NCBI GenBank assembly: GCA_905235525.1
Contig: CAJOLW010000013.1
Coordinates: forward strand, 1-61,508
Origin: an uncultured Bacteroidaceae bacterium
GTDB taxonomy: Bacteria; Bacteroidota; Bacteroidia; Bacteroidales; Bacteroidaceae
Length of the DNA: 61,508 nt
Direction of reading: 5' to 3'
Below, in pieces: positions 1 to 61,508 of this stretch; position 1 is the first letter of the stretch, and every line of letters begins with the position of its first letter. Below the pieces are notes generated by a model, which saw nothing but the letters and a program-made list of their open reading frames with translations, ran no database searches and was not told the DNA's origin. A program made the position numbers and the translations under genes.

Positions 1-283
1 AAGGCTGTTCGTTGACGGAATCCAGCTGATAACGAAACTGAAGAGCAACATGAAGGGAGCCCTCATGAGCATGTCGGACAGGCTGCTGACAAGGAAACGG
101 GCCATTATCGAAACCATCAATGATGAACTGAAGAATATCGCTCAGGTTGAGCATTCAAGACACAGGTCGTTTGATAACTTCATCGTCAACATACTGGGAG
201 CACTTGCGGCATACTGCTTTTTCCCAAAGAAGCCGTGCATTGCCTGCGAAAGGGCTATAGACAGACAATTAGCACTCTTTTGA
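1..283 (+). mobile_element. IS982-family transposase, C-terminal fragment (cut by window edge)
   Basis: The reading frame is open from base 2 to the TGA at 281-283 and gives about 93 residues, beginning [19 protein letters not shown]. It carries the arginine-rich [15 protein letters not shown] and EHSRHRSF...[16 protein letters not shown] blocks that I recognise as the C-terminus of IS982-type DDE transposases. The rest of the gene lies to the left of the window. The ATG at 50 is internal and is not the real start. The short stretch after the stop (284-300) probably contains the right end of the element, but the terminal inverted repeat cannot be confirmed without the left end. The next gene begins only about 20-40 bp further on. 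Confidence 0.85.
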
Positions 284-319
284 ATTCGTCGAACTCACGT
301 TAATAATGTAAATGCTATA

Positions 320-1867
320 TTGGCATTCCTTAAAGAGAAGTTGCTCTATCCTTTTCAACGTGACTTGTTCTATTTCATAATATTGTGGGTGCTTATCGCC
401 CTTCCTAACTGCTATTCACAGTTGGAAAATCCTACTTATGCAGCCTATCTCGCTCTGATGTATTACATCATCACCTATATCATTGTGATGGTGCTCAATC
501 TTTATCAGAAAGTGGCAAGGGTGTTGAAGCCTATTGTCTTCATTCTGACGATATTGCTTGCGATATTGAATCTCTATTGCTATCATGTGTACGGGTGTCT
601 GCTCTCTAACGATTTCATTCAGATTATCGCAGCCACGAATATAGACGAGGCGAAAGAATACTTTGACACATTTATTTCATGGGAGCAAGTAGTTTTGTTC
701 TTCTCTATCATAGCCGTCAGCATCTTCATCACCTTTATGCTTCCTAAAATACAAAAGGTAAAATTGGGGAAATCATGGATAGTGGCAGGTGTGATGCTGT
801 TGTTTTCTATTTGTGCAATCTGGCACAATTCTGGCATTATCCAAGAAGAATTTGTGGACAAAAAACGGTGGAGTTTCAATTTTGAAGAAGTCGTGGACTT
901 GAGAAATCACCCCACTCACCCTCAAATTGAAGAGTCAGATAGCATTCACCCTTCACAAATCATTATTATAATTGGTGAGTCATTCTCTTCCAATCATAGT
1001 TCCCTATATGGATATAAAAGAAATACGAATCCATTTCTGACGAAGCAAGTGGAAGAGGGAAATCTGTTTGTCTGTAAAAAAGTGACGAGTCCATGCTCTC
1101 ACACCACTGCGGCTTTTAAGTATTTGTTGAACACATACCAAATAGGTAATGAAGATGGACTTCCGTGGTATGAACACGCCAATATCATCGAAGTGATGAA
1201 AATCGCTGGATATTATACCGCATGGATTTCCAACCAATCTGAAAAAGGTATGTTTGATAATCTTCCCAGTGGACATGGCCAGTTGTGCGATGAAACTTTT
1301 TTTCTGGAGAATGAAATGAATGCCAATAGATATGATGGAGGGCTAATAGGAAAAGAAAAGGTCAATCCTAAAGGAAAGAATGTTATTTTCTATCATTTCA
1401 TGGGGCAACATGAGAACTTCGAAGAACGTTATCCCCATGATTACGAAGAGTTCAAAGGAGCAGAATACAATGAGTATCCTGAACATCAAAGGAATCTTTT
1501 GGCAGCCTACGACAATGCCACCATCTACAACGATTTTGTCGTCAACTCCATCATGAATAGATATAAGGAGCAAGATGCTGTTGTATTCTACTTTTCCGAC
1601 CATGGATTAGATCTTTTCGACACTGACCCCAACTACTTTGGACATGCAAAAGCAACGGAGGAGTCGCAAGCACAAGGCAAGAAAATACCATTTATGGTCT
1701 ATGTTTCTCCCGTTTTCCAAAAACTCCATCCCGACATAATTGAGAAGATGAAGTCATCCACGAACAAACCGTTCTGTACGGATAAGTTTATTTATGCCGT
1801 CATGGATGTTGCTGGCTATCGGTTTGCGGACAATGATGACGTGGAGAAGTATTCCTTATTTCACTAA
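320..1867 (+). CDS. Phosphoethanolamine transferase-like membrane sulfatase-fold enzyme
   Basis: The protein has about five N-terminal membrane segments (residues ~15-33, 44-62, 70-88, 121-141, 152-167) followed by a periplasmic alkaline-phosphatase/sulfatase-fold domain. Family motifs are visible: IIGESFSSNHSSLYGY with the metal-binding Glu (~E220), CSHTTAA with the nucleophilic Thr (~T262/T263), and FSDHG near residue 435 with metal-binding Asp-His. This matches the EptA/CptA group, which transfers phosphoethanolamine to lipid A or core sugars; the exact acceptor is unknown. The only in-frame start near the 5' end is TTG at 320, with no clear ribosome site. The frame is open back to the IS end at 284. 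The native ATG was therefore probably lost when the IS inserted, or lies inside the IS end. The next in-frame ATG (~458) would delete the first membrane helix. Confidence 0.8.
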   Translation: MAFLKEKLLYPFQRDLFYFIILWVLIALPNCYSQLENPTYAAYLALMYYIITYIIVMVLNLYQKVARVLKPIVFILTILLAILNLYCYHVYGCLLSNDFIQIIAATNIDEAKEYFDTFISWEQVVLFFSIIAVSIFITFMLPKIQKVKLGKSWIVAGVMLLFSICAIWHNSGIIQEEFVDKKRWSFNFEEVVDLRNHPTHPQIEESDSIHPSQIIIIIGESFSSNHSSLYGYKRNTNPFLTKQVEEGNLFVCKKVTSPCSHTTAAFKYLLNTYQIGNEDGLPWYEHANIIEVMKIAGYYTAWISNQSEKGMFDNLPSGHGQLCDETFFLENEMNANRYDGGLIGKEKVNPKGKNVIFYHFMGQHENFEERYPHDYEEFKGAEYNEYPEHQRNLLAAYDNATIYNDFVVNSIMNRYKEQDAVVFYFSDHGLDLFDTDPNYFGHAKATEESQAQGKKIPFMVYVSPVFQKLHPDIIEKMKSSTNKPFCTDKFIYAVMDVAGYRFADNDDVEKYSLFH

Positions 1868-1909
1868 TCGTTTACCCTGTTATAAAGGAGTAGAAACTTA
1901 TAGTCTTTG

Positions 1910-2758
1910 ATGATGAAGCGAAATCGTTTTCTGAGAAACATTACATTGATACTCATGGGGGGGGTAATTATGATGTTGGGGGTGTTCTTGTGGCTCATTT
2001 CTCCCATGCCACAACCTCAAGATGATGTGCTTTCCAATCAGAACTATTATATTGCCCATGCCACAGGTGCCATTAATGGGAAAACTTATCTCAATTGTCA
2101 AGAGGCTTTGTTGCAGTCTCTCAACAATGGGTACAAATATGTGGAATTAGACTTGAGTTTAACAACAGACAGTACTCTTGTCTGTGTGCATGATTGGACG
2201 TATTTCCGTAAAAATCTTGTTGGTGATAGCATTGAAACGGTCATCAGTACAAAAGAGTTCCTTGGGAAAAGTATTTTGGGGATATACACGCCTTTAACTT
2301 TACAGCAAGCCTTAGAAATACAAAGGATTCATCCATACATCATTGTCACAGACAAGATATCCGATACAAAAATACTGAACCGCGAATTTCTGCAAAATAG
2401 ACACAAGGTAATGGTTGAAGCTTTTACTTTATCAGATTATGTTGAATTAAAGAAGGCTGGATACATTCCCCTGATGTCGCTTGGGACATTTGACTATCCA
2501 CAAATATTTTGGGATTTCATCTATTACCCTTTGAAATATCATACGAAAATAGATTGGATATGTGTTCACTCATCAAGCAATATTAAGAGCCTAAGAATGC
2601 TGAAGCGACTCTTCAACTGCAAAGTCGCCATGTACACTTGCAATTCGCAAGCCTTCTTTGCCGAGCATCTTGGCAAAGAAATAGATTTAGTCTATACTGA
2701 CAATTGGAATCCCTTAACACAAACGAACAACGATACTTTACACACAAAGGTCTATTGA
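1910..2758 (+). CDS. Glycerophosphodiester phosphodiesterase-like protein, membrane anchored
   Basis: This is a 282-residue protein with one N-terminal hydrophobic anchor (residues ~11-31). A TIM-barrel phosphodiesterase domain of the GDPD / PI-PLC-like superfamily follows. Catalytic-site signatures are present: IAHATG (H50), VELDLS (E79, D81) and VCVHDW (H94). The usual HR of classic GDPDs is HA here, as in a sub-branch I associate with IAHAGG-type enzymes. The likely reaction is hydrolysis of glycerophosphodiesters, or of phosphodiester head groups released by lipid A or lipid remodelling, at the outer face of the inner membrane. It lies 42 bp after the phosphoethanolamine-transferase-like gene on the same strand, so co-transcription and a shared role in lipid head-group metabolism are plausible. 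ATG at 1910 or 1913 is preferred over the TTG at 1907. Confidence 0.7.
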   Translation: MMKRNRFLRNITLILMGGVIMMLGVFLWLISPMPQPQDDVLSNQNYYIAHATGAINGKTYLNCQEALLQSLNNGYKYVELDLSLTTDSTLVCVHDWTYFRKNLVGDSIETVISTKEFLGKSILGIYTPLTLQQALEIQRIHPYIIVTDKISDTKILNREFLQNRHKVMVEAFTLSDYVELKKAGYIPLMSLGTFDYPQIFWDFIYYPLKYHTKIDWICVHSSSNIKSLRMLKRLFNCKVAMYTCNSQAFFAEHLGKEIDLVYTDNWNPLTQTNNDTLHTKVY

Positions 2759-2850
2759 GTAATCACAGGAGTAATAGAAACGGTGCCCCTCGCCACATCC
2801 TCTTCTTTTATTGGTTATATATGGGTCTAAGAGTTTAAAAACAAACAATT

Positions 2851-2888
2851 GAGGCCGTGTCTGTTACTTTTGACACGGCCTCCTTTTT
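2851..2888. terminator. Bidirectional hairpin terminator
   Basis: GAGGCCGTGTC at 2851-2861 pairs exactly with GACACGGCCTC at 2872-2882 around a 10-nt loop and is followed by CTTTTTG. On the other strand the hairpin is followed by a T-rich run. It lies between the convergent GDPD-like gene (plus) and the lipoprotein gene (minus). The loop and upper stem (GTGTCTGTT..TTTTGACAC) recur in the terminator at 46794-46832. Confidence 0.9.
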
Positions 2889-2928
2889 GTTCATCCACTA
2901 TCGTAGATGACAAGTTTTTCAGGAGCAA

Positions 2929-3759
2929 TTAGAACTCGAAGAGAGATTGGCGTGCTCGGGCGATTTCCTCTTTTGACTCATTGAGTTGATCGCGAAGTTG
3001 GTCAACCGTGATAGCGTTGAGTTTGCTGAGTGGCTGGAGAACAGAGAGAAGTTGCATGAGTTGTGGATTGTACTCTGCAAGGTTTTCGTAGGCATCGTTG
3101 AGAAGGATGATGCGGAAGGTGAGTTTCTCAGCATCTTCGTCTGTGAGGTGGGCGAGGAGTTTGTCTTGATTAACGGAGAGAAGATAGGTCTGTTCGACGA
3201 TAGCAGTGGCACTGGTTTCCCAGAAGTGGTTGGCGCGACCCGCCTCTTCTTCGGTCTTGTAAACCTTCTCGTTGACAGCGATGTGGTTCTCGTCATCGAA
3301 ATCGATTTCGCCATCCTGAACGAGTTTCATGACTGGGTCGTTGACTTCTGCGCCGAGTTTCTCAATGGCTGATGACCATACGTCGTTCATGCCATAAAGG
3401 ATGCCGACTTGCTGGTCAATGCTGAACACAACGAGGGCACGGTATTTTGCGGAGAGAGTCTCAAGTTTGCCTTTGAGTTTGTCAGGTGTGTAGAGGTAGT
3501 CGGGAGCGACTTTCTTCTCTTCTGCACTGATAACGATTTTGTTGTCAGGATCCACGTCGAAGATTTCTCTGCGCTTGATTTGCATCCAGAGGTTGGTGAG
3601 GCTGTCGAGTTGTGCATTCATGCCAGCCTTGATTTGTTTCTCCTCGAAGGTCTCAGTGGAGTCGTTTGCAACTTCTTCTGCCTTCTGCTTGTTGCCGCAT
3701 GATGCCATGATGAGGGCTGCTGCAGCGATGAGTGCGAATGAAAATTTTTTCATGTCCAT
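2929..3759 (-). CDS. Lipoprotein of unknown function
   Basis: This is a 276-residue protein with a Sec signal and lipobox (ALIMASC, Cys about residue 21), so it should be lipid-anchored in the envelope. The rest is highly charged, predicted mostly helical, with no motif I can assign. ATG at 3759 or 3753 (MKKFSF...) can start it. It lies 49 bp after the ABC transporter gene on the same strand and ends at the terminator at 2851-2888, so it is probably the last gene of that operon and may work with the transporter. That link is inference from position. Confidence 0.8.
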   Translation of the reverse strand: MDMKKFSFALIAAAALIMASCGNKQKAEEVANDSTETFEEKQIKAGMNAQLDSLTNLWMQIKRREIFDVDPDNKIVISAEEKKVAPDYLYTPDKLKGKLETLSAKYRALVVFSIDQQVGILYGMNDVWSSAIEKLGAEVNDPVMKLVQDGEIDFDDENHIAVNEKVYKTEEEAGRANHFWETSATAIVEQTYLLSVNQDKLLAHLTDEDAEKLTFRIILLNDAYENLAEYNPQLMQLLSVLQPLSKLNAITVDQLRDQLNESKEEIARARQSLFEF

Positions 3760-3808
3760 TGTTTTTTAAGTGATTATATATTATTTTTAAGTTTTATGTA
3801 TTACTTGA

Positions 3809-6697
3809 TTAGTTTTTCCTTAGTTTGCGACCTGGAAAGTCGGTGTAGATGAGTACGGCAGTGATGACCGCCATGAGGGTGAGGATGATGAGATTGAACC
3901 AAGGGGTCGGTATCTTGGTGTTGCCTATCTGCTTGCAGTGGCTATAGAACGGGGCGTTGCCGTCGTGTGTAGGTGGGTCAAGGTATATCTGACCAATCAT
4001 CGGCACGATGTGACCATTGACAACAAGGTGGGTCTTGTCGCTTGTGGCATTGATGAGCACGGATTCAAGTTTGGTGTTGAAATGGTTTGCCTTCAGCGTC
4101 TTGTTGCCCTCGATTCCTAACTGCTTGATGCGTGAGCACACGATTTTGTCTGCATTGAGGGTGGCGCGGTTGCTCCGTTGCATGAAGACTTGGTCGGCTT
4201 GTTTGAAGTAAGCCCTGAGCGATGGGTAACTGTAGTCACCATGGTAGGGTTCAATACCAGCCTTGGCAGCGAGGTTAGGCAGTTCGGTGATGAGGGTCTG
4301 CTCGTGGGCAGGGTCCACCTCTTTCCCTCGTTTCTGTTCGTCCTTGCGCTTCTCGAGTTGAGACTCCAGTTCGTAGAGGTATGACATTCGGTTGAACTGG
4401 TCTTGGTATTGTTGGCGATGGTAGTCGAAGAGAGGTGCCTCATAGTCATTGTCGGTGAAGGAGCAAACAGCCAATGCCTCGTATGCCCAACGGGAAGGGA
4501 TGATGTTGCCGATGAGTGGAACATTGCCTGTGGTGCTGCGTCCGTTGAGGTCGTTGAAGTCCACCACAACGCCACAGAGAAGAATTTGGGGGATGAGTAA
4601 GAGCGGTATGGTGATGTAGATGGCCACAACAGAGTTAAGGCATTGTGAGAGGATGAGCCCAGTGAGGTTGGCAACGAGTGCGGAGGCGAAGAGGATGAGC
4701 CACCACTCGAAGAAGAGGTCATGGAAGCCCATGATGAGTTGTGAGATGATGACGAAGAGTCCTGTCTGCAAGATGGACACGAGGGCGAGAAGCACTATTT
4801 TTGATGAGATGTAGGCTCCATAGGAAAGTTGGAGGAATTTCTCGCGTTTGAGCAGGGCTCGGTCGCGTATGATTTCTTCTGCTGAGCCGCTCATGCCGAT
4901 GAACGTGGCTACGATGACAGCCATGAAAAGGAAGGACACGAAATTGATGTTGTCCATGACGGTGTAGCCTGTTTCGGGGGCATAATGGGTGAGCGCAGAG
5001 CAGATAACGGCAAGCAGGGGTGCCTCGAGCAGAGTGATGAGCAGGTACTGCTTGTTGGTTATCTTGGTCTTGAAGTTGCGTTCGAACTGTATGGAGAATT
5101 GTTTGATGGCATTGGGCTTGTGCTGGTCGGAGTGAGGGACAGGGGTCTCTTTGACGTTCTCCATCGCTCCACGACTCTTAAGGTATCTCTTGTGCCACTC
5201 TTGAGGGGAGGTCTTGCGCTCGGTGCTGATGTTTCCAGCATTGTCGATGGTTTTCTCGTCGATGATGCTGAGTACGGTTTCAGGTTTCACCGTGCCGCAA
5301 AAGGGGCAGGTGCTGTAATCAGCGTCTGCATAGTTGGCTGCTGTCTTGAAGTAGGTGATGGCATCGATGGGGTTGCCGTCGAAAACGGGGTAGCCACCAC
5401 GATCGAGCAACCAGAGGCGGTCGAAGAGTTTATAGACATCGCTGGATGGCTGGTGGATGTTGGCGATGACCAGGCATCCCTTGTAGGTTTGCTCCTTGAG
5501 GAGCCCCACTACGTGTTCGGTGTCGGCAGAAGAGAGTCCAGAGGTGGGTTCGTCGAGCATGAGCACGGCAGGCTCACGGATGAGTTCGAGGGCGATGTTG
5601 AGGCGTTTGCGTTGTCCACCAGAGATGGTCTTGTTGAGCGGTGAGCCGACTTTGAGGTCTTTGGTGGCTTCCAGTCCTAAACTTGTGAGGAGGTTGATGA
5701 CCCGTTCGTGGAGTTCTTCCTCGCTCATGCCGTCGAAGCAGAGACGTGCGGTATAGTAGAGGTTCTGGTAAACGGTGAGTTCCTCGATGAGCAGGTCATC
5801 TTGGGGCACAAATCCGATGAGTGCCTTTGCTGTTGGTTCGTTTGTGGAGTGTCCGTTGATGGTGATGCTGCCTGACTGTGGCTGCAAGGTGCCATTGAGC
5901 AAGGAGAGCATGGTAGTCTTGCCTGTGCCGCTTCCTCCCATGATGGCTACCAACTCACCGGTCTTCAGGTCGAAACTCAGGTTGTGTATGCCAGCATCGG
6001 AGTTGGAGTACTTGAAGTTAATGTCGCGTCCGCAGAAAACGACATGGTTGTGAGTCTCCTTGTCGTAGGCTTGTTTGACGGATGAGTAGTAGATGGATGC
6101 GCCCTTATTGTTCTTGAGCACGAAACTCTCCTGCCAAATCTGGAAGACACCAGTGAGCACTGGCACGTCATTCATCAAGAGATTGTCGTTGCCCATGTAT
6201 GTGAAAAGCATCTTGTGCTCGCGTTCAATCCAAAGGGTGCGGATGTAGCCATCGTAGTCGTCGAATCGCTGGAGTTTGACTGCATCTGTAGCATGGTCTT
6301 CAACAAAGTCGATAAAGACTTGCAGGAGACTGTCGTCAACGCCGAAGTGGGTGGCTATGACTTTGACAAGTTCGCCATCGGGCTCGAAGGTGTCGCTGGT
6401 GCTCTTGCAGAACTCCATGAGTCGCAGGAGCAATATCTTCTGCTTGATGCCAACGATTTCTTTCTTAATGTTGTTGGAAATACTAAGAACAATGCTGTCC
6501 TTGTCGAGTTCTTCACTTGCGTAGAGTTCATGAAGGTCTGTGAAGAGTCCGATGTAGTTGGTTTTGTTCTTGATGCCGAAGTATGATTCGAGGTAGTTGC
6601 TGATGAGCGTCACACATCTTTCCATGCGACTATTATACCTTGCACTGAGCAGTGCAAAGAGATTAAGCAGTCCTGATATGATGGTGTCGTTCAGCAT
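3809..6697 (-). CDS. ABCG-like ABC transporter (fused ATPase and permease) with TerB-like N-terminal region
   Basis: The 962-residue protein has three parts. Residues ~1-140 are helical and resemble the TerB/tellurite-resistance fold (weak call). Residues ~220-450 form an ABC ATPase with Walker A GGSGTGKTT (~254-262), Q-loop FVPQDD, signature ISGGQRKR (~358-365) and Walker B VLMLDEPTSG (~378-387). Residues ~545-720 plus a last helix near the C-terminus form an ABC-2-type permease, interrupted by a long soluble region rich in charged residues (~740-910). A single CPFC motif lies near residue 470. The ATPase-before-permease order is that of ABCG half-transporters, which act as dimers, usually in export of lipids or hydrophobic compounds. 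The substrate is unknown. The lipoprotein downstream is probably in the same operon. Confidence 0.8.
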   Translation of the reverse strand: MLNDTIISGLLNLFALLSARYNSRMERCVTLISNYLESYFGIKNKTNYIGLFTDLHELYASEELDKDSIVLSISNNIKKEIVGIKQKILLLRLMEFCKSTSDTFEPDGELVKVIATHFGVDDSLLQVFIDFVEDHATDAVKLQRFDDYDGYIRTLWIEREHKMLFTYMGNDNLLMNDVPVLTGVFQIWQESFVLKNNKGASIYYSSVKQAYDKETHNHVVFCGRDINFKYSNSDAGIHNLSFDLKTGELVAIMGGSGTGKTTMLSLLNGTLQPQSGSITINGHSTNEPTAKALIGFVPQDDLLIEELTVYQNLYYTARLCFDGMSEEELHERVINLLTSLGLEATKDLKVGSPLNKTISGGQRKRLNIALELIREPAVLMLDEPTSGLSSADTEHVVGLLKEQTYKGCLVIANIHQPSSDVYKLFDRLWLLDRGGYPVFDGNPIDAITYFKTAANYADADYSTCPFCGTVKPETVLSIIDEKTIDNAGNISTERKTSPQEWHKRYLKSRGAMENVKETPVPHSDQHKPNAIKQFSIQFERNFKTKITNKQYLLITLLEAPLLAVICSALTHYAPETGYTVMDNINFVSFLFMAVIVATFIGMSGSAEEIIRDRALLKREKFLQLSYGAYISSKIVLLALVSILQTGLFVIISQLIMGFHDLFFEWWLILFASALVANLTGLILSQCLNSVVAIYITIPLLLIPQILLCGVVVDFNDLNGRSTTGNVPLIGNIIPSRWAYEALAVCSFTDNDYEAPLFDYHRQQYQDQFNRMSYLYELESQLEKRKDEQKRGKEVDPAHEQTLITELPNLAAKAGIEPYHGDYSYPSLRAYFKQADQVFMQRSNRATLNADKIVCSRIKQLGIEGNKTLKANHFNTKLESVLINATSDKTHLVVNGHIVPMIGQIYLDPPTHDGNAPFYSHCKQIGNTKIPTPWFNLIILTLMAVITAVLIYTDFPGRKLRKN

Positions 6698-6741
6698 TAT
6701 TTTGTCTTTGGTGTCTGTAGGTTCGCAGAATTTGAAGGGGA

Positions 6742-6778
6742 AAGGAGCATAAGGGAGAGAATTTCCCTTATGCTCCTT
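6742..6778 (-). terminator. 15-bp hairpin after the acyl-CoA dehydrogenase gene
   Basis: AAGGAGCATAAGGGA at 6742-6756 pairs perfectly with TCCCTTATGCTCCTT at 6764-6778. It lies 10 bp beyond the stop of the minus-strand acyl-CoA dehydrogenase gene and before the ABC transporter start. It lacks a strong T run, so it could also be an mRNA-stabilising stem. Confidence 0.6.
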
Positions 6779-6787
6779 GGATTGCTA

Positions 6788-8497
6788 TTACTCCTGTACG
6801 TAACTTACGAGTTGGTCAACGTTGAGGGCGTTGATGTAGTTGCTGTGCTTTGCCACTTCGCTTTCGGCGTAGTTGATGAAGACGGTGAGCGACTTGCCGA
6901 AGAGTTCGGGCGCACGCTGGGTGTCTTGAAGAATCAGGTGGCTCATGATGACGTAGGCAGTCATCTCGTAGAGTTTGCGGGCACAGAGGTCGAGGAAATC
7001 CTGATTGCCAGGCTCCTTCGCCTTCTCGATGCAGGCGGTGAGTTTCTCGTTCATTGCCTTGATGCGCTCTGCGTATGCAGCATAGTCGGCTGCCACGGGT
7101 TCTGCCTCGAAATCCTTGATGACGTTGGCATAGAAGCCTGAGGTGATGTAGCGGATAGCGGCTACAGTCTGCAACTGAGTGGTACCCTCGTAGATGGACA
7201 TGATGCGGGCATCACGATAGACACGCTGACACTTGTACTCAAGCATGAAGCCTGAACCACCATGTACTTGAATGGAGTCGTAGGCAGATTCGTTGGCGAA
7301 CTCGGAGTTCATACCCTTTGCCAGTGGTGTGAAGGCATCGGCGAGTTTGCTGTACTTCTTGAACTCGTCACGCTCTTCGGGAGTCAGTTTGCGCTCCTTG
7401 CTGATATCATCGAGTGCCTTGTAGATATCTACGTAACGTGCGGTCATGTAGAGGAGTGAACGACCTGCATCGAGTTTGGCCTTGATGCGGGCAATCATGT
7501 CATAAACGGCTGGGAAATGGATGATTTCCTGACCGAACTGCTTGCGGTCGCGAGCGTAGTTGATAGCCTCTTCATAGGCAGCCTGTTCTGCACCCACTGA
7601 CTGAGATGCGATACCCAGACGGGCACCGTTCATCAGACCCATCACGTATTTGATGAGGCCGAGTTTCTCAGAACCGCAGAGTTCAGCCTTAGCATTCTTA
7701 TAGACGAGTTCGCAAGTGGGGCTTCCGTGGATACCGAGTTTGTTCTCGATACGGCGCACGTTCACGCCACCGTTGCGCTTGTCGTAGATGAACATGGAAA
7801 GACCGCGACCGTCGCGAGTGCCTTCTACGGAACGAGCCAGCACGAGGTGGATGTCAGCGTCACCGTTGGTGATGAAACGCTTCACACCGTTGAGGCGCCA
7901 GCAGTTCTCCTTCTCGTCGAAGGTGGCTTTGAGCATCACTGACTGGAGGTCGGAACCTGCATCTGGTTCAGTCAAGTCCATCGACATGGTTTCGCCAGCA
8001 CAAACACGAGGAATGTAACGCTTGCGCTGATCCTCGTCGCCGAACTCATAGAGCGTTTCGATACAATCCTGGAGTGACCAGATGTTTTCAAAACCTGCAT
8101 CACCTTCTGCGATGATTTCGTTAGCAGCAGTATAAACCACGTTAGGCAGGTTCAGACCGCCGTAACGACGTGGCATGGTCATGCCGCAGAGACCAGCCTT
8201 GATGGTGGCATCGAGGTTCTCGTAAGTCTTGGAGGCATAGCGCACACGGCCGTTCTCGCAGTGAGGGCCTTCAGCATCGACATCCTCAGAGTTGGGGCCG
8301 ATGATGTTGGCGTTGATGTCGCCTGTGATTTCGAGCAGGCTGTCATAGTTCTCCTGTGCATCCTCGTAGTCCTTGGGTGCATAGTCATACTGACCGTAGT
8401 CAGCGTAGTTTCTCTCCTTCAACTCAACGATGCGTTTCATCAAAGGGTGTTCCATGTGGAATTTAATCTCAGGAACGTCTGTATAGGAATTTGCCAT
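6788..8497 (-). CDS. Acyl-CoA dehydrogenase (long form)
   Basis: This 569-residue flavoprotein should oxidise an acyl-CoA to the enoyl-CoA, or run in reverse in anaerobic metabolism, passing electrons to the ETF encoded just upstream. It shows the ACAD core: the N-terminal helical domain, DLTEPDAGSDLQ for FAD and substrate binding (~res 174-185), DRKQFGQ with the FAD-binding Arg, and SIYEGTTQLQ. The Glu of YEGTTQ is at the position of the catalytic base in medium- and short-chain enzymes. The ~150-residue C-terminal extension beyond the usual ~380 residues is typical of the larger ACAD_C-containing subgroup. It overlaps the etfA stop as TAATG (1 nt), which indicates tight coupling. The acyl chain preference cannot be read from sequence. 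Confidence 0.9.
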   Translation of the reverse strand: MANSYTDVPEIKFHMEHPLMKRIVELKERNYADYGQYDYAPKDYEDAQENYDSLLEITGDINANIIGPNSEDVDAEGPHCENGRVRYASKTYENLDATIKAGLCGMTMPRRYGGLNLPNVVYTAANEIIAEGDAGFENIWSLQDCIETLYEFGDEDQRKRYIPRVCAGETMSMDLTEPDAGSDLQSVMLKATFDEKENCWRLNGVKRFITNGDADIHLVLARSVEGTRDGRGLSMFIYDKRNGGVNVRRIENKLGIHGSPTCELVYKNAKAELCGSEKLGLIKYVMGLMNGARLGIASQSVGAEQAAYEEAINYARDRKQFGQEIIHFPAVYDMIARIKAKLDAGRSLLYMTARYVDIYKALDDISKERKLTPEERDEFKKYSKLADAFTPLAKGMNSEFANESAYDSIQVHGGSGFMLEYKCQRVYRDARIMSIYEGTTQLQTVAAIRYITSGFYANVIKDFEAEPVAADYAAYAERIKAMNEKLTACIEKAKEPGNQDFLDLCARKLYEMTAYVIMSHLILQDTQRAPELFGKSLTVFINYAESEVAKHSNYINALNVDQLVSYVQE

Positions 8498-9537
8498 TAT
8501 TTCGAGTTCTTTTTGTAATACTTAATGAGTTTTGGAACGACCTCTTCGATGGTGCCGTTGATGATGTAGTCGGCAATCTGGTTGATAGGTGCCTGTGGAT
8601 CAGAGTTGATGGAGATGATGATGCCAGAGTCCTTCATACCTGCCACGTGCTGGATGGCACCTGAGATGCCACAAGCGATATAGACCTTTGGACGAACCGT
8701 GGTACCTGTCTGACCAATCTGACGGTCGTGGTCAATCCAACCAGCATCGACTGCTGCACGGCTGGCACCTACCTCAGCGTGAAGTTCCTTGGCGAGTTCG
8801 AACAGGAGGTTGAAGCCTTCAGGACCGCCTACACCGTAGCCACCTGCCACGATGATGGGAGCACCCTTGAGGTTATGCTTTGCCTTCTCCACGTGACGGT
8901 CGAGCACCTTCACCACATAGTCGGTGAGGGGGATGTACTTGGCCACGTCGTGCTTCACCACTTCAGCCTTGTAGTTCTCGTCGAGGATTTCCTTCTTCAT
9001 CACACCGTCGCGAACGGTGGCCATCTGTGGGCGGTGTTCGGGGTTGACGATGGTGGCGATGATGGAACCACCGAAAGCAGGACGAATCTGATAGAGTTGG
9101 TCTTCGTAGTGCTTGTCAACGAAATTACCTTCTGCATCCTTCACCTTCATGTCGAATGAGCCAATCTCCAACTGGGTGCAGTCGGCAGTCAAGCCAGAGT
9201 GGAGTGCCGAAGACACACGAGGACCAAGGTCACGACCGATGACGGTGGCACCGAGGAGGCAAATCTGTGGCTGCTCCTCCTTGAAGAGGTTCACAACAGC
9301 GGAAGTGTGTGGGAGGGAGGTGTAGGGGAACAATTTCTCGTCGTCAAAGATGTGTACCTTATCTACACCGTAAGGAATCACCTGTTTCTCAACACCATCG
9401 AGACCTGCGCCGATGAGCACGGCTTCCAACTGTACACCAAGTTGGTTAGCGAGTTTGCGACCCTTGGTGCAAAGTTCCAAACTTACGTCAGCAACCTTGT
9501 TGCCTTCAAGTTCACAATATACAAATACGTTGTTCAT
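8497..9537 (-). CDS. etfA: Electron transfer flavoprotein alpha subunit
   Basis: This 346-residue protein carries the FAD-binding C-terminal domain signature. VGASRAAVDAGWIDHDRQIG is followed by GQTGTTVRPKVYIACGISGAIQH, which binds the FAD pyrophosphate and isoalloxazine ring. The N-terminal half is the alpha/beta ETF domain. With EtfB it forms the heterodimer that shuttles electrons between the neighbouring acyl-CoA dehydrogenase and the respiratory chain or ferredoxin. It begins with a 1-nt TAATG overlap with etfB and ends with another with the dehydrogenase, so the three proteins should be made in fixed proportion. Confidence 0.95.
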   Translation of the reverse strand: MNNVFVYCELEGNKVADVSLELCTKGRKLANQLGVQLEAVLIGAGLDGVEKQVIPYGVDKVHIFDDEKLFPYTSLPHTSAVVNLFKEEQPQICLLGATVIGRDLGPRVSSALHSGLTADCTQLEIGSFDMKVKDAEGNFVDKHYEDQLYQIRPAFGGSIIATIVNPEHRPQMATVRDGVMKKEILDENYKAEVVKHDVAKYIPLTDYVVKVLDRHVEKAKHNLKGAPIIVAGGYGVGGPEGFNLLFELAKELHAEVGASRAAVDAGWIDHDRQIGQTGTTVRPKVYIACGISGAIQHVAGMKDSGIIISINSDPQAPINQIADYIINGTIEEVVPKLIKYYKKNSK

Positions 9538-10346
9538 TATCCGATAGTGTTTGATTCCATAAGTTCAACAATCAGGCTCTCCACATCAGCGTCAGAAGAT
9601 GTGAGGGTCTTGTTTTCCTTGGCTTTGAAGACGATGCTCTTCACAGCCTTCACGTTGGTTGGAGAACCAGCCTTACCAATCTGTGCTGGGTCTGCCTCGA
9701 TGTCAGCAGCACCCCAAGTGGTGAATTCGCGGTTCTTGTTCGCCCACACGCGCTTTACGTTGCGCACACGGCAAGGAGCAGCAGAGCCGTTCACAGTCAC
9801 CACGATAGGCAGTGGACCTTCTACGGTCTCCACACCACCGTCAATGTGACGCTTGGCAACAATTTTCTTGGCTTCCTTGTCGAGGGAAAGGATTTCTTCG
9901 GTGTAGGTAATCTGGGTAAGCCCCAACTTCTCAGCCACCTGTGGACCTACCTGTGCGGTGTCACCGTCAATCGCCTGACGACCGCAGAGGATGATGTCGT
10001 AGTCACCCACTTTCTTGATGGCCTGAGCCAATGTGTAGGAAGTGGCGAGGGTGTCGGCACCGCCGAGTGGACGGTCAGAGATGAGGATGCCCTCATCAGC
10101 GCCACGATAAATACCTTCCTTCAGCACCTCAGCAGCCTTGGGCAGACCCATGGTGAGCATGGTGATGGTGGAACCTGGGTTAGCGTCCTTCAGGCGGAGA
10201 GCCTGTTCAAGGGCGTTCAAGTCCTCGGGGTTGAACACGGCTGGCAAGGCAGCACGGTTCACTGTACCCTCTGGAGTCATCGCATCAGGACCGACGTTAC
10301 GTGTGTCTGGCACCTGCTTAGCGAGTACAATGATTTTCAAACTCAT
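9537..10346 (-). CDS. etfB: Electron transfer flavoprotein beta subunit
   Basis: This 269-residue subunit binds AMP, or a second FAD in bifurcating ETFs. Its N-terminus, KIIVLAKQVPDTRNVG, and the motif CGRQAIDGDTAQVGPQ are diagnostic. Whether this ETF bifurcates electrons cannot be decided by eye. It is the first gene of etfB-etfA-acyl-CoA dehydrogenase. A Bacteroidetes promoter lies about 90 bp upstream. Confidence 0.95.
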   Translation of the reverse strand: MSLKIIVLAKQVPDTRNVGPDAMTPEGTVNRAALPAVFNPEDLNALEQALRLKDANPGSTITMLTMGLPKAAEVLKEGIYRGADEGILISDRPLGGADTLATSYTLAQAIKKVGDYDIILCGRQAIDGDTAQVGPQVAEKLGLTQITYTEEILSLDKEAKKIVAKRHIDGGVETVEGPLPIVVTVNGSAAPCRVRNVKRVWANKNREFTTWGAADIEADPAQIGKAGSPTNVKAVKSIVFKAKENKTLTSSDADVESLIVELMESNTIG

Positions 10347-10430
10347 AAAGATTTTTTATTGATTGTTCTTGGTATGTATGTTTCGCTATTGGTTAGTCTT
10401 GCCTGCAATTAGACAAAATATTAACAGTTG

Positions 10431-10461
10431 CAAAGGTACGACATTTTTTTCTGTTCCACAA
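10431..10461 (-). promoter_or_regulatory. Promoter of the etfBA-acyl-CoA dehydrogenase operon
   Basis: On the minus strand the -7 element TACCTTTG (complement of 10431-10438) is preceded by a TTG -33 element (complement of 10459-10461) at 20-bp spacing. This is close to the Bacteroidetes sigma-ABfr consensus. The leader would be about 80 nt. Confidence 0.75.
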
Positions 10462-10524
10462 CGAAATAAAGCATTTTTAATGCTCAAAAGCATGAAAAGA
10501 GTGCAAAAATAGGGTAGCCTTTGT

Positions 10525-12585
10525 CTATAGCGGGTCAACGTCGTAGTAAATGTTGAGGTTTTTGGCAACAGGCAAAGAGAGAATCTGTTGCTGGATGGCG
10601 ATGAGATTTTTTCTAACTTTCTCGGTAGAAGTCTGTCGTTCAATCTTGAGCATGATCTTGCGGATGTAAAGGGAATGGAGGCGTGCAATAGGAGGGCGGT
10701 CTGGACCCAGGACACGCTCTCCGAAGATTTGGCGAAGGCGCTCTGCCATGTCGGATGCAAGGTGCTCAAGCAGTTCATCGTCTTTGTGGCGCAGATAGAC
10801 GTAGATGAGGCGACGAAATGGTGGGTAGTGGAACAGTTGGCGCTCCATCATTTGGGTGTAGAACATCTGCCAGTAGTCGCCTTGGGTAATTTGCTGGATG
10901 ATGTCGCTATCTGCCGAACGGGTCTGGAGGATGACGTGTCCGGAGGTGTTGTTGCGTCCAGCACGTCCTGCCACTTGACTGAGTGTCTGGAAAGTGCGCT
11001 CATAACTGCGGAAATCAGGCAGGTTGAGCATGGTGTCGGCATCGAGGATTCCCACAACGGAAACGTGGTCGAAATCAAGTCCTTTAGTGACCATTTGGGT
11101 GCCGATGAGAATGTCGGATTTATGTTCGGAGAAGTCGTTGATGATGCGCTCGAATTGTGTACGGGTGGTGGCTGTGTCGAGATCCATGCGGAGAGTGCTG
11201 GCGTGAGGAAAAAGGGTGGCGATTTGTTCTTCGATGCGCTCGGTGCCGGTGCCGACGGAGACGAAGGAGGACTGGGCGGGTGAACCGCCCAGGGCAAGTT
11301 GGGAAGGGGGAGGGGAGCAGGCGGGGCAGCGTTCGGGGATGCGGGTTGTGTAACCGCAGTAGTGGCATGTGAGGGTGGAGGTTTTTTTGTGGAGCGTTAA
11401 GGTCACATCGCAATGAGGACATCGGGGCACCCATCCACAGGTTTTACATTCGATGAAAGAAGAAAAGCCGCGTCGGTTCTGGAAAAGGATGATTTGTTCC
11501 TTGTGGTCGAGAGCGGTTTGTATCACTTCGATGAGTCGAGGGGAGAACACCCCTTTCATTTGGCGTTTGCGCTTGGCTTCCTTCGTATCGACAATTTCGA
11601 TGGTGGGCAGTTGCATGTCGCGGTAACGCTGTGTGAGTTGGACGTAACCGTATTGACCTTTGTGCGATAAGTGATACACTTCGAAAGATGGGGTGGCGGT
11701 GCCCAGAAGGGTCTTGGCGCCAAACATTTGTGCCAGCATGATAGCAGCATTGCGTGCATGGTAGCGTGGCGCAGGTTCTTGCTGCTTGTAACTTTGCTCG
11801 TGTTCCTCATCGACAATGACCAATCCGAGGTTCTGGAAGGGGAGGAAGATGCTGGAACGCACGCCGAGAATGAGTTGGTAAGGTTGATCGGAGGCTTGCC
11901 GTTTATAGACATCGAGTCGTTGGGCGTCGGTGAACTTGGAGTGATAGACTCCCATGCGGTCGCCAAAGAAACGGTGGAGACGCTCGGTAATTTGAGTGGT
12001 GAGGGCTATTTCTGGCAGGAGGTAGAGGACTTGCTTGCCTTTTGCCAAATAGTTGTTGATGAGGTGAATGTAAATCTCGGTCTTTCCCGAAGAGGTGACT
12101 CCGTGAAGGAGGGTGACATTCTTGGAAAGGAAGGAGGTCTCAATCTCTGCAAGGGCTTTTTCTTGTGCAGGGTTGAGGGTTGATGGCTGGGTGTTCGGAT
12201 CTGAGGGTTTGCAGACGGCTTTGTTGCCTCTTCTGATGCGTGTCGATTCCTTTAATGCCGCTTCATCTTTCGGCTTCATGGCTCCAGGTAGGGCAGCCTT
12301 CATTACATCACCGAGTGGACAGAGGTAATAGTTGGCAATCCATTGCCAGAATTTGAACTGCTGTTCATTTACAACAGGGTGGTCGTCAAGCACTTCCATG
12401 ATGCTCTTTACCTCCACCCCCTGAGGGACATTGTTGTGTGTGCAGTGCACCACACCTGTATAGATTTTGTTCTTGCCAAGGGGCACAACAACTCGACAGC
12501 CTCGCATCACTCGAGTTTCCATGTCGGAAGGAACGAGGTATGTGAAGCTGTCGAATGGTATAGGGAGTATGATGTCTGCAAACAT
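10525..12585 (-). CDS. priA: Primosomal protein N' (replication restart helicase)
   Basis: PriA reloads the replicative helicase at stalled forks. The 686-residue protein has the 3'-DNA-binding domain (res ~1-100), helicase Walker A GVTSSGKTEIY (~163), DEEH box IVDEEHEQSY, the zinc module CKTCGWVPRCPHC...CHYCGY...CPAC, and helicase motif VAGRAGR. Two short peptides look foreign to the family: NTQPSTLNP (~132-140), just before the helicase core, and PPPSQLALGGSPAQ (~423-437), right after the last zinc Cys. The DNA for the first (12169-12195) resembles a repeat that also encodes NTQPSALNP in the HmuY-like gene. The DNA for the second contains a perfect hairpin, CTGGGCGG with CCGCCCAG (11273-11293). 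ATG at 12585 is preferred over the TTG at 12588. It lies 3 bp after the OMP gene. Confidence 0.93.
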   Translation of the reverse strand: MFADIILPIPFDSFTYLVPSDMETRVMRGCRVVVPLGKNKIYTGVVHCTHNNVPQGVEVKSIMEVLDDHPVVNEQQFKFWQWIANYYLCPLGDVMKAALPGAMKPKDEAALKESTRIRRGNKAVCKPSDPNTQPSTLNPAQEKALAEIETSFLSKNVTLLHGVTSSGKTEIYIHLINNYLAKGKQVLYLLPEIALTTQITERLHRFFGDRMGVYHSKFTDAQRLDVYKRQASDQPYQLILGVRSSIFLPFQNLGLVIVDEEHEQSYKQQEPAPRYHARNAAIMLAQMFGAKTLLGTATPSFEVYHLSHKGQYGYVQLTQRYRDMQLPTIEIVDTKEAKRKRQMKGVFSPRLIEVIQTALDHKEQIILFQNRRGFSSFIECKTCGWVPRCPHCDVTLTLHKKTSTLTCHYCGYTTRIPERCPACSPPPSQLALGGSPAQSSFVSVGTGTERIEEQIATLFPHASTLRMDLDTATTRTQFERIINDFSEHKSDILIGTQMVTKGLDFDHVSVVGILDADTMLNLPDFRSYERTFQTLSQVAGRAGRNNTSGHVILQTRSADSDIIQQITQGDYWQMFYTQMMERQLFHYPPFRRLIYVYLRHKDDELLEHLASDMAERLRQIFGERVLGPDRPPIARLHSLYIRKIMLKIERQTSTEKVRKNLIAIQQQILSLPVAKNLNIYYDVDPL

Positions 12586-12588
12586 CAA

Positions 12589-13257
12589 TTAGAAAAGGTA
12601 AGTCAGAGAGATCTGATGAGTGTTGTTCTTGAGTTTACCTTTGATGGCGTCTCTACCTATGCCCCAGACGCTTGTCTCTGCGGTGTTGCCAAGTGCGATG
12701 TTGTAGTTATATCCTACACGTACGTGGCTCAATACGGTGGCACCACATCCTACGTTCCAACTGAATTGCGATTTTTTCAGTTCCCAACCTTCATCGATGT
12801 CACCAAGAGTCCAATGGCGGTCGCCGATGTTCCAAGAGAACTGAGGTCCTGTTGCGAGATAGACACTGGCGAGGCTGCTAAAACCAACCGTGTATTTCAC
12901 ATTGATAGGCAATGAAATATAGTGGAAAGTCTTGTGGGTGGTTTCGTATTCACCTGTTGCGATGATTTTATCGTCATCGTCGAAATCCACTTCATAGCCA
13001 CCGATACCGATGCAACGATTGTCGTACAAAAGGGAAACGTCAGCACCCAAACCTGCAAGTGGAATGGTCACATCGGCAGTGACACCTGCGAAGAAACCAT
13101 TGCGGTTCTTCTTGTCGATGGCCATTGGAAGGTTCTTTACGTTGAAATGGTTCACGTTCAAACCAGCCTTGATACCAAATTTAACTTGTGCCTGAGAAGG
13201 CAATGCAAAAACAAGGGCTGCCATGATAACAGCAAGGCTCAAAATGTTCTTTTTCAT
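12589..13257 (-). CDS. Outer-membrane beta-barrel protein (PorT-like family)
   Basis: This 222-residue protein has a cleavable signal peptide (cut about ...LPSQA/QVKFG). Alternating hydrophobic beta strands follow, typical of the small 8-strand outer-membrane barrel family (OMP_b-brl), and it ends in a hydrophobic strand (SLTYLF). Its function is unknown; family members range from structural porin-like proteins to the T9SS component PorT, and this sequence does not decide between them. priA follows 3 bp downstream. A -7-like element TTACTTTG lies about 45 bp upstream of the start on the minus strand (13302-13309). Confidence 0.8.
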   Translation of the reverse strand: MKKNILSLAVIMAALVFALPSQAQVKFGIKAGLNVNHFNVKNLPMAIDKKNRNGFFAGVTADVTIPLAGLGADVSLLYDNRCIGIGGYEVDFDDDDKIIATGEYETTHKTFHYISLPINVKYTVGFSSLASVYLATGPQFSWNIGDRHWTLGDIDEGWELKKSQFSWNVGCGATVLSHVRVGYNYNIALGNTAETSVWGIGRDAIKGKLKNNTHQISLTYLF

Positions 13258-13678
13258 ACCTTTGTAAAAATTTGAGAATGTGTGTTAAAAGATTTTGTTC
13301 GCAAAGTAAGCACTTTTTTTTGGAATGAGGAAATATTTCTATAAAAAATTGGGGTTGTTTGCTATTTCAAGGTTTACAACTCGTTTATGAGCAAGACTCA
13401 CGTGCGTATATGAGCAAGACTCACATTCGTTTATGGGGAACACTTGTGTGTGCGAGTGAAAGTCACTTTTGTGTTTTTTTGTGAGGAAAAAGTCGGGTGA
13501 TTTTCTCTATTCTGTACGCCTTCCGTTTCTCGTATATGGTGGTATCGTAAAGTCGAGTTGTCAAATCGGACTTTACAATCGTATTGTCCCCCACTTTTTT
13601 ACATTTATCTTTATTATTTATAAATCAATATGTTATATAGTTGTTAACATCTCTGTTGATAAGTTTTTTGAAAAAAAA
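13258..13678. other. Gene-free divergent region between the OMP gene and mraZ
   Basis: No credible coding sequence is seen. It holds the OMP promoter near 13302, a 23-bp-period repeat array (13386-13454, listed separately) and an AT-rich stretch (13590-13680) with TTGTTAAC and TGTTGATAA just before the mraZ control region. TGTTGATAA is one mismatch from a DnaA box, but a single weak match does not support an origin. Confidence 0.6.
13386..13454. repeat. 23-bp-period mini-array, copy 1
   Basis: Units begin at 13386, 13409 and 13432, exactly 23 bp apart. The first two share TATGAGCAAGACTCAC followed by 7 variable bases; the third starts TATGGGGAAC. The array at 47215 has the same plan: two TATGAG units, then a TGTGGGGAAG unit, all at 23 bp. 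Confidence 0.7.
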
Positions 13679-13708
13679 GTGTAAAAATGTGGGGAATTGT
13701 GGGGAATA
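13679..13708 (+). promoter_or_regulatory. Probable MraZ operator: three 10-bp direct repeats
   Basis: Three consecutive decamers start with GTG: GTGTAAAAAT (13679), GTGGGGAATT (13689) and GTGGGGAATA (13699). Known MraZ operators are short direct repeats of a TGGG-type box with ~10-bp periodicity just upstream of mraZ. These boxes end only 5 bp before the -7 element, so bound MraZ would cover the -33 region. This suggests autorepression of the dcw cluster. Confidence 0.7.
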
Positions 13709-13713
13709 TTACT

Positions 13714-13721
13714 TATATTTG
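13714..13721 (+). promoter_or_regulatory. -7 element of the mraZ/dcw promoter
   Basis: TATATTTG fits the TAnnTTTG consensus. Transcription should begin near 13726, about 60 nt before the mraZ ATG. No good TTTG -33 box is seen because that position is occupied by the GTG repeats. Confidence 0.65.
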
Positions 13722-13785
13722 CACATTATTTAATGCGTATGGTCAAAAACGACTGATAATCAGCATCAACAAATTTGAAAGAGAA

Positions 13786-14244
13786 ATGACAAACAGATTC
13801 ATCGGCGACTATGGAGCCAAGACGGATGCGAAAGGTAGGGTTTTCTTGCCCGCACCGTTCAGGAAGGTGCTCGAAGCGGAGGGCGAGAAGAGTCTCGTGC
13901 TTCGTAACGACGTGTTCCAGAAATGCCTGGTGCTCTATCCTGAATCTGTGTGGAATGAGCAACTGGATGCGCTGCGTGGACAAGTGAACCAGTGGAACAG
14001 CAAGCAGCAGATGATGCTAAGAAAGTTTGAGGCTGATGCAGAACCGATAGAACTGGATGCTAACGGACGATTGCTGATTTCTAAGAGGAAACTGCAATAT
14101 GCGGGGATTGAGGCTGATGTGCGCTTCTTGGCGATGGTGGACAGAATCGAGATTTGGAGTAAGCAAGCTTTGGATGAGTTGATGAATGACGGTGCAGACC
14201 TCGGTGATGAGATGGAAGCAGCATTTGGAGGAGTTGGTGGTTGA
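13786..14244 (+). CDS. mraZ: Transcriptional regulator MraZ
   Basis: The 152-residue protein carries the two AbrB-like MraZ domains, each with the signature seen in GAKTDAKGRVFLPAPFRK (~res 8-25) and ELDANGRLLISKRKLQYAG (~90-108). MraZ forms rings that bind repeats at its own promoter and usually represses the dcw cluster. The start chosen is ATG 13786 (MTNRFIGDYG). A longer reading frame exists from 13687, but it would begin upstream of the -7 element, so it cannot be translated from this promoter. It is the first gene of the cluster; rsmH follows after 34 bp. Confidence 0.95.
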   Translation: MTNRFIGDYGAKTDAKGRVFLPAPFRKVLEAEGEKSLVLRNDVFQKCLVLYPESVWNEQLDALRGQVNQWNSKQQMMLRKFEADAEPIELDANGRLLISKRKLQYAGIEADVRFLAMVDRIEIWSKQALDELMNDGADLGDEMEAAFGGVGG

Positions 14245-14278
14245 GAAATTGACAGTAGAAAATTGAAACTCGAAGAGG

Positions 14279-15199
14279 ATGGCTGAACAAGAGATGACAT
14301 ATCATGTGCCAGTGTTGCTGAAGGAGAGTGTGGATGGATTGAACATCGGCGAGGGAGGCATTTTCGTGGATGTGACATTTGGCGGTGGAGGACATAGCAG
14401 GGAAATCTTGTCGAGATTGGATGTCAACGGGCATCTGTACAGTTTTGACCAAGATGCGGATGCGGAGAAGAATGCGGAGGGGTTTGATGCGGAGAGGTTC
14501 ACGTTTGTGAGAAGCAATTTCCGTTTTCTGAAGAATTTCCTCAAATATCATGGAGTGGAACAAATTGACGGACTGCTGGCTGACTTGGGAGTGAGTTCCC
14601 ATCACTTTGACGACAGCGAACGAGGGTTTTCGTTCAGGTTTGAAGGGAAACTCGACATGCGAATGAATCAACGTGCAGGCAAAACAGCGGCAGACGTGGT
14701 TAACACATACGATGAGAAGCAATTGGCGGATGTTCTTTACTTGTATGGAGAACTGAAACAGAGCCGAAAGATAGCCTCTGCAATTGTGAAGTCAAGACAG
14801 ACAAAGAAGGTGGAGACGATAAGCGATTTCTTGGACATTGTCAAACCATTTTTCCGCAATGAACGGGAGAAGAAAGAACTGGCGAAGGTGTTTCAAGCGC
14901 TGAGAATAGAGGTGAATCATGAGATGGACGCTTTGCGTGACATGCTGAAGGGTGCAACGGAGATGCTGAAGCCCGGGGGAAGATTGGTGGTGATCACGTA
15001 CCACTCGTTGGAAGACCGCATCGTGAAGAATGTGATGAAGACGGGCAATGCGGAAGGAGAGGAAGACAAGGACTTCTTTGGTAAGGTGAACACTCCTTAT
15101 CGCTTGGTAAACCGTCAGGTTATTGTTCCGAGCGATGAAGAGATGGCAAGAAACCCGCGGAGCAGAAGTGCCAAACTAAGAATTGCTGAAAAAATCTGA
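14279..15199 (+). CDS. rsmH: 16S rRNA m4C1402 methyltransferase RsmH (MraW)
   Basis: The 306-residue SAM-dependent enzyme methylates N4 of C1402 in 16S rRNA. Diagnostic blocks are HVPVLLKESVDGL, VDVTFGGGGHSREIL (SAM loop), DGLLADLGVSSHHFDD, RGFSFRFEGKLDMRM and VITYHSLEDRIVKN. Its length is normal for the family and it occupies its usual place as second gene of the dcw cluster. About 110 bp separate it from ftsL with no clear promoter between. Confidence 0.97.
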   Translation: MAEQEMTYHVPVLLKESVDGLNIGEGGIFVDVTFGGGGHSREILSRLDVNGHLYSFDQDADAEKNAEGFDAERFTFVRSNFRFLKNFLKYHGVEQIDGLLADLGVSSHHFDDSERGFSFRFEGKLDMRMNQRAGKTAADVVNTYDEKQLADVLYLYGELKQSRKIASAIVKSRQTKKVETISDFLDIVKPFFRNEREKKELAKVFQALRIEVNHEMDALRDMLKGATEMLKPGGRLVVITYHSLEDRIVKNVMKTGNAEGEEDKDFFGKVNTPYRLVNRQVIVPSDEEMARNPRSRSAKLRIAEKI

Positions 15200-15308
15200 A
15201 CATTCAATACCATTACAGAGAATATCCACGCCAAAGTAAGGTGATAAAGTGAGTTATACATTATTTATTTAAAAGAATTTTTTTTGAGAAGAAGCCCCAA
15301 CGAATTCT

Positions 15309-15947
15309 ATGTCGAGTAAAGAAGAAAAACAGAAAATTGAGATGGAAGAGTTGAAGATAACTCCTCCAAATGATTTAGGGGCTGACGATGAAATGGAAAC
15401 AGAGGAAAAGGAAGCAATTGAGGCGATTCGAAAGTTTACCGATGAGGATGAAGATGACATCGGTGAGATATCGGTTAAATCGATTCTCGGTGGCGATTTC
15501 CTGATGAGCAAATTTATGGTTAAGCAGATTATGTTTGTGATGTTTTGTGTTCTGCTGATGATCATATATACGGGTAACCGTTATGACAGTCAGCAGGACA
15601 TCATTCTCATAGACAGTCTGCGAGGACGTTTGCAGGAGGTGAAGTACAATGTGCTGACCCAATCGAGCGAACTCATGAACTTGACGCGGCAATCGAATGT
15701 GGAAAGGACATTGCGTGGCACGCCTGATAGTTTGTTGCATAATTCCATTACGCCACCATTTTTGATAAAGAAAGGACATGGAGGCGGTTTGTCGGAGGAT
15801 GAGGCTCCGGAAGAAGTTTTGGTGAATTCGCAAGAGTTGGTGTCGGAAGAGGAGGAACAAGCAGAAGGGGAAGAACCGAAAAAGGATGATGGCGGGGAAG
15901 AGAAAAAGGATGAGGCGTCAAATACAAAAAAGGATGAACGGCAATGA
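15309..15947 (+). CDS. FtsL-like cell division protein with long acidic tails
   Basis: The position between rsmH and ftsI, the single membrane helix (MFVMFCVLLMIIYTGNRY, ~res 75-95) and the short periplasmic coiled coil (~95-140) identify the Bacteroidetes FtsL-like protein. In the FtsQ-FtsL-FtsB complex it activates FtsW/FtsI. It is long for the family (212 residues): there is an acidic cytoplasmic N-terminus of ~70 residues and a repetitive Glu/Lys-rich C-terminal tail (~165-212). Residues PPFLIKKGHGGG (~147-158) are encoded by an imperfect hairpin (CGCCACCAT with ATGGAGGCG, 15750-15786), possibly another in-frame repeat insertion. The stop overlaps the ftsI start as ATGA. Confidence 0.8.
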   Translation: MSSKEEKQKIEMEELKITPPNDLGADDEMETEEKEAIEAIRKFTDEDEDDIGEISVKSILGGDFLMSKFMVKQIMFVMFCVLLMIIYTGNRYDSQQDIILIDSLRGRLQEVKYNVLTQSSELMNLTRQSNVERTLRGTPDSLLHNSITPPFLIKKGHGGGLSEDEAPEEVLVNSQELVSEEEEQAEGEEPKKDDGGEEKKDEASNTKKDERQ

Positions 15948-18148
15948 AGTTTGATAAAAAATATATTAATACACGCATCACGGGCATTGTGGTCATTGCG
16001 GCATTGGTGATGATAGCCATCATCACGCAGGCTGTCTTGACTGCTACGGTGGAGAATAGGAAGTGGAAGAAAGTCGGTGCTGTCAGTGTGAGTGATACGA
16101 TGTTACTGAAAGCCAATCGTGGTAACATCTTGAGTGCAGATGGGCAATTGATGGCGAGTAGTCTTCCCGATTATAAAGTGTATGTGGATTTTCTTTCTGG
16201 TATAACATGGTGGTATGATTCGATAGAGTCTGGAAAAAAGCAGAGGGTTTACGACCCGGAACAGTTGGCGGAGAAAGATTCGATGTGGAATGTGAACATG
16301 GATTCCATTTGTCGTGGGTTGGTGGAGATTTGCCCTAAATACACTTTTGAAGAATATAAGTCACATCTGTTAGAAGGTTTGCAGAACAGGAAACGCTATT
16401 GGGAGGTGTGTCCGCATACCGTGCTGAATTTCATTCAGTATCATCAGTTGGTGAAGTTGCCGATTTTTTGTCTGAAAAACCGTAACAGAAGTGGTCTGGT
16501 GTGCGAGGAGCGTAATAATCGCAATAAGCCATTTGGTTCTTTGGCACGACGTACGTTAGGCGAGATGTTTGGTGCAAAGGACTCCGCACGTTCTGGTCTG
16601 GAATTGGCTTATGATTCTCTACTTCGCGGTGAACCTGGAAAAGTTCATAATAAGAAAGTGCTGTCGAAATACCTATCCATTGTTGACAAGAAGCCTGTTG
16701 ATGGTTATGACCTCGTGAGCACGATTGACGTGAGTATGCAGGACATCTGCGAGAGTGCTCTTCGTGAGAAACTGCATGAGTTGGATGCTTCTATGGGAGT
16801 GGTGGTGCTGATGGAAGTGAAAACGGGTGATGTGAAGGCGATTGTGAACCTGATGCGCTATGATGATGGCGAATACTATGAGGCAAGAAATTATGCTCTG
16901 GCTGCGTTGATGGAGCCGGGTTCGACTTTCAAGACAGCCTCCATCCTGGTGGCTTTAGATGATGGTTATATCAAGACAACCGATTATGTGGAGACGGGTG
17001 GCGGTATCTGCAATATGTATGGAGCGATGATGAAAGACCATAACTGGCATCGAGGTGGTTACGGAACCATTGATGTGCCGCATGTGTTGATGGTATCAAG
17101 CAATGTGGGAGTGAGCAAACTGATTGATAAGTATTATCACAATCAACCTGAGAAATTTGTGGAAGGATTGAGACGTGTGGGTATTGGTACTCCACTGGGC
17201 TTGCCTTTTGATGGTGCTGCCGACCCGCGAATCCGTATGCCTCACAAAGATCATACAGGTGGTTATCGGATGTCTGACAACTGGTCGGCAACAGCGTTAG
17301 CATGGATGTCCATCGGTTATGAAACCCAGATTCCGCCCATCAGCACGGTGAGTTTCTACAATGCCATTGCTAACAAAGGAAAGATGGTGCGGCCACGTTT
17401 CGTGAAAGGCATCTCAAAAAATGGCGAGATGATAGAAGAGTTCCCAGTGGAAGTTATTCGTCCGCATATTTGCAAGCAGTCAGCGCTTGATGACATCAGG
17501 GGAATTCTTTATCGGGTAGTGAATGATAAGGATGGGCTTGGAAAGAGAGCGGGTAACCCCTATTTCCATGTGAGCGGAAAGACTGGTACTGCACAGGTGG
17601 CAACGGGTGGTGGCTATAAGGCTGGACACAATGAGCACTTGGTCAGTTTCTGTGGTTTCTATCCGTCGGAAGACCCGAAATATACCTGTATCGTGGCAAT
17701 TCGCCATGCTTATTATGTGGCGAGTGGTGGTGGTCAGGCAGGTCCTGTGTTCTCGAAAATAGCACAGCGCATCTATTCGAAGAATGTGACGACAGACATC
17801 AACTTGGCGAAAGATTCGACAGCAGTTCATGTGCCTGATGTGAAAAATGGAAATGTCGTTGCCGCTCAGTATGTGTTGCATGAATTGGGGTTGAAGTCAG
17901 AAGGCGGTAAAGGTTATGAATGGGGAATGGCATCAGCAGGTAGCAAGTGTGTTGAATTTCAGCCCGTAAAGGTGAGTGACAATATTGTTCCCAATGTGTT
18001 GGGTATGGGTGCAAAAGATGCTGTTTGTGCGCTGAGCAATCGGGGGATGAAAGTACGGATGAGAGGAAGGGGAAAGGTTGTTGGTCAAAGTGTGTCGAGT
18101 GGCAGTAAAGTGGTAAAGGGACAGACGATAACCTTGGAACTGAACTGA
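15944..18148 (+). CDS. ftsI: Division-specific transpeptidase FtsI/PBP3 with PASTA domains
   Basis: The 734-residue protein has one N-terminal membrane anchor (res ~11-33), a dimerisation domain, then the penicillin-binding transpeptidase domain. The acyl-serine motif is STFK (S327), SSN lies near residue 384 and KTG near 546. Two C-terminal PASTA domains follow (VPDVKNGNVVAAQYVLHELG, then NIVPNVLGMGAKDAVCALSN). It cross-links septal peptidoglycan with the glycosyltransferase FtsW. PASTA domains on division PBPs are common in this phylum. It overlaps ftsL by 4 nt. A degenerate CTAAAC-type repeat fills part of the 111-bp gap before murE. Confidence 0.95.
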   Translation: MKFDKKYINTRITGIVVIAALVMIAIITQAVLTATVENRKWKKVGAVSVSDTMLLKANRGNILSADGQLMASSLPDYKVYVDFLSGITWWYDSIESGKKQRVYDPEQLAEKDSMWNVNMDSICRGLVEICPKYTFEEYKSHLLEGLQNRKRYWEVCPHTVLNFIQYHQLVKLPIFCLKNRNRSGLVCEERNNRNKPFGSLARRTLGEMFGAKDSARSGLELAYDSLLRGEPGKVHNKKVLSKYLSIVDKKPVDGYDLVSTIDVSMQDICESALREKLHELDASMGVVVLMEVKTGDVKAIVNLMRYDDGEYYEARNYALAALMEPGSTFKTASILVALDDGYIKTTDYVETGGGICNMYGAMMKDHNWHRGGYGTIDVPHVLMVSSNVGVSKLIDKYYHNQPEKFVEGLRRVGIGTPLGLPFDGAADPRIRMPHKDHTGGYRMSDNWSATALAWMSIGYETQIPPISTVSFYNAIANKGKMVRPRFVKGISKNGEMIEEFPVEVIRPHICKQSALDDIRGILYRVVNDKDGLGKRAGNPYFHVSGKTGTAQVATGGGYKAGHNEHLVSFCGFYPSEDPKYTCIVAIRHAYYVASGGGQAGPVFSKIAQRIYSKNVTTDINLAKDSTAVHVPDVKNGNVVAAQYVLHELGLKSEGGKGYEWGMASAGSKCVEFQPVKVSDNIVPNVLGMGAKDAVCALSNRGMKVRMRGRGKVVGQSVSSGSKVVKGQTITLELN

Positions 18149-18259
18149 TGATGGAAGTAAAAAGGCGAAGGGGTGAAGGTTCATGACCGTGTGTTTGTTT
18201 ACTGACAAAGCGTCAACCCTTTCTAAACCTTAAACTCTGAACTTTAAACAATATAGAAA

Positions 18260-19708
18260 ATGATGAAACTGAAAACTCTCGTAAACAGGCTCGATGTCCT
18301 TGAAGTCAAGGGCGATATGGAGCGAGACATTTGTGGTGTGCAGATAGACTCTCGCCAAGTGGCTGATGGACATCTTTTCATTGCTGTGAGAGGAACTGTG
18401 GCTGATGGGCATAACTACATTGGCAAAGCCTTGGAGAAGGGTGCTGCAGCCATTCTTTGCGAGACGATTCCGGAGGATGCAGACGAGAAGGTGACTTATG
18501 TGAAGGTGGAAAATACCGAACAGGTGGTGGGACAAGTGGCAACCACGTTCTATGGTGATCCGACGAGCAAGATGAAGTTGGTGGGTGTGACGGGCACGAA
18601 TGGTAAGACCACTATTGCTACAGTGCTGTATGAGATGTTCTGCTACATGGGACATAAAGTGGGATTGCTTTCCACCGTGTGCAACTATATTGACGGGGAG
18701 GCGATTCCAACGGAACATACGACTCCCGATCCCATCACGCTCAATGCACTCTTGGCGCAGATGGTAGAGGCAGGATGTGAATATGCCTTCATGGAAGTGA
18801 GCAGTCATAGCATCGTGCAGAACCGCATCGGTGGTTTGACCTTTGCTGGAGGCTTGTTTACCAATATCACACGTGACCATCTCGACTACCACAAGACATT
18901 CGAGAACTACATCAAGGCAAAGAAACTTTTCTTCGACCGTCTTCCTAAGGAGGCTTTTGCCATTACGAATGTGGACGATAAGAATGGGATGGTGATGGTG
19001 CAGAACACTCAAGCGCAGGTAAAGACCTATTCGGTACAGAGTCCTGCTGATTTCAAGGCCAAGATCATCGAGTGCCACTTTGAAGGCATGTATCTCAATA
19101 TCAACGGTAAAGAAGTGGGTGTGCAGTTCATCGGCAAGTTCAACGTGAGCAACCTCTTGGCGGTCTATGGTGCAGCCATCATGTTGGGCAAGGACGAGCA
19201 GGAAGTATTGGTGGCGTTGAGTGCGATGAAACCGGTCAATGGACGTTTTGAGGCATTGCGTTCCCCTTCTGGCTACACAGCCATAGTCGATTATGCCCAT
19301 ACACCAGACGCTTTAGAGAATGTGCTGAATGCCATTCATGGCGTGTTGGATGGCAAAGGTGAAGTCATCACGGTTTGTGGAGCGGGCGGTAATCGTGACA
19401 AGGGCAAGCGTCCGTTGATGGCTCGTGAGGCGGTGAAGCAAAGCGACCGTGTCATCATCACCAGCGATAATCCCCGATTTGAAGAACCTCAAGACATCAT
19501 CAATGATATGCTGGCTGGGCTGGATGAAGAGCAGATGAAGAAGGTGATAGCCATTGTTGACCGTCGTCAGGCCATCAAGACAGCCTGCATGATGGCGAAA
19601 AGTGGCGATGTGATTCTGATTGCAGGTAAAGGGCATGAAGACTATCAAGACGTGAAAGGTGTGAAGCACCATTTCGATGATAAAGAAGAGGTGAGGGCGT
19701 GTTTTTAG
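18260..19708 (+). CDS. murE: UDP-MurNAc-L-Ala-D-Glu:meso-diaminopimelate ligase
   Basis: MurE adds the third stem residue to the peptidoglycan precursor in the cytoplasm. The ATP loop is [12 protein letters not shown] (~111-122) and the substrate motif is [10 protein letters not shown]. The Arg in DNPR is the residue that recognises meso-diaminopimelate, so the wall should be of the DAP type. At 482 residues its length is normal. Both ATG 18260 and ATG 18263 can serve as start. murF is not in this cluster, as is usual in Bacteroidetes. Confidence 0.97.
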
Positions 19709-19737
19709 TTGAGAGTTTAGTGCAACTTTGATAGATT

Positions 19738-20997
19738 ATGTTATACGACTTATTTAAATATTTGGATGGACTTGACATTCCCGGAGCGGGTATGTTCAGT
19801 TACGTGTCTTTCAGGGCTTTGACATCATTGATTCTTTCGTTGATTATATCAATGGTGGCAGGTGAGTATTTCATTAAGTATATGCGCAAGAAGAAGCATA
19901 TTGAAGAAGCGCGCGATGCTTCCATTGACCCTTATGGTGTACAGAAGAAGGGTGTTCCTTCAATGGGTGGCGTTGTCATTTTGGCAGCAGTGCTTTTGCC
20001 TGCCTTACTATTGGGAAAGTTGAGCAATGTGTATATGGTTTTGCTGATTGTTACCATCGCCTTCTTCGGTCTCATTGGTTTTATAGACGATAAGATAAAA
20101 CTCGATGGTAACAAGGATGGTCTTTCACCTCGCTTGAAAATGCTGTCCCAGTTGCTCTTTGGTGTTTTTGTGGGTTTGACTTTGTGGCTTAGCCCAGACG
20201 CTGTGGTGCGTGAGAATGTGGAACGTGAAATTGGGGACAGGGTGGAGGTTTACCACATGAGTGAGTCGAGAAAGAGCACGGTGACGACGGTGCCCTTTGT
20301 GAAGAGCAATAACATCGACTATTACGAAGTGTTTGGGTTCATCCAAGATGGTAAAACCAAGCGTGCATGCGGATGGATTCTGTTTGTGCTGGTTACCACC
20401 TTCGTTATTGCAGCTGTCAGCAATGGAGCGAATCTGAATGACGGAATGGATGGCATGTGTGCAGGAAACTCTGCGATTATCGGTGTGACATTGGGTGTTT
20501 TGGCATACGTGAGTGGTCATGTTCAGTTTGCCAGTTACTTGAATGTCATGTATATACCAGGAACGGAAGAAGTGTTGGTGTTTCTTTGTGCCTTTGTGGG
20601 TGCGTTGGTCGGTTTCCTTTGGTACAATGCCTATCCAGCCAAGGTCTTTATGGGCGATACAGGAAGCCTTGCCATTGGTGGTGTGATAGCGGTTACAGCA
20701 ATTATCATCCATAAGGAATTGTTGTTGCCTATCATGTGTGGTATCTTCTTGATGGAGAGTGTTTCGGTGATGCTTCAGGTGGCATACGCCAAGAAGGGTA
20801 ATGCGCGGGGAGAGAAGTGGAGAGTGTTTAAGAGAGCGCCCTTCCACGATCATTATCGTCACAAGATGGAAGATGGTGTGAAGTATTTGATAAAGAGACC
20901 CAAAGGACTATTGTTTGAATCGATGATCACGACAAGATTTTGGATTGTCACCATTTTGCTTGCCGCCATCACTATCATTACATTGAAGATTCGATGA
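19738..20997 (+). CDS. mraY: Phospho-MurNAc-pentapeptide translocase
   Basis: MraY transfers phospho-MurNAc-pentapeptide to undecaprenyl phosphate, giving lipid I. It is a polytopic membrane protein (about ten helices) with GVPSMGGVVI, the aspartate motif GFIDDKIK, the NLNDGMDG loop and the MGDTGSLAIGG block. The 419-residue length exceeds that of E. coli MraY (360). The extra ~55 residues around 155-215 (including EREIGDRVEVYHMSE) form a loop that I believe is typical of Bacteroidetes MraY. Confidence 0.96.
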   Translation: MLYDLFKYLDGLDIPGAGMFSYVSFRALTSLILSLIISMVAGEYFIKYMRKKKHIEEARDASIDPYGVQKKGVPSMGGVVILAAVLLPALLLGKLSNVYMVLLIVTIAFFGLIGFIDDKIKLDGNKDGLSPRLKMLSQLLFGVFVGLTLWLSPDAVVRENVEREIGDRVEVYHMSESRKSTVTTVPFVKSNNIDYYEVFGFIQDGKTKRACGWILFVLVTTFVIAAVSNGANLNDGMDGMCAGNSAIIGVTLGVLAYVSGHVQFASYLNVMYIPGTEEVLVFLCAFVGALVGFLWYNAYPAKVFMGDTGSLAIGGVIAVTAIIIHKELLLPIMCGIFLMESVSVMLQVAYAKKGNARGEKWRVFKRAPFHDHYRHKMEDGVKYLIKRPKGLLFESMITTRFWIVTILLAAITIITLKIR

Positions 20998-21035
20998 TGG
21001 TTTAGAGTATAGGGTTTAGAGTTTAGAGATTAATA
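20998..21035 (+). repeat. TTTAGAG/TTTAGGG degenerate repeat before murD
   Basis: GGTTTAGAG, GGGTTTAGAG and TTTAGAG occur in tandem in the 48-bp mraY-murD gap. Related telomere-like strings occur at 18222-18248, at 38617-38662 and inside the HmuY-like gene (60727-60747). Confidence 0.6.
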
Positions 21036-21045
21036 CTATAATAAG

Positions 21046-22377
21046 ATGAAAAGAATCGTTGTATTAGGAGCGGCAGAAAGCGGTGCAGGTGCTGCGGTGC
21101 TGGCAAAAAAGGAAGGTTTTGATGTGTTCGTCAGCGATATGTCAACCATCAAGGAAAAATATAAGAAACTCCTTAATGATCATGAGATTGTTTGGGAAGA
21201 GGGACATCATACGGAAGAATTGATTCTCAATGCGGACGAAATCATTAAGAGCCCTGGTATTCCTGAGAATGCGTCCATGATTTTGAAGATCAAGGCAAGG
21301 AATATCCCCATTATTTCAGAGATTGAATTTGCGGGTCGCTACACTCATGCCAAAATGATATGTATCACAGGTAGTAATGGTAAGACAACCACAACGTCGC
21401 TCATTTACCACATCTTGAAGAATGCGGGCTATAATGTGGGTTTGGCAGGTAACATCGGCAGGAGTCTTGCACTTCAGGTGGCTGAGGAGCAACATGATTA
21501 CTATGTGATTGAATTGAGCAGTTTCCAATTGGACAACATGTATGATTTTAAGGCAGACATTGCCGTCTTAATGAATATCACGCCAGACCACCTTGATCGC
21601 TACGATTTCAAGATGCAGAATTATGTTGATGCGAAGATGCGTATCATTCAGAATCAGACACCAAATGATGCTTTCGTCTTTTGGAATGATGACCCGATTG
21701 TGGCGGAGGAACTGAAGAAATATAACATCAAGGCACGTCTTTGTCCATTCAGCGAGTTCAAGAGTAACAGTGTGATAGGTTATGTGGATAAGGATGAATA
21801 TGTGATTGAAGGTCCTACTCCTTTCAATATGGAGCAGGAAGAGTTGGCTCTACGTGGGAAACATAATCTCTATAATTCTCTTGCGGCAGGTATCACTGCT
21901 GATTTGGCTGGTGTAAGTAAGGAGCAGATTCGTGAAGGATTGAAGACTTTTGAGGGTGTGGAGCATCGTTTGGAGAAAGCCGGCCGAGTGCGCGGTGTAG
22001 AGTTTATCAATGATTCAAAAGCAACCAATGTCAATGCTTGTTGGTATGCGTTGGACAGTATGCGTACACCAGTTGTCCTTATTCTTGGTGGTAAGGACAA
22101 GGGTAATGATTATTCGGAGATTTTTGACCTGGTGAGAGAGAAGTGCATAGGACTTGTCTTCCTTGGCGTTGACAACTCGAAACTGCATGCGGCATTCGAT
22201 GGTTTTGGCATTCCGATTGCTGATGTGAAGAGCATGAAAGATTGTGTGGACGAGTGTTATAAGATGGCAAAACCTGGCAGTACTGTGTTGTTGAGTCCTT
22301 GTTGTGCAAGTTTCGATTTATTCAAGAATATGGAAGATCGTGGCGAGCAGTTCAAGGAGTGCGTGAAGAATTTGTAG
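21046..22377 (+). CDS. murD: UDP-MurNAc-L-alanine:D-glutamate ligase
   Basis: MurD adds D-Glu to UDP-MurNAc-L-Ala. The 443-residue protein shows the N-terminal Rossmann-like UDP site (VVLGAAESGAGAAVLAKK), the ATP loop ITGSNGKTTTTSL, the NITPDHLDRY block and C-terminal FINDSKATN with GGKDKGNDY. Length and order are normal for the family and cluster. Confidence 0.97.
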   Translation: MKRIVVLGAAESGAGAAVLAKKEGFDVFVSDMSTIKEKYKKLLNDHEIVWEEGHHTEELILNADEIIKSPGIPENASMILKIKARNIPIISEIEFAGRYTHAKMICITGSNGKTTTTSLIYHILKNAGYNVGLAGNIGRSLALQVAEEQHDYYVIELSSFQLDNMYDFKADIAVLMNITPDHLDRYDFKMQNYVDAKMRIIQNQTPNDAFVFWNDDPIVAEELKKYNIKARLCPFSEFKSNSVIGYVDKDEYVIEGPTPFNMEQEELALRGKHNLYNSLAAGITADLAGVSKEQIREGLKTFEGVEHRLEKAGRVRGVEFINDSKATNVNACWYALDSMRTPVVLILGGKDKGNDYSEIFDLVREKCIGLVFLGVDNSKLHAAFDGFGIPIADVKSMKDCVDECYKMAKPGSTVLLSPCCASFDLFKNMEDRGEQFKECVKNL

Positions 22378-22393
22378 AAAGTCGTTGTAATAT

Positions 22394-23728
22394 ATGGGAA
22401 AGTTTGTGAATGCTTTATTTGCGGGTAACCTTTTCAAGGGTGACAAAGGGGTGTGGATGATATACTTCTTCCTCTGCATGATTTCATTGGTGGAAGTGTA
22501 TAGCGCATCGAGTCGTCTGACATTCGAAGGTGGGCATCACTGGGGACCGATGGTCAGTCAGGCAGGATTTCTGTTGTTGGGTCTGGTCATCATTCTCTTC
22601 GTGCATCGCATCCCCTGCAAATGGTTCATGCTGTTCCCGTTCATTTTATTGCCCGTTGTCATTTTGTTGCTATTCTATACGGCTGTGCTTGGTGGTGGTA
22701 GTACGGTGAATGATACCAATCGATGGGTGGAATTCCTCGGCATCCGTTTCCAACCGTCAGAGTTGGCAAAAGCGGCTCTCCTGATGACTGCTGCCATGGT
22801 GCTTGCCAAGACGCAGACAGAGAAAGAGGTATGGGTGCGTGGACGTAAACGTAAAGTGGTGGGTGCCATCAAGGGACGCCGCTATCTGGCGTTTGCCATT
22901 GTGGGTGGTGCGGCATTGTTGGTTTGTGGTCTCATCATGATGGACAACATGTCAACGGGTTTGATGCTTTTCTTTGTTGTGTTTGTGATGATGTTTATCG
23001 GTCATGTACCCCGCGATTTGATGTTTAAGGGGATATTGGCTTTGATAGCATTGGGATTTCTGGTGGGTACTGTTGTGATGGTTACACCAGAAAAAGTGCT
23101 CAATGAGATATCGATGACAAAGCGTTTGGTGACCGTGAAACACCGTGTGATGCGTAAGATCAATCTTGATGAAGATGATAACAAGAAGAAGGTCAGCAAG
23201 AGCGAAGTGGAGAATCTGCTCAGTGACGAGAATTCGCAGACAACCTATGCTTCTATTGCGATAGCCAATTCCGATGTGATTGGCTTAGGTCCTGGAAATT
23301 CCATTCAACGTGACTTTCTGCAACATGCGGAATCAGACTTCATTTATGCCATTATTGTGGAGGAATTAGGCATTGGCGGTGCCTTTTTTGTGGCGTTTCT
23401 CTATTTGGCATTGCTTATCCGTGTCGGGCGTATAGCACAACGATGCACCAGTTTCTTCCCAGCCTATTTGGTGTTGGGATTTGGCATCATGATGGTGTTG
23501 CAAGCGTTTGTCAATATGAGTGTGGCGGTAGGTTTGATACCTGTGACGGGACAAACATTGCCGCTCATCAGTAAGGGTGGAACTTCTATTCTCATCACAA
23601 GTTTCTACCTAGGTGTGATATTGAGCGTGAGCCGTTATGCTGAGAAAAAGGAGATGAATGTACCCTTGGTGGAGGCTACTACAGATGGGGAAACGAGTGA
23701 GTATTACACTGACGGAGCGATGTCTTAA
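22394..23728 (+). CDS. ftsW: Septal peptidoglycan glycosyltransferase FtsW
   Basis: This SEDS-family membrane enzyme (444 residues, about ten helices) polymerises glycan strands at the septum with FtsI. SEDS signatures are visible: GGGSTVNDTNRWVEFLGIRFQPSELAK, split here as the periplasmic and re-entrant regions (~res 95-125), and the loop before the last helices, PVTGQTLPLISKGGTS. An inserted basic cytoplasmic segment (RGRKRKVVGAIKGRR, ~150-165) breaks the helices in the middle. It lies 16 bp after murD. The next gene, murG, has its own promoter. Confidence 0.95.
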   Translation: MGKFVNALFAGNLFKGDKGVWMIYFFLCMISLVEVYSASSRLTFEGGHHWGPMVSQAGFLLLGLVIILFVHRIPCKWFMLFPFILLPVVILLLFYTAVLGGGSTVNDTNRWVEFLGIRFQPSELAKAALLMTAAMVLAKTQTEKEVWVRGRKRKVVGAIKGRRYLAFAIVGGAALLVCGLIMMDNMSTGLMLFFVVFVMMFIGHVPRDLMFKGILALIALGFLVGTVVMVTPEKVLNEISMTKRLVTVKHRVMRKINLDEDDNKKKVSKSEVENLLSDENSQTTYASIAIANSDVIGLGPGNSIQRDFLQHAESDFIYAIIVEELGIGGAFFVAFLYLALLIRVGRIAQRCTSFFPAYLVLGFGIMMVLQAFVNMSVAVGLIPVTGQTLPLISKGGTSILITSFYLGVILSVSRYAEKKEMNVPLVEATTDGETSEYYTDGAMS

Positions 23729-23791
23729 AGTCAAAAGGACATCAGGAGGGCATATTTTGTGTGGTAATTGAATAATTTTCGGGTGTTTATG

Positions 23792-23822
23792 TTTGTTCAT
23801 CCGTCGTTTTTTTGTATCTTTG
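23792..23822 (+). promoter_or_regulatory. Internal dcw promoter in front of murG
   Basis: TTTG at 23792-23795 and TATCTTTG at 23815-23822 are separated by exactly 19 bp, a full match to the Bacteroidetes consensus. Transcription would start near 23829. murG-murC-ftsQ-ftsA-ftsZ can therefore be expressed independently of the mraZ promoter. Confidence 0.85.
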
Positions 23823-23883
23823 CCCAATATAAATACCATCTTCTAAGAGAGTAGCAAAAAATGGAGCAGAAAAACCTTTAAGA

Positions 23884-24996
23884 GTGATTGTAAGTGGTGG
23901 TGGAACGGGAGGACACATCTTCCCGGCGGTGTCGATTGCAAATGCCATCAAGAAGCAGCATCCTGAGGCAGAAATCTTGTTTGTGGGTGCGTTGGGACGT
24001 ATGGAAATGCAACGTGTGCCAGCAGCAGGATATAAGATTGAGGGACTTCCAGTTCGTGGTTTGGTGCGTCCTCTTTGGAGCCCTAAGAACATCGGTGTGA
24101 TGATGGATTTTTTGAAGAGCAAGAAGATGGTGAAGCAGATCATTCGTGACTTTAAGCCTCAAGTGGCAGTCGGCGTGGGCGGTTATGCTTCGGCACCAAC
24201 CTTAAATGCTGCCTATTCCATGGGTATTCCTTGCTTGATTCAAGAACAGAACTCCTATGCAGGCGTGACGAACAAGTCGTTGGCAAAGAAAGCAAAGGTC
24301 GTTTGTGTGGCATATAGTGGCATGTCTCGATTCTTTCCTGCTGAGAAGATTATTCTGACAGGTAATCCGGTTCGTCAGAATCTCTTGGAGAACAAGATTC
24401 CGAAAGAAGAGGCTCGTGAGAGTTTTGGGCTGTCTCCCGATAAAAAGACTGTGCTGATTGTAGGGGGAAGTTTGGGAGCCAGAACCATGAACGAGAGTGT
24501 GCTTGCCCATTTGGAAGATATTCGCAAGAGCGATGTTCAGTTCATTTGGCAAACGGGTAAGTATTACAGTCAACAGATTGCAGAGGAACTCGCCAAGACT
24601 GAACCTGTTAAGAACTTGAAGGTGTTGGACTTCATCAGCAGTATGGACAATGCTTATTCTGCAGCCGATGTTGTGGTAAGCCGTGCAGGAGCAAGTTCCA
24701 TTTCGGAATTGTGTTTGTTGGGCAAGCCGTGCATTTTGGTTCCTTCACCGAATGTGGCAGAAGACCATCAAACAAAAAATGCACAGGCACTTTCGAACAG
24801 AGGTGCGGCAATTCTTGTGAAGGATAAAGATGCGAAAGAACAATTGATTGGCATAGCACTGGAAACAGTGGCAGATGACATGAAATTGAGTTCATTGAGT
24901 GAAAACGTGAAAATGCTTGCTTTGCACAATTCTGCAGATACAATAGCAGAAGAAGTGTATAAGTTAGCGGTTGAATATAAAAATAAGAGAAATTGA
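23884..24996 (+). CDS. murG: UDP-GlcNAc:lipid I N-acetylglucosaminyltransferase
   Basis: MurG converts lipid I to lipid II at the inner membrane. The glycine-rich GGGTGGHIFPA loop, the GNPVRQNL block, the RAGASSISEL donor site and the PSPNVAEDHQTKNA loop are all present. The coded start is a problem. The frame's first usable codon is GTG 23884, which leaves only VIVS before GGG. ATG 23861 opens ATG GAG CAG, then A5, CC, and is closed after six codons. One more A in the A5 tract (23870-23874) would give MEQKKPLRVIVSGGG, an ordinary MurG N-terminus. A GTG start, ribosomal slippage or a base-call error are all possible. murC overlaps by one base. Confidence 0.9.
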   Translation: MIVSGGGTGGHIFPAVSIANAIKKQHPEAEILFVGALGRMEMQRVPAAGYKIEGLPVRGLVRPLWSPKNIGVMMDFLKSKKMVKQIIRDFKPQVAVGVGGYASAPTLNAAYSMGIPCLIQEQNSYAGVTNKSLAKKAKVVCVAYSGMSRFFPAEKIILTGNPVRQNLLENKIPKEEARESFGLSPDKKTVLIVGGSLGARTMNESVLAHLEDIRKSDVQFIWQTGKYYSQQIAEELAKTEPVKNLKVLDFISSMDNAYSAADVVVSRAGASSISELCLLGKPCILVPSPNVAEDHQTKNAQALSNRGAAILVKDKDAKEQLIGIALETVADDMKLSSLSENVKMLALHNSADTIAEEVYKLAVEYKNKRN

Positions 24997-26366
24997 TGCA
25001 GACGAAGGAGATTAAATCAGTGTATTTTGTAGGTGCTGGTGGCATTGGCATGAGCGCTTTGGTTCGTTATTTCCAGACGAAAGGGTATAACGTAGGTGGC
25101 TATGACAAGACACCCAGTGAGTTGACGGAGAAACTGATAGAAGAGGGAGCAATGATTCACTACGAAGAGAATGTAGAAGAGATTGATTCTTGTTTCAAGC
25201 AGAAAGATAGCACATTGGTTGTTTACACTCCTGCGATTCCAGCCGAACACAAGGAAATGGTCTATTTCCGCGAGAACGGATTTGAAATACAGAAGCGTGC
25301 ACAGGTGTTGGGCTTTCTCACGCAGTCACACAAGGGACTTTGTGTAGCAGGTACGCACGGAAAGACAACCACTTCCACCATGGCAGCCCATCTTTTACAT
25401 CAGAGCAAGGTGGATTGCAATGCTTTTCTCGGTGGAATTTCGAAGAATTATGGGACTAATTATATTCTCAGTGACAGCGACTATGTGGTCATTGAAGCCG
25501 ATGAATTTGACCGTTCATTCCATTGGTTACGCCCATACATGACAGTCATCACGGCTACCGATCCAGACCATCTGGACATCTACGGAACGAAAGAAGCCTA
25601 TTTGGAGAGTTTCCGTCATTACACGACACTCATCCAGCCAGGTGGTGCACTGATTATCCACAAGGGGCTGGAGATGAAACCCAATGTGCAGGAGGGTGTG
25701 AAAGTGTATGAGTATGCACGTGAGGAAGGCGATTTTCATGCTGAGAACATTCGCATCGGTGGTGGCGAAATTGTGTTTGACTTCGTGCATCCTGATGGCG
25801 TGGTGAGAGACATACAACTTGGAGTGCCTGTTAGCATCAACATCGAAAACGGCATTGCAGCGATGGCTTTGGCGGTACTGAATGGTGTGAGTGAGGAAGA
25901 ACTGCGCGAGGGTATGAAGAGTTTTAGAGGTGTTGACCGTCGTTTTGACTTCAAAGTAAAGACAGACAAGATGGTGTTCCTCAGCGATTATGCTCATCAT
26001 CCCAACGAGATAGAGCAGAGTGTGAAGTCTGTGAGGGAATTGTATCAAGACAAGAAGATTGCAGCCATTTTCCAGCCGCATCTCTACACGCGTACCCGTG
26101 ACTTCTACAAAGAGTTTGCATCAGCCTTGTCTCTCCTTGATTGTGTATATCTCTGCGACATCTATCCGGCACGCGAATTGCCGATTGAGGGTGTGACAAG
26201 CAAACTCATCTATGACAATCTGCGTCCAGGCATAGAGAAACATCTAATTCATAAGGAAGATATTCTTGACGTGGCTCGTGCAAAGAATTTTGATGTGCTC
26301 ATGTCATTGGGAGCAGGGGATATAGAAAATTTTGTTCCTCAGATCACTGAGATTCTCTCAAAATAG
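24996..26366 (+). CDS. murC: UDP-N-acetylmuramate:L-alanine ligase
   Basis: MurC adds the first stem residue, L-Ala. The 456-residue protein has the N-terminal FVGAGGIGMSAL nucleotide site, the ATP loop AGTHGKTTTSTM, the EADEFDRSF block and the C-terminal DYAHHPNEI motif that distinguishes MurC. ATG 24996 shares its A with the murG stop TGA, so translation is probably coupled. The TTG two codons further up (24993) is less likely. Confidence 0.97.
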   Translation: MQTKEIKSVYFVGAGGIGMSALVRYFQTKGYNVGGYDKTPSELTEKLIEEGAMIHYEENVEEIDSCFKQKDSTLVVYTPAIPAEHKEMVYFRENGFEIQKRAQVLGFLTQSHKGLCVAGTHGKTTTSTMAAHLLHQSKVDCNAFLGGISKNYGTNYILSDSDYVVIEADEFDRSFHWLRPYMTVITATDPDHLDIYGTKEAYLESFRHYTTLIQPGGALIIHKGLEMKPNVQEGVKVYEYAREEGDFHAENIRIGGGEIVFDFVHPDGVVRDIQLGVPVSINIENGIAAMALAVLNGVSEEELREGMKSFRGVDRRFDFKVKTDKMVFLSDYAHHPNEIEQSVKSVRELYQDKKIAAIFQPHLYTRTRDFYKEFASALSLLDCVYLCDIYPARELPIEGVTSKLIYDNLRPGIEKHLIHKEDILDVARAKNFDVLMSLGAGDIENFVPQITEILSK

Positions 26367-26394
26367 GAAGAATAATTATTTAAGACAGAAGAAT

Positions 26395-27159
26395 ATGAAG
26401 ATGTCAAAGTTCGCAAAATTCACCGTGCTGTCATTGCTCTCGTTGGGGTTGATGGCATACGTGGTTTATGCCATGTTCTTCTTGTCTAGTCCAGACGATG
26501 AGGAACGGTGCTCCGTGGTGGAATTGACCGTGGAGAAAGCCGATGGGGCGTTAGTGTTCATGGATGGGACGGATATTGAGAAGATGTTGAAGAATGCCAA
26601 TGTGTACCCCAAAGGAATGTTGATGAAAGATGTTGATACGGAGAAGATAGAGGAAATCATCAAAGGTAATGAATTCATCTCGAAGGTAGAGTGTTACAAG
26701 TCTGCAAATGGGAAACTGTGTGTGAATGTGGAGCAGCGAATCCCTGTCATCTTTGTGATACCAGATGGAAAAGATGGTTATTTTGTGGATGCGCAGGGTA
26801 ATATCATCCCCAACAAAAACAGTGGTACGAATTTGATGGTGGCTTCAGGTGCCATAGATGAGAAGTATGCTCGCAAAGAGTTGGCTGACTTTGGTCAGTT
26901 TTTACAGCAAGATGATTTTTGGAACAATCAGATAGAGCAGATATACGTGATGAAGGACAGGAAGGGGAAGCCAGTGGTGGAGTTGGTACCGCGAGTGGGT
27001 GACCAGATCATCTTTTTAGGTGTGCTGGATGACTATCAGAAGAAACTTCAAAAACTCAAGACTTTCTATGAGAAGGCTGTTGAAACTGTGGGTTGGAGAA
27101 AATATGCGAGGGTGAATCTTGAGTATGATAATCAGATTATCTGTACGAAAAGGAAATAA
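26395..27159 (+). CDS. ftsQ: Cell division protein FtsQ
   Basis: This 254-residue bitopic protein has a short cytoplasmic tail, one membrane helix (~res 10-29) and a periplasmic POTRA plus beta domain (TDIEKMLKNANVYPKGMLM, then EFISKVECYKSANGKLCVNV). It links early and late divisome proteins. The start chosen is ATG 26395 (MKMSKFAK). The frame extends upstream to 26332, but that part overlaps murC and has no membrane signal. Sequence similarity to E. coli FtsQ is low, so the call leans on position and topology. Confidence 0.88.
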   Translation: MKMSKFAKFTVLSLLSLGLMAYVVYAMFFLSSPDDEERCSVVELTVEKADGALVFMDGTDIEKMLKNANVYPKGMLMKDVDTEKIEEIIKGNEFISKVECYKSANGKLCVNVEQRIPVIFVIPDGKDGYFVDAQGNIIPNKNSGTNLMVASGAIDEKYARKELADFGQFLQQDDFWNNQIEQIYVMKDRKGKPVVELVPRVGDQIIFLGVLDDYQKKLQKLKTFYEKAVETVGWRKYARVNLEYDNQIICTKRK

Positions 27160-27206
27160 AGAGAAACGAGATAGACAAATTAGATAACTTCAAAGTTTTA
27201 AATGAT

Positions 27207-28838
27207 ATGATAAATTCTGATAAAGATTTCATCGTTGCCATCGAACTTGGTTCATCCAGGATCTCTGGCATTGCAGGTAAGAAGAAAGATGGAACGATGC
27301 AGATTCTCGCATACGCTGAAGAGAAAACAGTGGGATGTGTGAAAAGGGGCATTGTGTATAACATTGAGAAGACCTATCAGAGTGTGAATACCATCATTGC
27401 GAAGTTGGAGGCGGTGCTCAAGACGAAAATAACTCGCGCTTATATAGGTCTGGGTGGACAGTCGATGCGTTCTTACAAGTGCATCATCAAGCGCAATCTG
27501 CTAACTCAGAGTTATATTACCAATGAAGTCATTGATGCCATTCGTCAAGAAAGTTATGAGATTCCTTTCAACGACTATGAGGTGTTGGAGAATTTCCCTC
27601 AGGAATATGTTGTTGATTCCAGTGCGATTGCTGATCCTGTAGGTGTCATGGGAACGAACGTGGAAGGAGAGTTTCTGGATGTGATTGCGAAGAATAGTCT
27701 CCGTTCCAATATAGAAACGGTGTTTGCCAATGTGGGTGTGGATATTGTGGAAGGGTTGATTTCTCCGCTTCAGTTGGCAAACAATGTGCTCAGCGATGCA
27801 GAGAAGCGTTCTGGTTGTGCTTTAGTTGACTTAGGTGCTGAAACCACCACATTGGTGGTATATAAGAACAACATCGTTCGATATTTGGTGACGATTCCGC
27901 TGGGATGTAACAATATCAACAAAGACCTTTCCACCTTACCGATTGATGAAGCCGAGACGGAAGATCTTAAGTTGAAGTATGGTGATGCTTGTCAGGAATT
28001 TGAAGCATCAGAGGAGTCTGAGACGCAGTATTATACGACTTCGGATGGCCGTCAGATAGATATTCCTACCATCAAGAGTGTGATAGAAGCACGTATTGGT
28101 GAAATCATTGCAAATGTCAGCAACCAGATCATCAATTCTGATTACAGCGGTAAATTGTTGGCGGGTCTTGTCATCACAGGTGGTGGTGGCAATATGAAGA
28201 ATATCGTGAAGGCATTTACGAAAGTGACCAAGATTGATAAGGTGCGTGTTGCCAACAAGGTGAATCAGATGGTTGTGAAGACATCCAATGCAACGGGCAT
28301 TTCACTTGATAGCGCTGAATCAACCACTATTGTTTCCCTTCTTCTTGCAGGTACCGTTCCATGTGGCGGTGAAGATATAGGACGTGTTCCCGATATGTTT
28401 GACCAGCAAATGAAAGAAGAGGAGCGTCGTAAACGTGCCGAAGAGGCTGAGGCAGCAGCCAGAGCGGAAGAACAGGATGCGACGGCTTTTGATACTATCA
28501 AGTCAGAGATACGGTCTGCTATTGACAAGGTGAGAAAGCAAGACGAGGAACTGAAGAAATATGGTAGTGACAAGAAAGTGCGTCAGAAAGCCAAAGACAT
28601 GTCTCTTAGCATTCTTGATGAGATTATCGGAGAGAAATATGAGAAAGCAGCCAAGGCTTTGGAAGGGAAGGATAAATTCAAGCAGAGCCTGAAGGAAGGC
28701 GGAGAATTGGCTGAGATGCTGAAAAAGGCAGTGGATGAACTGACGGATCATGTAAATAGCGCGAACAAGGAAAACAGTGCGTGGGGACGTTTCAAGCGTA
28801 CACTCACAGACTTGGTAAGCGATGACGATAATAACTAA
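27207..28838 (+). CDS. ftsA: Cell division actin-like protein FtsA, with C-terminal extension
   Basis: FtsA tethers FtsZ filaments to the membrane. The actin-fold ATPase signatures are VAIELGSSRISGIAG (phosphate 1), CALVDLGAETTTLVVY (phosphate 2) and GLVITGGGGNMKNI (adenosine). At 543 residues it is over 100 longer than E. coli FtsA (420). The extra part (~390-520) is a Glu/Lys/Arg-rich, probably coiled-coil segment. It ends in an amphipathic stretch, WGRFKRTLTDLVSDDD, likely the membrane-binding helix, so the anchor seems to be moved out on a long charged linker. ftsZ starts 19 bp later. Confidence 0.95.
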   Translation: MINSDKDFIVAIELGSSRISGIAGKKKDGTMQILAYAEEKTVGCVKRGIVYNIEKTYQSVNTIIAKLEAVLKTKITRAYIGLGGQSMRSYKCIIKRNLLTQSYITNEVIDAIRQESYEIPFNDYEVLENFPQEYVVDSSAIADPVGVMGTNVEGEFLDVIAKNSLRSNIETVFANVGVDIVEGLISPLQLANNVLSDAEKRSGCALVDLGAETTTLVVYKNNIVRYLVTIPLGCNNINKDLSTLPIDEAETEDLKLKYGDACQEFEASEESETQYYTTSDGRQIDIPTIKSVIEARIGEIIANVSNQIINSDYSGKLLAGLVITGGGGNMKNIVKAFTKVTKIDKVRVANKVNQMVVKTSNATGISLDSAESTTIVSLLLAGTVPCGGEDIGRVPDMFDQQMKEEERRKRAEEAEAAARAEEQDATAFDTIKSEIRSAIDKVRKQDEELKKYGSDKKVRQKAKDMSLSILDEIIGEKYEKAAKALEGKDKFKQSLKEGGELAEMLKKAVDELTDHVNSANKENSAWGRFKRTLTDLVSDDDNN

Positions 28839-28857
28839 GTAAAACCTCGAATAAGAT

Positions 28858-30171
28858 ATGGCAGAAGAAGAGAATTTCGGTGTATTCAACTTTGCGAAAG
28901 GCGCCTCAAGCATTATCAAGGTGATTGGCGTTGGCGGCGGTGGTAGTAATGCTGTCAACCACATGTATAATGAAGGCATCCATGATGTCACATTTGTAGT
29001 ATGTAACACGGACAATAAGGCTCTTCAAGACTCTCCTGTGCCAGAGAAGATACAGTTGGGTAGCGAGGGGCTTGGAGCAGGTAACCGCCCAGACAAGGCT
29101 CGTAAGGCAACGGAAGAGTCTATCGAGGCCATCAAGAGCATGCTCTCTGATGGTACGAAGATGGCATTCATTACCGCTGGTATGGGTGGTGGTACGGGTA
29201 CAGGTGCGGCTCCTCTCATTGCCAAGACGGCAAAAGATATGGGCATCCTCACCGTTGGTATCGTGACCATCCCGTTCCGTTGGGAAGGTAACAAGAAGAT
29301 TGACCAGGCACTTGACGGTGTGGAGGAAATGAACAAGAATGTCGATGCGCTTCTGGTCATCAACAACGAACGTCTGCGTGAGATTTACCAGGATTTCACC
29401 GTCATCAAGGCGTTTGCCAAGGCTGACGACACGCTCTGCAATGCGGCACGTTCTATCGCTGAAATCATCACCATGCACGGCATTATCAATCTCGACTTCA
29501 ACGATGTCAGCACAGTGCTGAAAGATGGAGGTGTAGCCATCATGAGTACGGGATATGGATCAGGTGAGAACCGTGTCACGAAGGGTATCAATGATGCGCT
29601 CAATTCTCCATTGCTCAATAACAACGACATCTATCGTGCCACCAAGATACTTCTTCGCCTTTCTGTTCCAGATGAGGCTGGTGAAGGTAATAGCGCATTG
29701 ATGATGGACGAAATGAATGAAGTGCATGAGTTCATGGCAAAGGTGAAGCGCGAAGATGTTGAAACCAAGTGGGGACTTTCAGTTGACCCGTCCTTGACCG
29801 ACCAAGTGAAGATCACCATCCTGGCTACAGGCTTTGGCGTTGAGGACATTGACTCAGATGAACTGAACAGCCGATTGCTGGCACGTGACAAGGAGCAGCA
29901 GCAGCGTGACGCTGAAAAGGCGGAGCAGGAGGCTGAACGTGCGCATCGCCGTGAGACCATCTATGGTCCCGACAAGAACCACAGCACTATCCGTCGTCCG
30001 CTCTATAGTTACATCTTCAAAGAGGAAGACCTCGACAACGAAGATGTCATCAGTATGGTGGAGACATCACCTACTTACAAGCGTTCGAAAGAGACATTGC
30101 GTCAACTCACAGACATGGGCTCCAACAAGTCAAATGTGATAGAACCTGGTGCCACCATCCTGTTTAGTTAA
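28858..30171 (+). CDS. ftsZ: Cell division tubulin-like GTPase FtsZ
   Basis: FtsZ forms the cytokinetic ring. The GTP-binding loop GVGGGGSNAVNHM, the tubulin signature GGGTGTGAAPLIAK and the synergy-loop region (~ATGFGVEDID) are intact. The protein is 437 residues. After the core there is a charged linker of ~100 residues. The C-terminus (VIEPGATILFS) lacks an obvious conserved (D/E)IPxFLR-type tail peptide, the usual docking site for FtsA. The gene ends 22 bp before a strong terminator that closes the cluster. Confidence 0.97.
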   Translation: MAEEENFGVFNFAKGASSIIKVIGVGGGGSNAVNHMYNEGIHDVTFVVCNTDNKALQDSPVPEKIQLGSEGLGAGNRPDKARKATEESIEAIKSMLSDGTKMAFITAGMGGGTGTGAAPLIAKTAKDMGILTVGIVTIPFRWEGNKKIDQALDGVEEMNKNVDALLVINNERLREIYQDFTVIKAFAKADDTLCNAARSIAEIITMHGIINLDFNDVSTVLKDGGVAIMSTGYGSGENRVTKGINDALNSPLLNNNDIYRATKILLRLSVPDEAGEGNSALMMDEMNEVHEFMAKVKREDVETKWGLSVDPSLTDQVKITILATGFGVEDIDSDELNSRLLARDKEQQQRDAEKAEQEAERAHRRETIYGPDKNHSTIRRPLYSYIFKEEDLDNEDVISMVETSPTYKRSKETLRQLTDMGSNKSNVIEPGATILFS

Positions 30172-30193
30172 ATCAGGCTTGATACATATCATT

Positions 30194-30240
30194 CGACCAC
30201 GGCGTAATCGGTCCACCGATTACGCCGTGGTCGTTTTTTT
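30194..30240 (+). terminator. dcw cluster terminator
   Basis: An 18-bp perfect stem (30194-30211 with 30216-30233, CGACCACGGCGTAATCGG and its complement) has a 4-nt loop and is followed by a run of seven T. This is a textbook intrinsic terminator after ftsZ. Confidence 0.97.
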
Positions 30241-30259
30241 ATACATTAGATAAAAAGAT

Positions 30260-30298
30260 GTGCCGACTCGGTTAGAATCACTTCTTTTTGGTCGGCAC
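30260..30298 (-). terminator. gyrB terminator
   Basis: GTGCCGAC (30260-30267) pairs with GTCGGCAC (30291-30298). On the minus strand the stem is followed by ATCTTTTTATC. It lies about 30 bp beyond the gyrB stop. Confidence 0.8.
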
Positions 30299-30330
30299 GA
30301 GAATATATGTAAGAATTGAATGAAATGTCC

Positions 30331-32307
30331 TTATGCATCGATATTCGCGTAGGTAGCGTTCTTCTCGATGAACTCACGACGTGGACCCACGTCCTCGCCC
30401 ATGAGCATGGAGAAGGTGTAGTCAGCCTCTGCTGCATCATCGATGGTCACCTGCTTCAAGAGGCGCGTTTCAGGGTTCATGGTGGTCTCCCAGAGTTGTT
30501 CAGGATTCATCTCACCAAGACCTTTGTATCGCTGCACCTTAATCTTGTCCTCTGATCCTTCGCCATAGGTGTCAATGAAACGCTGGAGAGCAGCCTCGTC
30601 GTAGCAATACTCGCTAATCTTACCCTTTGTACACTTGTAGAGTGGGGGAGTGGCGATGTATAGACGTCCGTCACGAATCAGTTGTGGCAGGAAGCGGAAG
30701 AAGAGCGTCATCAGAAGGGTGTCGATGTGAGAACCATCGACATCGGCATCGGTCATGATGATGGTCTTATAGTAGCGCAGTTTATCGTAGTTGGCTTCTT
30801 TCTGGTCTTCAGGGTTCAGTCCGAACTTCACGCCCAGTGCCTGAAAGATGTTGTTCACCTCCTCATGTTCGAAAGCCTGATGCCATTTTACGCGCTCCAC
30901 GTTGAAAATCTTACCACGGATGGGGAGGATGGCTTGGAAGTGACGGTCACGTCCCTGCTTGGCAGAACCGCCTGCCGAATCACCCTCGACAATGAACATC
31001 TCGCAGTTGGCAGCATCCTTGTCGGAGCAGTCAGCCAGTTTGCCTGGCAGACCACCACCCGTCATCGGGTTCTTGCGTTGCACCTTTTCGCGGGCAGTGC
31101 GGGCTGCCACACGTGCTTCGGCGGCAAGCACCACCTTGTCGATGATCATCTTTGCCTCCTTGGGGTGCTCCTCCAGATAGTAAGCCAGTGCCTCGCCTAC
31201 AGCCTGCTGCACAGCACCTGCCACTTCACTGTTACCCAGTTTCGTCTTGGTCTGTCCCTCAAACTGTGGTTCAGCCACCTTCACGCTGATGACGGCAGTG
31301 AGACCCTCGCGGAAGTCTTCACCGCTGATTTCGATTTTCTGCTTCTCCAGTTTCTCCGTAATCTTGTTGTCATCGGCATACTTCTTCAGCACACGGGTCA
31401 ATGCCGTGCGGAAACCCTGCAGGTGTGTACCACCCTCGATGGTGTTGATATTGTTGACGTAAGAGTGGATATTCTCATTGTAAGAGGTGTTATACATGAT
31501 AGCCACCTCGATAGGTGTGTTCTGCTTCTCCGTGTTCAGATAAATCACGTCGTCGAACAGACAGACACGGGTTGAATCAATGTAACGAACGAAATCCTTC
31601 AAACCGCCTTCGCTGTAGAACACCTCCTGACGCACACCTTCGATGCCCACCTCTGCGTTCTTGTCCAGACGCATATCGGTCAGCGTGATTTTGATGCCGG
31701 CATTCAGATAGGCGAGTTCACGCATTCGGTTAGCAAGGATGTCATACTTGTATGTGGTGGTGATGAAGATGGTCTTGTCTGGCCAGAACTGCTGACGAGT
31801 GCCTCGCAATTCCGTTTCGCCCACCACCTTCACATCGTACAGTGGCTTTCCCTTCTCGTATTCCTGCTGATACACTTTGCCATCGCGGAACACCTGTGAG
31901 GTCATGTGGAAAGAAAGTGCATTCACACAACTCACACCCACACCGTGCAAACCGCCAGACACCTTGTAGGAACCTTTGTCGAACTTACCACCGGCATGCA
32001 GCACGGTCATGACCACTTCAAGGGCACTGCGGTGCTCTTTTTCGTGCATATCGACAGGAATACCACGTCCGTTGTCCTGTACAGTGATGGAATTGTCTTC
32101 GTTGATTGTTACTTCGATGTGCGTACAGAAGCCTGCCAACGCTTCATCGATTGAGTTATCGACGGTCTCATAGACGAGATGGTGGAGTCCCTTCTCGCTG
32201 ATGTCGCCGATGTACATGGCGGGGCGTTTTCTTACAGCCTCCAAGCCTTCGAGGACTTGAATGTTACTGGCGGAATAGTTCGCCCCGTTCATCTGTGTTT
32301 CATCCAT
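30331..32307 (-). CDS. gyrB: DNA gyrase subunit B
   Basis: The 658-residue GHKL ATPase/TOPRIM subunit introduces negative supercoils with GyrA. Signatures are LEAVRKRPAMYIGD, VDNSIDEALAG (ATP), HAGGKFDKGSYKVSGGLHGVG, the TOPRIM EGDSAGGSAKQGRDR (~EGDSA Glu and DADVDGSHI Asp residues) and PLYKCTKGK. The C-terminus NATYANIDA is the one expected for Bacteroidetes GyrB. ParE is less likely because of length and these motifs. A -7 element lies about 40 bp upstream, and a 23-bp palindromic array lies further upstream (32431-32491). Confidence 0.95.
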   Translation of the reverse strand: MDETQMNGANYSASNIQVLEGLEAVRKRPAMYIGDISEKGLHHLVYETVDNSIDEALAGFCTHIEVTINEDNSITVQDNGRGIPVDMHEKEHRSALEVVMTVLHAGGKFDKGSYKVSGGLHGVGVSCVNALSFHMTSQVFRDGKVYQQEYEKGKPLYDVKVVGETELRGTRQQFWPDKTIFITTTYKYDILANRMRELAYLNAGIKITLTDMRLDKNAEVGIEGVRQEVFYSEGGLKDFVRYIDSTRVCLFDDVIYLNTEKQNTPIEVAIMYNTSYNENIHSYVNNINTIEGGTHLQGFRTALTRVLKKYADDNKITEKLEKQKIEISGEDFREGLTAVISVKVAEPQFEGQTKTKLGNSEVAGAVQQAVGEALAYYLEEHPKEAKMIIDKVVLAAEARVAARTAREKVQRKNPMTGGGLPGKLADCSDKDAANCEMFIVEGDSAGGSAKQGRDRHFQAILPIRGKIFNVERVKWHQAFEHEEVNNIFQALGVKFGLNPEDQKEANYDKLRYYKTIIMTDADVDGSHIDTLLMTLFFRFLPQLIRDGRLYIATPPLYKCTKGKISEYCYDEAALQRFIDTYGEGSEDKIKVQRYKGLGEMNPEQLWETTMNPETRLLKQVTIDDAAEADYTFSMLMGEDVGPRREFIEKNATYANIDA

Positions 32308-32343
32308 TTTCTTGCCGTTCTTTTGTATTCTCTTTTTACGTTA

Positions 32344-32351
32344 CAAAGTTA
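32344..32351 (-). promoter_or_regulatory. -7 element of gyrB
   Basis: On the minus strand this reads TAACTTTG, the TAnnTTTG consensus, about 37 bp before the gyrB start. No clear TTTG is seen at the right distance upstream. Confidence 0.6.
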
Positions 32352-32430
32352 CGAATTTTTCCTGACATGGCGAAACAAAAAGTGGAAAACTTTCCCTTTT
32401 AGGGAAAAATAGTTCGAATCTCTGTTTTTC

Positions 32431-32491
32431 GTACCCGAGGGGTACACTTTGCCGTACCCGAGGGGTACGCCTCATTGTACCCCTCGGGTAC
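32431..32491. repeat. Three near-palindromes at 23-bp period upstream of gyrB
   Basis: GTACCCGAGGGGTAC at 32431 and again at 32454, and its reverse complement GTACCCCTCGGGTAC at 32477, are spaced exactly 23 bp start to start with unlike 8-bp spacers. The array lies between the rpsT terminator and the gyrB promoter (about 80-140 bp upstream of it). Confidence 0.9.
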
Positions 32492-32509
32492 GCCCTGCTA
32501 TGAAAGAGA

Positions 32510-32545
32510 AAAGGGGAGAAGACTCTGATGAATCTTCTCCCCTTT
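32510..32545 (-). terminator. rpsT terminator
   Basis: AAAGGGGAGAAGA (32510-32522) pairs exactly with TCTTCTCCCCTTT (32533-32545). On the minus strand it is followed by TCTCTTTC. It lies 35 bp beyond the rpsT stop. Confidence 0.8.
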
Positions 32546-32579
32546 CGTATTCTCTAATGAATAATTTTGCTATGCGGTC

Positions 32580-32834
32580 TTATGCAAGTTTCGCGATCAA
32601 CTTGGCTGTGTTGGACTTGAGGTTGGCAGCCTTCTTCCAGTGGATGATGTTCTGCTTAGCCAACTTGTCAAGCATCTTCTGGAGTTTTGGGAACATTTCC
32701 TGTGCGGTTGCCTTATCCTTCTCGTTGCGGATGTCGCGGAGGAAGTTACGCATGGTCTTTGCGTAGTAACGGTTGTGGAGTCTGCGCTTCTCGTTCTGAC
32801 GGATGCGCTTCAAACATGACTTGTGATGTGCCAT
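32580..32834 (-). CDS. rpsT: 30S ribosomal protein S20
   Basis: The 84-residue basic protein begins [18 protein letters not shown], the S20 signature, and ends KLIAKLA. S20 binds the 5' and 3' minor domains of 16S rRNA early in assembly. The frame extends 33 codons further upstream (to 32933), but only the ATG at 32834 gives the family N-terminus. It lies downstream of tRNA-Glu on the same strand; read-through from the tRNA promoter or its own promoter are both possible. Confidence 0.97.
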
Positions 32835-32973
32835 TTGTTTAGTTGTTTTTGGGGGTTGTTTGTAATTGTTTTGAAATTCGCCCAACGCGCGGGCTGGTGG
32901 AGTCCGATGTGGTATGGCGCTGTGACCTCGCACCCATCTCCATGTTTGTTTTTGGCTTGTTTCGATTGTGAAA
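32835..32973 (-). other. rpsT leader region
   Basis: The stretch contains no gene. On the minus strand it holds CCACCAGCCCGCGCGTTGGGC (32888-32907). This resembles the tRNA-Glu 3' end plus terminator (TACCAGCCC...TGGGC) and may be a decayed duplicate of it. S20 leaders are often regulatory, but I cannot fold this one reliably. Confidence 0.4.
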
Positions 32974-32996
32974 CAAAAAATGCCCAGTGCTTGGGC
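32974..32996 (-). terminator. tRNA-Glu terminator
   Basis: Directly after the tRNA CCA end, the minus strand reads GCCCAAGCACTGGGC followed by ATTTTTTGTTT: a 5-bp stem, a 5-nt loop and a T run. Confidence 0.7.
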
Positions 32997-33071
32997 TGGT
33001 AGCCCGTAGGAGAGTCGAACTCCTCTTTAGAGAATGAAAATCTCTCGTCCTAGCCGATAGACGAACGGGCC
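32997..33071 (-). tRNA. tRNA-Glu (anticodon TTC)
   Basis: On the minus strand the acceptor stem GGCCCGT pairs with ACGGGCT. The D arm is GTCT/GGAC. The anticodon stem AGAGA/TCTCT holds the loop TTTTCAT with anticodon TTC. The T arm AGGAG/CTCCT has loop TTCGACT. The CCA end is encoded (32997-32999). A promoter lies about 30 bp upstream and a terminator follows directly. Confidence 0.95.
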
Positions 33072-33101
33072 AACCTGAGCAACTTTTTCAAATTGCGAGT
33101 G

Positions 33102-33132
33102 CAAAGGTAGTGCAAATTTTAGACACTGCAAA
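33102..33132 (-). promoter_or_regulatory. tRNA-Glu promoter
   Basis: On the minus strand TTTG (complement of 33129-33132) and TACCTTTG (complement of 33102-33109) are 19 bp apart, matching the Bacteroidetes consensus. Confidence 0.85.
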
Positions 33133-33223
33133 ATAAAAGAGGACTTTTTTTACTTTCTCCTGCAAAAAACTCCAGACTCCTGACTTCCAACTCCCAACTT
33201 TTCATTATTTTTGCACGTTAATT

Positions 33224-34021
33224 ATGCAAGAAAACATTCGTGGCATAGTATTGAGGACGGTGAAATATGGTGATACCTCCATGATTGTTGACCTCTTCAC
33301 GGAGAGTCATGGACGCATGTCGTTCATGGCATCCACTTCGCGTGCCAAACGCGCTGTACGAAGTGTGTCCTTCTGGCAACCCCTGTCAATGGTGGAGTTT
33401 CATACAGAAATCCGTCCCAACGGCACATCTTCCCCCCTTGGGGGAATAAGAGGGGGGCTGCCTCGTCCTACCGATGTGCGTACCTATTATAATTATATAG
33501 ACCTTCCCTTCTCGCCTGTCAAATCGACATTGGCTCTTTTTCTTGCGGAATTCCTTTCTGCAGCCCTGCGTGAGGAGAAGGAGAATGCACCTCTTTATCG
33601 TTACATCGAATCTTCCCTTCAGTGGCTCGACTTGGCAGAGGCTCCCGCTTCAATCGCCAATTTCCATCTCGCCTTCCTCATGCACCTCAGTCGCTTTATC
33701 GGGATATATCCTAACCTTGACCCCAACTCATCTCTCCCCCTTGGGGGAGTTGGAGGGGGCTCTAACTCTCCACTTTACTTCGACCTTCTCGCTGGCACTT
33801 ATTGTGACCGCCAACCTCCTCATGCTCATTTTCTGCGATATGAAGAGGCGCGTGCCCTTCCCGTGCTGTTCCGTATGGATTATGCGACCTTGCATCTTTT
33901 TCGCCTGTCGCGTAAGGAACGGATGCGCATTCTTCAGGTGCTCAACGAATATTACCGTTTGCACGTGCCCAACTTTCCAGAACTGAAATCCTTGGAGGTT
34001 TTGCAGGAGTTCTATTCGTGA
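33224..34021 (+). CDS. recO: DNA repair protein RecO with two in-frame repeat inserts
   Basis: RecO helps load RecA at single-strand gaps with RecR. The N-terminal OB-fold shows RGIVLRTVKYGDTSMIVDLFT, and the helical C-terminal domain includes LPFSPVKSTLALFLAEFLS and FHLAFLMHLSRFIGIYPN. Two glycine/proline-rich stretches, NGTSSPLGGIRGGL (~66-79) and NSSLPLGGVGGG (~168-179), coincide with hairpin repeats at 33428-33459 and 33730-33763. These are also found between genes here. Both keep the frame and fall in loops between conserved blocks, so the protein is probably functional. A -7-like TATTTTTG (33206-33213) precedes the ATG by 10 bp. Confidence 0.92.
   Translation: MQENIRGIVLRTVKYGDTSMIVDLFTESHGRMSFMASTSRAKRAVRSVSFWQPLSMVEFHTEIRPNGTSSPLGGIRGGLPRPTDVRTYYNYIDLPFSPVKSTLALFLAEFLSAALREEKENAPLYRYIESSLQWLDLAEAPASIANFHLAFLMHLSRFIGIYPNLDPNSSLPLGGVGGGSNSPLYFDLLAGTYCDRQPPHAHFLRYEEARALPVLFRMDYATLHLFRLSRKERMRILQVLNEYYRLHVPNFPELKSLEVLQEFYS
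33428..33459 (+). repeat. CTCCCC/GGGGAG hairpin repeat inside recO, copy 1
   Basis: TCCCCCCTTGGGGGAATAAG is followed by AGGGGGG. This is the hairpin plus G-rich tail of the family also seen at 33730, 38665, 38700, 39049 and 42698. Here it encodes SPLGGIRGG. Confidence 0.8.
33730..33763 (+). repeat. CTCCCC/GGGGAG hairpin repeat inside recO, copy 2
   Basis: CTCTCCCCCTTGGGGGAG is followed by TTGGAGGGGGC. It is the cleanest copy in the window, with a perfect CTCCCCC/GGGGGAG stem, and it encodes LPLGGVGGG. Confidence 0.85.
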
Positions 34022-34033
34022 AATCTCCCACGC

Positions 34034-35278
34034 TCAGTCTTGTGGTGTGCTCTCTTTCTTGTAGGTCAGGGGAGGATGGTCTTTGTATGCCTTGAAATTG
34101 CGGTAGAAAGAGGCGAGGGAAGAAAAGCCGGAACGGAAAGCCACTTCGTTGGTGGGCATCTTCGGATTTTTCGCCATCAATTGAGCGGCATAGTCCACAC
34201 GCAGACGATTGATATATTCAGAGAAAGACACTCCCATCCTGATGTTGATCGCTTTATAGATGTAGTCGCGGTTGGTGTGGAGCAACTTCGAGATGTCATT
34301 GATTTTCAGGTCTTGTTGCAGGAAAAGACGTTCCGTCTCTATCGCTCCTATGATATTTTTTCGGAGTCTTTCGATGCAGTCTCCCTGTTCTGCTTCAGTC
34401 GTCTCGTTTGTGTCAGTAGCCGCTTCCGTCACCCCTTCTTCCTTCACCTCTTCTTGTGCTTCCTCAGGAGAGTCTTCCTTGCTGGTTGGGAGTTCGATGT
34501 CACAGGTGTTTTCCATCATCAGGCACTGGATGGTGAAGTTCTGCCTGTGTCCTGCATAGCCCAAAAGGAAAAGCAGGGTGAGGAACGTTGCGGCAGGGAT
34601 GAGCACGAGCCAAGGGGTAGTGTCGAAATATTCCTTGCCTATGATGTTGGCGGTGAAACTGATGACGGACGTCACGATGAACAGCACCAAAATGGACTTT
34701 GCCATATACATCTTGCGAAGATCCGTGTCGGCATAGTTCGTCTCCACCATCTGGTCGTAGCGTTTGATTTTCTGGATTCCCTTCACCAGAATGGGTGGAA
34801 TTTGGAGTGCGAAAATGATTTTGACGCAGATGTGTACGATGGCTTGTGTCATGGCAAGGCCGGAAAGCCCGTCAGTCGTGCCTTGATACAGGAATTTCTC
34901 GATGAACAGCTGGTCCTCCTGCGTGTTCATGAAGAGGTAGAGTGTTCCTGTTGCCATGCCAGCCAGCAAGGCGGGAATCAGCAGCGTCACTTGCCAATGC
35001 TTCCGTTTCTGTTCATCTGTCACCTCCTTGATGTAGAGGTAATAGAGGGGGAACACCGACAGGTTTGCCATGCAGTAGATGGTATCGGTGGCAGGCATCC
35101 ATCCGTACAGGTGATTGAAAAAGATGAAATGGCAGCCATACAACAGGGAAGCCACCACCATGAAGACAAGCATCTGTGCTTTTGCCCGAGTGCGTTGTTC
35201 CCACCAATCCAAAAGCAGCAGAACTGACCAGAAGATGCAAATGAGCATCGGGAGTGAAATGACCAGCGTCTTAATCAT
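34034..35278 (-). CDS. Membrane-anchored AraC-family transcription regulator
   Basis: The N-terminal ~240 residues contain about seven hydrophobic helices (for example TLVISLPMLICIFWSVLLLL, MLVFMVVASLLYGCHFIFF). A Glu/Thr-rich linker follows (~260-305), then a C-terminal AraC DNA-binding domain (~315-410: LKINDISKLLHTNRDYIYK, then NEVAFRSGFSSLASFYRNFK). This architecture, a 7TM-type sensor fused to AraC, is common in Bacteroidetes; the ligand is unknown. The likely start is ATG 35278 (MIKTLV). A longer frame to 35293 would read through the promoter's -7 box. Transcription is predicted to begin almost at this ATG, so the mRNA may be leaderless. It converges with recO (12 bp between stops). Confidence 0.88.
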   Translation of the reverse strand: MIKTLVISLPMLICIFWSVLLLLDWWEQRTRAKAQMLVFMVVASLLYGCHFIFFNHLYGWMPATDTIYCMANLSVFPLYYLYIKEVTDEQKRKHWQVTLLIPALLAGMATGTLYLFMNTQEDQLFIEKFLYQGTTDGLSGLAMTQAIVHICVKIIFALQIPPILVKGIQKIKRYDQMVETNYADTDLRKMYMAKSILVLFIVTSVISFTANIIGKEYFDTTPWLVLIPAATFLTLLFLLGYAGHRQNFTIQCLMMENTCDIELPTSKEDSPEEAQEEVKEEGVTEAATDTNETTEAEQGDCIERLRKNIIGAIETERLFLQQDLKINDISKLLHTNRDYIYKAINIRMGVSFSEYINRLRVDYAAQLMAKNPKMPTNEVAFRSGFSSLASFYRNFKAYKDHPPLTYKKESTPQD

Positions 35279-35282
35279 GCCA

Positions 35283-35313
35283 CAAAGGTACATTTTTTTA
35301 TATAATACTCCAA
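35283..35313 (-). promoter_or_regulatory. Promoter of the AraC-type regulator
   Basis: On the minus strand TTG (complement of 35311-35313), 20 bp, then TACCTTTG (complement of 35283-35290). The -7 box ends 4 bp before the start codon. Confidence 0.75.
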
Positions 35314-35467
35314 TTTATTCTGCCTGAAAGCACGGGAAATCCTTATTTTCTGTGAATTTGAGAATGTTTTTCTTGGATTTTGAGACACCTTTTTTCTTTT
35401 TATTGGCTAATTTTGCCCCAAGATTTTTTATTGTACTTTTTTATTAACACTAAAACTAATCAACAAG

Positions 35468-36520
35468 ATGAAAAAATTTTTCCTTTTTGCAGTTGCACTT
35501 GTGGGTGCGATAACAATGAAAGCACAAGAAACGGATGCAATTTCCGCTACGTTGCAGAGTGGTGAAACAACCACCATTTATTCTGGCGCTGATGCATTTA
35601 AGAACGCTTTAGCCGCTGCGGGTGATGGTAGTATTATTACGTTATCTTCAGGTACTTTTAATGATCCAGGTGCTTTTACTAAGTCTGTAAAGGTTTATGG
35701 AGCAGGATTTCAAGATGACGAAGCGGCAGGCGTGAAGTGTACTCGCGTGTTAAGTGGTGTTTCTGTTCGCAGGGATGGAGAAGACAAAATCCATGATAAT
35801 CTCTATTTGGAGGGTATATGGTTCACTGGTGGCGTGTATATTGATAATGTAGATGGAGAAGTCCTTGAAGGATTACAATTGGTTAAATGTCATACAGGAG
35901 GTATTGACTTTTATGGAGCCACCCAATCGACCTTGTTGCTTCAGTCCTATATTGAAGGAGCTCTTAATGGCCGTGATCAAACCGCATCGAATTTGTTGGT
36001 TCAGAATTGTTATGTGACGCAACACGTCAGTGGTTTCGGGGGTGCAAGTGATGTTTTAATTGATCACTGTATTTTGTCAAGACCTAATACAGGGACTTAT
36101 GACCAATATCATGGTCCATATACTTATCGATATACGATTATTGACATATATCTTCCTGTTGGAGCTACGGCGAAATATTGCCTTGGCTATGCTGGATATT
36201 TTACTTATAAAGCAAGTGCAAGTTCTTCTAATTGCTATTATCCCAGTGTTTATCAAAATTGGGAAACTTTGTTTAAAGATGGACAAAACAACCTTAGTTA
36301 CACGCTGAAAGAAACTGGTACTCCGAGAACATGGGAGTTTGCCGAACCCGAAAAGTATTTGGGTGATGATGGGACTCCTGTGGGTGTGACTGGCGGCGAA
36401 TTCCCTTGGAATCCGATTCCATCCACTCCTCGTATTGTCAGCAGCACTATTGACTCAAAGTCTGTGGCTGGCAAGTTGAAGGTGAATATCAAGGCAGAGG
36501 CAAGACCTGCTAATAAATAA
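35468..36520 (+). CDS. Secreted parallel beta-helix-like protein
   Basis: The 350-residue protein has a signal peptide (MKKFFLFAVALVGAITMKA, cleavage before QETD). A repetitive beta-rich body follows, with hydrophobic turns (YLEGIWFTGGVYIDNVDGEVLEG, shown in parts: GIWFTGGVYID, GLQLVKCHTGGIDFYG, TLLLQSYIEGAL, NLLVQNCYVTQHV, DVLIDHCILS). This pattern suggests a right-handed beta helix as in pectate-lyase-like proteins. No catalytic residues can be assigned. It is followed 20 bp later by a large repeat protein on the same strand, so the two are probably co-transcribed. A -7-like TAATTTTG lies at 35408-35415. Confidence 0.65.
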   Translation: MKKFFLFAVALVGAITMKAQETDAISATLQSGETTTIYSGADAFKNALAAAGDGSIITLSSGTFNDPGAFTKSVKVYGAGFQDDEAAGVKCTRVLSGVSVRRDGEDKIHDNLYLEGIWFTGGVYIDNVDGEVLEGLQLVKCHTGGIDFYGATQSTLLLQSYIEGALNGRDQTASNLLVQNCYVTQHVSGFGGASDVLIDHCILSRPNTGTYDQYHGPYTYRYTIIDIYLPVGATAKYCLGYAGYFTYKASASSSNCYYPSVYQNWETLFKDGQNNLSYTLKETGTPRTWEFAEPEKYLGDDGTPVGVTGGEFPWNPIPSTPRIVSSTIDSKSVAGKLKVNIKAEARPANK

Positions 36521-36540
36521 TCATAAAACAGAGACAGACA

Positions 36541-38442
36541 ATGAACAGAACGAAAAAAATAGGACTGTCCTTGTTGGCATTGCTCTGTTGCATCCTTGCG
36601 ACGGCTCAAACTGCCGTTACAAAAGGTGAATACTGGTTTGACCAGCAGTTTGACAGTCGACAAATGGTAACCTTGACAGAAGGCGTTTGGAATCAGCAGA
36701 TAGATGTTTCCACATTGGGTGCTGGTATTCATACGTTGGCAATCCGTGTTGGTACTGACGATAATCGGTGGGGCTCGGTGCTTTCTAAATATTTTATTGT
36801 ACCTCAATACGATGGAACTTCGGGTGAAAGTTCGCTTGTCCGATATGAGTATTGGATTGACAGGCAATTTGACCAAAGGGTTTCTGGCACATTTGCAGAA
36901 GGGGGCATCATTGATTGCGACCTTGACTTACCAACTTTGGTCTCAGGTCTTCATGCCATATCATTTAGAGCAATTGATAGCTATGGACAAGCCAGTCCTG
37001 TTGTGACGCAGTATTTCATCGTGCCACAAATTGAATCTGTAGAAGAAAATGCAGTGGTGGCTTATCGTTATTGGATTGACGATGATGATGCGAAAGAAGG
37101 GACGATGGATGCAGGGGGTATTGCAAATATTGAAATAGATATCGATAATCTCTCCAAAGGTCTGCATCGAATTAACTATCAGGTGAAAGATAAGTTTGAG
37201 CGATATAGTCCTGTATGCACATCTTTCTTTATGGTAGGGCTTGATGCAGCAGAGACCAACCAGATAGTCGCTTACGAGTATTGGTTCAATGACCAGCCTC
37301 ATACGCGTGTGGCGGTAGATGCAGCCAATGTTGTGACGATTGATGAAGAAATCAGCATTGAGGGTGTAGCACCTGAAACAGTGCTTGCTGACTACCAGTT
37401 TGATGTGGAGAATAAGCAAGTAATCTTTACTCATGATGTACTGTTTAGTTTCCTCGCTTTCAATAATGCAGGTATAAGCACTGAAGCGGTCACTGAAATA
37501 ATTAAAGACCATAAGAGTGCAATGGATATTCCATTCACAAAGCTCTCGCTCGAAAAAGAGACAGAGATAGAAGCTCCTGTGGGCAATCAGATTCAAGGTT
37601 ATGAGTTCAATTGCCAAATAGGAGACAAGGTCTATTGGTTTGTGAAGGCAGAGAGTCAGCACATTGATTTCTATGATGCCGAGGGTAATTTGCTCACAGT
37701 GGAGACAGAAACGATTGGTGACGAGCAGGCTCTTGTCATTATGGCTCCAACTTCAACAATCTATGTCTTGACCTATGGTGCAGAGGGGGAGAACGCAAAG
37801 GATGTTATCAGGGTGGCACAGCCGATAGAGATTGCCTTTGAGAATACTGAACGTGCTTATGGTGATGAGAATCAGACATTTACTTATGTAACGGAAAGAC
37901 CTGATTTGTTGGTTGGCATTCCTGTCGGTGTGACGGAAGCAACAGCCACTTCTGGAATTGGTGACTACACCATCACTCTTGATCCGACTAGCATCAGCAA
38001 TAGTCTTGTGACAGTGACCGATGCTACCCTCACCATCACCAAGGCGAAGTTGACCATCACGGCGGACGACATCGAAGTGTATCAGGACGAAGTGATGCCG
38101 ACGCTGACATGGAAGGCTGAGGGTTGGAAGAACGACGAGGATGAGAGCGTGCTCACCGTGCAACCTGTCTGCACGACAGAGGGTACACCGACCTCGCCTC
38201 TTGGCGACTACACCATCACGGTCAGTGGCGCTGAAGCTGCCAACTACGACATCACCTATGTGGATGGCAAGTTGACTGTTTCCATACCTGTAGGCATCTC
38301 ATCCATCGACGCGAACGTGGCACCTGCCGACATCTACACCCTGCAGGGCATCAAGGTGCGCAGCAAGTCGGAAAGTCTGGATGGCTTGGCAGATGGCTAC
38401 TACATCGTGAACCGTCGCAAGGTCTTCATCAGAAGAAGATAA
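36541..38442 (+). CDS. Secreted repeat protein with MBG-like domain and C-terminal sorting-type tail
   Basis: After a signal peptide (cleavage near LATA/QTAV) come four repeats of ~70-75 residues, each opening with a tyrosine/tryptophan motif: EYWFDQQFDSR (~30), EYWIDRQFDQR (~103), RYWIDDDDAKE (~176) and EYWFNDQPHTR (~247). A middle beta domain follows, then one or two MBG-type repeats (LTITADDIEVYQDEV...TYVDGKLTV, ~500-582). The last ~45 residues (IYTLQGIKVR...GYYIVNRRKVFIRR) match the C-terminal domain found on many Prevotella surface proteins and resemble type IX secretion sorting signals. Its function is probably surface display or adhesion; the ligand is unknown. Confidence 0.7.
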   Translation: MNRTKKIGLSLLALLCCILATAQTAVTKGEYWFDQQFDSRQMVTLTEGVWNQQIDVSTLGAGIHTLAIRVGTDDNRWGSVLSKYFIVPQYDGTSGESSLVRYEYWIDRQFDQRVSGTFAEGGIIDCDLDLPTLVSGLHAISFRAIDSYGQASPVVTQYFIVPQIESVEENAVVAYRYWIDDDDAKEGTMDAGGIANIEIDIDNLSKGLHRINYQVKDKFERYSPVCTSFFMVGLDAAETNQIVAYEYWFNDQPHTRVAVDAANVVTIDEEISIEGVAPETVLADYQFDVENKQVIFTHDVLFSFLAFNNAGISTEAVTEIIKDHKSAMDIPFTKLSLEKETEIEAPVGNQIQGYEFNCQIGDKVYWFVKAESQHIDFYDAEGNLLTVETETIGDEQALVIMAPTSTIYVLTYGAEGENAKDVIRVAQPIEIAFENTERAYGDENQTFTYVTERPDLLVGIPVGVTEATATSGIGDYTITLDPTSISNSLVTVTDATLTITKAKLTITADDIEVYQDEVMPTLTWKAEGWKNDEDESVLTVQPVCTTEGTPTSPLGDYTITVSGAEAANYDITYVDGKLTVSIPVGISSIDANVAPADIYTLQGIKVRSKSESLDGLADGYYIVNRRKVFIRRR

Positions 38443-38465
38443 GCATTTCTCACGAAACAAGAAAG

Positions 38466-38508
38466 ATGTTCACCACTTGGTTTTACACCATCTGGTGAAC
38501 ATTTTTTA
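38466..38508 (+). terminator. Terminator after the surface-protein operon
   Basis: ATGTTCACCA (38466-38475) pairs with TGGTGAACAT (38493-38502) and is followed by TTTTTT. Confidence 0.9.
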
Positions 38509-38529
38509 GGGCAACCGAAATCAGTGGGC

Positions 38530-38860
38530 AAAAAAATACATCCGAAAGTTGAGTTTGAGGGAGTAAAAGGAGTTATAGGAGTTATCGCTCCGCTCAGGAG
38601 TTAAAAGCCGATACTCTGACATTAACCCTAACCCTAACCCTAACCTTAACTTTAACCCTAAAAACTCTCCCCTAAACAGGGGAGTCGGAGGGGTCTTCAA
38701 CAGGGGAGTTGGAGGGGTCTATGACATTTGGCTTTAACTCCTTTAACTCCAAAGAAGTTGAGCACATCCGAAACTTCTATATTATATAAAGGATGCACCT
38801 CGGAGAGGGAGAATTAACCCAATTAACCTGTTAACCGTTAACCTTGTTAACCTTCGATGG
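38530..38860. repeat. Mosaic of short repeats between genes
   Basis: No gene lies between 38443 and 39156. Five repeat types follow one another: GGAGTTA units (38563-38602); telomere-like CCCTAA units (38622-38660); two GGGGAGT(C/T)GGAGGGGTCT copies (38665-38697 and 38700-38720); TTTAACTCC units with a palindrome AAGTTGAGCACATCCGAAACTT-like segment (38735-38780); and TTAACC units (38813-38853). The first, second and last are simple tandem repeats; the others are members of families found elsewhere in the window. Confidence 0.85.
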
Positions 38861-38998
38861 CGGAGCGGCATGGCGAAGGATGGAGATGTTGAACCGTTGA
38901 TGGCGGATGTGTGTATGGGCATACGATGGCTGCTTTTTGCCTTGACGTTTCATCATGGTAAAAAAATGAGGGGAAAACAAAAAAAAGTGGCGCAAAGA

Positions 38999-39030
38999 TT
39001 TGACATCCTTTTTTCTATGTCGTAACTTTG
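38999..39030 (+). promoter_or_regulatory. Promoter of the HAD lipoprotein gene
   Basis: TTTG (38999-39002) and TAACTTTG (39023-39030) with 20-bp spacing. The predicted mRNA leader of ~120 nt contains a complete copy of the CTCCCC hairpin repeat (39049-39080). Confidence 0.8.
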
Positions 39031-39048
39031 CAACGTGAAAAGCAGGGA

Positions 39049-39080
39049 AGCCCCCTCCAACTCCCACAAGGGGGAGAGAG
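39049..39080 (-). repeat. CTCCCC/GGGGAG hairpin repeat in the leader of the HAD gene
   Basis: AGCCCCCTCCAACTCCC, then ACAAGGGGGAG: the same family as in recO, in opposite orientation. It is transcribed as part of the 5' leader. Confidence 0.85.
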
Positions 39081-39156
39081 GAAATAGGAATGTGTTAAAT
39101 GAGGAATGACACCGGAACTCAGACAAAAAGAGAAAAAACATACTAATACTACAACA

Positions 39157-40239
39157 ATGAAAAAAATTCTTACTTGGGTGCTTGCCGCCACCCTGATTTG
39201 CGGCACTACCGTGTTCACTTCGTGTTCGAAAGACGATGACGACGTCGTGAAGACTGTCAAGAAGGAGTATTTCACACAATGGAATTCTTGCGAGGCTCTG
39301 ACCGCGTTGAAAGCATACGTGGAAGATGTGACCAATCCGAACTCCCCGAATTTCATCAAGGAAGAAGACCGCATCGCCACATTCGACATGGACGGCACTT
39401 TCGTTGGTGAACTCTATCCCACTTATTTCGAGTATAACATGTTGGAGTATCGTGTGCTGGAAGATGCAGCCTATAAAGACATCGCCCCAGAAGACGTGAA
39501 GGAGACGGCACAGGAAATTCGTGACTTCGTTAGGGAAGGCAAGAAACTGCCCGATCATTTCGACATGAAACATGCCCAGGCAGCGGCAAAGGCGTATGCA
39601 GGCATGACACTCGCCGAGTTTGATGCCTACGTCAAGGCATATGCCACCCAGCAAGCAAACGGATTCACGGGGATGACTTATGGACAGAGTTTCTACAAGC
39701 CTATGCTGCAAGTGTTTGAATATCTGGAGGCAAATGGCTTCACCTATTATGTTGTTTCAGGTTCCGACCGCTTCATCTGCCGTGCATTGGTTGAACCTAT
39801 CGGCATCAAGCCCAACCGTGTGATTGGCATGGACGTGAAACTGCGTTCCACCAGTCAGGGCACTGAAGCTGGTGTCAACTACACGATGGGCAAGGAAGAA
39901 GATATTGTCCGCACGGACGAACTCATCATCAAGAACCTGAAGACCAACAAAGTCCTTCAAATCAGTCAGGAGATAGGCAAAGTGCCTGTCCTCTCATTTG
40001 GAAACAGCGGCGGCGATTGTGCCATGCATAACTATTGCCTGAGCAACACCCTCAAGTCTGCAGCCTTCATGCTGATTGCCGACGACGATGCAAGAGACCA
40101 TGCCAACCGTGACAAAGCACTCTCGTTGGGAGAGCAGTGGCGCGAAGCAGGCTACCATGTCATCTCCATGCGCGACGACTTCCGAACCATCTATGGAGAC
40201 GGAGTGCAGAAAACCGACTTTACGTTTTTGAACGAATAA
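39157..40239 (+). CDS. HAD-superfamily phosphatase lipoprotein
   Basis: The 360-residue protein has a signal and lipobox (VFTSC, Cys ~26) and then a HAD hydrolase domain. Motif I is FDMDGTF, with nucleophilic and acid/base Asp. Motif II is VVSGSDR. Motif IV is LSFGNSGGDCAM. A long helical cap lies between motifs I and II (~90-200). It should act on a phosphate monoester in the periplasm or at the surface; the substrate is unknown. The family resembles phosphoserine-phosphatase-like HADs. ATG 39157 (MKKILTW) is chosen; the frame upstream to 39106 has no signal sequence. Its first ~28 residues are nearly identical to those of the next gene. Confidence 0.85.
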   Translation: MKKILTWVLAATLICGTTVFTSCSKDDDDVVKTVKKEYFTQWNSCEALTALKAYVEDVTNPNSPNFIKEEDRIATFDMDGTFVGELYPTYFEYNMLEYRVLEDAAYKDIAPEDVKETAQEIRDFVREGKKLPDHFDMKHAQAAAKAYAGMTLAEFDAYVKAYATQQANGFTGMTYGQSFYKPMLQVFEYLEANGFTYYVVSGSDRFICRALVEPIGIKPNRVIGMDVKLRSTSQGTEAGVNYTMGKEEDIVRTDELIIKNLKTNKVLQISQEIGKVPVLSFGNSGGDCAMHNYCLSNTLKSAAFMLIADDDARDHANRDKALSLGEQWREAGYHVISMRDDFRTIYGDGVQKTDFTFLNE

Positions 40240-40288
40240 GGTATCCGTGAATTAGATAAAACACATGAATGTATATACTAATACAACA

Positions 40289-41479
40289 ATGAAAAAGATT
40301 CTCATCGGGGGGCTTGCTGCCACCCTTGTCTGTTGTATAACAGTATTTACCTCTTGTTCGAATGACGACGAATCGGCACCGTTGCCGAAAGATGTGGTGG
40401 AGGAACAACTTCAGAAGATGACCCTGCGCGAAAAAGTGGGGCAACTATTCTATGTGCGTCCCGAATGTCTTGACACCACCATCCACTTCAACCTGCCCAG
40501 CGGCATCGATGGCAGCGCGGATGACATCAAGGCCATCAAACTACAGGCCGTGAACGCCACGATGAAGGGAGTGAACGAGAAGTACCCCGTGGGCGGCATC
40601 ATCCTCTATGCCCACAACATCGAGGATGAGGCACAACTCACGACTTTCATCTCTCAGATACGTGCCCTGAAAGGCTCGCCGTTGCTCTGTATTGACGAGG
40701 AGGGTGGTCGCGTGGCTCGCATCGCCAACAATGCAAACTTCGATGTGGAGAAGTTTGAATCGATGGGTGCCATCGGTGCCACGGGCGATGCGCAGAATGC
40801 CTACCACTGCGGCAACGCCATCGGCGCCTACCTGCGCCGTTACGGCTTCGACATCGACTTTGCCCCTGTGGCCGACGTGAACACCAATCCCGAGAATATC
40901 GTCATCGGTGCCCGCGCCTTCAGTGATGACCCGCAGGTGGCTGCACCGATGGTGACCAACTATCTGCAGGGACTGAAGGATGCCGGCGTCACGGGCTGCA
41001 TTAAGCACTTCCCGGGTCACGGCGACACCAAGGCCGACACACATTACGGATATGCTCAGAGCATGAAGACATGGGAGGAGATGAAGGATTGCGAGATGGT
41101 GACCTTCAAGGCTGGCATCCAGTGGGGTGTGCAGTTGATTATGACAGCCCATATCGCTACACCTAACGTCACAGGCTCGGACATTCCCGCCACCATGTCG
41201 TCATTCATCCTGCAGGACAAACTGCGCGGCGAACTGGGCTACCAGAACATCGTCATCACCGACGCCATGGAGATGGAAGCCATCACCCAGCAATACAGTA
41301 ATGCTGAGACTACCGTGGGCTGCATTTTGGCAGGTGTTGACATCGTGCTTGGACCCCAGAATTTTGTCGAGGCATTCGATGCCGTTATGGATGCCGTCCA
41401 GCAAGGCACCATCAGCGAGGCACGTATTGACCAAAGTGTACGTCGGATACTGAAATTGAAGCGAGGTATCTATAAATAG
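40289..41479 (+). CDS. GH3 beta-N-acetylhexosaminidase-like lipoprotein (NagZ-like)
   Basis: The 396-residue lipoprotein (lipobox TVFTSC) carries a glycoside hydrolase family 3 TIM barrel with the NagZ-type loop KHFPGHGDTKADTH, where the His-Asp pair is the acid/base, and the nucleophile Asp in VITDAMEMEA. It also has CIDEEGGRVAR and GFDIDFAPVADVN. It should remove beta-GlcNAc, for instance from peptidoglycan fragments, outside the cytoplasm. It lacks the C-terminal beta-lactamase-like extension of some Bacteroidetes members. It lies 49 bp after the HAD gene, likely one operon. The signal peptide and upstream bases (ACTAATAC(TA)CAACA) duplicate those of the HAD gene although the mature proteins are unrelated. 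Confidence 0.88.
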   Translation: MKKILIGGLAATLVCCITVFTSCSNDDESAPLPKDVVEEQLQKMTLREKVGQLFYVRPECLDTTIHFNLPSGIDGSADDIKAIKLQAVNATMKGVNEKYPVGGIILYAHNIEDEAQLTTFISQIRALKGSPLLCIDEEGGRVARIANNANFDVEKFESMGAIGATGDAQNAYHCGNAIGAYLRRYGFDIDFAPVADVNTNPENIVIGARAFSDDPQVAAPMVTNYLQGLKDAGVTGCIKHFPGHGDTKADTHYGYAQSMKTWEEMKDCEMVTFKAGIQWGVQLIMTAHIATPNVTGSDIPATMSSFILQDKLRGELGYQNIVITDAMEMEAITQQYSNAETTVGCILAGVDIVLGPQNFVEAFDAVMDAVQQGTISEARIDQSVRRILKLKRGIYK

Positions 41480-41482
41480 TCC

Positions 41483-41523
41483 AAGTTTCGCAGGTGCTCA
41501 ACTTGTTTAACTCCAATAAACTG
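41483..41523 (-). repeat. AGTTTATTGGAGTTAAA / AAGTTGAGCA repeat
   Basis: On the minus strand AGTTTATTGGAGTTAAA is followed directly by CAAGTTGAGCACCTGCGAAACT. The same two halves occur at 46769-46784 and 46836-46858, there split by a terminator hairpin. A third, partial copy is at 38740-38780. Confidence 0.7.
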
Positions 41524-41559
41524 ACATCCCCGGCATCGGCGCACCGATGTCGGGGATGT
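41524..41559. terminator. Hairpin between convergent GH3 and uxuB genes
   Basis: A 16-bp stem: ACATCCCCGGCATCGG (41524-41539) with its near-perfect complement (41544-41559) and a 4-nt loop. The T content after it is modest. It probably serves both strands. Confidence 0.75.
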
Positions 41560-41580
41560 TGGTTGATTGATATTGGCGCA

Positions 41581-43197
41581 TTATCGTGCAGCCACGTACT
41601 TGTGCAAAGTCTTGCGCACGGCACCATTGCCAGCGTAGAGTTCCCTCACCATGCCTTCAATCTGTTCACCCAAACCTGCGTCGTAGAGGTTGACACCGAA
41701 CACGTCGGAACGGTTGTAGAGTTGTTTCAGACAACTGTAATCTTGGTCTGCTTTGCCCACTTCAAGAGGAGCCACGATGGCTTGCAACTCAGAGAGCAGG
41801 GGGTCAGAAGAAGGTTCGAAAGGTGTGCCGTCATCCTTGATGCCTTTGAGGTAGCGGGCATAGCCTGCCAGCGTGAGCGGAATGAGGACGAGGTTGGACT
41901 TGTCGAGCCCACGTGCCAGATACTTCTTGATGGTCTCACCGAAACGGATGGGGAGTTTCTGACTGGTGTCGGTGGCGATGCGCTGTGGGGCATCGGGCAT
42001 GAACGGATTAGGCAATCTTCGGTTGATGACTGCACCGATGAACTCGTAAGGGTTCAGCACACCAGGGTCGGTCACTACAGGCATGGCTTCGATGTAGCCA
42101 AGTTTCTGCACGAACGGACGGAGGTCTTCGTCTGCCATCTCTGCGGAGATAAGGGTGTAACCCAACATGCAGCCATAGATGGACATGGCGGTGTGGAGTG
42201 GATTGAGACAGGTTGTCACCTTCATGGTTTCCACCTTATCCACTGTCTCACGGGTGGTGTAGAGCGCACCGCCAAGGTCGAGTGGGGGACGGCCGTTGGT
42301 GTAGTTGTCCTCGATGACGAGGTACTGCACCTCCTCAGCATTCACGAAAGGAGCCGTAAAGGTATGTTTCTCTGTTTCAATATAGTCGTTGTCCTCAAAA
42401 CCATCGGCAGCCAGCATCTCCTTCACCTTCTCGTGGGGACGAGGAGTGATCTTGTCAATCATCGACCAAGGGAAGGTAATCTTCGTCTCATCTTTCAAGT
42501 AGTCAAGGAAGGCCTTGTCCACTAATCCGTCAGCCACCCAGCGTTCAGCGTAAGCGAAGACACCAGCCTTCACCTTGTCGCCATTGTGGGAGCAGTTGTC
42601 CATGCTCTGCACGGTCAGAGGAAGTTGTCCTGCTTTCCAGCGTTCGAGGAGTAAGGCACACACCTTGCCCATGGCGAATTTGGGACCGTCATTGGGTTTC
42701 TCCCCCTGGGGGAACGGAATGGGGGCTTGCAGGTCTGCCTCGTTGTAGGTGTAGCCCTTCTCCGTGATGGTGAAGGAAATCATCTGAAGAGATGGATTCT
42801 TGAAGATCTCGACCAATCGCTGCCAGTCGCTGAATTGGTAGTCGGCTTTAAGCGATTCTGTCACTGAGGCAATGACTTTCTTCTCGATGGTGCCGTTGCT
42901 GCAAAGTGATACGGCAAGGGAGAGGTTGCCAAAAGGTGCGTATGCCTTGTCAATTACTTCGAAGTCAAATGTTTCTGCCACGATGACACCACGGTCATAC
43001 TTGCCTGTGTTCAGTGCATCGTTGAGGATGGCGGCAGGGAAAGCGCGGAAGATGTTGCCACCACCGAAGTGTACCCATGTGGGTTCCTTGGCGGTCTTCT
43101 CACGCACAGCCTTGATGTCAAACTTGGGAAGTTCGTAGCCTTTGGCTTCCCACTCAGCAGCGTTGAAGTTGCCGCTCATTATATCGTTCAGTTTCAT
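41581..43197 (-). CDS. uxuB: D-fructuronate reductase (mannitol dehydrogenase family)
   Basis: The 538-residue NAD-dependent polyol dehydrogenase shows WVHFGGGNIFRAFPA (NAD site), SMDNCSHNGDK and the C-terminal catalytic block ITPRPHEK...VIEDNYTNGRPP. Next to mannonate dehydratase, the most likely substrate is D-fructuronate/D-mannonate, so the pair degrades glucuronate. Residues ~157-168 (QAPIPFPQGEKP) are encoded by a copy of the CTCCCC hairpin repeat (42698-42728). They sit in a loop before the MGKVCALLLER helix, so the insertion is in frame and probably tolerated. It follows uxuA with a 131-bp gap that is filled by a heptamer repeat element. Confidence 0.88.
   Translation of the reverse strand: MKLNDIMSGNFNAAEWEAKGYELPKFDIKAVREKTAKEPTWVHFGGGNIFRAFPAAILNDALNTGKYDRGVIVAETFDFEVIDKAYAPFGNLSLAVSLCSNGTIEKKVIASVTESLKADYQFSDWQRLVEIFKNPSLQMISFTITEKGYTYNEADLQAPIPFPQGEKPNDGPKFAMGKVCALLLERWKAGQLPLTVQSMDNCSHNGDKVKAGVFAYAERWVADGLVDKAFLDYLKDETKITFPWSMIDKITPRPHEKVKEMLAADGFEDNDYIETEKHTFTAPFVNAEEVQYLVIEDNYTNGRPPLDLGGALYTTRETVDKVETMKVTTCLNPLHTAMSIYGCMLGYTLISAEMADEDLRPFVQKLGYIEAMPVVTDPGVLNPYEFIGAVINRRLPNPFMPDAPQRIATDTSQKLPIRFGETIKKYLARGLDKSNLVLIPLTLAGYARYLKGIKDDGTPFEPSSDPLLSELQAIVAPLEVGKADQDYSCLKQLYNRSDVFGVNLYDAGLGEQIEGMVRELYAGNGAVRKTLHKYVAAR
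42698..42728 (-). repeat. CTCCCC/GGGGAG hairpin repeat inside uxuB
   Basis: TTCTCCCCCTGGGGGAACGG is followed by AATGGGGGC. The hairpin half is conserved and the tail is degenerate. It is translated in the opposite frame from the recO copies, as PIPFPQGE. Confidence 0.7.
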
Positions 43198-43215
43198 GCT
43201 TTCAAAAAAGTTTTT

Positions 43216-43330
43216 GAAGTGAAAAGTGAAGAGTGAAAAGTGAAAAATTTAAGTATCCAGCCATGCAGATTATTCCCTCATTGGCAAAAGTAATTTAGAT
43301 TTTTCACTTTTCGTTTTTCACTTTTTACTT
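43216..43330. repeat. Heptamer inverted-repeat element, copy A
   Basis: The left arm 43216-43250 has four AAAGTGA-type units; the right arm 43298-43330 is its inverse (TTTTCAC units). About 47 bp of unique sequence lie between. The arms could form a ~33-bp hairpin. The right arm overlaps the uxuA stop codon. Related elements are at 58103-58200 and 60113-60214. Confidence 0.85.
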
Positions 43331-44582
43331 AGTCAAAGAATCCGGGTTGTTTGTACTCGATGCCTAACTCTCTATCCACAGTGGCGAGGATGCCCTGCAC
43401 CTGTCCCATTGCGAACATACGGCCTAAGAGTGTGTAGCCAGAATTGTGACCATGGTTACTCTCGTCCATGACGCCTCCCTTTTCATCGGTGAAGGTCATG
43501 CCGTGGTCCACACGCATGGGCAGTTGTGGATTTTCCTTCTCGAAGATGCGGCACAGTTCGATGAGGTCGGCACGTCCGCCCAAGTGAGAGGCTTCGGTGA
43601 AGTCGCCATTGGGGAAGATGTGACAGGAACGCAGATGTACGAAGTGGGTGCGTGAAGCAAACTTCTTCGCCATCTCCACCACGTTGTTGTAGGCACCTGC
43701 TGAGAGGGAACCTGCGCAGAAGGTGAGACCATTGTGCTTGTTGGGCACGGCATTGAGGAACCATTCGATGTCCTCTTCTGTGCGCACGATGCGAGGCAAT
43801 CCGAGCACTTCGATTGGTGGGTCATCGGGGTGAACGCACATGTTCATGCCATACTCTTCGCAAGTTGGCATGATGGCTTCGAGGAAGTATTTCATGTTGG
43901 CACGGAGTTGCGCCTTGTCAATGCCCTTATAGAGGTTGAGGAAGTCACGGAACTTCTGGATAGGAGCCTCGTCGTTCTCGCTGAAGTTGCCAGACACGAA
44001 ACCTTGTGTCTTGATGATGATGGTTTCCACCAATTTGTGGTCTTTCTCTGGAGTCATCGTCTTGGCGAGTTCGTCAGCCTCTGCCAATACATTGCGACCG
44101 GCTCCAACACCTTCGGGGAATTGGAACTTAGCCCACTCCTCACGGGCGCCTTCACGCTTCAGAATGTAGATGTCGAAATAGGCAAACTCGGCATAGTTGA
44201 AGTAGAGGTTGGTGGAACCGTTGGGGTTCTCATGCAGCAGGTCAGTACGTGCCCAGTCGAGCACAGGCATGAAGTTGTAGCAGATGCAGTGAATGCCTTC
44301 TGCCGCAAGGTTGCGCAGGCTCTCTTTATAGACTTCAATCTGGTGGTCACGGTCAGGACCGCCATATTTGATGGTCTCCACTACGGGCAGACTCTCCACC
44401 ACGCTCCAGCGCATGCCATAACTTTCGATGTACATCTTCAAATCGTGAATCTTTTCTCGTGTCCACACCTCGCCAAGAGGTACGTCGTGCAGAGCGGTCA
44501 CGATGCCCTCCACACCGATTTGTTTCAGTTGGGCAAGAGTGATTTTGTCTTTCTTGCCAAACCAACGCCATGTTCTTTCCAT
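43329..44582 (-). CDS. uxuA: Mannonate dehydratase
   Basis: The 417-residue TIM-barrel enzyme (MERTWRWFGKKDKITL start, characteristic of UxuA) dehydrates D-mannonate to 2-keto-3-deoxygluconate. Metal-site regions MCVHPDDPP, GLTFCAGSLSAG, THFVHLRS and MRVDHGMTF are present. Start 44582 is chosen because the longer frame (to 44627) would start upstream of the -7 box at 44615-44622. It is the first gene of uxuA-uxuB. Confidence 0.95.
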   Translation of the reverse strand: MERTWRWFGKKDKITLAQLKQIGVEGIVTALHDVPLGEVWTREKIHDLKMYIESYGMRWSVVESLPVVETIKYGGPDRDHQIEVYKESLRNLAAEGIHCICYNFMPVLDWARTDLLHENPNGSTNLYFNYAEFAYFDIYILKREGAREEWAKFQFPEGVGAGRNVLAEADELAKTMTPEKDHKLVETIIIKTQGFVSGNFSENDEAPIQKFRDFLNLYKGIDKAQLRANMKYFLEAIMPTCEEYGMNMCVHPDDPPIEVLGLPRIVRTEEDIEWFLNAVPNKHNGLTFCAGSLSAGAYNNVVEMAKKFASRTHFVHLRSCHIFPNGDFTEASHLGGRADLIELCRIFEKENPQLPMRVDHGMTFTDEKGGVMDESNHGHNSGYTLLGRMFAMGQVQGILATVDRELGIEYKQPGFFD

Positions 44583-44614
44583 ATTGCTTCGGTTAATGAT
44601 ATGATGTTGTGGTG

Positions 44615-44622
44615 CAAAGTTA
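44615..44622 (-). promoter_or_regulatory. -7 element of uxuAB
   Basis: The minus strand reads TAACTTTG about 33 bp before the uxuA ATG. No clear -33 box is seen. Confidence 0.6.
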
Positions 44623-44773
44623 GTCAAAAAACAGCATTGTTATTTGTTTTTCCGTATCATTTTTGTTTGAAGATGTATCAAAAAGTGCGTTTTCAGACCT
44701 AATTGGGGGTACTGTTGTAACATATGTGAAAGAATGTGTAACAATCCTGTCATTTTGTTTCATGAATATTGCT

Positions 44774-44781
44774 TACCTTTG
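44774..44781 (+). promoter_or_regulatory. -7 element of the GH97 gene
   Basis: TACCTTTG lies about 40 bp before the ATG at 44822. A TTTG at 44754 is only 16 bp upstream, shorter than usual. Together with the uxuA element this makes a divergent control region. Confidence 0.6.
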
Positions 44782-44821
44782 TACTTCGAAAAAGGAAATA
44801 ACTAATTATATACCGATTAAT

Positions 44822-46759
44822 ATGAAGAAATTTATTTTGGGAGTGCTTGCGTTGGCAAGCGCATGGTCGTCGGCATGGGCGGCAGAGAAGTCTTTTACGA
44901 GTCCTGATGGAAAACTGACTGTAGTGGTCGATGATGCTAATGGTGCTGCCACCTATCGTGTCAATTTGGGGACAACCGAGTTTCTCGGTCGTTCACCACT
45001 GGGGTTGAAAACGAATATGGGTGATTATACTCAAGGATTGACCTTGGCAGGATGCGAGGTGAAAGAGGTGAAAGAGTCTTATGACTTGCGAAATATCAAG
45101 CAGAGTCATGTCGATTATGAGGCAACTGAAGCCGTGTGCAGTTTCGAGCAGCAGGGCAGAAAGGTGATAGACGTTATCTTCCGTGTGAGCAACCGCGATG
45201 TGGCATACCGCTATCGTATCTTGCCTCAGCGCGACACGAAGGTATGTGTGGTGAACGAGGAAGCCAGTGGTTTCCAACTGCCTGAGGGAACCACTACTTT
45301 CATGTGTCCTCAATCTCGCCCGATGGGCGGTTTCGCACGCACATCACCCAGTTATGAAACGTCCTATACAGATGATGACCAAATGGGTAAGAACGGTTAT
45401 GGCGAGGGCTATTCCTTCCCATGTCTCTTCCACTTGGGTGATAAGGGATGGGTGCTCATCAGCGAGACTGGTGTGGATGGCAGTTATGTTGCCAGCCGAC
45501 TCCTCAATGTGAATGGCGGGCTCTATAAGATTGGCTTTCCACAGCAGGGAGAATGCAACGGATGGGGCTCCACTTCTGCATCGGTGGGACTGCCAAGCGA
45601 AACTCCTTGGCGCACCATCACTTTGGGCACCACATTGGCTCCGATTGTAGAGACCACCGTGCCTTTCGACCTCGTGGAACAGAAATATAAGGCTTCGCAG
45701 GAATACATCTATGGCAAAGGCTCTTGGAGTTGGATTATCGGCATGGACAACAGTTGCAACTTCGATGAGCAGAAGCGTTACATCGATTTCTCGGCAGCAA
45801 TGGGTTATCAGACAGTGCTCATCGATGCTTTCTGGGACAAGCAGATTGGTTATGAAAAGATTGCGGAACTGGCAGCCTATGGTAAGACGAAAGGTGTGGG
45901 ACTTTTCCTTTGGTACAACTCTAATGGAACCTGGAACGATGCTCCTCAGACTCCTATTGGCAAGATGGACAAGAGCCGTGAACGCCGTGCTGAGATGGCA
46001 TGGATGAAAAGTGTCGGTATTCGAGGCATCAAGGTCGATTTCTTCGGTGGCGATAAACAAAACATGATGCAACTCTACGAGGACATCCTTTCAGATGCTA
46101 ACGACTTCGGCATTCTTTGTATCTTCCACGGTTGCACCCTGCCACGTGGTTGGGAGAAGATGTATCCCAACTATGCTGCCAGCGAGGCTGTCCTTGCTTC
46201 TGAAAACCTCCACTTCGGACAGGGCTCTTGTGATGCAGAGGCACACAATGCCACACTCCATGCTTTCATCCGCAATACGGTCGGTTCCATGGACTTCGGT
46301 GGTTCTACGCTGAACAAATATTATGATGCCAACAACAGGCGTGGCACGCATCGCGTCACTTCCGATGTTTATGCGCTTGCTACAGCCGTTCTCTTCCAGA
46401 GCGCAGTGCAGCACTTCGCCCTCGCACCCAACAACCTCACCGATGCACCGGCTTGGGCGATTGACTTCATGAAGAACGTGCCCACCACATGGGATGAGGT
46501 GAAGTTCATCGACGGCTACCCCGGCAAGTATGTCATCATGGCGCGCCGCACAGGTAACAAGTGGTTCATCGTGGGTGTCAATGCTCAAGATGAGACCCTG
46601 AAGAAGAACATCGACCTCAGCATGTTCGACAAGAACGCTGAACTGCAGGTGTATAGCGACGATGCTGAACTCAACGGCAGCGTCAGCACAGTCAAGGCAA
46701 AGAAGCAAATCACCGTGACCATCCCCAAGAATGGTGGTCTGGTGATTGTGAACAAATAG
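44822..46759 (+). CDS. GH97 glycoside hydrolase (SusB-like), probably retaining type
   Basis: This 645-residue secreted enzyme has a signal peptide (cut near SAWA/AEKSF), an N-terminal beta-sandwich (FTSPDGKLTVVVDD), a central TIM barrel (KGSWSWIIGMDNS...WYNSNGTWNDAP) and a C-terminal beta domain. In the barrel, GIKVDFFGGD places an Asp where retaining GH97 enzymes (alpha-galactosidase type) have their nucleophile; inverting SusB-type alpha-glucosidases use glutamates elsewhere. Retaining alpha-galactosidase-like activity is thus the better guess, though the substrate is not proven. ATG 44822 (MKKFILGV) is chosen; the frame upstream to 44663 runs through the promoter. It is divergent from uxuAB. 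Confidence 0.88.
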   Translation: MKKFILGVLALASAWSSAWAAEKSFTSPDGKLTVVVDDANGAATYRVNLGTTEFLGRSPLGLKTNMGDYTQGLTLAGCEVKEVKESYDLRNIKQSHVDYEATEAVCSFEQQGRKVIDVIFRVSNRDVAYRYRILPQRDTKVCVVNEEASGFQLPEGTTTFMCPQSRPMGGFARTSPSYETSYTDDDQMGKNGYGEGYSFPCLFHLGDKGWVLISETGVDGSYVASRLLNVNGGLYKIGFPQQGECNGWGSTSASVGLPSETPWRTITLGTTLAPIVETTVPFDLVEQKYKASQEYIYGKGSWSWIIGMDNSCNFDEQKRYIDFSAAMGYQTVLIDAFWDKQIGYEKIAELAAYGKTKGVGLFLWYNSNGTWNDAPQTPIGKMDKSRERRAEMAWMKSVGIRGIKVDFFGGDKQNMMQLYEDILSDANDFGILCIFHGCTLPRGWEKMYPNYAASEAVLASENLHFGQGSCDAEAHNATLHAFIRNTVGSMDFGGSTLNKYYDANNRRGTHRVTSDVYALATAVLFQSAVQHFALAPNNLTDAPAWAIDFMKNVPTTWDEVKFIDGYPGKYVIMARRTGNKWFIVGVNAQDETLKKNIDLSMFDKNAELQVYSDDAELNGSVSTVKAKKQITVTIPKNGGLVIVNK

Positions 46760-46793
46760 GCTTACTCAAGTTTATTGGAGTTAAAGCGAAACT

Positions 46794-46832
46794 AAAAGGG
46801 GGCGTGTCTGTTCTTTTGACACGACCCCTTTT
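46794..46832. terminator. Bidirectional hairpin after the GH97 gene
   Basis: AAAAGGGG..CGTGTC (46794-46808) pairs with GACACGACCCCTTTT (46818-46832). The plus strand continues TTGTGG. The minus strand gives CCCCCTTTTAGTTT, so it can also end the minus-strand RNA candidate. Its loop matches that of the hairpin at 2851-2882. Confidence 0.8.
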
Positions 46833-47076
46833 GTGGAAGTTGAGCATTTGCGAACTTTTGCTTCGATGAAGTCAACTTGAGTCACATCATCTTTTTACTA
46901 AACCACACTTTGAAAAGCGGGTCAGCAATATAAAGTCTCAGGCTCTCCGCCTTCAGCAGTCGCGGTCTGCACATGTGTACATACCTCAAGACGTATTAGT
47001 TTGCTCTTATTTATCCCTTTCGAGGTGCTGATTCGGCAGGAATTTGAGCAAAAAAGATTTGTGCTCATTCAGAACA
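46833..47076 (-). ncRNA. Candidate stand-alone non-coding RNA (6S-like?)
   Basis: There is no ORF of note in 46760-47557. A -7 element TATCTTTG on the minus strand (47082-47089) would start a transcript near 47076 that ends at the hairpin 46794-46832, giving ~240-280 nt. The predicted ends are complementary: 5' GAAGU...UGAGCA with 3' UGCUCAACUUC. Internal hairpins are visible (AGGCGGAGAGCCU, GCAGACCGCGACUGC). Isolated promoter-structure-terminator units of this size fit 6S RNA, and in Bacteroidales the Bacteroidales-1 motif. I cannot run a covariance search, so the family is not established. Confidence 0.5.
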
Positions 47077-47081
47077 CTTCG

Positions 47082-47089
47082 CAAAGATA
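47082..47089 (-). promoter_or_regulatory. -7 element driving the minus-strand RNA candidate
   Basis: The minus strand reads TATCTTTG. TTTG elements upstream lie at 16 and 24 bp rather than 19-21, so the match is partial. Confidence 0.5.
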
Positions 47090-47214
47090 CAGATTCTTAT
47101 CAAATCAAAGGAACAAAATTTTTTGAAACAAATTATCATAATTTAATTAATTCCATCCATAAATTCTTATAACTCAACCTTCGGAAGCGGAATTATCAAA
47201 AACGCAGAAAGTTT

Positions 47215-47283
47215 TATGAGTGAGACCTCGTTGAGTGTATGAGTGAGATACCTCAACATATGTGGGGAAGCAAACTGGGAAGC
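47215..47283. repeat. 23-bp-period mini-array, copy 2
   Basis: Units begin at 47215 (TATGAGTGAGACCTC), 47238 (TATGAGTGAGATACCTC) and 47261 (TGTGGGGAAG), all 23 bp apart. This is the same plan and similar sequence as the array at 13386. It lies in the gene-free region between the RNA candidate and rplS, with no credible ORF. Confidence 0.7.
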
Positions 47284-47375
47284 ACAAAAATGGTTTAGTG
47301 TTAAACAAAACGGTGCCATAATGAGGCTTTGGATGACAAACTGTCCTCTCTTTCTGCCTTTTTTTGCTCTTTTCC

Positions 47376-47557
47376 ACAAATAATTCCTAATTTCTAATTC
47401 CTAATTCCCAATTTATTCTTACCTTTGCATCCGCTTTTGTGGCGAAGCCGCTGTCTGATAGGGAGAGAGCCCAAGGAGTTGAGACATAGGGTTTCAATGT
47501 TCTGAAAAGGAGAATGCTTCGCTGTAACTCTTTAATTAATTAATAAATCAACTCATC
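47376..47557 (+). promoter_or_regulatory. rplS promoter and leader
   Basis: TAATTCC(T/C) and TAATTTC units are repeated four times at 47383-47410. The -7 element TACCTTTG lies at 47420-47427. The leader of ~125 nt before the L19 ATG contains a GC-rich segment (GTGGCGAAGCCGC, 47440-47452) and could fold. L19 leaders that control rplS are known in Bacteroidetes relatives, but I cannot confirm the structure here. Confidence 0.55.
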
Positions 47558-47935
47558 ATGGCAGTAGATTTAATTAAAGTGGCTGAGGAGGCTATGAAGC
47601 CTGCTGAGTCAAAGCAGTTCCCTGATTTCAAGGCAGGTGACACTGTAACAGTTGCTTACAAAATTGTCGAAGGTACAAAGGAGCGTATCCAGTTGTATCG
47701 TGGTGTGGTCATCAAGATTGCAGGTCACGAGGACAAGAAGCGCTTTACCGTTCGCAAGATGTCTGGTACCGTAGGTGTGGAGCGTATCTTCCCTCTCAAC
47801 TCACCTAACATCGATTCTATCGAGGTGAACAAGGTTGGTAAGGTGCGTCGCGCTAAACTTTACTATCTGCGCAACCTTACTGGTAAGAAGGCTCGTATCA
47901 AGGAGAAACTCTCCATCAAGAAGAAAGAGGATTAA
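47558..47935 (+). CDS. rplS: 50S ribosomal protein L19
   Basis: The 125-residue protein lies at the 30S-50S interface. Diagnostic segments are [51 protein letters not shown] and [10 protein letters not shown]. Length is normal, and it stands alone with its own promoter and leader. Confidence 0.98.
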
Positions 47936-48044
47936 CCCTCTTCCAACCTTACGAGAAATAGAGAGAATTGCTATTTGCAGTTCCCTCTTTTTTTGTTCAT
48001 TATATACGAAAAAGAATATTTTTGTCCTAATCGTGCGGAAATAC

Positions 48045-48075
48045 TTGGCTGATATAAAAAAAAGGTGTACCTTTG
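48045..48075 (+). promoter_or_regulatory. Promoter of the MaoC-like gene
   Basis: TTG (48045-48047), 20 bp, then TACCTTTG (48068-48075). The start codon is 28 bp after the -7 box. Confidence 0.75.
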
Positions 48076-48103
48076 TGCCCAAATTTATACATATTTTCAA
48101 ACT

Positions 48104-48568
48104 ATGGGAAAGTTGATTGTAAATTCATACGATGAGTTTGCTTCTCACTTGGGCGAAGTGATTGGCACGAGCGAGTGGCTTGAAGTGTCGCAGGAGCGCA
48201 TCAACCTTTTTGCTGATGCTACCCTCGACCATCAGTGGATACACGTGGATTCTGAGCGTGCTAAGGTGGAGAGCCCATACAAAACAACGATTGCGCATGG
48301 TTATTTGACACTATCTCTCCTTCCGCACCTTTGGCAGGAACTGATACAGGTGAACAATGTGAAGATGTTGGTCAACTATGGCATGGACCAGATGAAGTTT
48401 GGGCAGCCTGTCCTTTCGGGGCTGCGTGTCCGTCTCACGGCTTCACTGCACGACATTGCCAACATCCGTGGTATCTGCAAGGCGCAGATTAAGTTCAAAC
48501 TGGAAATTGAAAACCAGAAGAAGCAGGCATTGGAAGGATTGGCCACGTTCTTGTATTATTTCGAATAG
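48104..48568 (+). CDS. MaoC-like (R)-hydratase, hot-dog fold
   Basis: This 154-residue protein resembles MaoC/NodN-type enoyl-CoA hydratases. The hydratase signature ATLDHQWIHVDSERAK (with catalytic Asp and His) is followed by YKTTIAHGYLTLSLLP. Probable reaction: hydration of 2-enoyl-CoA to (R)-3-hydroxyacyl-CoA; the chain length is unknown. ATG 48104 (MGKLIVNSY) is chosen because the longer frame from 48065 starts upstream of the promoter box. It is single-gene, with its own promoter and terminator. Confidence 0.88.
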   Translation: MGKLIVNSYDEFASHLGEVIGTSEWLEVSQERINLFADATLDHQWIHVDSERAKVESPYKTTIAHGYLTLSLLPHLWQELIQVNNVKMLVNYGMDQMKFGQPVLSGLRVRLTASLHDIANIRGICKAQIKFKLEIENQKKQALEGLATFLYYFE

Positions 48569-48590
48569 GGATATAAAAAGAATAAAATAA

Positions 48591-48632
48591 AACAGGGTGG
48601 AAACTTCGTTTTTTGAGGTTTCCACCCTGTTC
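48591..48632. terminator. Bidirectional terminator between MaoC-like and symporter genes
   Basis: AACAGGGTGGAAAC (48591-48604) pairs with GTTTCCACCCTGTT (48619-48632). The plus strand continues CCTTTTATT and the minus strand TTTATTTTATTC. Confidence 0.9.
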
Positions 48633-48649
48633 CTTTTATTGCTGTCATT

Positions 48650-50600
48650 TTACCACATGAGAGCATATAGTAGGAGGGAGAGGGCGCATACGATGAGTGC
48701 TCCCCAAGTATATCCCCTTGTGGTGGCGAAAAGAGCCAGATTGACGGGAAGAGCCCTGACGTCTTGCTTGGGACTTCTTGCATTGGAGAGCAAGAGCACG
48801 GAGCAGGCACCCGTAAAGAAACCAAAGAAGTAGAATGCCTGGAAACCGATGTCTTGGAGATAAGCAATGACATTGTTGTCAGGTGTTGCATCTGTTGGCA
48901 GCAACATGTAACTTATGCTGACGATGGTTGCTGCCAGAATGGAAACAATGGCAATGCCTCCCATGATGTATCCCCATCTTCTCAATAAATCGCGCCCCAG
49001 TTTGGGGATGCTTTGGCTCGGGATGGTTTTCTTGCTGCACAAAGAGATTGTGACGAAGAGAATGAGTAGGATGATGAATACGTAACCTGCACGGAAATGG
49101 AAGGGGACATGGGGGAAGACTAACTTAAAGAGTATGCCGAGCGGGATGGTGAGTATGGTGACCCAGATAGAGGCTGTGTTGGAAGCCCGCTTCCAGAGGA
49201 GTCCGAATCCAAAGACAATCGTGATTCCAGGATAGATGAAACCAGAATACTCTTGAATGTACTGGAATGCTTGATCAAGTTCACCGAGAAGCGGATTAGC
49301 AGCTAGGAGCGCAATGACAAGTGCGATGATGGCAGACATTCGTCCTATCGTTACTAACTTCTTGTCAGAAGCATCAGGATTGATGTATTTGCGGTAGATG
49401 TCAATGGTGAAAAGGGTGGAGGTACTGTTGAGCATGGATCCCAAAGAGGAAATGACTGCAGCAGTTAGGGCGACGAGCGAAAGTCCTTTTATACCAGTGG
49501 GGATGAAGTTCTTGATGAACCAAGGGTAGGCTTCATCAGATACACGGATGGTATTATGTAATTCCGTGTTGCCATATTGTGTGATGTAGAAAGCACAAAT
49601 ACCAGGGATGAGGACGATGATAGGGATCAGGAGTTTCAGGAAAGCGGCAAAAAGGAATCCCTTTTGTGCCTCGTGTGTGCTATAAGCAGCAAGTCCTTTC
49701 TGTGTGATGTATTGGTTGAATCCCCAATATGCGATGTTGGTGAGCCAAAGACCGCCTATGATAGCCGCAATGCCTGGCACGTTGTCGAATGCTGAAGGAT
49801 TGTGGCTTTCCTGAATGATGAGATGAAAATGGGTGTCTTTGGCGTATTCTCTGTCAATGGCGAAATTGGCAAGTCTTTCAAGCCCTTCGGTGATGCTGCC
49901 TCCTTCTCCTGCTACAGCCACTAAGGCATAGTATGCAGTGGCAAGTCCACCTCCAATAATGAAGATGATTTGCATGACATCGCTCCATGCCACAGAGGTC
50001 ATACCGCCATGAATTGAGTAGATGCCTGCTATGGTGAAAAGGGAGAGAATAATGATGCTGCGTAGAGATACTGTGATTCCTCCGGTGGCGATACTTAATC
50101 CTTGGAATCCCAGGATTTGTTCGATGGCAAGGGCGCCCAGCCATGCCACCGTGGTGAGGTTGATGAAGATGTAGAGGAAAAGCCATAAGATGGAGAATGG
50201 AAGTCCGACACCATCCGTGTAACGGTTGCGTAAGAATTGGGGCATGGTGAAAAACCTCTGCTCCATCATGATCGGTAGCAGGAATTTACCTATAATGACA
50301 AGGGTGACGGCAGCCATGATTTCATAGGCAGCAATCGCAATGCCGTCAGCATATCCTGTACCACACATACCAATAAACTGCTCGGCTGAGATATTGGCTG
50401 CAATAAGTGACATGCCGACTGCCCACCATGTCAGTGTGTTGCCTGCGAGGAAATAGTCGTTGGAATTTTTGGTTTCGGTTATAACTGAGAAAGACTCCAA
50501 GGCATATAAGCATAACAAGATAGGTGAATAGTATGACGTAGTCGATAGATTCAAGTCCGCTTTGACCTAACGCCTCTGTAAGACTCATTTGTGTGTTCAT
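48650..50600 (-). pseudogene. Sodium:solute symporter (SSS family, SglT-like), frameshifted
   Basis: The gene starts at ATG 50600 (MNTQMSLTEALGQSG) and reads through the first helix (IDYVILFTYLVMLICLGVFLSYNRNQK). It then needs a shift of one base at the A5 tract (complement of 50466-50470) to continue as NSNDYFLAGNTLTWWAVGMS. With one A fewer the frame would be whole, giving ~649 residues and about 14 membrane helices. SSS hallmarks are present: NISAEQFIG, GGMTSVAWSDVMQ and SSLGSMLNSTSTLFTIDIY. The protein would import a sugar or similar solute with Na+. As read it is broken; a homopolymer base error or phase-variable tract is possible. The apparent start at 50554 is a shadow frame. Confidence 0.85.
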
Positions 50601-50713
50601 AATGATAGATGTATTAGTTTTGATATATGTCTGATTGTACTGATAATTTGCAAAAGTAGTAATAATAGTTTGAATCAAAAATTTTTTTGACACATTTTTT
50701 TTGAAAGAATAAA

Positions 50714-50757
50714 AAAAAGGACTTCCGACAAAGAATATTTTGTCAGAAGTCCTTTTT
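50714..50757 (-). terminator. tRNA-Phe terminator
   Basis: AAAAAGGACTTCCGACAAA pairs with the complementary TTTGTCAGAAGTCCTTTTT (one mismatch). On the minus strand it is followed by TTTATTC. It lies 5 bp after the tRNA. Confidence 0.9.
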
Positions 50758-50761
50758 ATAG

Positions 50762-50834
50762 TGGTACCACCAGGATTCGAACCGGGGACACACGGATTTT
50801 CAGTCCGATGCTCTACCAACTGAGCTATGGCACC
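50762..50834 (-). tRNA. tRNA-Phe (anticodon GAA)
   Basis: On the minus strand the acceptor GGTGCCA pairs with TGGTACC. The D arm is GCTC/GAGC. The anticodon stem CGGA/TCCG holds loop CTGAAAA with anticodon GAA. The T loop is TTCGAAT. CCA is not encoded, unlike tRNA-Glu in this window. Promoter and terminator flank it closely. Confidence 0.96.
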
Positions 50835-50856
50835 AATTGCTTTTGTTAAGCGAGTG

Positions 50857-50888
50857 CAAAGGTAGGGCTTTTTTTGTTACTGACCAAA
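50857..50888 (-). promoter_or_regulatory. tRNA-Phe promoter
   Basis: On the minus strand TTTG (complement of 50885-50888) and TACCTTTG (complement of 50857-50864) are 20 bp apart. Confidence 0.85.
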
Positions 50889-50890
50889 CT

Positions 50891-50933
50891 TTTCGGCACT
50901 TTTTTCGTTGGTTGCGCGAAAAAAGTGCCGAAA
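50891..50933 (-). terminator. 17-bp inverted repeat at the end of the aromatic operon
   Basis: TTTCGGCACTTTTTTCG (50891-50907) and its exact complement (50917-50933). It follows the thioesterase stop by ~50 bp. The T run lies inside the stem rather than after it. Confidence 0.7.
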
Positions 50934-50985
50934 TCCCTTGTTTGATAGGGACTATAGTAACTGTCAATACAATCAAATCGTAGTT

Positions 50986-51399
50986 TTACATCAGTTGCTC
51001 GAAAGGAAAATCTTTCTTCATTCGATAGGCAAGACCTGTCATCACGGCAATGAGTTCACCCTGCTGATTGGTCACCTTAATGTCGCAGTAGGGCAGTCTG
51101 TGGTGGTCAAGCAGTTCTGTGCATTCAGCGGTGAGGTGGTCGCCAAGTTGGGCTGACTTGAGGAACGTGATGGTGTTGTTGATGCCGAGGGTGAGGATGC
51201 CATGACAATTACCGACACCTGCAAAGGCAAGATCGGCAAGGGTGTAGATGACTCCTCCTTGGCATACGCCTGCACCATTCAGGTGCTGTTCTGCAACCGT
51301 CAGTTCTGCCTTGGCATGACCTTCTCTGATTTCCGTCAGTTGTGCGCCAATACTGGCGGCAAAGCGGTCGTTCTTGTTGAGCGTGTCGAGCAGTGTCAT
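50986..51399 (-). CDS. PaaI-family hot-dog thioesterase
   Basis: This 137-residue protein has the PaaI signature HLNGAGVCQGGVIYTLADLAFA, where the Asp acts in acyl-CoA hydrolysis, and the strand NTITFLKSAQLGDHL. As last gene of the iorAB-paaK operon it probably hydrolyses arylacetyl-CoA, releasing CoA and the free acid. The start overlaps the ACT gene stop by 4 nt. Confidence 0.85.
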   Translation of the reverse strand: MTLLDTLNKNDRFAASIGAQLTEIREGHAKAELTVAEQHLNGAGVCQGGVIYTLADLAFAGVGNCHGILTLGINNTITFLKSAQLGDHLTAECTELLDHHRLPYCDIKVTNQQGELIAVMTGLAYRMKKDFPFEQLM

Positions 51400-51815
51400 G
51401 CGCGGAAGTTGTCTTCGGTGAGGAATGTTAACTTGTTCAGCATGGCCTCTTTCGCTTTCTCACTCTGGTCTGCGCGAAAGACAAGCACGCCTTTGCCTTG
51501 CCAAAGGAAGGAGTAGAGGTAGAGGATGTTGACCCCTGCGGCTGAAATCTCTTTGATGACTTCTGTCGCACGACCGGGTTGGTCATCAATGCTAAGGGCG
51601 AACACATCGGAGAGTTGCACGTTGATGCCTTCTTCTTTCAGGATGAGGTATGCCTGTGCTGCATTGTTGCACAGCACTCGGTAGATGCCATAATCCTTCG
51701 TGTCAGCCACTGTTGAGGCAATAATCTGTATGCCTGTCTTGCTCAGCAGGTCGAGAACTTTGATAAGTGTCCCTCCCTTGTTCTCGATAAAGATGGATAG
51801 TTGCTTGATAGTCAT
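51396..51815 (-). CDS. Tandem ACT-domain protein
   Basis: The 139-residue protein consists of two ACT domains (KQLSIFIENKGGTLIKVLDLLS ~4-25, shown as KQLSIFIENKGG; and VFALSIDDQPGRATEVIKEI ~70-89). Stand-alone ACT pairs of this kind often sit beside phenylacetate-CoA ligase genes. ACT domains bind amino acids, here probably phenylalanine, tyrosine or tryptophan, and may adjust activity of an operon enzyme. There is no catalytic or DNA-binding domain. It lies between paaK1 (28 bp upstream) and the thioesterase. Confidence 0.85.
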   Translation of the reverse strand: MTIKQLSIFIENKGGTLIKVLDLLSKTGIQIIASTVADTKDYGIYRVLCNNAAQAYLILKEEGINVQLSDVFALSIDDQPGRATEVIKEISAAGVNILYLYSFLWQGKGVLVFRADQSEKAKEAMLNKLTFLTEDNFRA

Positions 51816-51843
51816 CTTGAGGTGAATTTTTCGCTTTTTTATT

Positions 51844-53160
51844 TTATTGATATACTTTTCTCTTATCTACTACACGGACAGCCTTGCCTTCGCTGACGGG
51901 CAGAGTGCCTTTGGGCACAAGTTTGACGTGTGGAGTGAGGAGAATCTCGTCCTTCAGGCGGCGTTTCACCTCTTTCTCCAAAGCAAGGAGGCGGGGGTAA
52001 TCGTCGGTGAAGAGTTCTTCGAGTTCCACCTCTACGGTCATGTTGTCGTTGTCTTCGTCGGTGGTGAGGGTGATGAGGTAGTTGCTGGCGAGTTCCTTGA
52101 ACTGCATGAGAATCTTCTCAATCTGGATAGGGAAGATGTTCACGCCACGCAGCACCATCATGTCGTCTGAACGTCCGCGCATGCGGTCAAGACGGATGTG
52201 GTTGCGTCCGCACGGACAGGTGTGACCGAGGACACGGGTCAAATCTCTTGTGCGGTAACGCAGCAGTGGCATGGCTTCGCGGCAAAGGGTGGTGAGCACC
52301 AGTTCTCCAATCTCACCGTCAGGCACAGGCTCCAGAGTTTCTGGGTCAACAATTTCAACGATGTAGTAGTCTTCCCAGAAGTGGAGACCGTTCTGCTCCT
52401 GACACTCAAAGCCCACACCAGGGCCGCACATCTCACTCATGCCGAACGAGTTGTATGCCTTCACGCCCATCATCTGCTCGATGCGTTGGCGCTGTTCCTC
52501 CGAGTGAGGTTCAGCACCGATGGCAAGCACTCTCAGTTTTGTGTCCTTGCGAGGATCCACACCTTCTTGCTGCATCACCTCATAGAGACGGGTCACGTAA
52601 CTGGGCACGGCATGGATGGCAGTGGTGCCAAAGTCTTTGATGAATTTAATCTGGCGCAGCGAGTTGCCCGCAGCGGCTGGTACGGTGAGCATGCCGAGTT
52701 TCTCGGCTCCATACTGGAAGCCAAGGCCTCCTGTAAACATGCCATAACCTGAGGAGTTCTGGAACACGTCATCAGGGCGCAGTCCCACCATCCAAAGGTT
52801 ACGTGCCACTTGGTTGGCCCACTCGTCAAGGTCCTTCTGTGTGTGCAGAATGACCGTCGGATTGCCCGTTGTGCCCGATGATGAGTGCAGACGCACACAT
52901 TGGCGCAGTGGCACGCTGGCGATGCCGAAGGGGTAGGTGTCGCGCAAGTCTTGCTTGGTGGTGAAAGGAATCTTGCGTACATCGTCGAGGCTCTTGATGT
53001 CCTCGGGCTTCAACCCGATCTCCTCGAAACGCTTTTTGTAGAACGGTGAGTTCATGCAGTGCTTCACCGTTGCCTGCAAGCGTTCTAACTGTAACTTGCT
53101 TAGTTCTTCACGAGACAGCGTCTCGTACTGTGGGTGAAGGTAAGGTGATTTATCGTCCAT
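51844..53160 (-). CDS. paaK: Phenylacetate-CoA ligase (intact copy, paaK1)
   Basis: The 438-residue AMP-forming ligase activates an arylacetate with ATP and CoA, or in reverse makes ATP from arylacetyl-CoA hydrolysis equivalents. Motifs: P-loop HSSSGTTGNPTV, YNSFGMSEMCGPG, YRTRDLTRV and the C-terminal hinge/lysine region GRSDDMMVLRGVNIFP...GKAVRVVDKRKVY. ATG 53160 (MDDKSPYLHP) is preferred over 53178, which would overlap the aminotransferase stop. Confidence 0.92.
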   Translation of the reverse strand: MDDKSPYLHPQYETLSREELSKLQLERLQATVKHCMNSPFYKKRFEEIGLKPEDIKSLDDVRKIPFTTKQDLRDTYPFGIASVPLRQCVRLHSSSGTTGNPTVILHTQKDLDEWANQVARNLWMVGLRPDDVFQNSSGYGMFTGGLGFQYGAEKLGMLTVPAAAGNSLRQIKFIKDFGTTAIHAVPSYVTRLYEVMQQEGVDPRKDTKLRVLAIGAEPHSEEQRQRIEQMMGVKAYNSFGMSEMCGPGVGFECQEQNGLHFWEDYYIVEIVDPETLEPVPDGEIGELVLTTLCREAMPLLRYRTRDLTRVLGHTCPCGRNHIRLDRMRGRSDDMMVLRGVNIFPIQIEKILMQFKELASNYLITLTTDEDNDNMTVEVELEELFTDDYPRLLALEKEVKRRLKDEILLTPHVKLVPKGTLPVSEGKAVRVVDKRKVYQ

Positions 53161-53167
53161 GATTAAT

Positions 53168-54487
53168 TCACTTTTCATTATTTTGTTGATTTTTGTTGAA
53201 TAGTTCTATACGTTCCTTGAAAAGTGGTTCTTGTTCTTTACTGAAGAACGAGGTGCAGATGCGCACTCCCTGCTCGTTGCTACCCATGGTGTCGAGCGGG
53301 AACACAGCGATACCATAAAACATGAGTTCACGGGTCAGTTCGAGGTCGTTCATGCCTGGGTACTGCACCGTGAAGTAGAAACCGTCTGCCAATGGAGCAC
53401 CGAGGTCATTGTCATAGACCAGATAGAAACCGTTGGCCAAAAGCACGTCCTTCATGAACTTGGCTCTGCGACCATACTCCTTCACGTCATTCAGGAAGTT
53501 GTAACTTCCGTCGCAAGCCGCCTCCATCAGAGCAGCCATCGCATGCTGCACACTGTGGGTGGTACCGCTGGAGAGTGTGTACATCAGTCGGTTGCAGAAG
53601 AAGTTACCAAACTCGCCCACACCGAAGTTCTTCTCCAAGGCGGGGAAAACACGGTGGTAGAGCGCATTGCTGATACATGCCACACCAATGCGCTGACCAG
53701 CATACGAGAATGCCTTTGAGCCAGATACCGCCAGGATGTACTTGTCTGTGTATCGTGCCACCGTTGCCTGATAGGGTGCTTCAAACGGATGGCTCAAGTC
53801 TCTGCGGAAGTCCATGGCGAAGTAAGCCAAGTCTTCCAGAATGATACAATCGTGTTTGTCTGCCAGTCCTGCAATGCCCTTCAACTCTTCTTCATTGAAG
53901 CATACCCATGAGGGGTTGTTAGGGTTAGAATACACAATACCACAGATATTACCAGCCGATAGAATCTCTTCCAACTTCTGAATCAGTGCGGCACCACGAT
54001 AGTCATGGATGTCCAGTCCGATGTGTTTCAGGCCAATCACGTCGCATTGGGTTGTCTGCACAGGGAATCCTGGATGGATGAACAGCACCGTGTCCTTCTC
54101 TGGCATGGCATGGTGCCAAGCCGTGAAGGTGGCGAAAGTGCCTTGCATCGAACCTGTGGTTGGGATGCAGCACAACGGGGCGATGTCCACACCGATAAAT
54201 GCCTTCACGAACCTCGAAGCCGCCTCCTTGATGCGTGGTATACCCCCGTTGGGAGGATAAATCGTGGCACAACCCTTGCGGAGTGCCTCTTGTTCAGCCT
54301 TCAACGCAATCTCCGACGGTTGCAGCCCTGGCACACCCATCTCAAGGTGTATCACCTGCTGACCCGTCTTTTCTTCCAGCACACGCGACAACGACTGGAT
54401 GTCCCGAATCGTGGCTTGTGAGAAGTCACCGAGTCCCATCCCTTCGATGGCCTCGGTGACTATTTGGTAATCTAATGGTGTATTCAT
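53168..54487 (-). CDS. PLP-dependent aminotransferase, class I/II (probably aromatic)
   Basis: The 439-residue fold-type I aminotransferase has the Schiff-base lysine in VSGSKAFSYAGQRIG, the YSNPNNPSW motif (PLP Asn), and the C-terminal GVRICTSFFS with the substrate-carboxylate Arg. Lying between the two arylacetate-CoA ligase genes and after iorAB, it most likely interconverts phenylalanine, tyrosine or tryptophan with the arylpyruvates used by IorAB. The specificity is inferred from context only. Confidence 0.88.
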   Translation of the reverse strand: MNTPLDYQIVTEAIEGMGLGDFSQATIRDIQSLSRVLEEKTGQQVIHLEMGVPGLQPSEIALKAEQEALRKGCATIYPPNGGIPRIKEAASRFVKAFIGVDIAPLCCIPTTGSMQGTFATFTAWHHAMPEKDTVLFIHPGFPVQTTQCDVIGLKHIGLDIHDYRGAALIQKLEEILSAGNICGIVYSNPNNPSWVCFNEEELKGIAGLADKHDCIILEDLAYFAMDFRRDLSHPFEAPYQATVARYTDKYILAVSGSKAFSYAGQRIGVACISNALYHRVFPALEKNFGVGEFGNFFCNRLMYTLSSGTTHSVQHAMAALMEAACDGSYNFLNDVKEYGRRAKFMKDVLLANGFYLVYDNDLGAPLADGFYFTVQYPGMNDLELTRELMFYGIAVFPLDTMGSNEQGVRICTSFFSKEQEPLFKERIELFNKNQQNNEK

Positions 54488-54511
54488 ATATAAAAAGATA
54501 ATAGAATGGAC

Positions 54512-55823
54512 TTATTTCCAATCCGTCAGGAGTGTTCTCTTGTCGAGCACATGCTTTGCCTTGCCCGTAGAACGCTCGATGTTACCCGGCTCCTTGATGT
54601 GGATGTTAGGCTTGATGCCCACCATGCTGACGATGCGGTCGTAGAGTGGCTTGATGAACGGCATCTGCTTGGCTGGGTTGGGTGAGAAGTATTCGGCACG
54701 GAGTTCGACATCGAGGTCGAAGGTGTCCTCGTTGTTCTTGCGGTCCACGGTGATGAAGTACTGTGGAGTGAAGACGGGGAACTCGGTGAGGGCTGTCTCA
54801 ATCTGAGATGGGAAGACGTTGACGCCACGGACGATGAGCATGTCGTCGCTGCGGCCTAAGATCTTTCCGATTCGGACGGAGGTACGTCCGCATTCACAAG
54901 GCTCATAGATGAGGTTCGTGAGGTCACGTGTGCGGTAACGGAGAATAGGCTTCCTTGCAGAGGGAAGTGAAGACCAACTCGCCCTGTTCGCCTGGTGCCA
55001 CAGGCTCCAGCGTTTCGGGGTTGATGATTTCAGGGTAGAACAAATCTTCGGCAATGTGGGTGCCGTTCTGGTACTGACATTCGCCGCCCACACCAGGACC
55101 GCACATCTCGGTGAGTCCGTAGATGTCAATGGCTTTGATATGCAGTTTCTTCTCCAATTCGCGACGGATGCCCCATGTCCAAGGCTCGGCTCCGAAGAAG
55201 CCGACGCGGAGTTTCAGGTCTTCCACCTTGATGTCGGGGTGATTTTCGATGACTTCTGCCAGATGCAGAGCGTAGGAGGGAGTGCAGCAGAGTGCAGTAG
55301 AGCCGAAGTCTTTCATCAGCATCACCTGCTTCTCAGAGTTGCCTGCTGAGGTGGGCAATTGCACGGCACCACGAAGGGCTGCACCGTCGTGGGCACCGAG
55401 TCCTCCAGTGAAGAGTCCGTAGCCATAGGATACCTGCACGATGTCGCCAGGACCGACGTCGCCCACCGCCATGACACGGGCAACACCCTCTGCCCACATC
55501 TTCAGGTCGTTCTCTGTATAGGTATCCACCACAGGCTTTCCTGTTGTACCAGATGAAGCATGGATGCGTCGGATTTCACTCTGAGGCACTGCCTGCAGCC
55601 CGAAGGGGTATTCATCACGCAAGTCGTGCTTGGTGGTGAAGGGCAGTTTGTGGATGTCGTCGATGCTGCGAATGTCTTCAGGTTTGACACCCATGCGGTC
55701 CATCTTCTTCTTGTAGAATGGAACCTTTTCGTAACAGGTTTTTACGGTCTTGATCAGTCGTTCTGACTGCAACTTGCGCATGGACTCCCTGTCCATGCAC
55801 TCCATTTGAGGATTGTGAATCAT
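54512..55823 (-). pseudogene. Second phenylacetate-CoA ligase gene (paaK2), disrupted by a frameshift
   Basis: Residues 1-~290 run from ATG 55823 (MIHNPQMECMDRESM) through HASSGTTGKPV, IYGLTEMCGPGVGGE and LVFTSLCKEA. The frame then ends in YSPLPHT. The remainder (PILRYRTRDLTNLIYEPCECG...GKAKHVLDKRTLL) continues in another frame from about 54950 to 54512. Aligned to paaK1 (CREAMPLLRYRT), the sequence KEA then PILRYRT lacks a net 5 bases, consistent with a deletion between two CCT triplets. This is not a simple homopolymer miscall. All catalytic motifs are otherwise conserved, so the break is recent. It lies 23 bp after iorB and 24 bp before the aminotransferase. Confidence 0.88.
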
Positions 55824-55846
55824 TTTGGTTTGGTTTTAGGGGATTG

Positions 55847-56425
55847 TTATTTTTTACTTGCTGCCACACCCATGTCAAAGGCTTTCAAGTTGGCTTCGAC
55901 GATGGCTTCACCCTTACGGGCAAAGATGACGGAGATGGCTTTACGGAGTTGTTCCACCGTGAGAATCTCGATGAATGGTGCAGCCATGCCAAGCAGCACC
56001 ATGTTGGCACCACGGGCATTGCCTGCATCCTTAGCGACAGTCTCGATGTCGAGTTTCACTACAGAGGGTAGTGCGTCGAGTTCGGCTTGCAGGGCTGCTT
56101 CGTCAGGATAGTTGGGTATGTTGACGAATTGTTTGCTGCTGGTTACGATAGTGCCCGTTTTGGCAAGATAAGGCAGATAGCGCAGAGACTCCATGGGTTC
56201 CATGGAAATGACCACGTCGGCACCGCCTTGTGGAATCAGGTCTGAATAGATGTTCTCTGTGGAGAGGCGCAGATTCGACTGCACGTCACCGCCACGCTGG
56301 CTCATTCCGTGTACTTCTGCTTGTTTCAGGTTGATGCCAGCCTCTGTGGCTGCTTCTCCAATGATGGTTGCGATGGAGAGGATGCCTTGTCCACCCACAC
56401 CGCAGAGTATGATGTCTTTCTTCAT
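55847..56425 (-). CDS. iorB: Indolepyruvate:ferredoxin oxidoreductase beta subunit
   Basis: The 192-residue gamma-type 2-ketoacid oxidoreductase subunit begins MKKDIILCGVGGQGILS, the typical GGQG motif, and contains AEVHGMSQRGGDVQSNLR. With IorA it decarboxylates arylpyruvates to arylacetyl-CoA, reducing ferredoxin, or carries out the reverse. ATG 56425 overlaps the iorA stop as ATGA. A longer frame to 56479 (MHPDGCASCKG) is out of frame with iorA and not needed. Confidence 0.93.
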   Translation of the reverse strand: MKKDIILCGVGGQGILSIATIIGEAATEAGINLKQAEVHGMSQRGGDVQSNLRLSTENIYSDLIPQGGADVVISMEPMESLRYLPYLAKTGTIVTSSKQFVNIPNYPDEAALQAELDALPSVVKLDIETVAKDAGNARGANMVLLGMAAPFIEILTVEQLRKAISVIFARKGEAIVEANLKAFDMGVAASKK

Positions 56426-58011
56426 TTTTTTGCCTCCTTTGCTCTTTCCCTTGCATGACGCGCAGCCGTCTGGATGCACTCACGACGAGGAATAATCACT
56501 GAAACTCCTTTATATTCAATCTCTTCTTTCAAGATGCGGGTGATTTCGGGCATGTTCTTGGGAAGTGGAACAACCACACGCACATGCTCAGGCTCTACAC
56601 CGAGACCGAGACAGATGGCCTCGAACTTGTTCGTGCCGGCAGAATCCTGTCCACCTGTCATACCTGTGGTCAGGTTGTCAGAGATGACGACGGTGATGTT
56701 CGACTTGTCGTTCACGGCATCCAGCAGACCCGTCATGCCTGAGTGTGTGAAAGTGGAGTCACCGATGATTGCCACAGCAGGGAACAAGCCTGCATCAGCC
56801 GCACCCTTCGCCATGGTGATGGAAGCACCCATGTCCACGCAGGAAGAAAGGCTCTTGAATGGTGGCAATGCCCCCAGCGTGTAGCAACCGATGTCACCAA
56901 ACACGCGGTAATCGGGATATTCAGCCAGCACCTGGTTCAGTGCGGTATATACATCGCGGTGTCCGCAACCCTGGCAGAGTTGTGGAGGGCGACCAGCAAG
57001 GTTCTTCGCATTGTCAAATGCAGGACCTGAGGGCTTGCTAAGTGCCTTGGCCACACTGTCAGGTGTCAATTCGCCTGTGCGTGGCAGGTCACCTGTCAAT
57101 CGTCCCTTGATGGGGTAGTCAGCACCCACCATGCCGGCGATGGCCTCTTCCACCACGGGTTGACCGTCTTCCACCACCAAGATGGATTCATGTTCAGCGG
57201 CAAATGCCTTGATAGCCTTTGGAGAGAGAGGGTATTGCGAAACCTTCAGGATGTCAGCATTGTCACCCACGTTCTCCTTCACATAGTTGTAACCGATACC
57301 ACAGGCAACGATGCCCAATTTCTGACCGACTGATTCTTTCTTGTTATAGGCAGAAGTCTCGCTGGCTTTCTGGAATGCTTCTTGCTTCTCCAGCAGATCC
57401 ACATACTTCTTTCTTGCGATGCCGGGCAGCAGCACCCACTGGTCGGTGCTGGGGTTGAGTGTGTTTTCTGCTTGAAGTTCACCCACCTCCACGGCAGCGC
57501 GGCTGTGTGCCAGACGAGTCACGATGCGCAGCAGCACAGGCACTTTCAGACTCTCTGACATCTCAAATGCTGAAGCCACCATATCGTATGCCTCCTGCTG
57601 GTTCGATGGCTCAAACACAGGGATGAGTGCGAACTTTCCATAGAAACGGCTGTCCTGCTCATTCTGTGAAGAGTGCATGGAAGGGTCGTCGGCTGCCAAC
57701 ACGATGAGACCGCCGTTCACACCTGTGATGGCGCTGTTCACAAAAGCGTCTGCACACACATTCATGCCCACATGCTTCATGCACACCAAAGCACGCTTAC
57801 CTGCATACGACATACCGAGAGCGGCTTCCATCGCCGTCTTCTCATTGGTACACCAACGGCTGTGGATGCCACGTTCGCATGCCACTTTGTTGGTCTGAAT
57901 AAATTCAGTGATTTCGGTGGACGGAGTGCCTGGATAAGCATATACGCCAGAGAGTCCGGCGTTAATTGCTCCCAAGGCGATGGCTTCGTCGCCTAACAGT
58001 AATTGTTTCAT
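56422..58011 (-). CDS. iorA: Indolepyruvate:ferredoxin oxidoreductase alpha subunit
   Basis: The 529-residue TPP enzyme subunit shows the N-terminal pyrimidine-binding half (GVYAYPGTPSTEITEF, GMSYAGKRALVCMKHVG) and the C-terminal TPP half (PQLCQGCGHRDVY, FGDIGCYTLGALPPF, GDSTFTHSGMTGLLDA). Archaeal IorA has a further C-terminal domain with two 4Fe-4S clusters. Here the protein stops after IIPRRECIQTAARH with no CxxCxxC motif, so electrons must leave by another route or partner. First gene of the operon; a -7 element lies ~80 bp upstream. Confidence 0.93.
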   Translation of the reverse strand: MKQLLLGDEAIALGAINAGLSGVYAYPGTPSTEITEFIQTNKVACERGIHSRWCTNEKTAMEAALGMSYAGKRALVCMKHVGMNVCADAFVNSAITGVNGGLIVLAADDPSMHSSQNEQDSRFYGKFALIPVFEPSNQQEAYDMVASAFEMSESLKVPVLLRIVTRLAHSRAAVEVGELQAENTLNPSTDQWVLLPGIARKKYVDLLEKQEAFQKASETSAYNKKESVGQKLGIVACGIGYNYVKENVGDNADILKVSQYPLSPKAIKAFAAEHESILVVEDGQPVVEEAIAGMVGADYPIKGRLTGDLPRTGELTPDSVAKALSKPSGPAFDNAKNLAGRPPQLCQGCGHRDVYTALNQVLAEYPDYRVFGDIGCYTLGALPPFKSLSSCVDMGASITMAKGAADAGLFPAVAIIGDSTFTHSGMTGLLDAVNDKSNITVVISDNLTTGMTGGQDSAGTNKFEAICLGLGVEPEHVRVVVPLPKNMPEITRILKEEIEYKGVSVIIPRRECIQTAARHARERAKEAKK

Positions 58012-58088
58012 ATAATCGAAGTTTTGTTGTGATTACGTAAAAGACATAAAAAACATGTTTCTCAAGCAGGTAAAGCCCGAAAAACATG

Positions 58089-58096
58089 CAAAGATA
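58089..58096 (-). promoter_or_regulatory. -7 element of the ior/paa operon
   Basis: The minus strand reads TATCTTTG. The region where the -33 box should lie is the heptamer repeat arm of element B, so that repeat may have replaced the native upstream promoter sequence. Confidence 0.6.
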
Positions 58097-58102
58097 CAAA
58101 AA

Positions 58103-58200
58103 AAAGTGAAAAGTGAAAAGTGAAAAGTGAAAAATCTCTGTTGCTCGTCATTCAGGCCGTTGGAAACATTGATTTTTCACTTTTCACTTTTCACTTTTCA
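58103..58200. repeat. Heptamer inverted-repeat element, copy B
   Basis: The left arm 58104-58137 has four AAAGTGA units then AAAATC; the right arm 58171-58200 is its inverse. 34 bp of unique sequence lie between. The right arm contains the stop codon of the TonB receptor gene, and the left arm abuts the ior promoter. Confidence 0.88.
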
Positions 58201-60231
58201 TTCGATTTTCTCGATGTCCACTGATACACCTACCATTAGGTTGATACCATCGGTGAGGGGACTGTTGAAATAGTGATACTTGGGCTTGTAATTGAGCAGG
58301 TTGTCAAGGGCTGCTGTCACCTTGAATGCCTTGCCGATGCGTTGGACGGCTGAGAGTTTCCAAAGGGTGTAGGCAGGGTAGTGGATGGTGCTGGTGCCTT
58401 TAGATATATCGTAGTAGTCAACGAACTCCACGTTCTTTACGGCTGAGAGGAAACGCCCGTTGAGCGAGAGACGGAGACCGTAGTTGCGGGTGATTTGCTT
58501 GTCCCAGTCGATGCGGGCTGTGAGGGAGTGGTGACGGGCAGGAATGTACTGGTTGTTGATGGTATGCCCTTCTTTGTCCTTGGGAAATCGCTCGTTGGTG
58601 TAAGCATAGGAGAGTTTGGCATTGAGTCCGTTGTTCCACCGGGCTTGTATGGTTGCTTCGCCGCCATAGACGGAATAGTTGGCAAGGTTGGTGTAGTCGA
58701 GATAGAGTTGCTTGTCGTCGCCAGGCAGATAGTGGGGAACGCCCGTGGCGAGTTTGTTATGCACATTGTTATAGTAGGCAGCGAGGGTGAAGTTGTAATG
58801 TCCCTTGGTGTAGTCGGCGGAGGCGTTGAGGTTGTGGCTCACCTCCGACTTGAGGTTGGGATTGCCTTGAATGATCCAGATGCCCTCCATGTCGAAGTTG
58901 TAGTAGCGTTCCTTCAGGGCAGGCGAACGGAAGCCCATGCCGTAGCCGATGCGTAGGTTGAGGTTGTCGATGGGTTGGTAACGTACGGAAAGTTTTGGCG
59001 TGAAATGCGAGTCCTTGCTGTCGGAGAAGTAATCATAACGCACAGCACCCACCACCTCCCATTGAGTGTTGACGAGCCAATCGTATTGGGCATAGGCATT
59101 GAAGGTATTCTGACTTTCCGTTCGGTTGCCCAGGTTCTTGTTCATCAGGTAGTCATGCATGAAGTCTGCCCCGGCAGTCAAGACGCTACCACTATTCCAA
59201 TAGTGATTGTAGAGCCCTTTGAAGATGTTCTGTACATTGCGGTAGTCACGCACATCAAGACGTGTGATTTTTTGGTAGTCGGACTTGTCGTATTGGTCGA
59301 AGGAGTAGGAGAGTTCAATGTTGTCGTCTTTACTGATGTTCCACAGTCCTTTGAGCCCGGCACTGAAATCTCTGAATCGTTCAGGGGCATCGGCGACACG
59401 GGTTTGTTCACGGTAGAAATAACCTGCCCTGCCAATGAGTTTCAGTTGATCATTCACGATGTATGTGAGTCTGTCCTTCACGTTCCATGTGCAGTCGCCA
59501 TAGATGGTGGTCACCACTTGCGTGGCGGGGTTCTCAGCATTGTTTACATGGATGTTGTCAATGGAGGTGTGATTCACATTCAGCATGTTGTGCAACCGCT
59601 TTCTGTTCACTCCAAACGAGCCTCCCAATCTCCGTTCGTTATAACGTGCCAAGCGTCCATTCAGATTCAGTGTCCATGGTTCTGTACCTTCCTTTGTGAT
59701 GATGTTGATGACACCCCCTCCTGCATTGCTCCCATAGAGGGCTGAAGCGGCACCCTTCACAATTTCAATACGTTGTACGTTTGCCATGTTTAGACGGGTG
59801 AAATCAACGTCATCCATCGTTTCGCCAGCCAGCCGTTCTCCATCCATGAGGAAGAGGATGCCCTGACCGCCAAAGCCGCACAGGTTCATGTGCTTCAACT
59901 GATTCATGGCATAAGAGAACTCCACACCTGGCATTTCCTGCTGAAGCAGGTCTTCCACGTTGGTGGCATCCACCTTCTCTATGTCAGCGGCCGTGATGAG
60001 GCGTGTTTGGATAGGAGCATCCTTCAGCAGTTTCGGTGTGCGTGTGCCCGTGATAACCACGTCGTTGAGAAGCAATGTGGAGTCTTGCTGTTGTGCATGA
60101 GAGAGGAGGGGGAAAGTGAAAAGTGAAAAGTGAAAAGTGAACAATAAAAGTATCCTCCATACGGATGGTTGGTGGAACCGATTTTTCATTTTTAACTTTT
60201 TACTTTTCACTTTATAATCGGTTGCAGTCAT
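58198..60231 (-). CDS. TonB-dependent haem receptor (HmuR-like)
   Basis: The 677-residue outer-membrane receptor has an N-terminal plug (LLNDVVITGTRTPKLLKDAP ~55-75, a TonB-box-like start, and VDATNVEDLLQQEMPGVEFSY) and a 22-strand barrel. NPNL (~IQGNPNLKSE) and FRSP (GFRSPALKERYY) match the NPDL/YRAP haem-receptor signature of HmuR-type proteins. Directly upstream is a HmuY-like haemophore gene, so the pair should import haem. The signal peptide is odd: its basic start (KVKSKKLKMKNR) and hydrophobic core (LFTFHFSLFTF) are encoded by repeat element C (60113-60214). Starts at ATG 60231 or 60189 are both possible. The stop lies in element B. Confidence 0.88.
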   Translation of the reverse strand: MTATDYKVKSKKLKMKNRFHQPSVWRILLLFTFHFSLFTFPLLSHAQQQDSTLLLNDVVITGTRTPKLLKDAPIQTRLITAADIEKVDATNVEDLLQQEMPGVEFSYAMNQLKHMNLCGFGGQGILFLMDGERLAGETMDDVDFTRLNMANVQRIEIVKGAASALYGSNAGGGVINIITKEGTEPWTLNLNGRLARYNERRLGGSFGVNRKRLHNMLNVNHTSIDNIHVNNAENPATQVVTTIYGDCTWNVKDRLTYIVNDQLKLIGRAGYFYREQTRVADAPERFRDFSAGLKGLWNISKDDNIELSYSFDQYDKSDYQKITRLDVRDYRNVQNIFKGLYNHYWNSGSVLTAGADFMHDYLMNKNLGNRTESQNTFNAYAQYDWLVNTQWEVVGAVRYDYFSDSKDSHFTPKLSVRYQPIDNLNLRIGYGMGFRSPALKERYYNFDMEGIWIIQGNPNLKSEVSHNLNASADYTKGHYNFTLAAYYNNVHNKLATGVPHYLPGDDKQLYLDYTNLANYSVYGGEATIQARWNNGLNAKLSYAYTNERFPKDKEGHTINNQYIPARHHSLTARIDWDKQITRNYGLRLSLNGRFLSAVKNVEFVDYYDISKGTSTIHYPAYTLWKLSAVQRIGKAFKVTAALDNLLNYKPKYHYFNSPLTDGINLMVGVSVDIEKIE
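60113..60214. repeat. Heptamer inverted-repeat element, copy C, inside the receptor gene
   Basis: The left arm 60113-60140 is exactly four AAAGTGA units; the right arm 60180-60214 is the degenerate inverse. About 39 bp lie between. Translated on the minus strand it gives the n- and h-regions of the receptor's signal peptide. Because 7 is not a multiple of 3, loss or gain of one unit would shift the frame. Confidence 0.88.
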
Positions 60232-60232
60232 C

Positions 60233-60991
60233 TCAGTATGGGTATTTGTAATTGATGGTGAGGCAACACTTCACACCTGCCGCATTCTGGTAGTTCTCCA
60301 GTTGGATGGCTGCATAGGTGTCATCGGCAAAACGAACGATGAACACGTGATTGTTGAGCGTGAAGGTAGGAGGTACAGGAGGAATTTCCAGTTTGAGCCA
60401 CGAGGAGAGCACGGGGTTCACTTCGATGCCCTGATTGCCTACGAACCCTTGCAGCATCTGTTCACGGATGGTCCATACGTCCAACTCGTTCCATTCGTCT
60501 TCTGTGAAGGTTGCATTGACAAATGCATCACTGCTTTCGGGCAGGTCACTCATAGAGGTGTAGGGCGTCTCATACGCTGCTCCACCGTTGGTGCGCACGT
60601 TATTGCGATGCACAGCGATGTGCCATGTGTCAGGCTCAGGTTGTGCTTCGGTTGGAGTGAAACTCTGGAACTCGTGGTTGGAAAGACCGGCCCCGAACAC
60701 ATCATACCAATAGGTATAGATGCCGGGTTTAGGGTTTAGGGCTGAGGGTTGGGTGTTGAGGCTTGGGAGTTCTTCGGTGGGGATGTTCATTTGAACAAAG
60801 CCCTCCTTCGTGTTCAGCAGGTCGATATAGTACCATGCTGTCCAACTGGAGGCATCCACATACAATTGCCCCTCTCTCATCGTCATGTCCCCCGACGGTT
60901 CATCATAGATGTCGTCGAGGATACCATGACAGGCTGATAGAGCGGAAAGCATCACGGTGATTCCGATAATATGCAGTGGTTTATTTAGCAT
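60233..60991 (-). CDS. HmuY-like haem-binding lipoprotein
   Basis: The 252-residue protein has a lipobox (LSALSAC, Cys21). Its beta-rich body ends FIVRFADDTYAAIQLENYQNAAG...NYKYPY, the C-terminal pattern of the HmuY family of surface haemophores. It should capture haem and hand it to the receptor encoded next. Residues 79-89 (NTQPSALNPKP) are encoded by a TTTAGGG-rich repeat (60727-60763, on the plus strand) and resemble the NTQPSTLNP insert in PriA, so this is probably an in-frame insertion. The stop is followed by the receptor ATG after 1-2 bases. The start lies at the end of the calycin-like gene (TGAATG). Confidence 0.8.
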   Translation of the reverse strand: MLNKPLHIIGITVMLSALSACHGILDDIYDEPSGDMTMREGQLYVDASSWTAWYYIDLLNTKEGFVQMNIPTEELPSLNTQPSALNPKPGIYTYWYDVFGAGLSNHEFQSFTPTEAQPEPDTWHIAVHRNNVRTNGGAAYETPYTSMSDLPESSDAFVNATFTEDEWNELDVWTIREQMLQGFVGNQGIEVNPVLSSWLKLEIPPVPPTFTLNNHVFIVRFADDTYAAIQLENYQNAAGVKCCLTINYKYPY

Positions 60992-61508
60992 TCAGTTGAT
61001 GATTTGGATGCCAGTTTCAGTGGCTTTCACCTCAATCTCGCTGTTCTCATCGAAAGTGTAGTCGCCGTCCATCGTGACTGCACCATTTCTTTCTGCCTTG
61101 AAGTGCATGGTCTGTTCCTTGTCCAGTTTGCCGTATTCCTTATAAAAGCGGTTGTTTGCCTCGTCGAAATACAGACCTTCGATGGTCACCTTGCCCAAAG
61201 TCAGGTTGCCGATGGCTGTCTCCATGAGCATGTGCTCTGGAATTGTCACATTGATGGTTCCGTCGGGATTGGGAGTCACCTTGCAAGTGATGTCTGCGTC
61301 ATAAGGACCATAGGTGTCACCCACCTTTACGGAGTTGGTACCAGCGTAGTTGCCATTCAGTTGGCAAGCCTTTGATGCTTCACCTGCAAAGAATGAGATG
61401 GTGGTAACGCCCATCTTGCCGAGTTGGATGGTGATGGTTGGGTTTGTCACGTCACCGTTGATGGTGGCATCATAAGTGTTGGCGTTGCCGCTGTGAATAT
61501 CAGTCATG
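60992..61508 (-). CDS. Calycin-like domain protein, 3' part (cut by window edge)
   Basis: About 171 residues are visible from the right edge to the stop at 60992. The beta-rich sequence (NTYDATINGDVTNPTITIQLGKMG, here DATINGDVTNPTITIQLG; VDGDYTF-like MDGDYTFDENSEIEVK) resembles the calycin-like domain found in Prevotella surface proteins, often near haem-uptake genes. A Met at 61507 is probably internal. It sits directly upstream of the HmuY-like gene (TGAATG junction), so it is part of the same operon. Its role, perhaps ligand binding, is inferred. Confidence 0.6.
   Translation of the reverse strand, partial: MTDIHSGNANTYDATINGDVTNPTITIQLGKMGVTTISFFAGEASKACQLNGNYAGTNSVKVGDTYGPYDADITCKVTPNPDGTINVTIPEHMLMETAIGNLTLGKVTIEGLYFDEANNRFYKEYGKLDKEQTMHFKAERNGAVTMDGDYTFDENSEIEVKATETGIQIIN

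Follow-up and report, generated by a model that had tools for sequence, protein, structure and literature searches.

An in-frame dispersed palindrome with heptamer arms as the probable signal peptide of a predicted haem receptor in a Bacteroidaceae genome

Heptanucleotide arrays lie in the promoters of the hmw adhesin genes of Haemophilus influenzae, where a varying number of units tunes transcription, and the locus described here resembles them in having 7-bp tandem units beside a surface-protein gene. The RPE palindromes of Rickettsia, which are also similar to the element described below, are dispersed, measure about 100 to 150 bp, and occur both in frame in conserved genes and between genes, according to the accessible part of the report (PMC2229807). 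In Yersinia, the RU-2/YPAL element provides a predicted signal peptide in one gene, that of the putative exported protein YPO1552, in the available sections of two accounts (PMC2759123, PMC2229807). The TAACTGA repeats of Beggiatoaceae, cyanobacteria, and some Bacteroidota are heptamer arrays found mostly outside genes; one strand is stopped in every frame, and the opposite strand is fully open and occurs within some open reading frames (ORFs) (accessible text of PMC4679880). The GGGNATC repeats of Xanthomonas and Nostoc are likewise abundant 7-bp arrays, with four units preferred (accessible text of PMC4692102). For the gene neighborhood, the nearest counterpart is the hmuYR locus of Porphyromonas gingivalis, in which hmuY is followed by the gene for a TonB-dependent receptor (accessible text of PMC12106395).

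We analyzed a window that comprises one whole contig (C13, 61,508 bases) of a 2.77-Mb genome from an uncultured Bacteroidaceae bacterium. Gene calls and Pfam matches placed a hmuY-like gene (60233..60991, minus strand; Pfam HmuY, 3.8e-34) next to a TonB-dependent receptor gene (58198..60231, minus strand; Pfam TonB_dep_Rec_b-barrel and Plug) in the HmuYR-type order, with a single base between the hmuY stop codon and the receptor ATG. Translation from the ATG at 60231 gives 677 amino acids, and a second in-frame ATG at 60187-60189 is a possible alternative start. The receptor scored 156.6 bits against the haem-receptor model TIGR01785, below the cutoff of 316.85; its best solved relative was the colicin I receptor, with ShuA a weaker match. 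The hmuY neighbor suggests that the ligand is haem. The predicted signal peptide covers residues 1 to 46 (MTATDYKVKSKKLKMKNRFHQPSVWRILLLFTFHFSLFTFPLLSHA; 60094..60231, minus strand), an extent derived from the translation, an alignment of orthologues, and a putative SHA|Q cleavage site. Promoter and terminator scans over 57900-61508 gave results at the shuffled level, and Rfam 15 at gathering thresholds returned only two tRNAs in the window and no match to the element. GGGTTTA heptamers are also present within the hmuY coding region (60725-60771, encoding SALNPKPG), and TRF located further 7-bp arrays at 12169, 21000, 38823, and 47381, several heptamer types being present in this one contig.

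The 5' end of the receptor gene contains four perfect AAAGTGA units at 60113-60140, as the sequence-only reading had stated, and TRF reported the array at 60113-60141 with a period of 7, 4.1 copies, and 100% matches. An inverted-repeat search identified two arms, 60113-60145 and 60181-60213, of 33 nucleotides (nt) each, which are 88% complementary and lie 35 nt apart; the element thus has terminal inverted repeats, which is one criterion for a MITE. On the minus strand, in the sense of the gene, the T-rich arm (60113..60145) consists of four TTTCACT units and, by sequence, TRF, the inverted-repeat search, and translation, makes up most of the h-region. The array itself corresponds to nt 91 to 119 of the receptor ORF and encodes FTFHFSLFTF, as had been proposed apart from one leucine too many at the start. 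The core between the arms (60146..60180, minus strand), assigned to a short-core class by alignment with other copies, encodes approximately FHQPSVWRILL. In the A-rich arm (60181..60213, minus strand) the in-frame TGA expected of a plain AAAAGTG array is missing, and the arm reads as KVKSKKLKMKN if translation begins at 60231. With that presumed start both arms are read in frame, which supports the proposal that the basic n-region comes from the other arm of the inverted repeat. The further claim that the repeat supplied the entire signal peptide holds in that a dispersed repeat supplied the leader; the ILL that precedes the array and the PLLSHA that follows it are not array sequence.

The reading of such an element as a signal peptide appears to follow largely from its composition. 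A tandem TTTTCAC array is free of stop codons in its three frames and gives FSLFTFH from every one of them, because 7 and 3 have no common factor, and a tandem AAAAGTG array is lysine rich (KVKSEK) in every frame and has a TGA every 21 nt. Since a palindrome shows its A-rich arm first in either orientation, a copy located behind a start codon presents an n-region and then an h-region. Six receptor alleles with a repeat-built leader (L119 to L122, L143, and L146) were inspected at the DNA level; in all of them the frame that starts at the ATG one base past the hmuY stop runs through both arms, and this coding frame is without the TGA of the A-rich arm. Frame 1 is stopped in 6/6 of the same alleles and frame 2 in 5/6. 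Examined by eye and with a Kyte-Doolittle window, the leaders appear to have the layout of a Sec signal peptide, with a putative basic n-region, a hydrophobic h-region, and a candidate small-X-small cleavage site or lipobox. The best 12-residue window had a median of 2.42 in array leaders (n = 21) versus 2.64 in the others (n = 69; p 0.006), with ranges of 1.77 to 2.85 and 1.82 to 3.35, respectively, one array value falling just below the range of the others. By this crude measure, the array leaders are slightly less hydrophobic than other leaders. The 5' end of the predicted haem receptor gene is an in-frame copy of a dispersed palindrome, whose arms likely form the n-region and h-region of the signal peptide.

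Further copies of the element lie nearby. A second copy (58102..58200, unstranded; TRF and alignment) supplies the region of the receptor stop codon with its right arm, and its left arm faces the promoter-like box TATCTTTG of the next gene (58089..58096, minus strand, by sequence), which we take to be a Bacteroidota-type -7 box motif. A third copy (43217..43330, unstranded) is intergenic and was recognized by TRF, alignment, and a covariance model. A search of the host genome for the exact double unit gave 50 occurrences; sorted manually, these fall into 26 places, of which 3 are leaders and 2 lie inside membrane proteins. A reversed-pattern control is uninformative for AAAAGTGAAAAGTG, because reversing it yields the same array, but the gapped paired-arm pattern does have a valid control: the strict version matched 5 places in the genome (6 matches per strand), with no control matches. 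Aligned copies share, besides the arms, a core that resembles AATCTAAGTTACCTGCCATCCGGAT..AGGTAACTTAGATT. The window copy and that of L143 seem to be oppositely oriented by the asymmetry of their cores, an assignment decided by one or two bases. A covariance model built from 20 copies, 18 of them from the host genome, and scored on up to 99 candidates per genome had matches in at least 40 of the 45 genomes of the genus and in at least 12 of the 14 best genomes. It gave at least 84 matches in the host genome with both strands counted, and therefore at least 42 places. Across the family, the triple unit was found in 45/301 genomes, representing 7 of 30 genera. Like RPEs, the element has dispersed inverted arms around a common core, and its in-frame gene copies are absent from some orthologues, as observed for the receptor, DUF4292, and DUF3108 families.

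Copies of the element may be promoter associated, since arrays adjoin Bacteroidota-type -7 boxes, as at 58089-58131 (minus strand) in the window. The motif TAnnTTTG was located within 45 nt downstream of 15 of the 32 T-strand arrays of the host genome, versus 1.7% of positions drawn at random from these stretches, mostly at a distance of 9 to 11 nt or at that distance plus 7 or 14. By eye, the inverted repeat at L026:1480-1605, L115:1445-1600, and L116:11500-11620 does not end with the arms but continues across the spacer and the -7 box on either side. The spacer letters differ between copies and match between the arms of a copy, which hints at arm-to-arm correction.

For the receptor family, we collected the best 30 loci from 45 genomes of the genus, and a repeat-built leader was found in 6 of them. 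The sequence of the array differs among these: the T-rich arm consists of heptamers in the window and in genome G027 but is an 8-bp array (TTCATTTK) in G030 and G031, G022 has TTTTTAG-like units, and G041 (L146) uses another palindrome as its leader, counted by eye because it is below both the lag-7 and the lag-8 thresholds. One-arm heptamer arrays with various units lie between hmuY and the signal peptide in L123, L126, L136, L140, and L142, and two short arms lie there in L130 (all by eye). At this junction the units of L123, L126, L136, and L140 are TTGAAAG, GGTTATA, GGTATGA, and AAGTTGA, respectively, with the period and place kept and the unit changed. Most of the remaining loci have ordinary leaders such as MRHLFLSIIKPLLLSIICACSAAFSA; many orthologues thus carry a different signal peptide rather than a repeat-free copy of the same one, in agreement with the initial proposal. 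In five array-free orthologues the ATG lies 2 to 4 nt past the hmuY stop. An in-frame ATG is absent from 8/30 leaders, two with arrays (L140 and L142) and six array free (L131, L134, L135, L141, L144, and L145), and all except L145 have an in-frame GTG or TTG. The six array-free cases, five of them with TTG or GTG, suggest that non-ATG starts are likely to be common at the hmuY-receptor junction.

The metagenome-assembled genomes RUG204, RUG242, and RUI029 (L064, L031, and L084) have leaders equal to those of L120, L121, and L122. On the receptor tree, in which 43 of 79 rows are unlabelled, a few database proteins had been dropped beforehand, and the labels of the P rows come from peptides alone, the leader label changes at least 8 times, and 6 of these changes are forced by well-supported branches. 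When labels were shuffled on the tree, the mean was 10.1 changes, and 45 of 500 shuffles were as low as observed. In view of these changes of label, a single insertion at the receptor was rejected. The receptor bodies of L122 and L126 are near-identical and their leaders unrelated, which makes recombination of the leader as likely as repeated insertion.

Two more arrays of the host genome are leaders, those of a DUF4292 lipoprotein (L007) and a DUF3108 protein (L116). DUF4292 had a match in 42 of the 45 genomes of the genus, and 30 loci were examined. Its leader in G027 is MKNRFFTFHFSLFTFLLMLTLASC, with similar forms in G039, G033, G023, and G043; the leader is mixed in the host genome, degenerate by eye in G018 and G011, and ordinary-looking in most others. 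These leaders use mainly one arm, and that of the host genome is 33 nt longer than that of G027 and remains in frame. A second dispersed repeat (CACTTTTCAAGCayACTTGAAAAAACATTTC..TTTGGTCACT), joined to some arms in L004, L007, L021, L115, L186, and L213, forms part of the host's own DUF4292 leader. DUF3108 had a match in 43 of 45 genomes, in G022 only via the repeat, and the 30 loci examined showed two core classes and several unit types alongside ordinary leaders. Residues 44 to 79 of the DUF3108 query matched the receptor leader of the window (E 2.9e-6). One DUF3108 leader class is marked by AAATTTGCTACCGCA, a sequence that is itself dispersed: it was found in 16 of 45 genomes, against no control matches, and frequently forms inverted pairs with a spacing of about 42 nt. 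The palindromic core AAATTTGCTACCGCA..TGCGGTAGCAAATTT also reads as the DUF3108 leader KSEKFATA..CGSKFFTFHFS in L279, L285, L290, and L291. Among the 133 distinct arrays in the loci examined there were three further array-built leaders, those of the exported-looking proteins L156, L173, and L210, with Pfam scores below the cutoff on 110 residues each; they are listed as GH16-like, BNR_4-like, and TPR, and L156, from another genus, is GH16-like by eye. Arrays also occur inside membrane proteins, namely CbiB (L002) and an MFS transporter (L111, L185, and L219), including in-frame four-unit arrays at L002:1489-1516 (minus strand) in CbiB and L111:1501-1528 in the MFS transporter.

To measure the periodicity of leader regions, we took from each of 90 loci (30 per family, three gene families) the 115 nt whose end lies at or close to the mature start, and used stretches 300 nt downstream as controls. 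The score was that of the best 35-nt window, with a threshold of 0.75 identity at lag 7. This threshold was reached in 22/90 leader regions versus 0/90 controls (Fisher p 1e-7), a rate biased by the relatedness of the loci and by the choice of two of the three families for an array at that place in the host genome. At other lags the same leader regions gave counts of 1 (lag 6), 3 (lag 8), and 0 (lag 9). The 22 regions comprised 7 receptor, 5 DUF4292, and 10 DUF3108 loci, and four of the seven receptor arrays (L130, L136, L140, and L142) precede the signal peptide or sit at its very start.

Hydrophobic residues and T-rich codons are normal features of signal peptides, so that an ordinary leader might simply look repetitive. 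Such a coincidence is vanishingly improbable given the perfect four-unit array, the matching opposite arm, the genome-wide family, and the excess at lag 7, and it was ruled out by the core common to copies outside genes. Heptamers might instead have grown locally at the junction rather than arriving with a dispersed element. Core-free, one-arm arrays in L123, L126, L136, and L140 (by eye; lag-7 values of 0.71 to 0.79) and the turnover of unit type and length at one site are consistent with local growth, but the window copy shares both arms and the core with dispersed copies, and receptor and DUF3108 leaders match each other across arm and core; we regard this origin as distinctly unlikely for the window copy. 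A role for the palindrome in RNA, with a stem between hmuY and the receptor tuning the product ratio through attenuation, mRNA protection, or a hidden start and the leader as a by-product, is a less remote but still unlikely account. The leader RNA of the window folds better than shuffled sequences (z about -4.4 to -4.1), as do those of L143 (-6.6), L146 (-4.4), and L120 (-2.4), and for P. gingivalis mRNA secondary structure has been cited in the hmuY-hmuR interval (accessible text of PMC12106395). However, z is only -0.8 in L121 and -1.2 in L122, both of which keep the coding frame; values of about -2.8 to -3.8 were obtained for L125, L128, L130, L139, and L148, which are without a palindrome-built signal peptide; and DUF4292 leaders are mainly one armed. 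A hairpin contributing to the hmuY-to-receptor ratio alongside the coding role is possible.

The sequence-only reading had raised the possibility of phase variation, in which slipped-strand change of one unit would toggle the receptor. The tandem unit inside the reading frame (four copies, 60113-60141) is indeed 7 bp, not a multiple of 3, and the part of the claim concerning the effect of a slip stood up: the other two frames of the receptor ORF stop 29 or 42 codons on, giving a truncated product. Whole-unit differences between species were seen by eye at 4 or more of 15 non-coding sites, and the arrays of L140 and L142 lie before the signal peptide with no in-frame ATG, the in-frame TTG or GTG codons notwithstanding. 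However, all 21 array-built leaders picked by hand (6 receptor, 5 DUF4292, and 10 DUF3108) were in frame from an ATG, so that the off-frame unit counts expected in relatives were found in 0/21 (one genome per species). At the receptor there are four units both in the window and in G027, where one unit is altered. DUF4292 has a run of four units in G027, G043, G033, and G023 (with one altered unit in each of G033 and G023), the longer leader of the host genome speaking against strict constancy; the MFS gene array has four in three species, and the ATG is also absent from the six array-free receptor leaders. Four units are, moreover, a short array for slippage. The alleles are related, each species is represented by one genome, and L140 and L142 are ambiguous, so that this evidence counts against frequent switching, although a switch within a species may still occur. 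Phase variation was rejected as the main reading, there being no clear off-frame alleles across species, and we consider such a switch very unlikely here. The case also cautions against labelling 7-bp arrays in reading frames as phase variable before their units have been counted.

From these comparisons of sequences, the best reading is that a repeat element has been co-opted repeatedly, under constraint of frame, as a predicted signal peptide. A copy of the palindrome that lands behind a start codon would provide a basic n-region and, after it, a hydrophobic h-region. Insertions of this sort would persist in genes whose exported products require a signal peptide and disappear from other places. 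After recruitment, the frame is kept, presumably by selection, while unit sequence and unit length drift, and conflict in the tree suggests that the leader is probably also exchanged between species by recombination, separately from the receptor body. More tentatively, and with the balance somewhat against it, heptamer-armed palindromes might be mobile, orientation-independent, and nearly frame-independent secretion-signal cassettes that are reused genus-wide in unrelated exported proteins. Co-option of this kind would show concretely how repeat DNA may turn into part of a protein, with base composition and a 7-bp period alone leaving one strand stop free and hydrophobic in every frame. It offers a testable model for the origin of new signal peptides and would account for the unusual leaders, FTFHFSLFTF and KVKSEKFATA among them, that proteins of these bacteria carry.

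In the literature searched, largely without subscription papers, we found no report of repeat-built signal peptides in Bacteroidota or of repeats recruited repeatedly as leaders in several conserved protein families throughout one genus. The accessible text on P. gingivalis hmuYR (PMC12106395) does not mention a repeat-built leader. In contrast to the hmw arrays, the array described here forms part of a coding sequence, is short, and keeps the frame in the alleles examined. The GGGNATC repeats differ in being G-rich, quadruplex forming, and under-represented in coding regions (accessible text of PMC4692102), and the TAACTGA repeats are direct repeats without an inverted arm or core, whose copies in ORFs belong mainly to hypothetical proteins or protein ends (accessible text of PMC4679880). 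RPEs come from another phylum, have no heptamer arms, and are not described as signal peptides in the available part of the account (PMC2229807). The Yersinia case concerns one predicted exported protein of 144 amino acids with no tandem heptamers, as far as the accessible descriptions go; unlike RU-2, the element described here is found in conserved protein families across a genus, has arms of tandem 7-mers, and is one for which the frame hardly matters. In-frame palindromes and heptamer arrays with one open strand are therefore already known, and what appears to be new, judged from the literature searched, is their unusually wide recurrence as predicted leaders.
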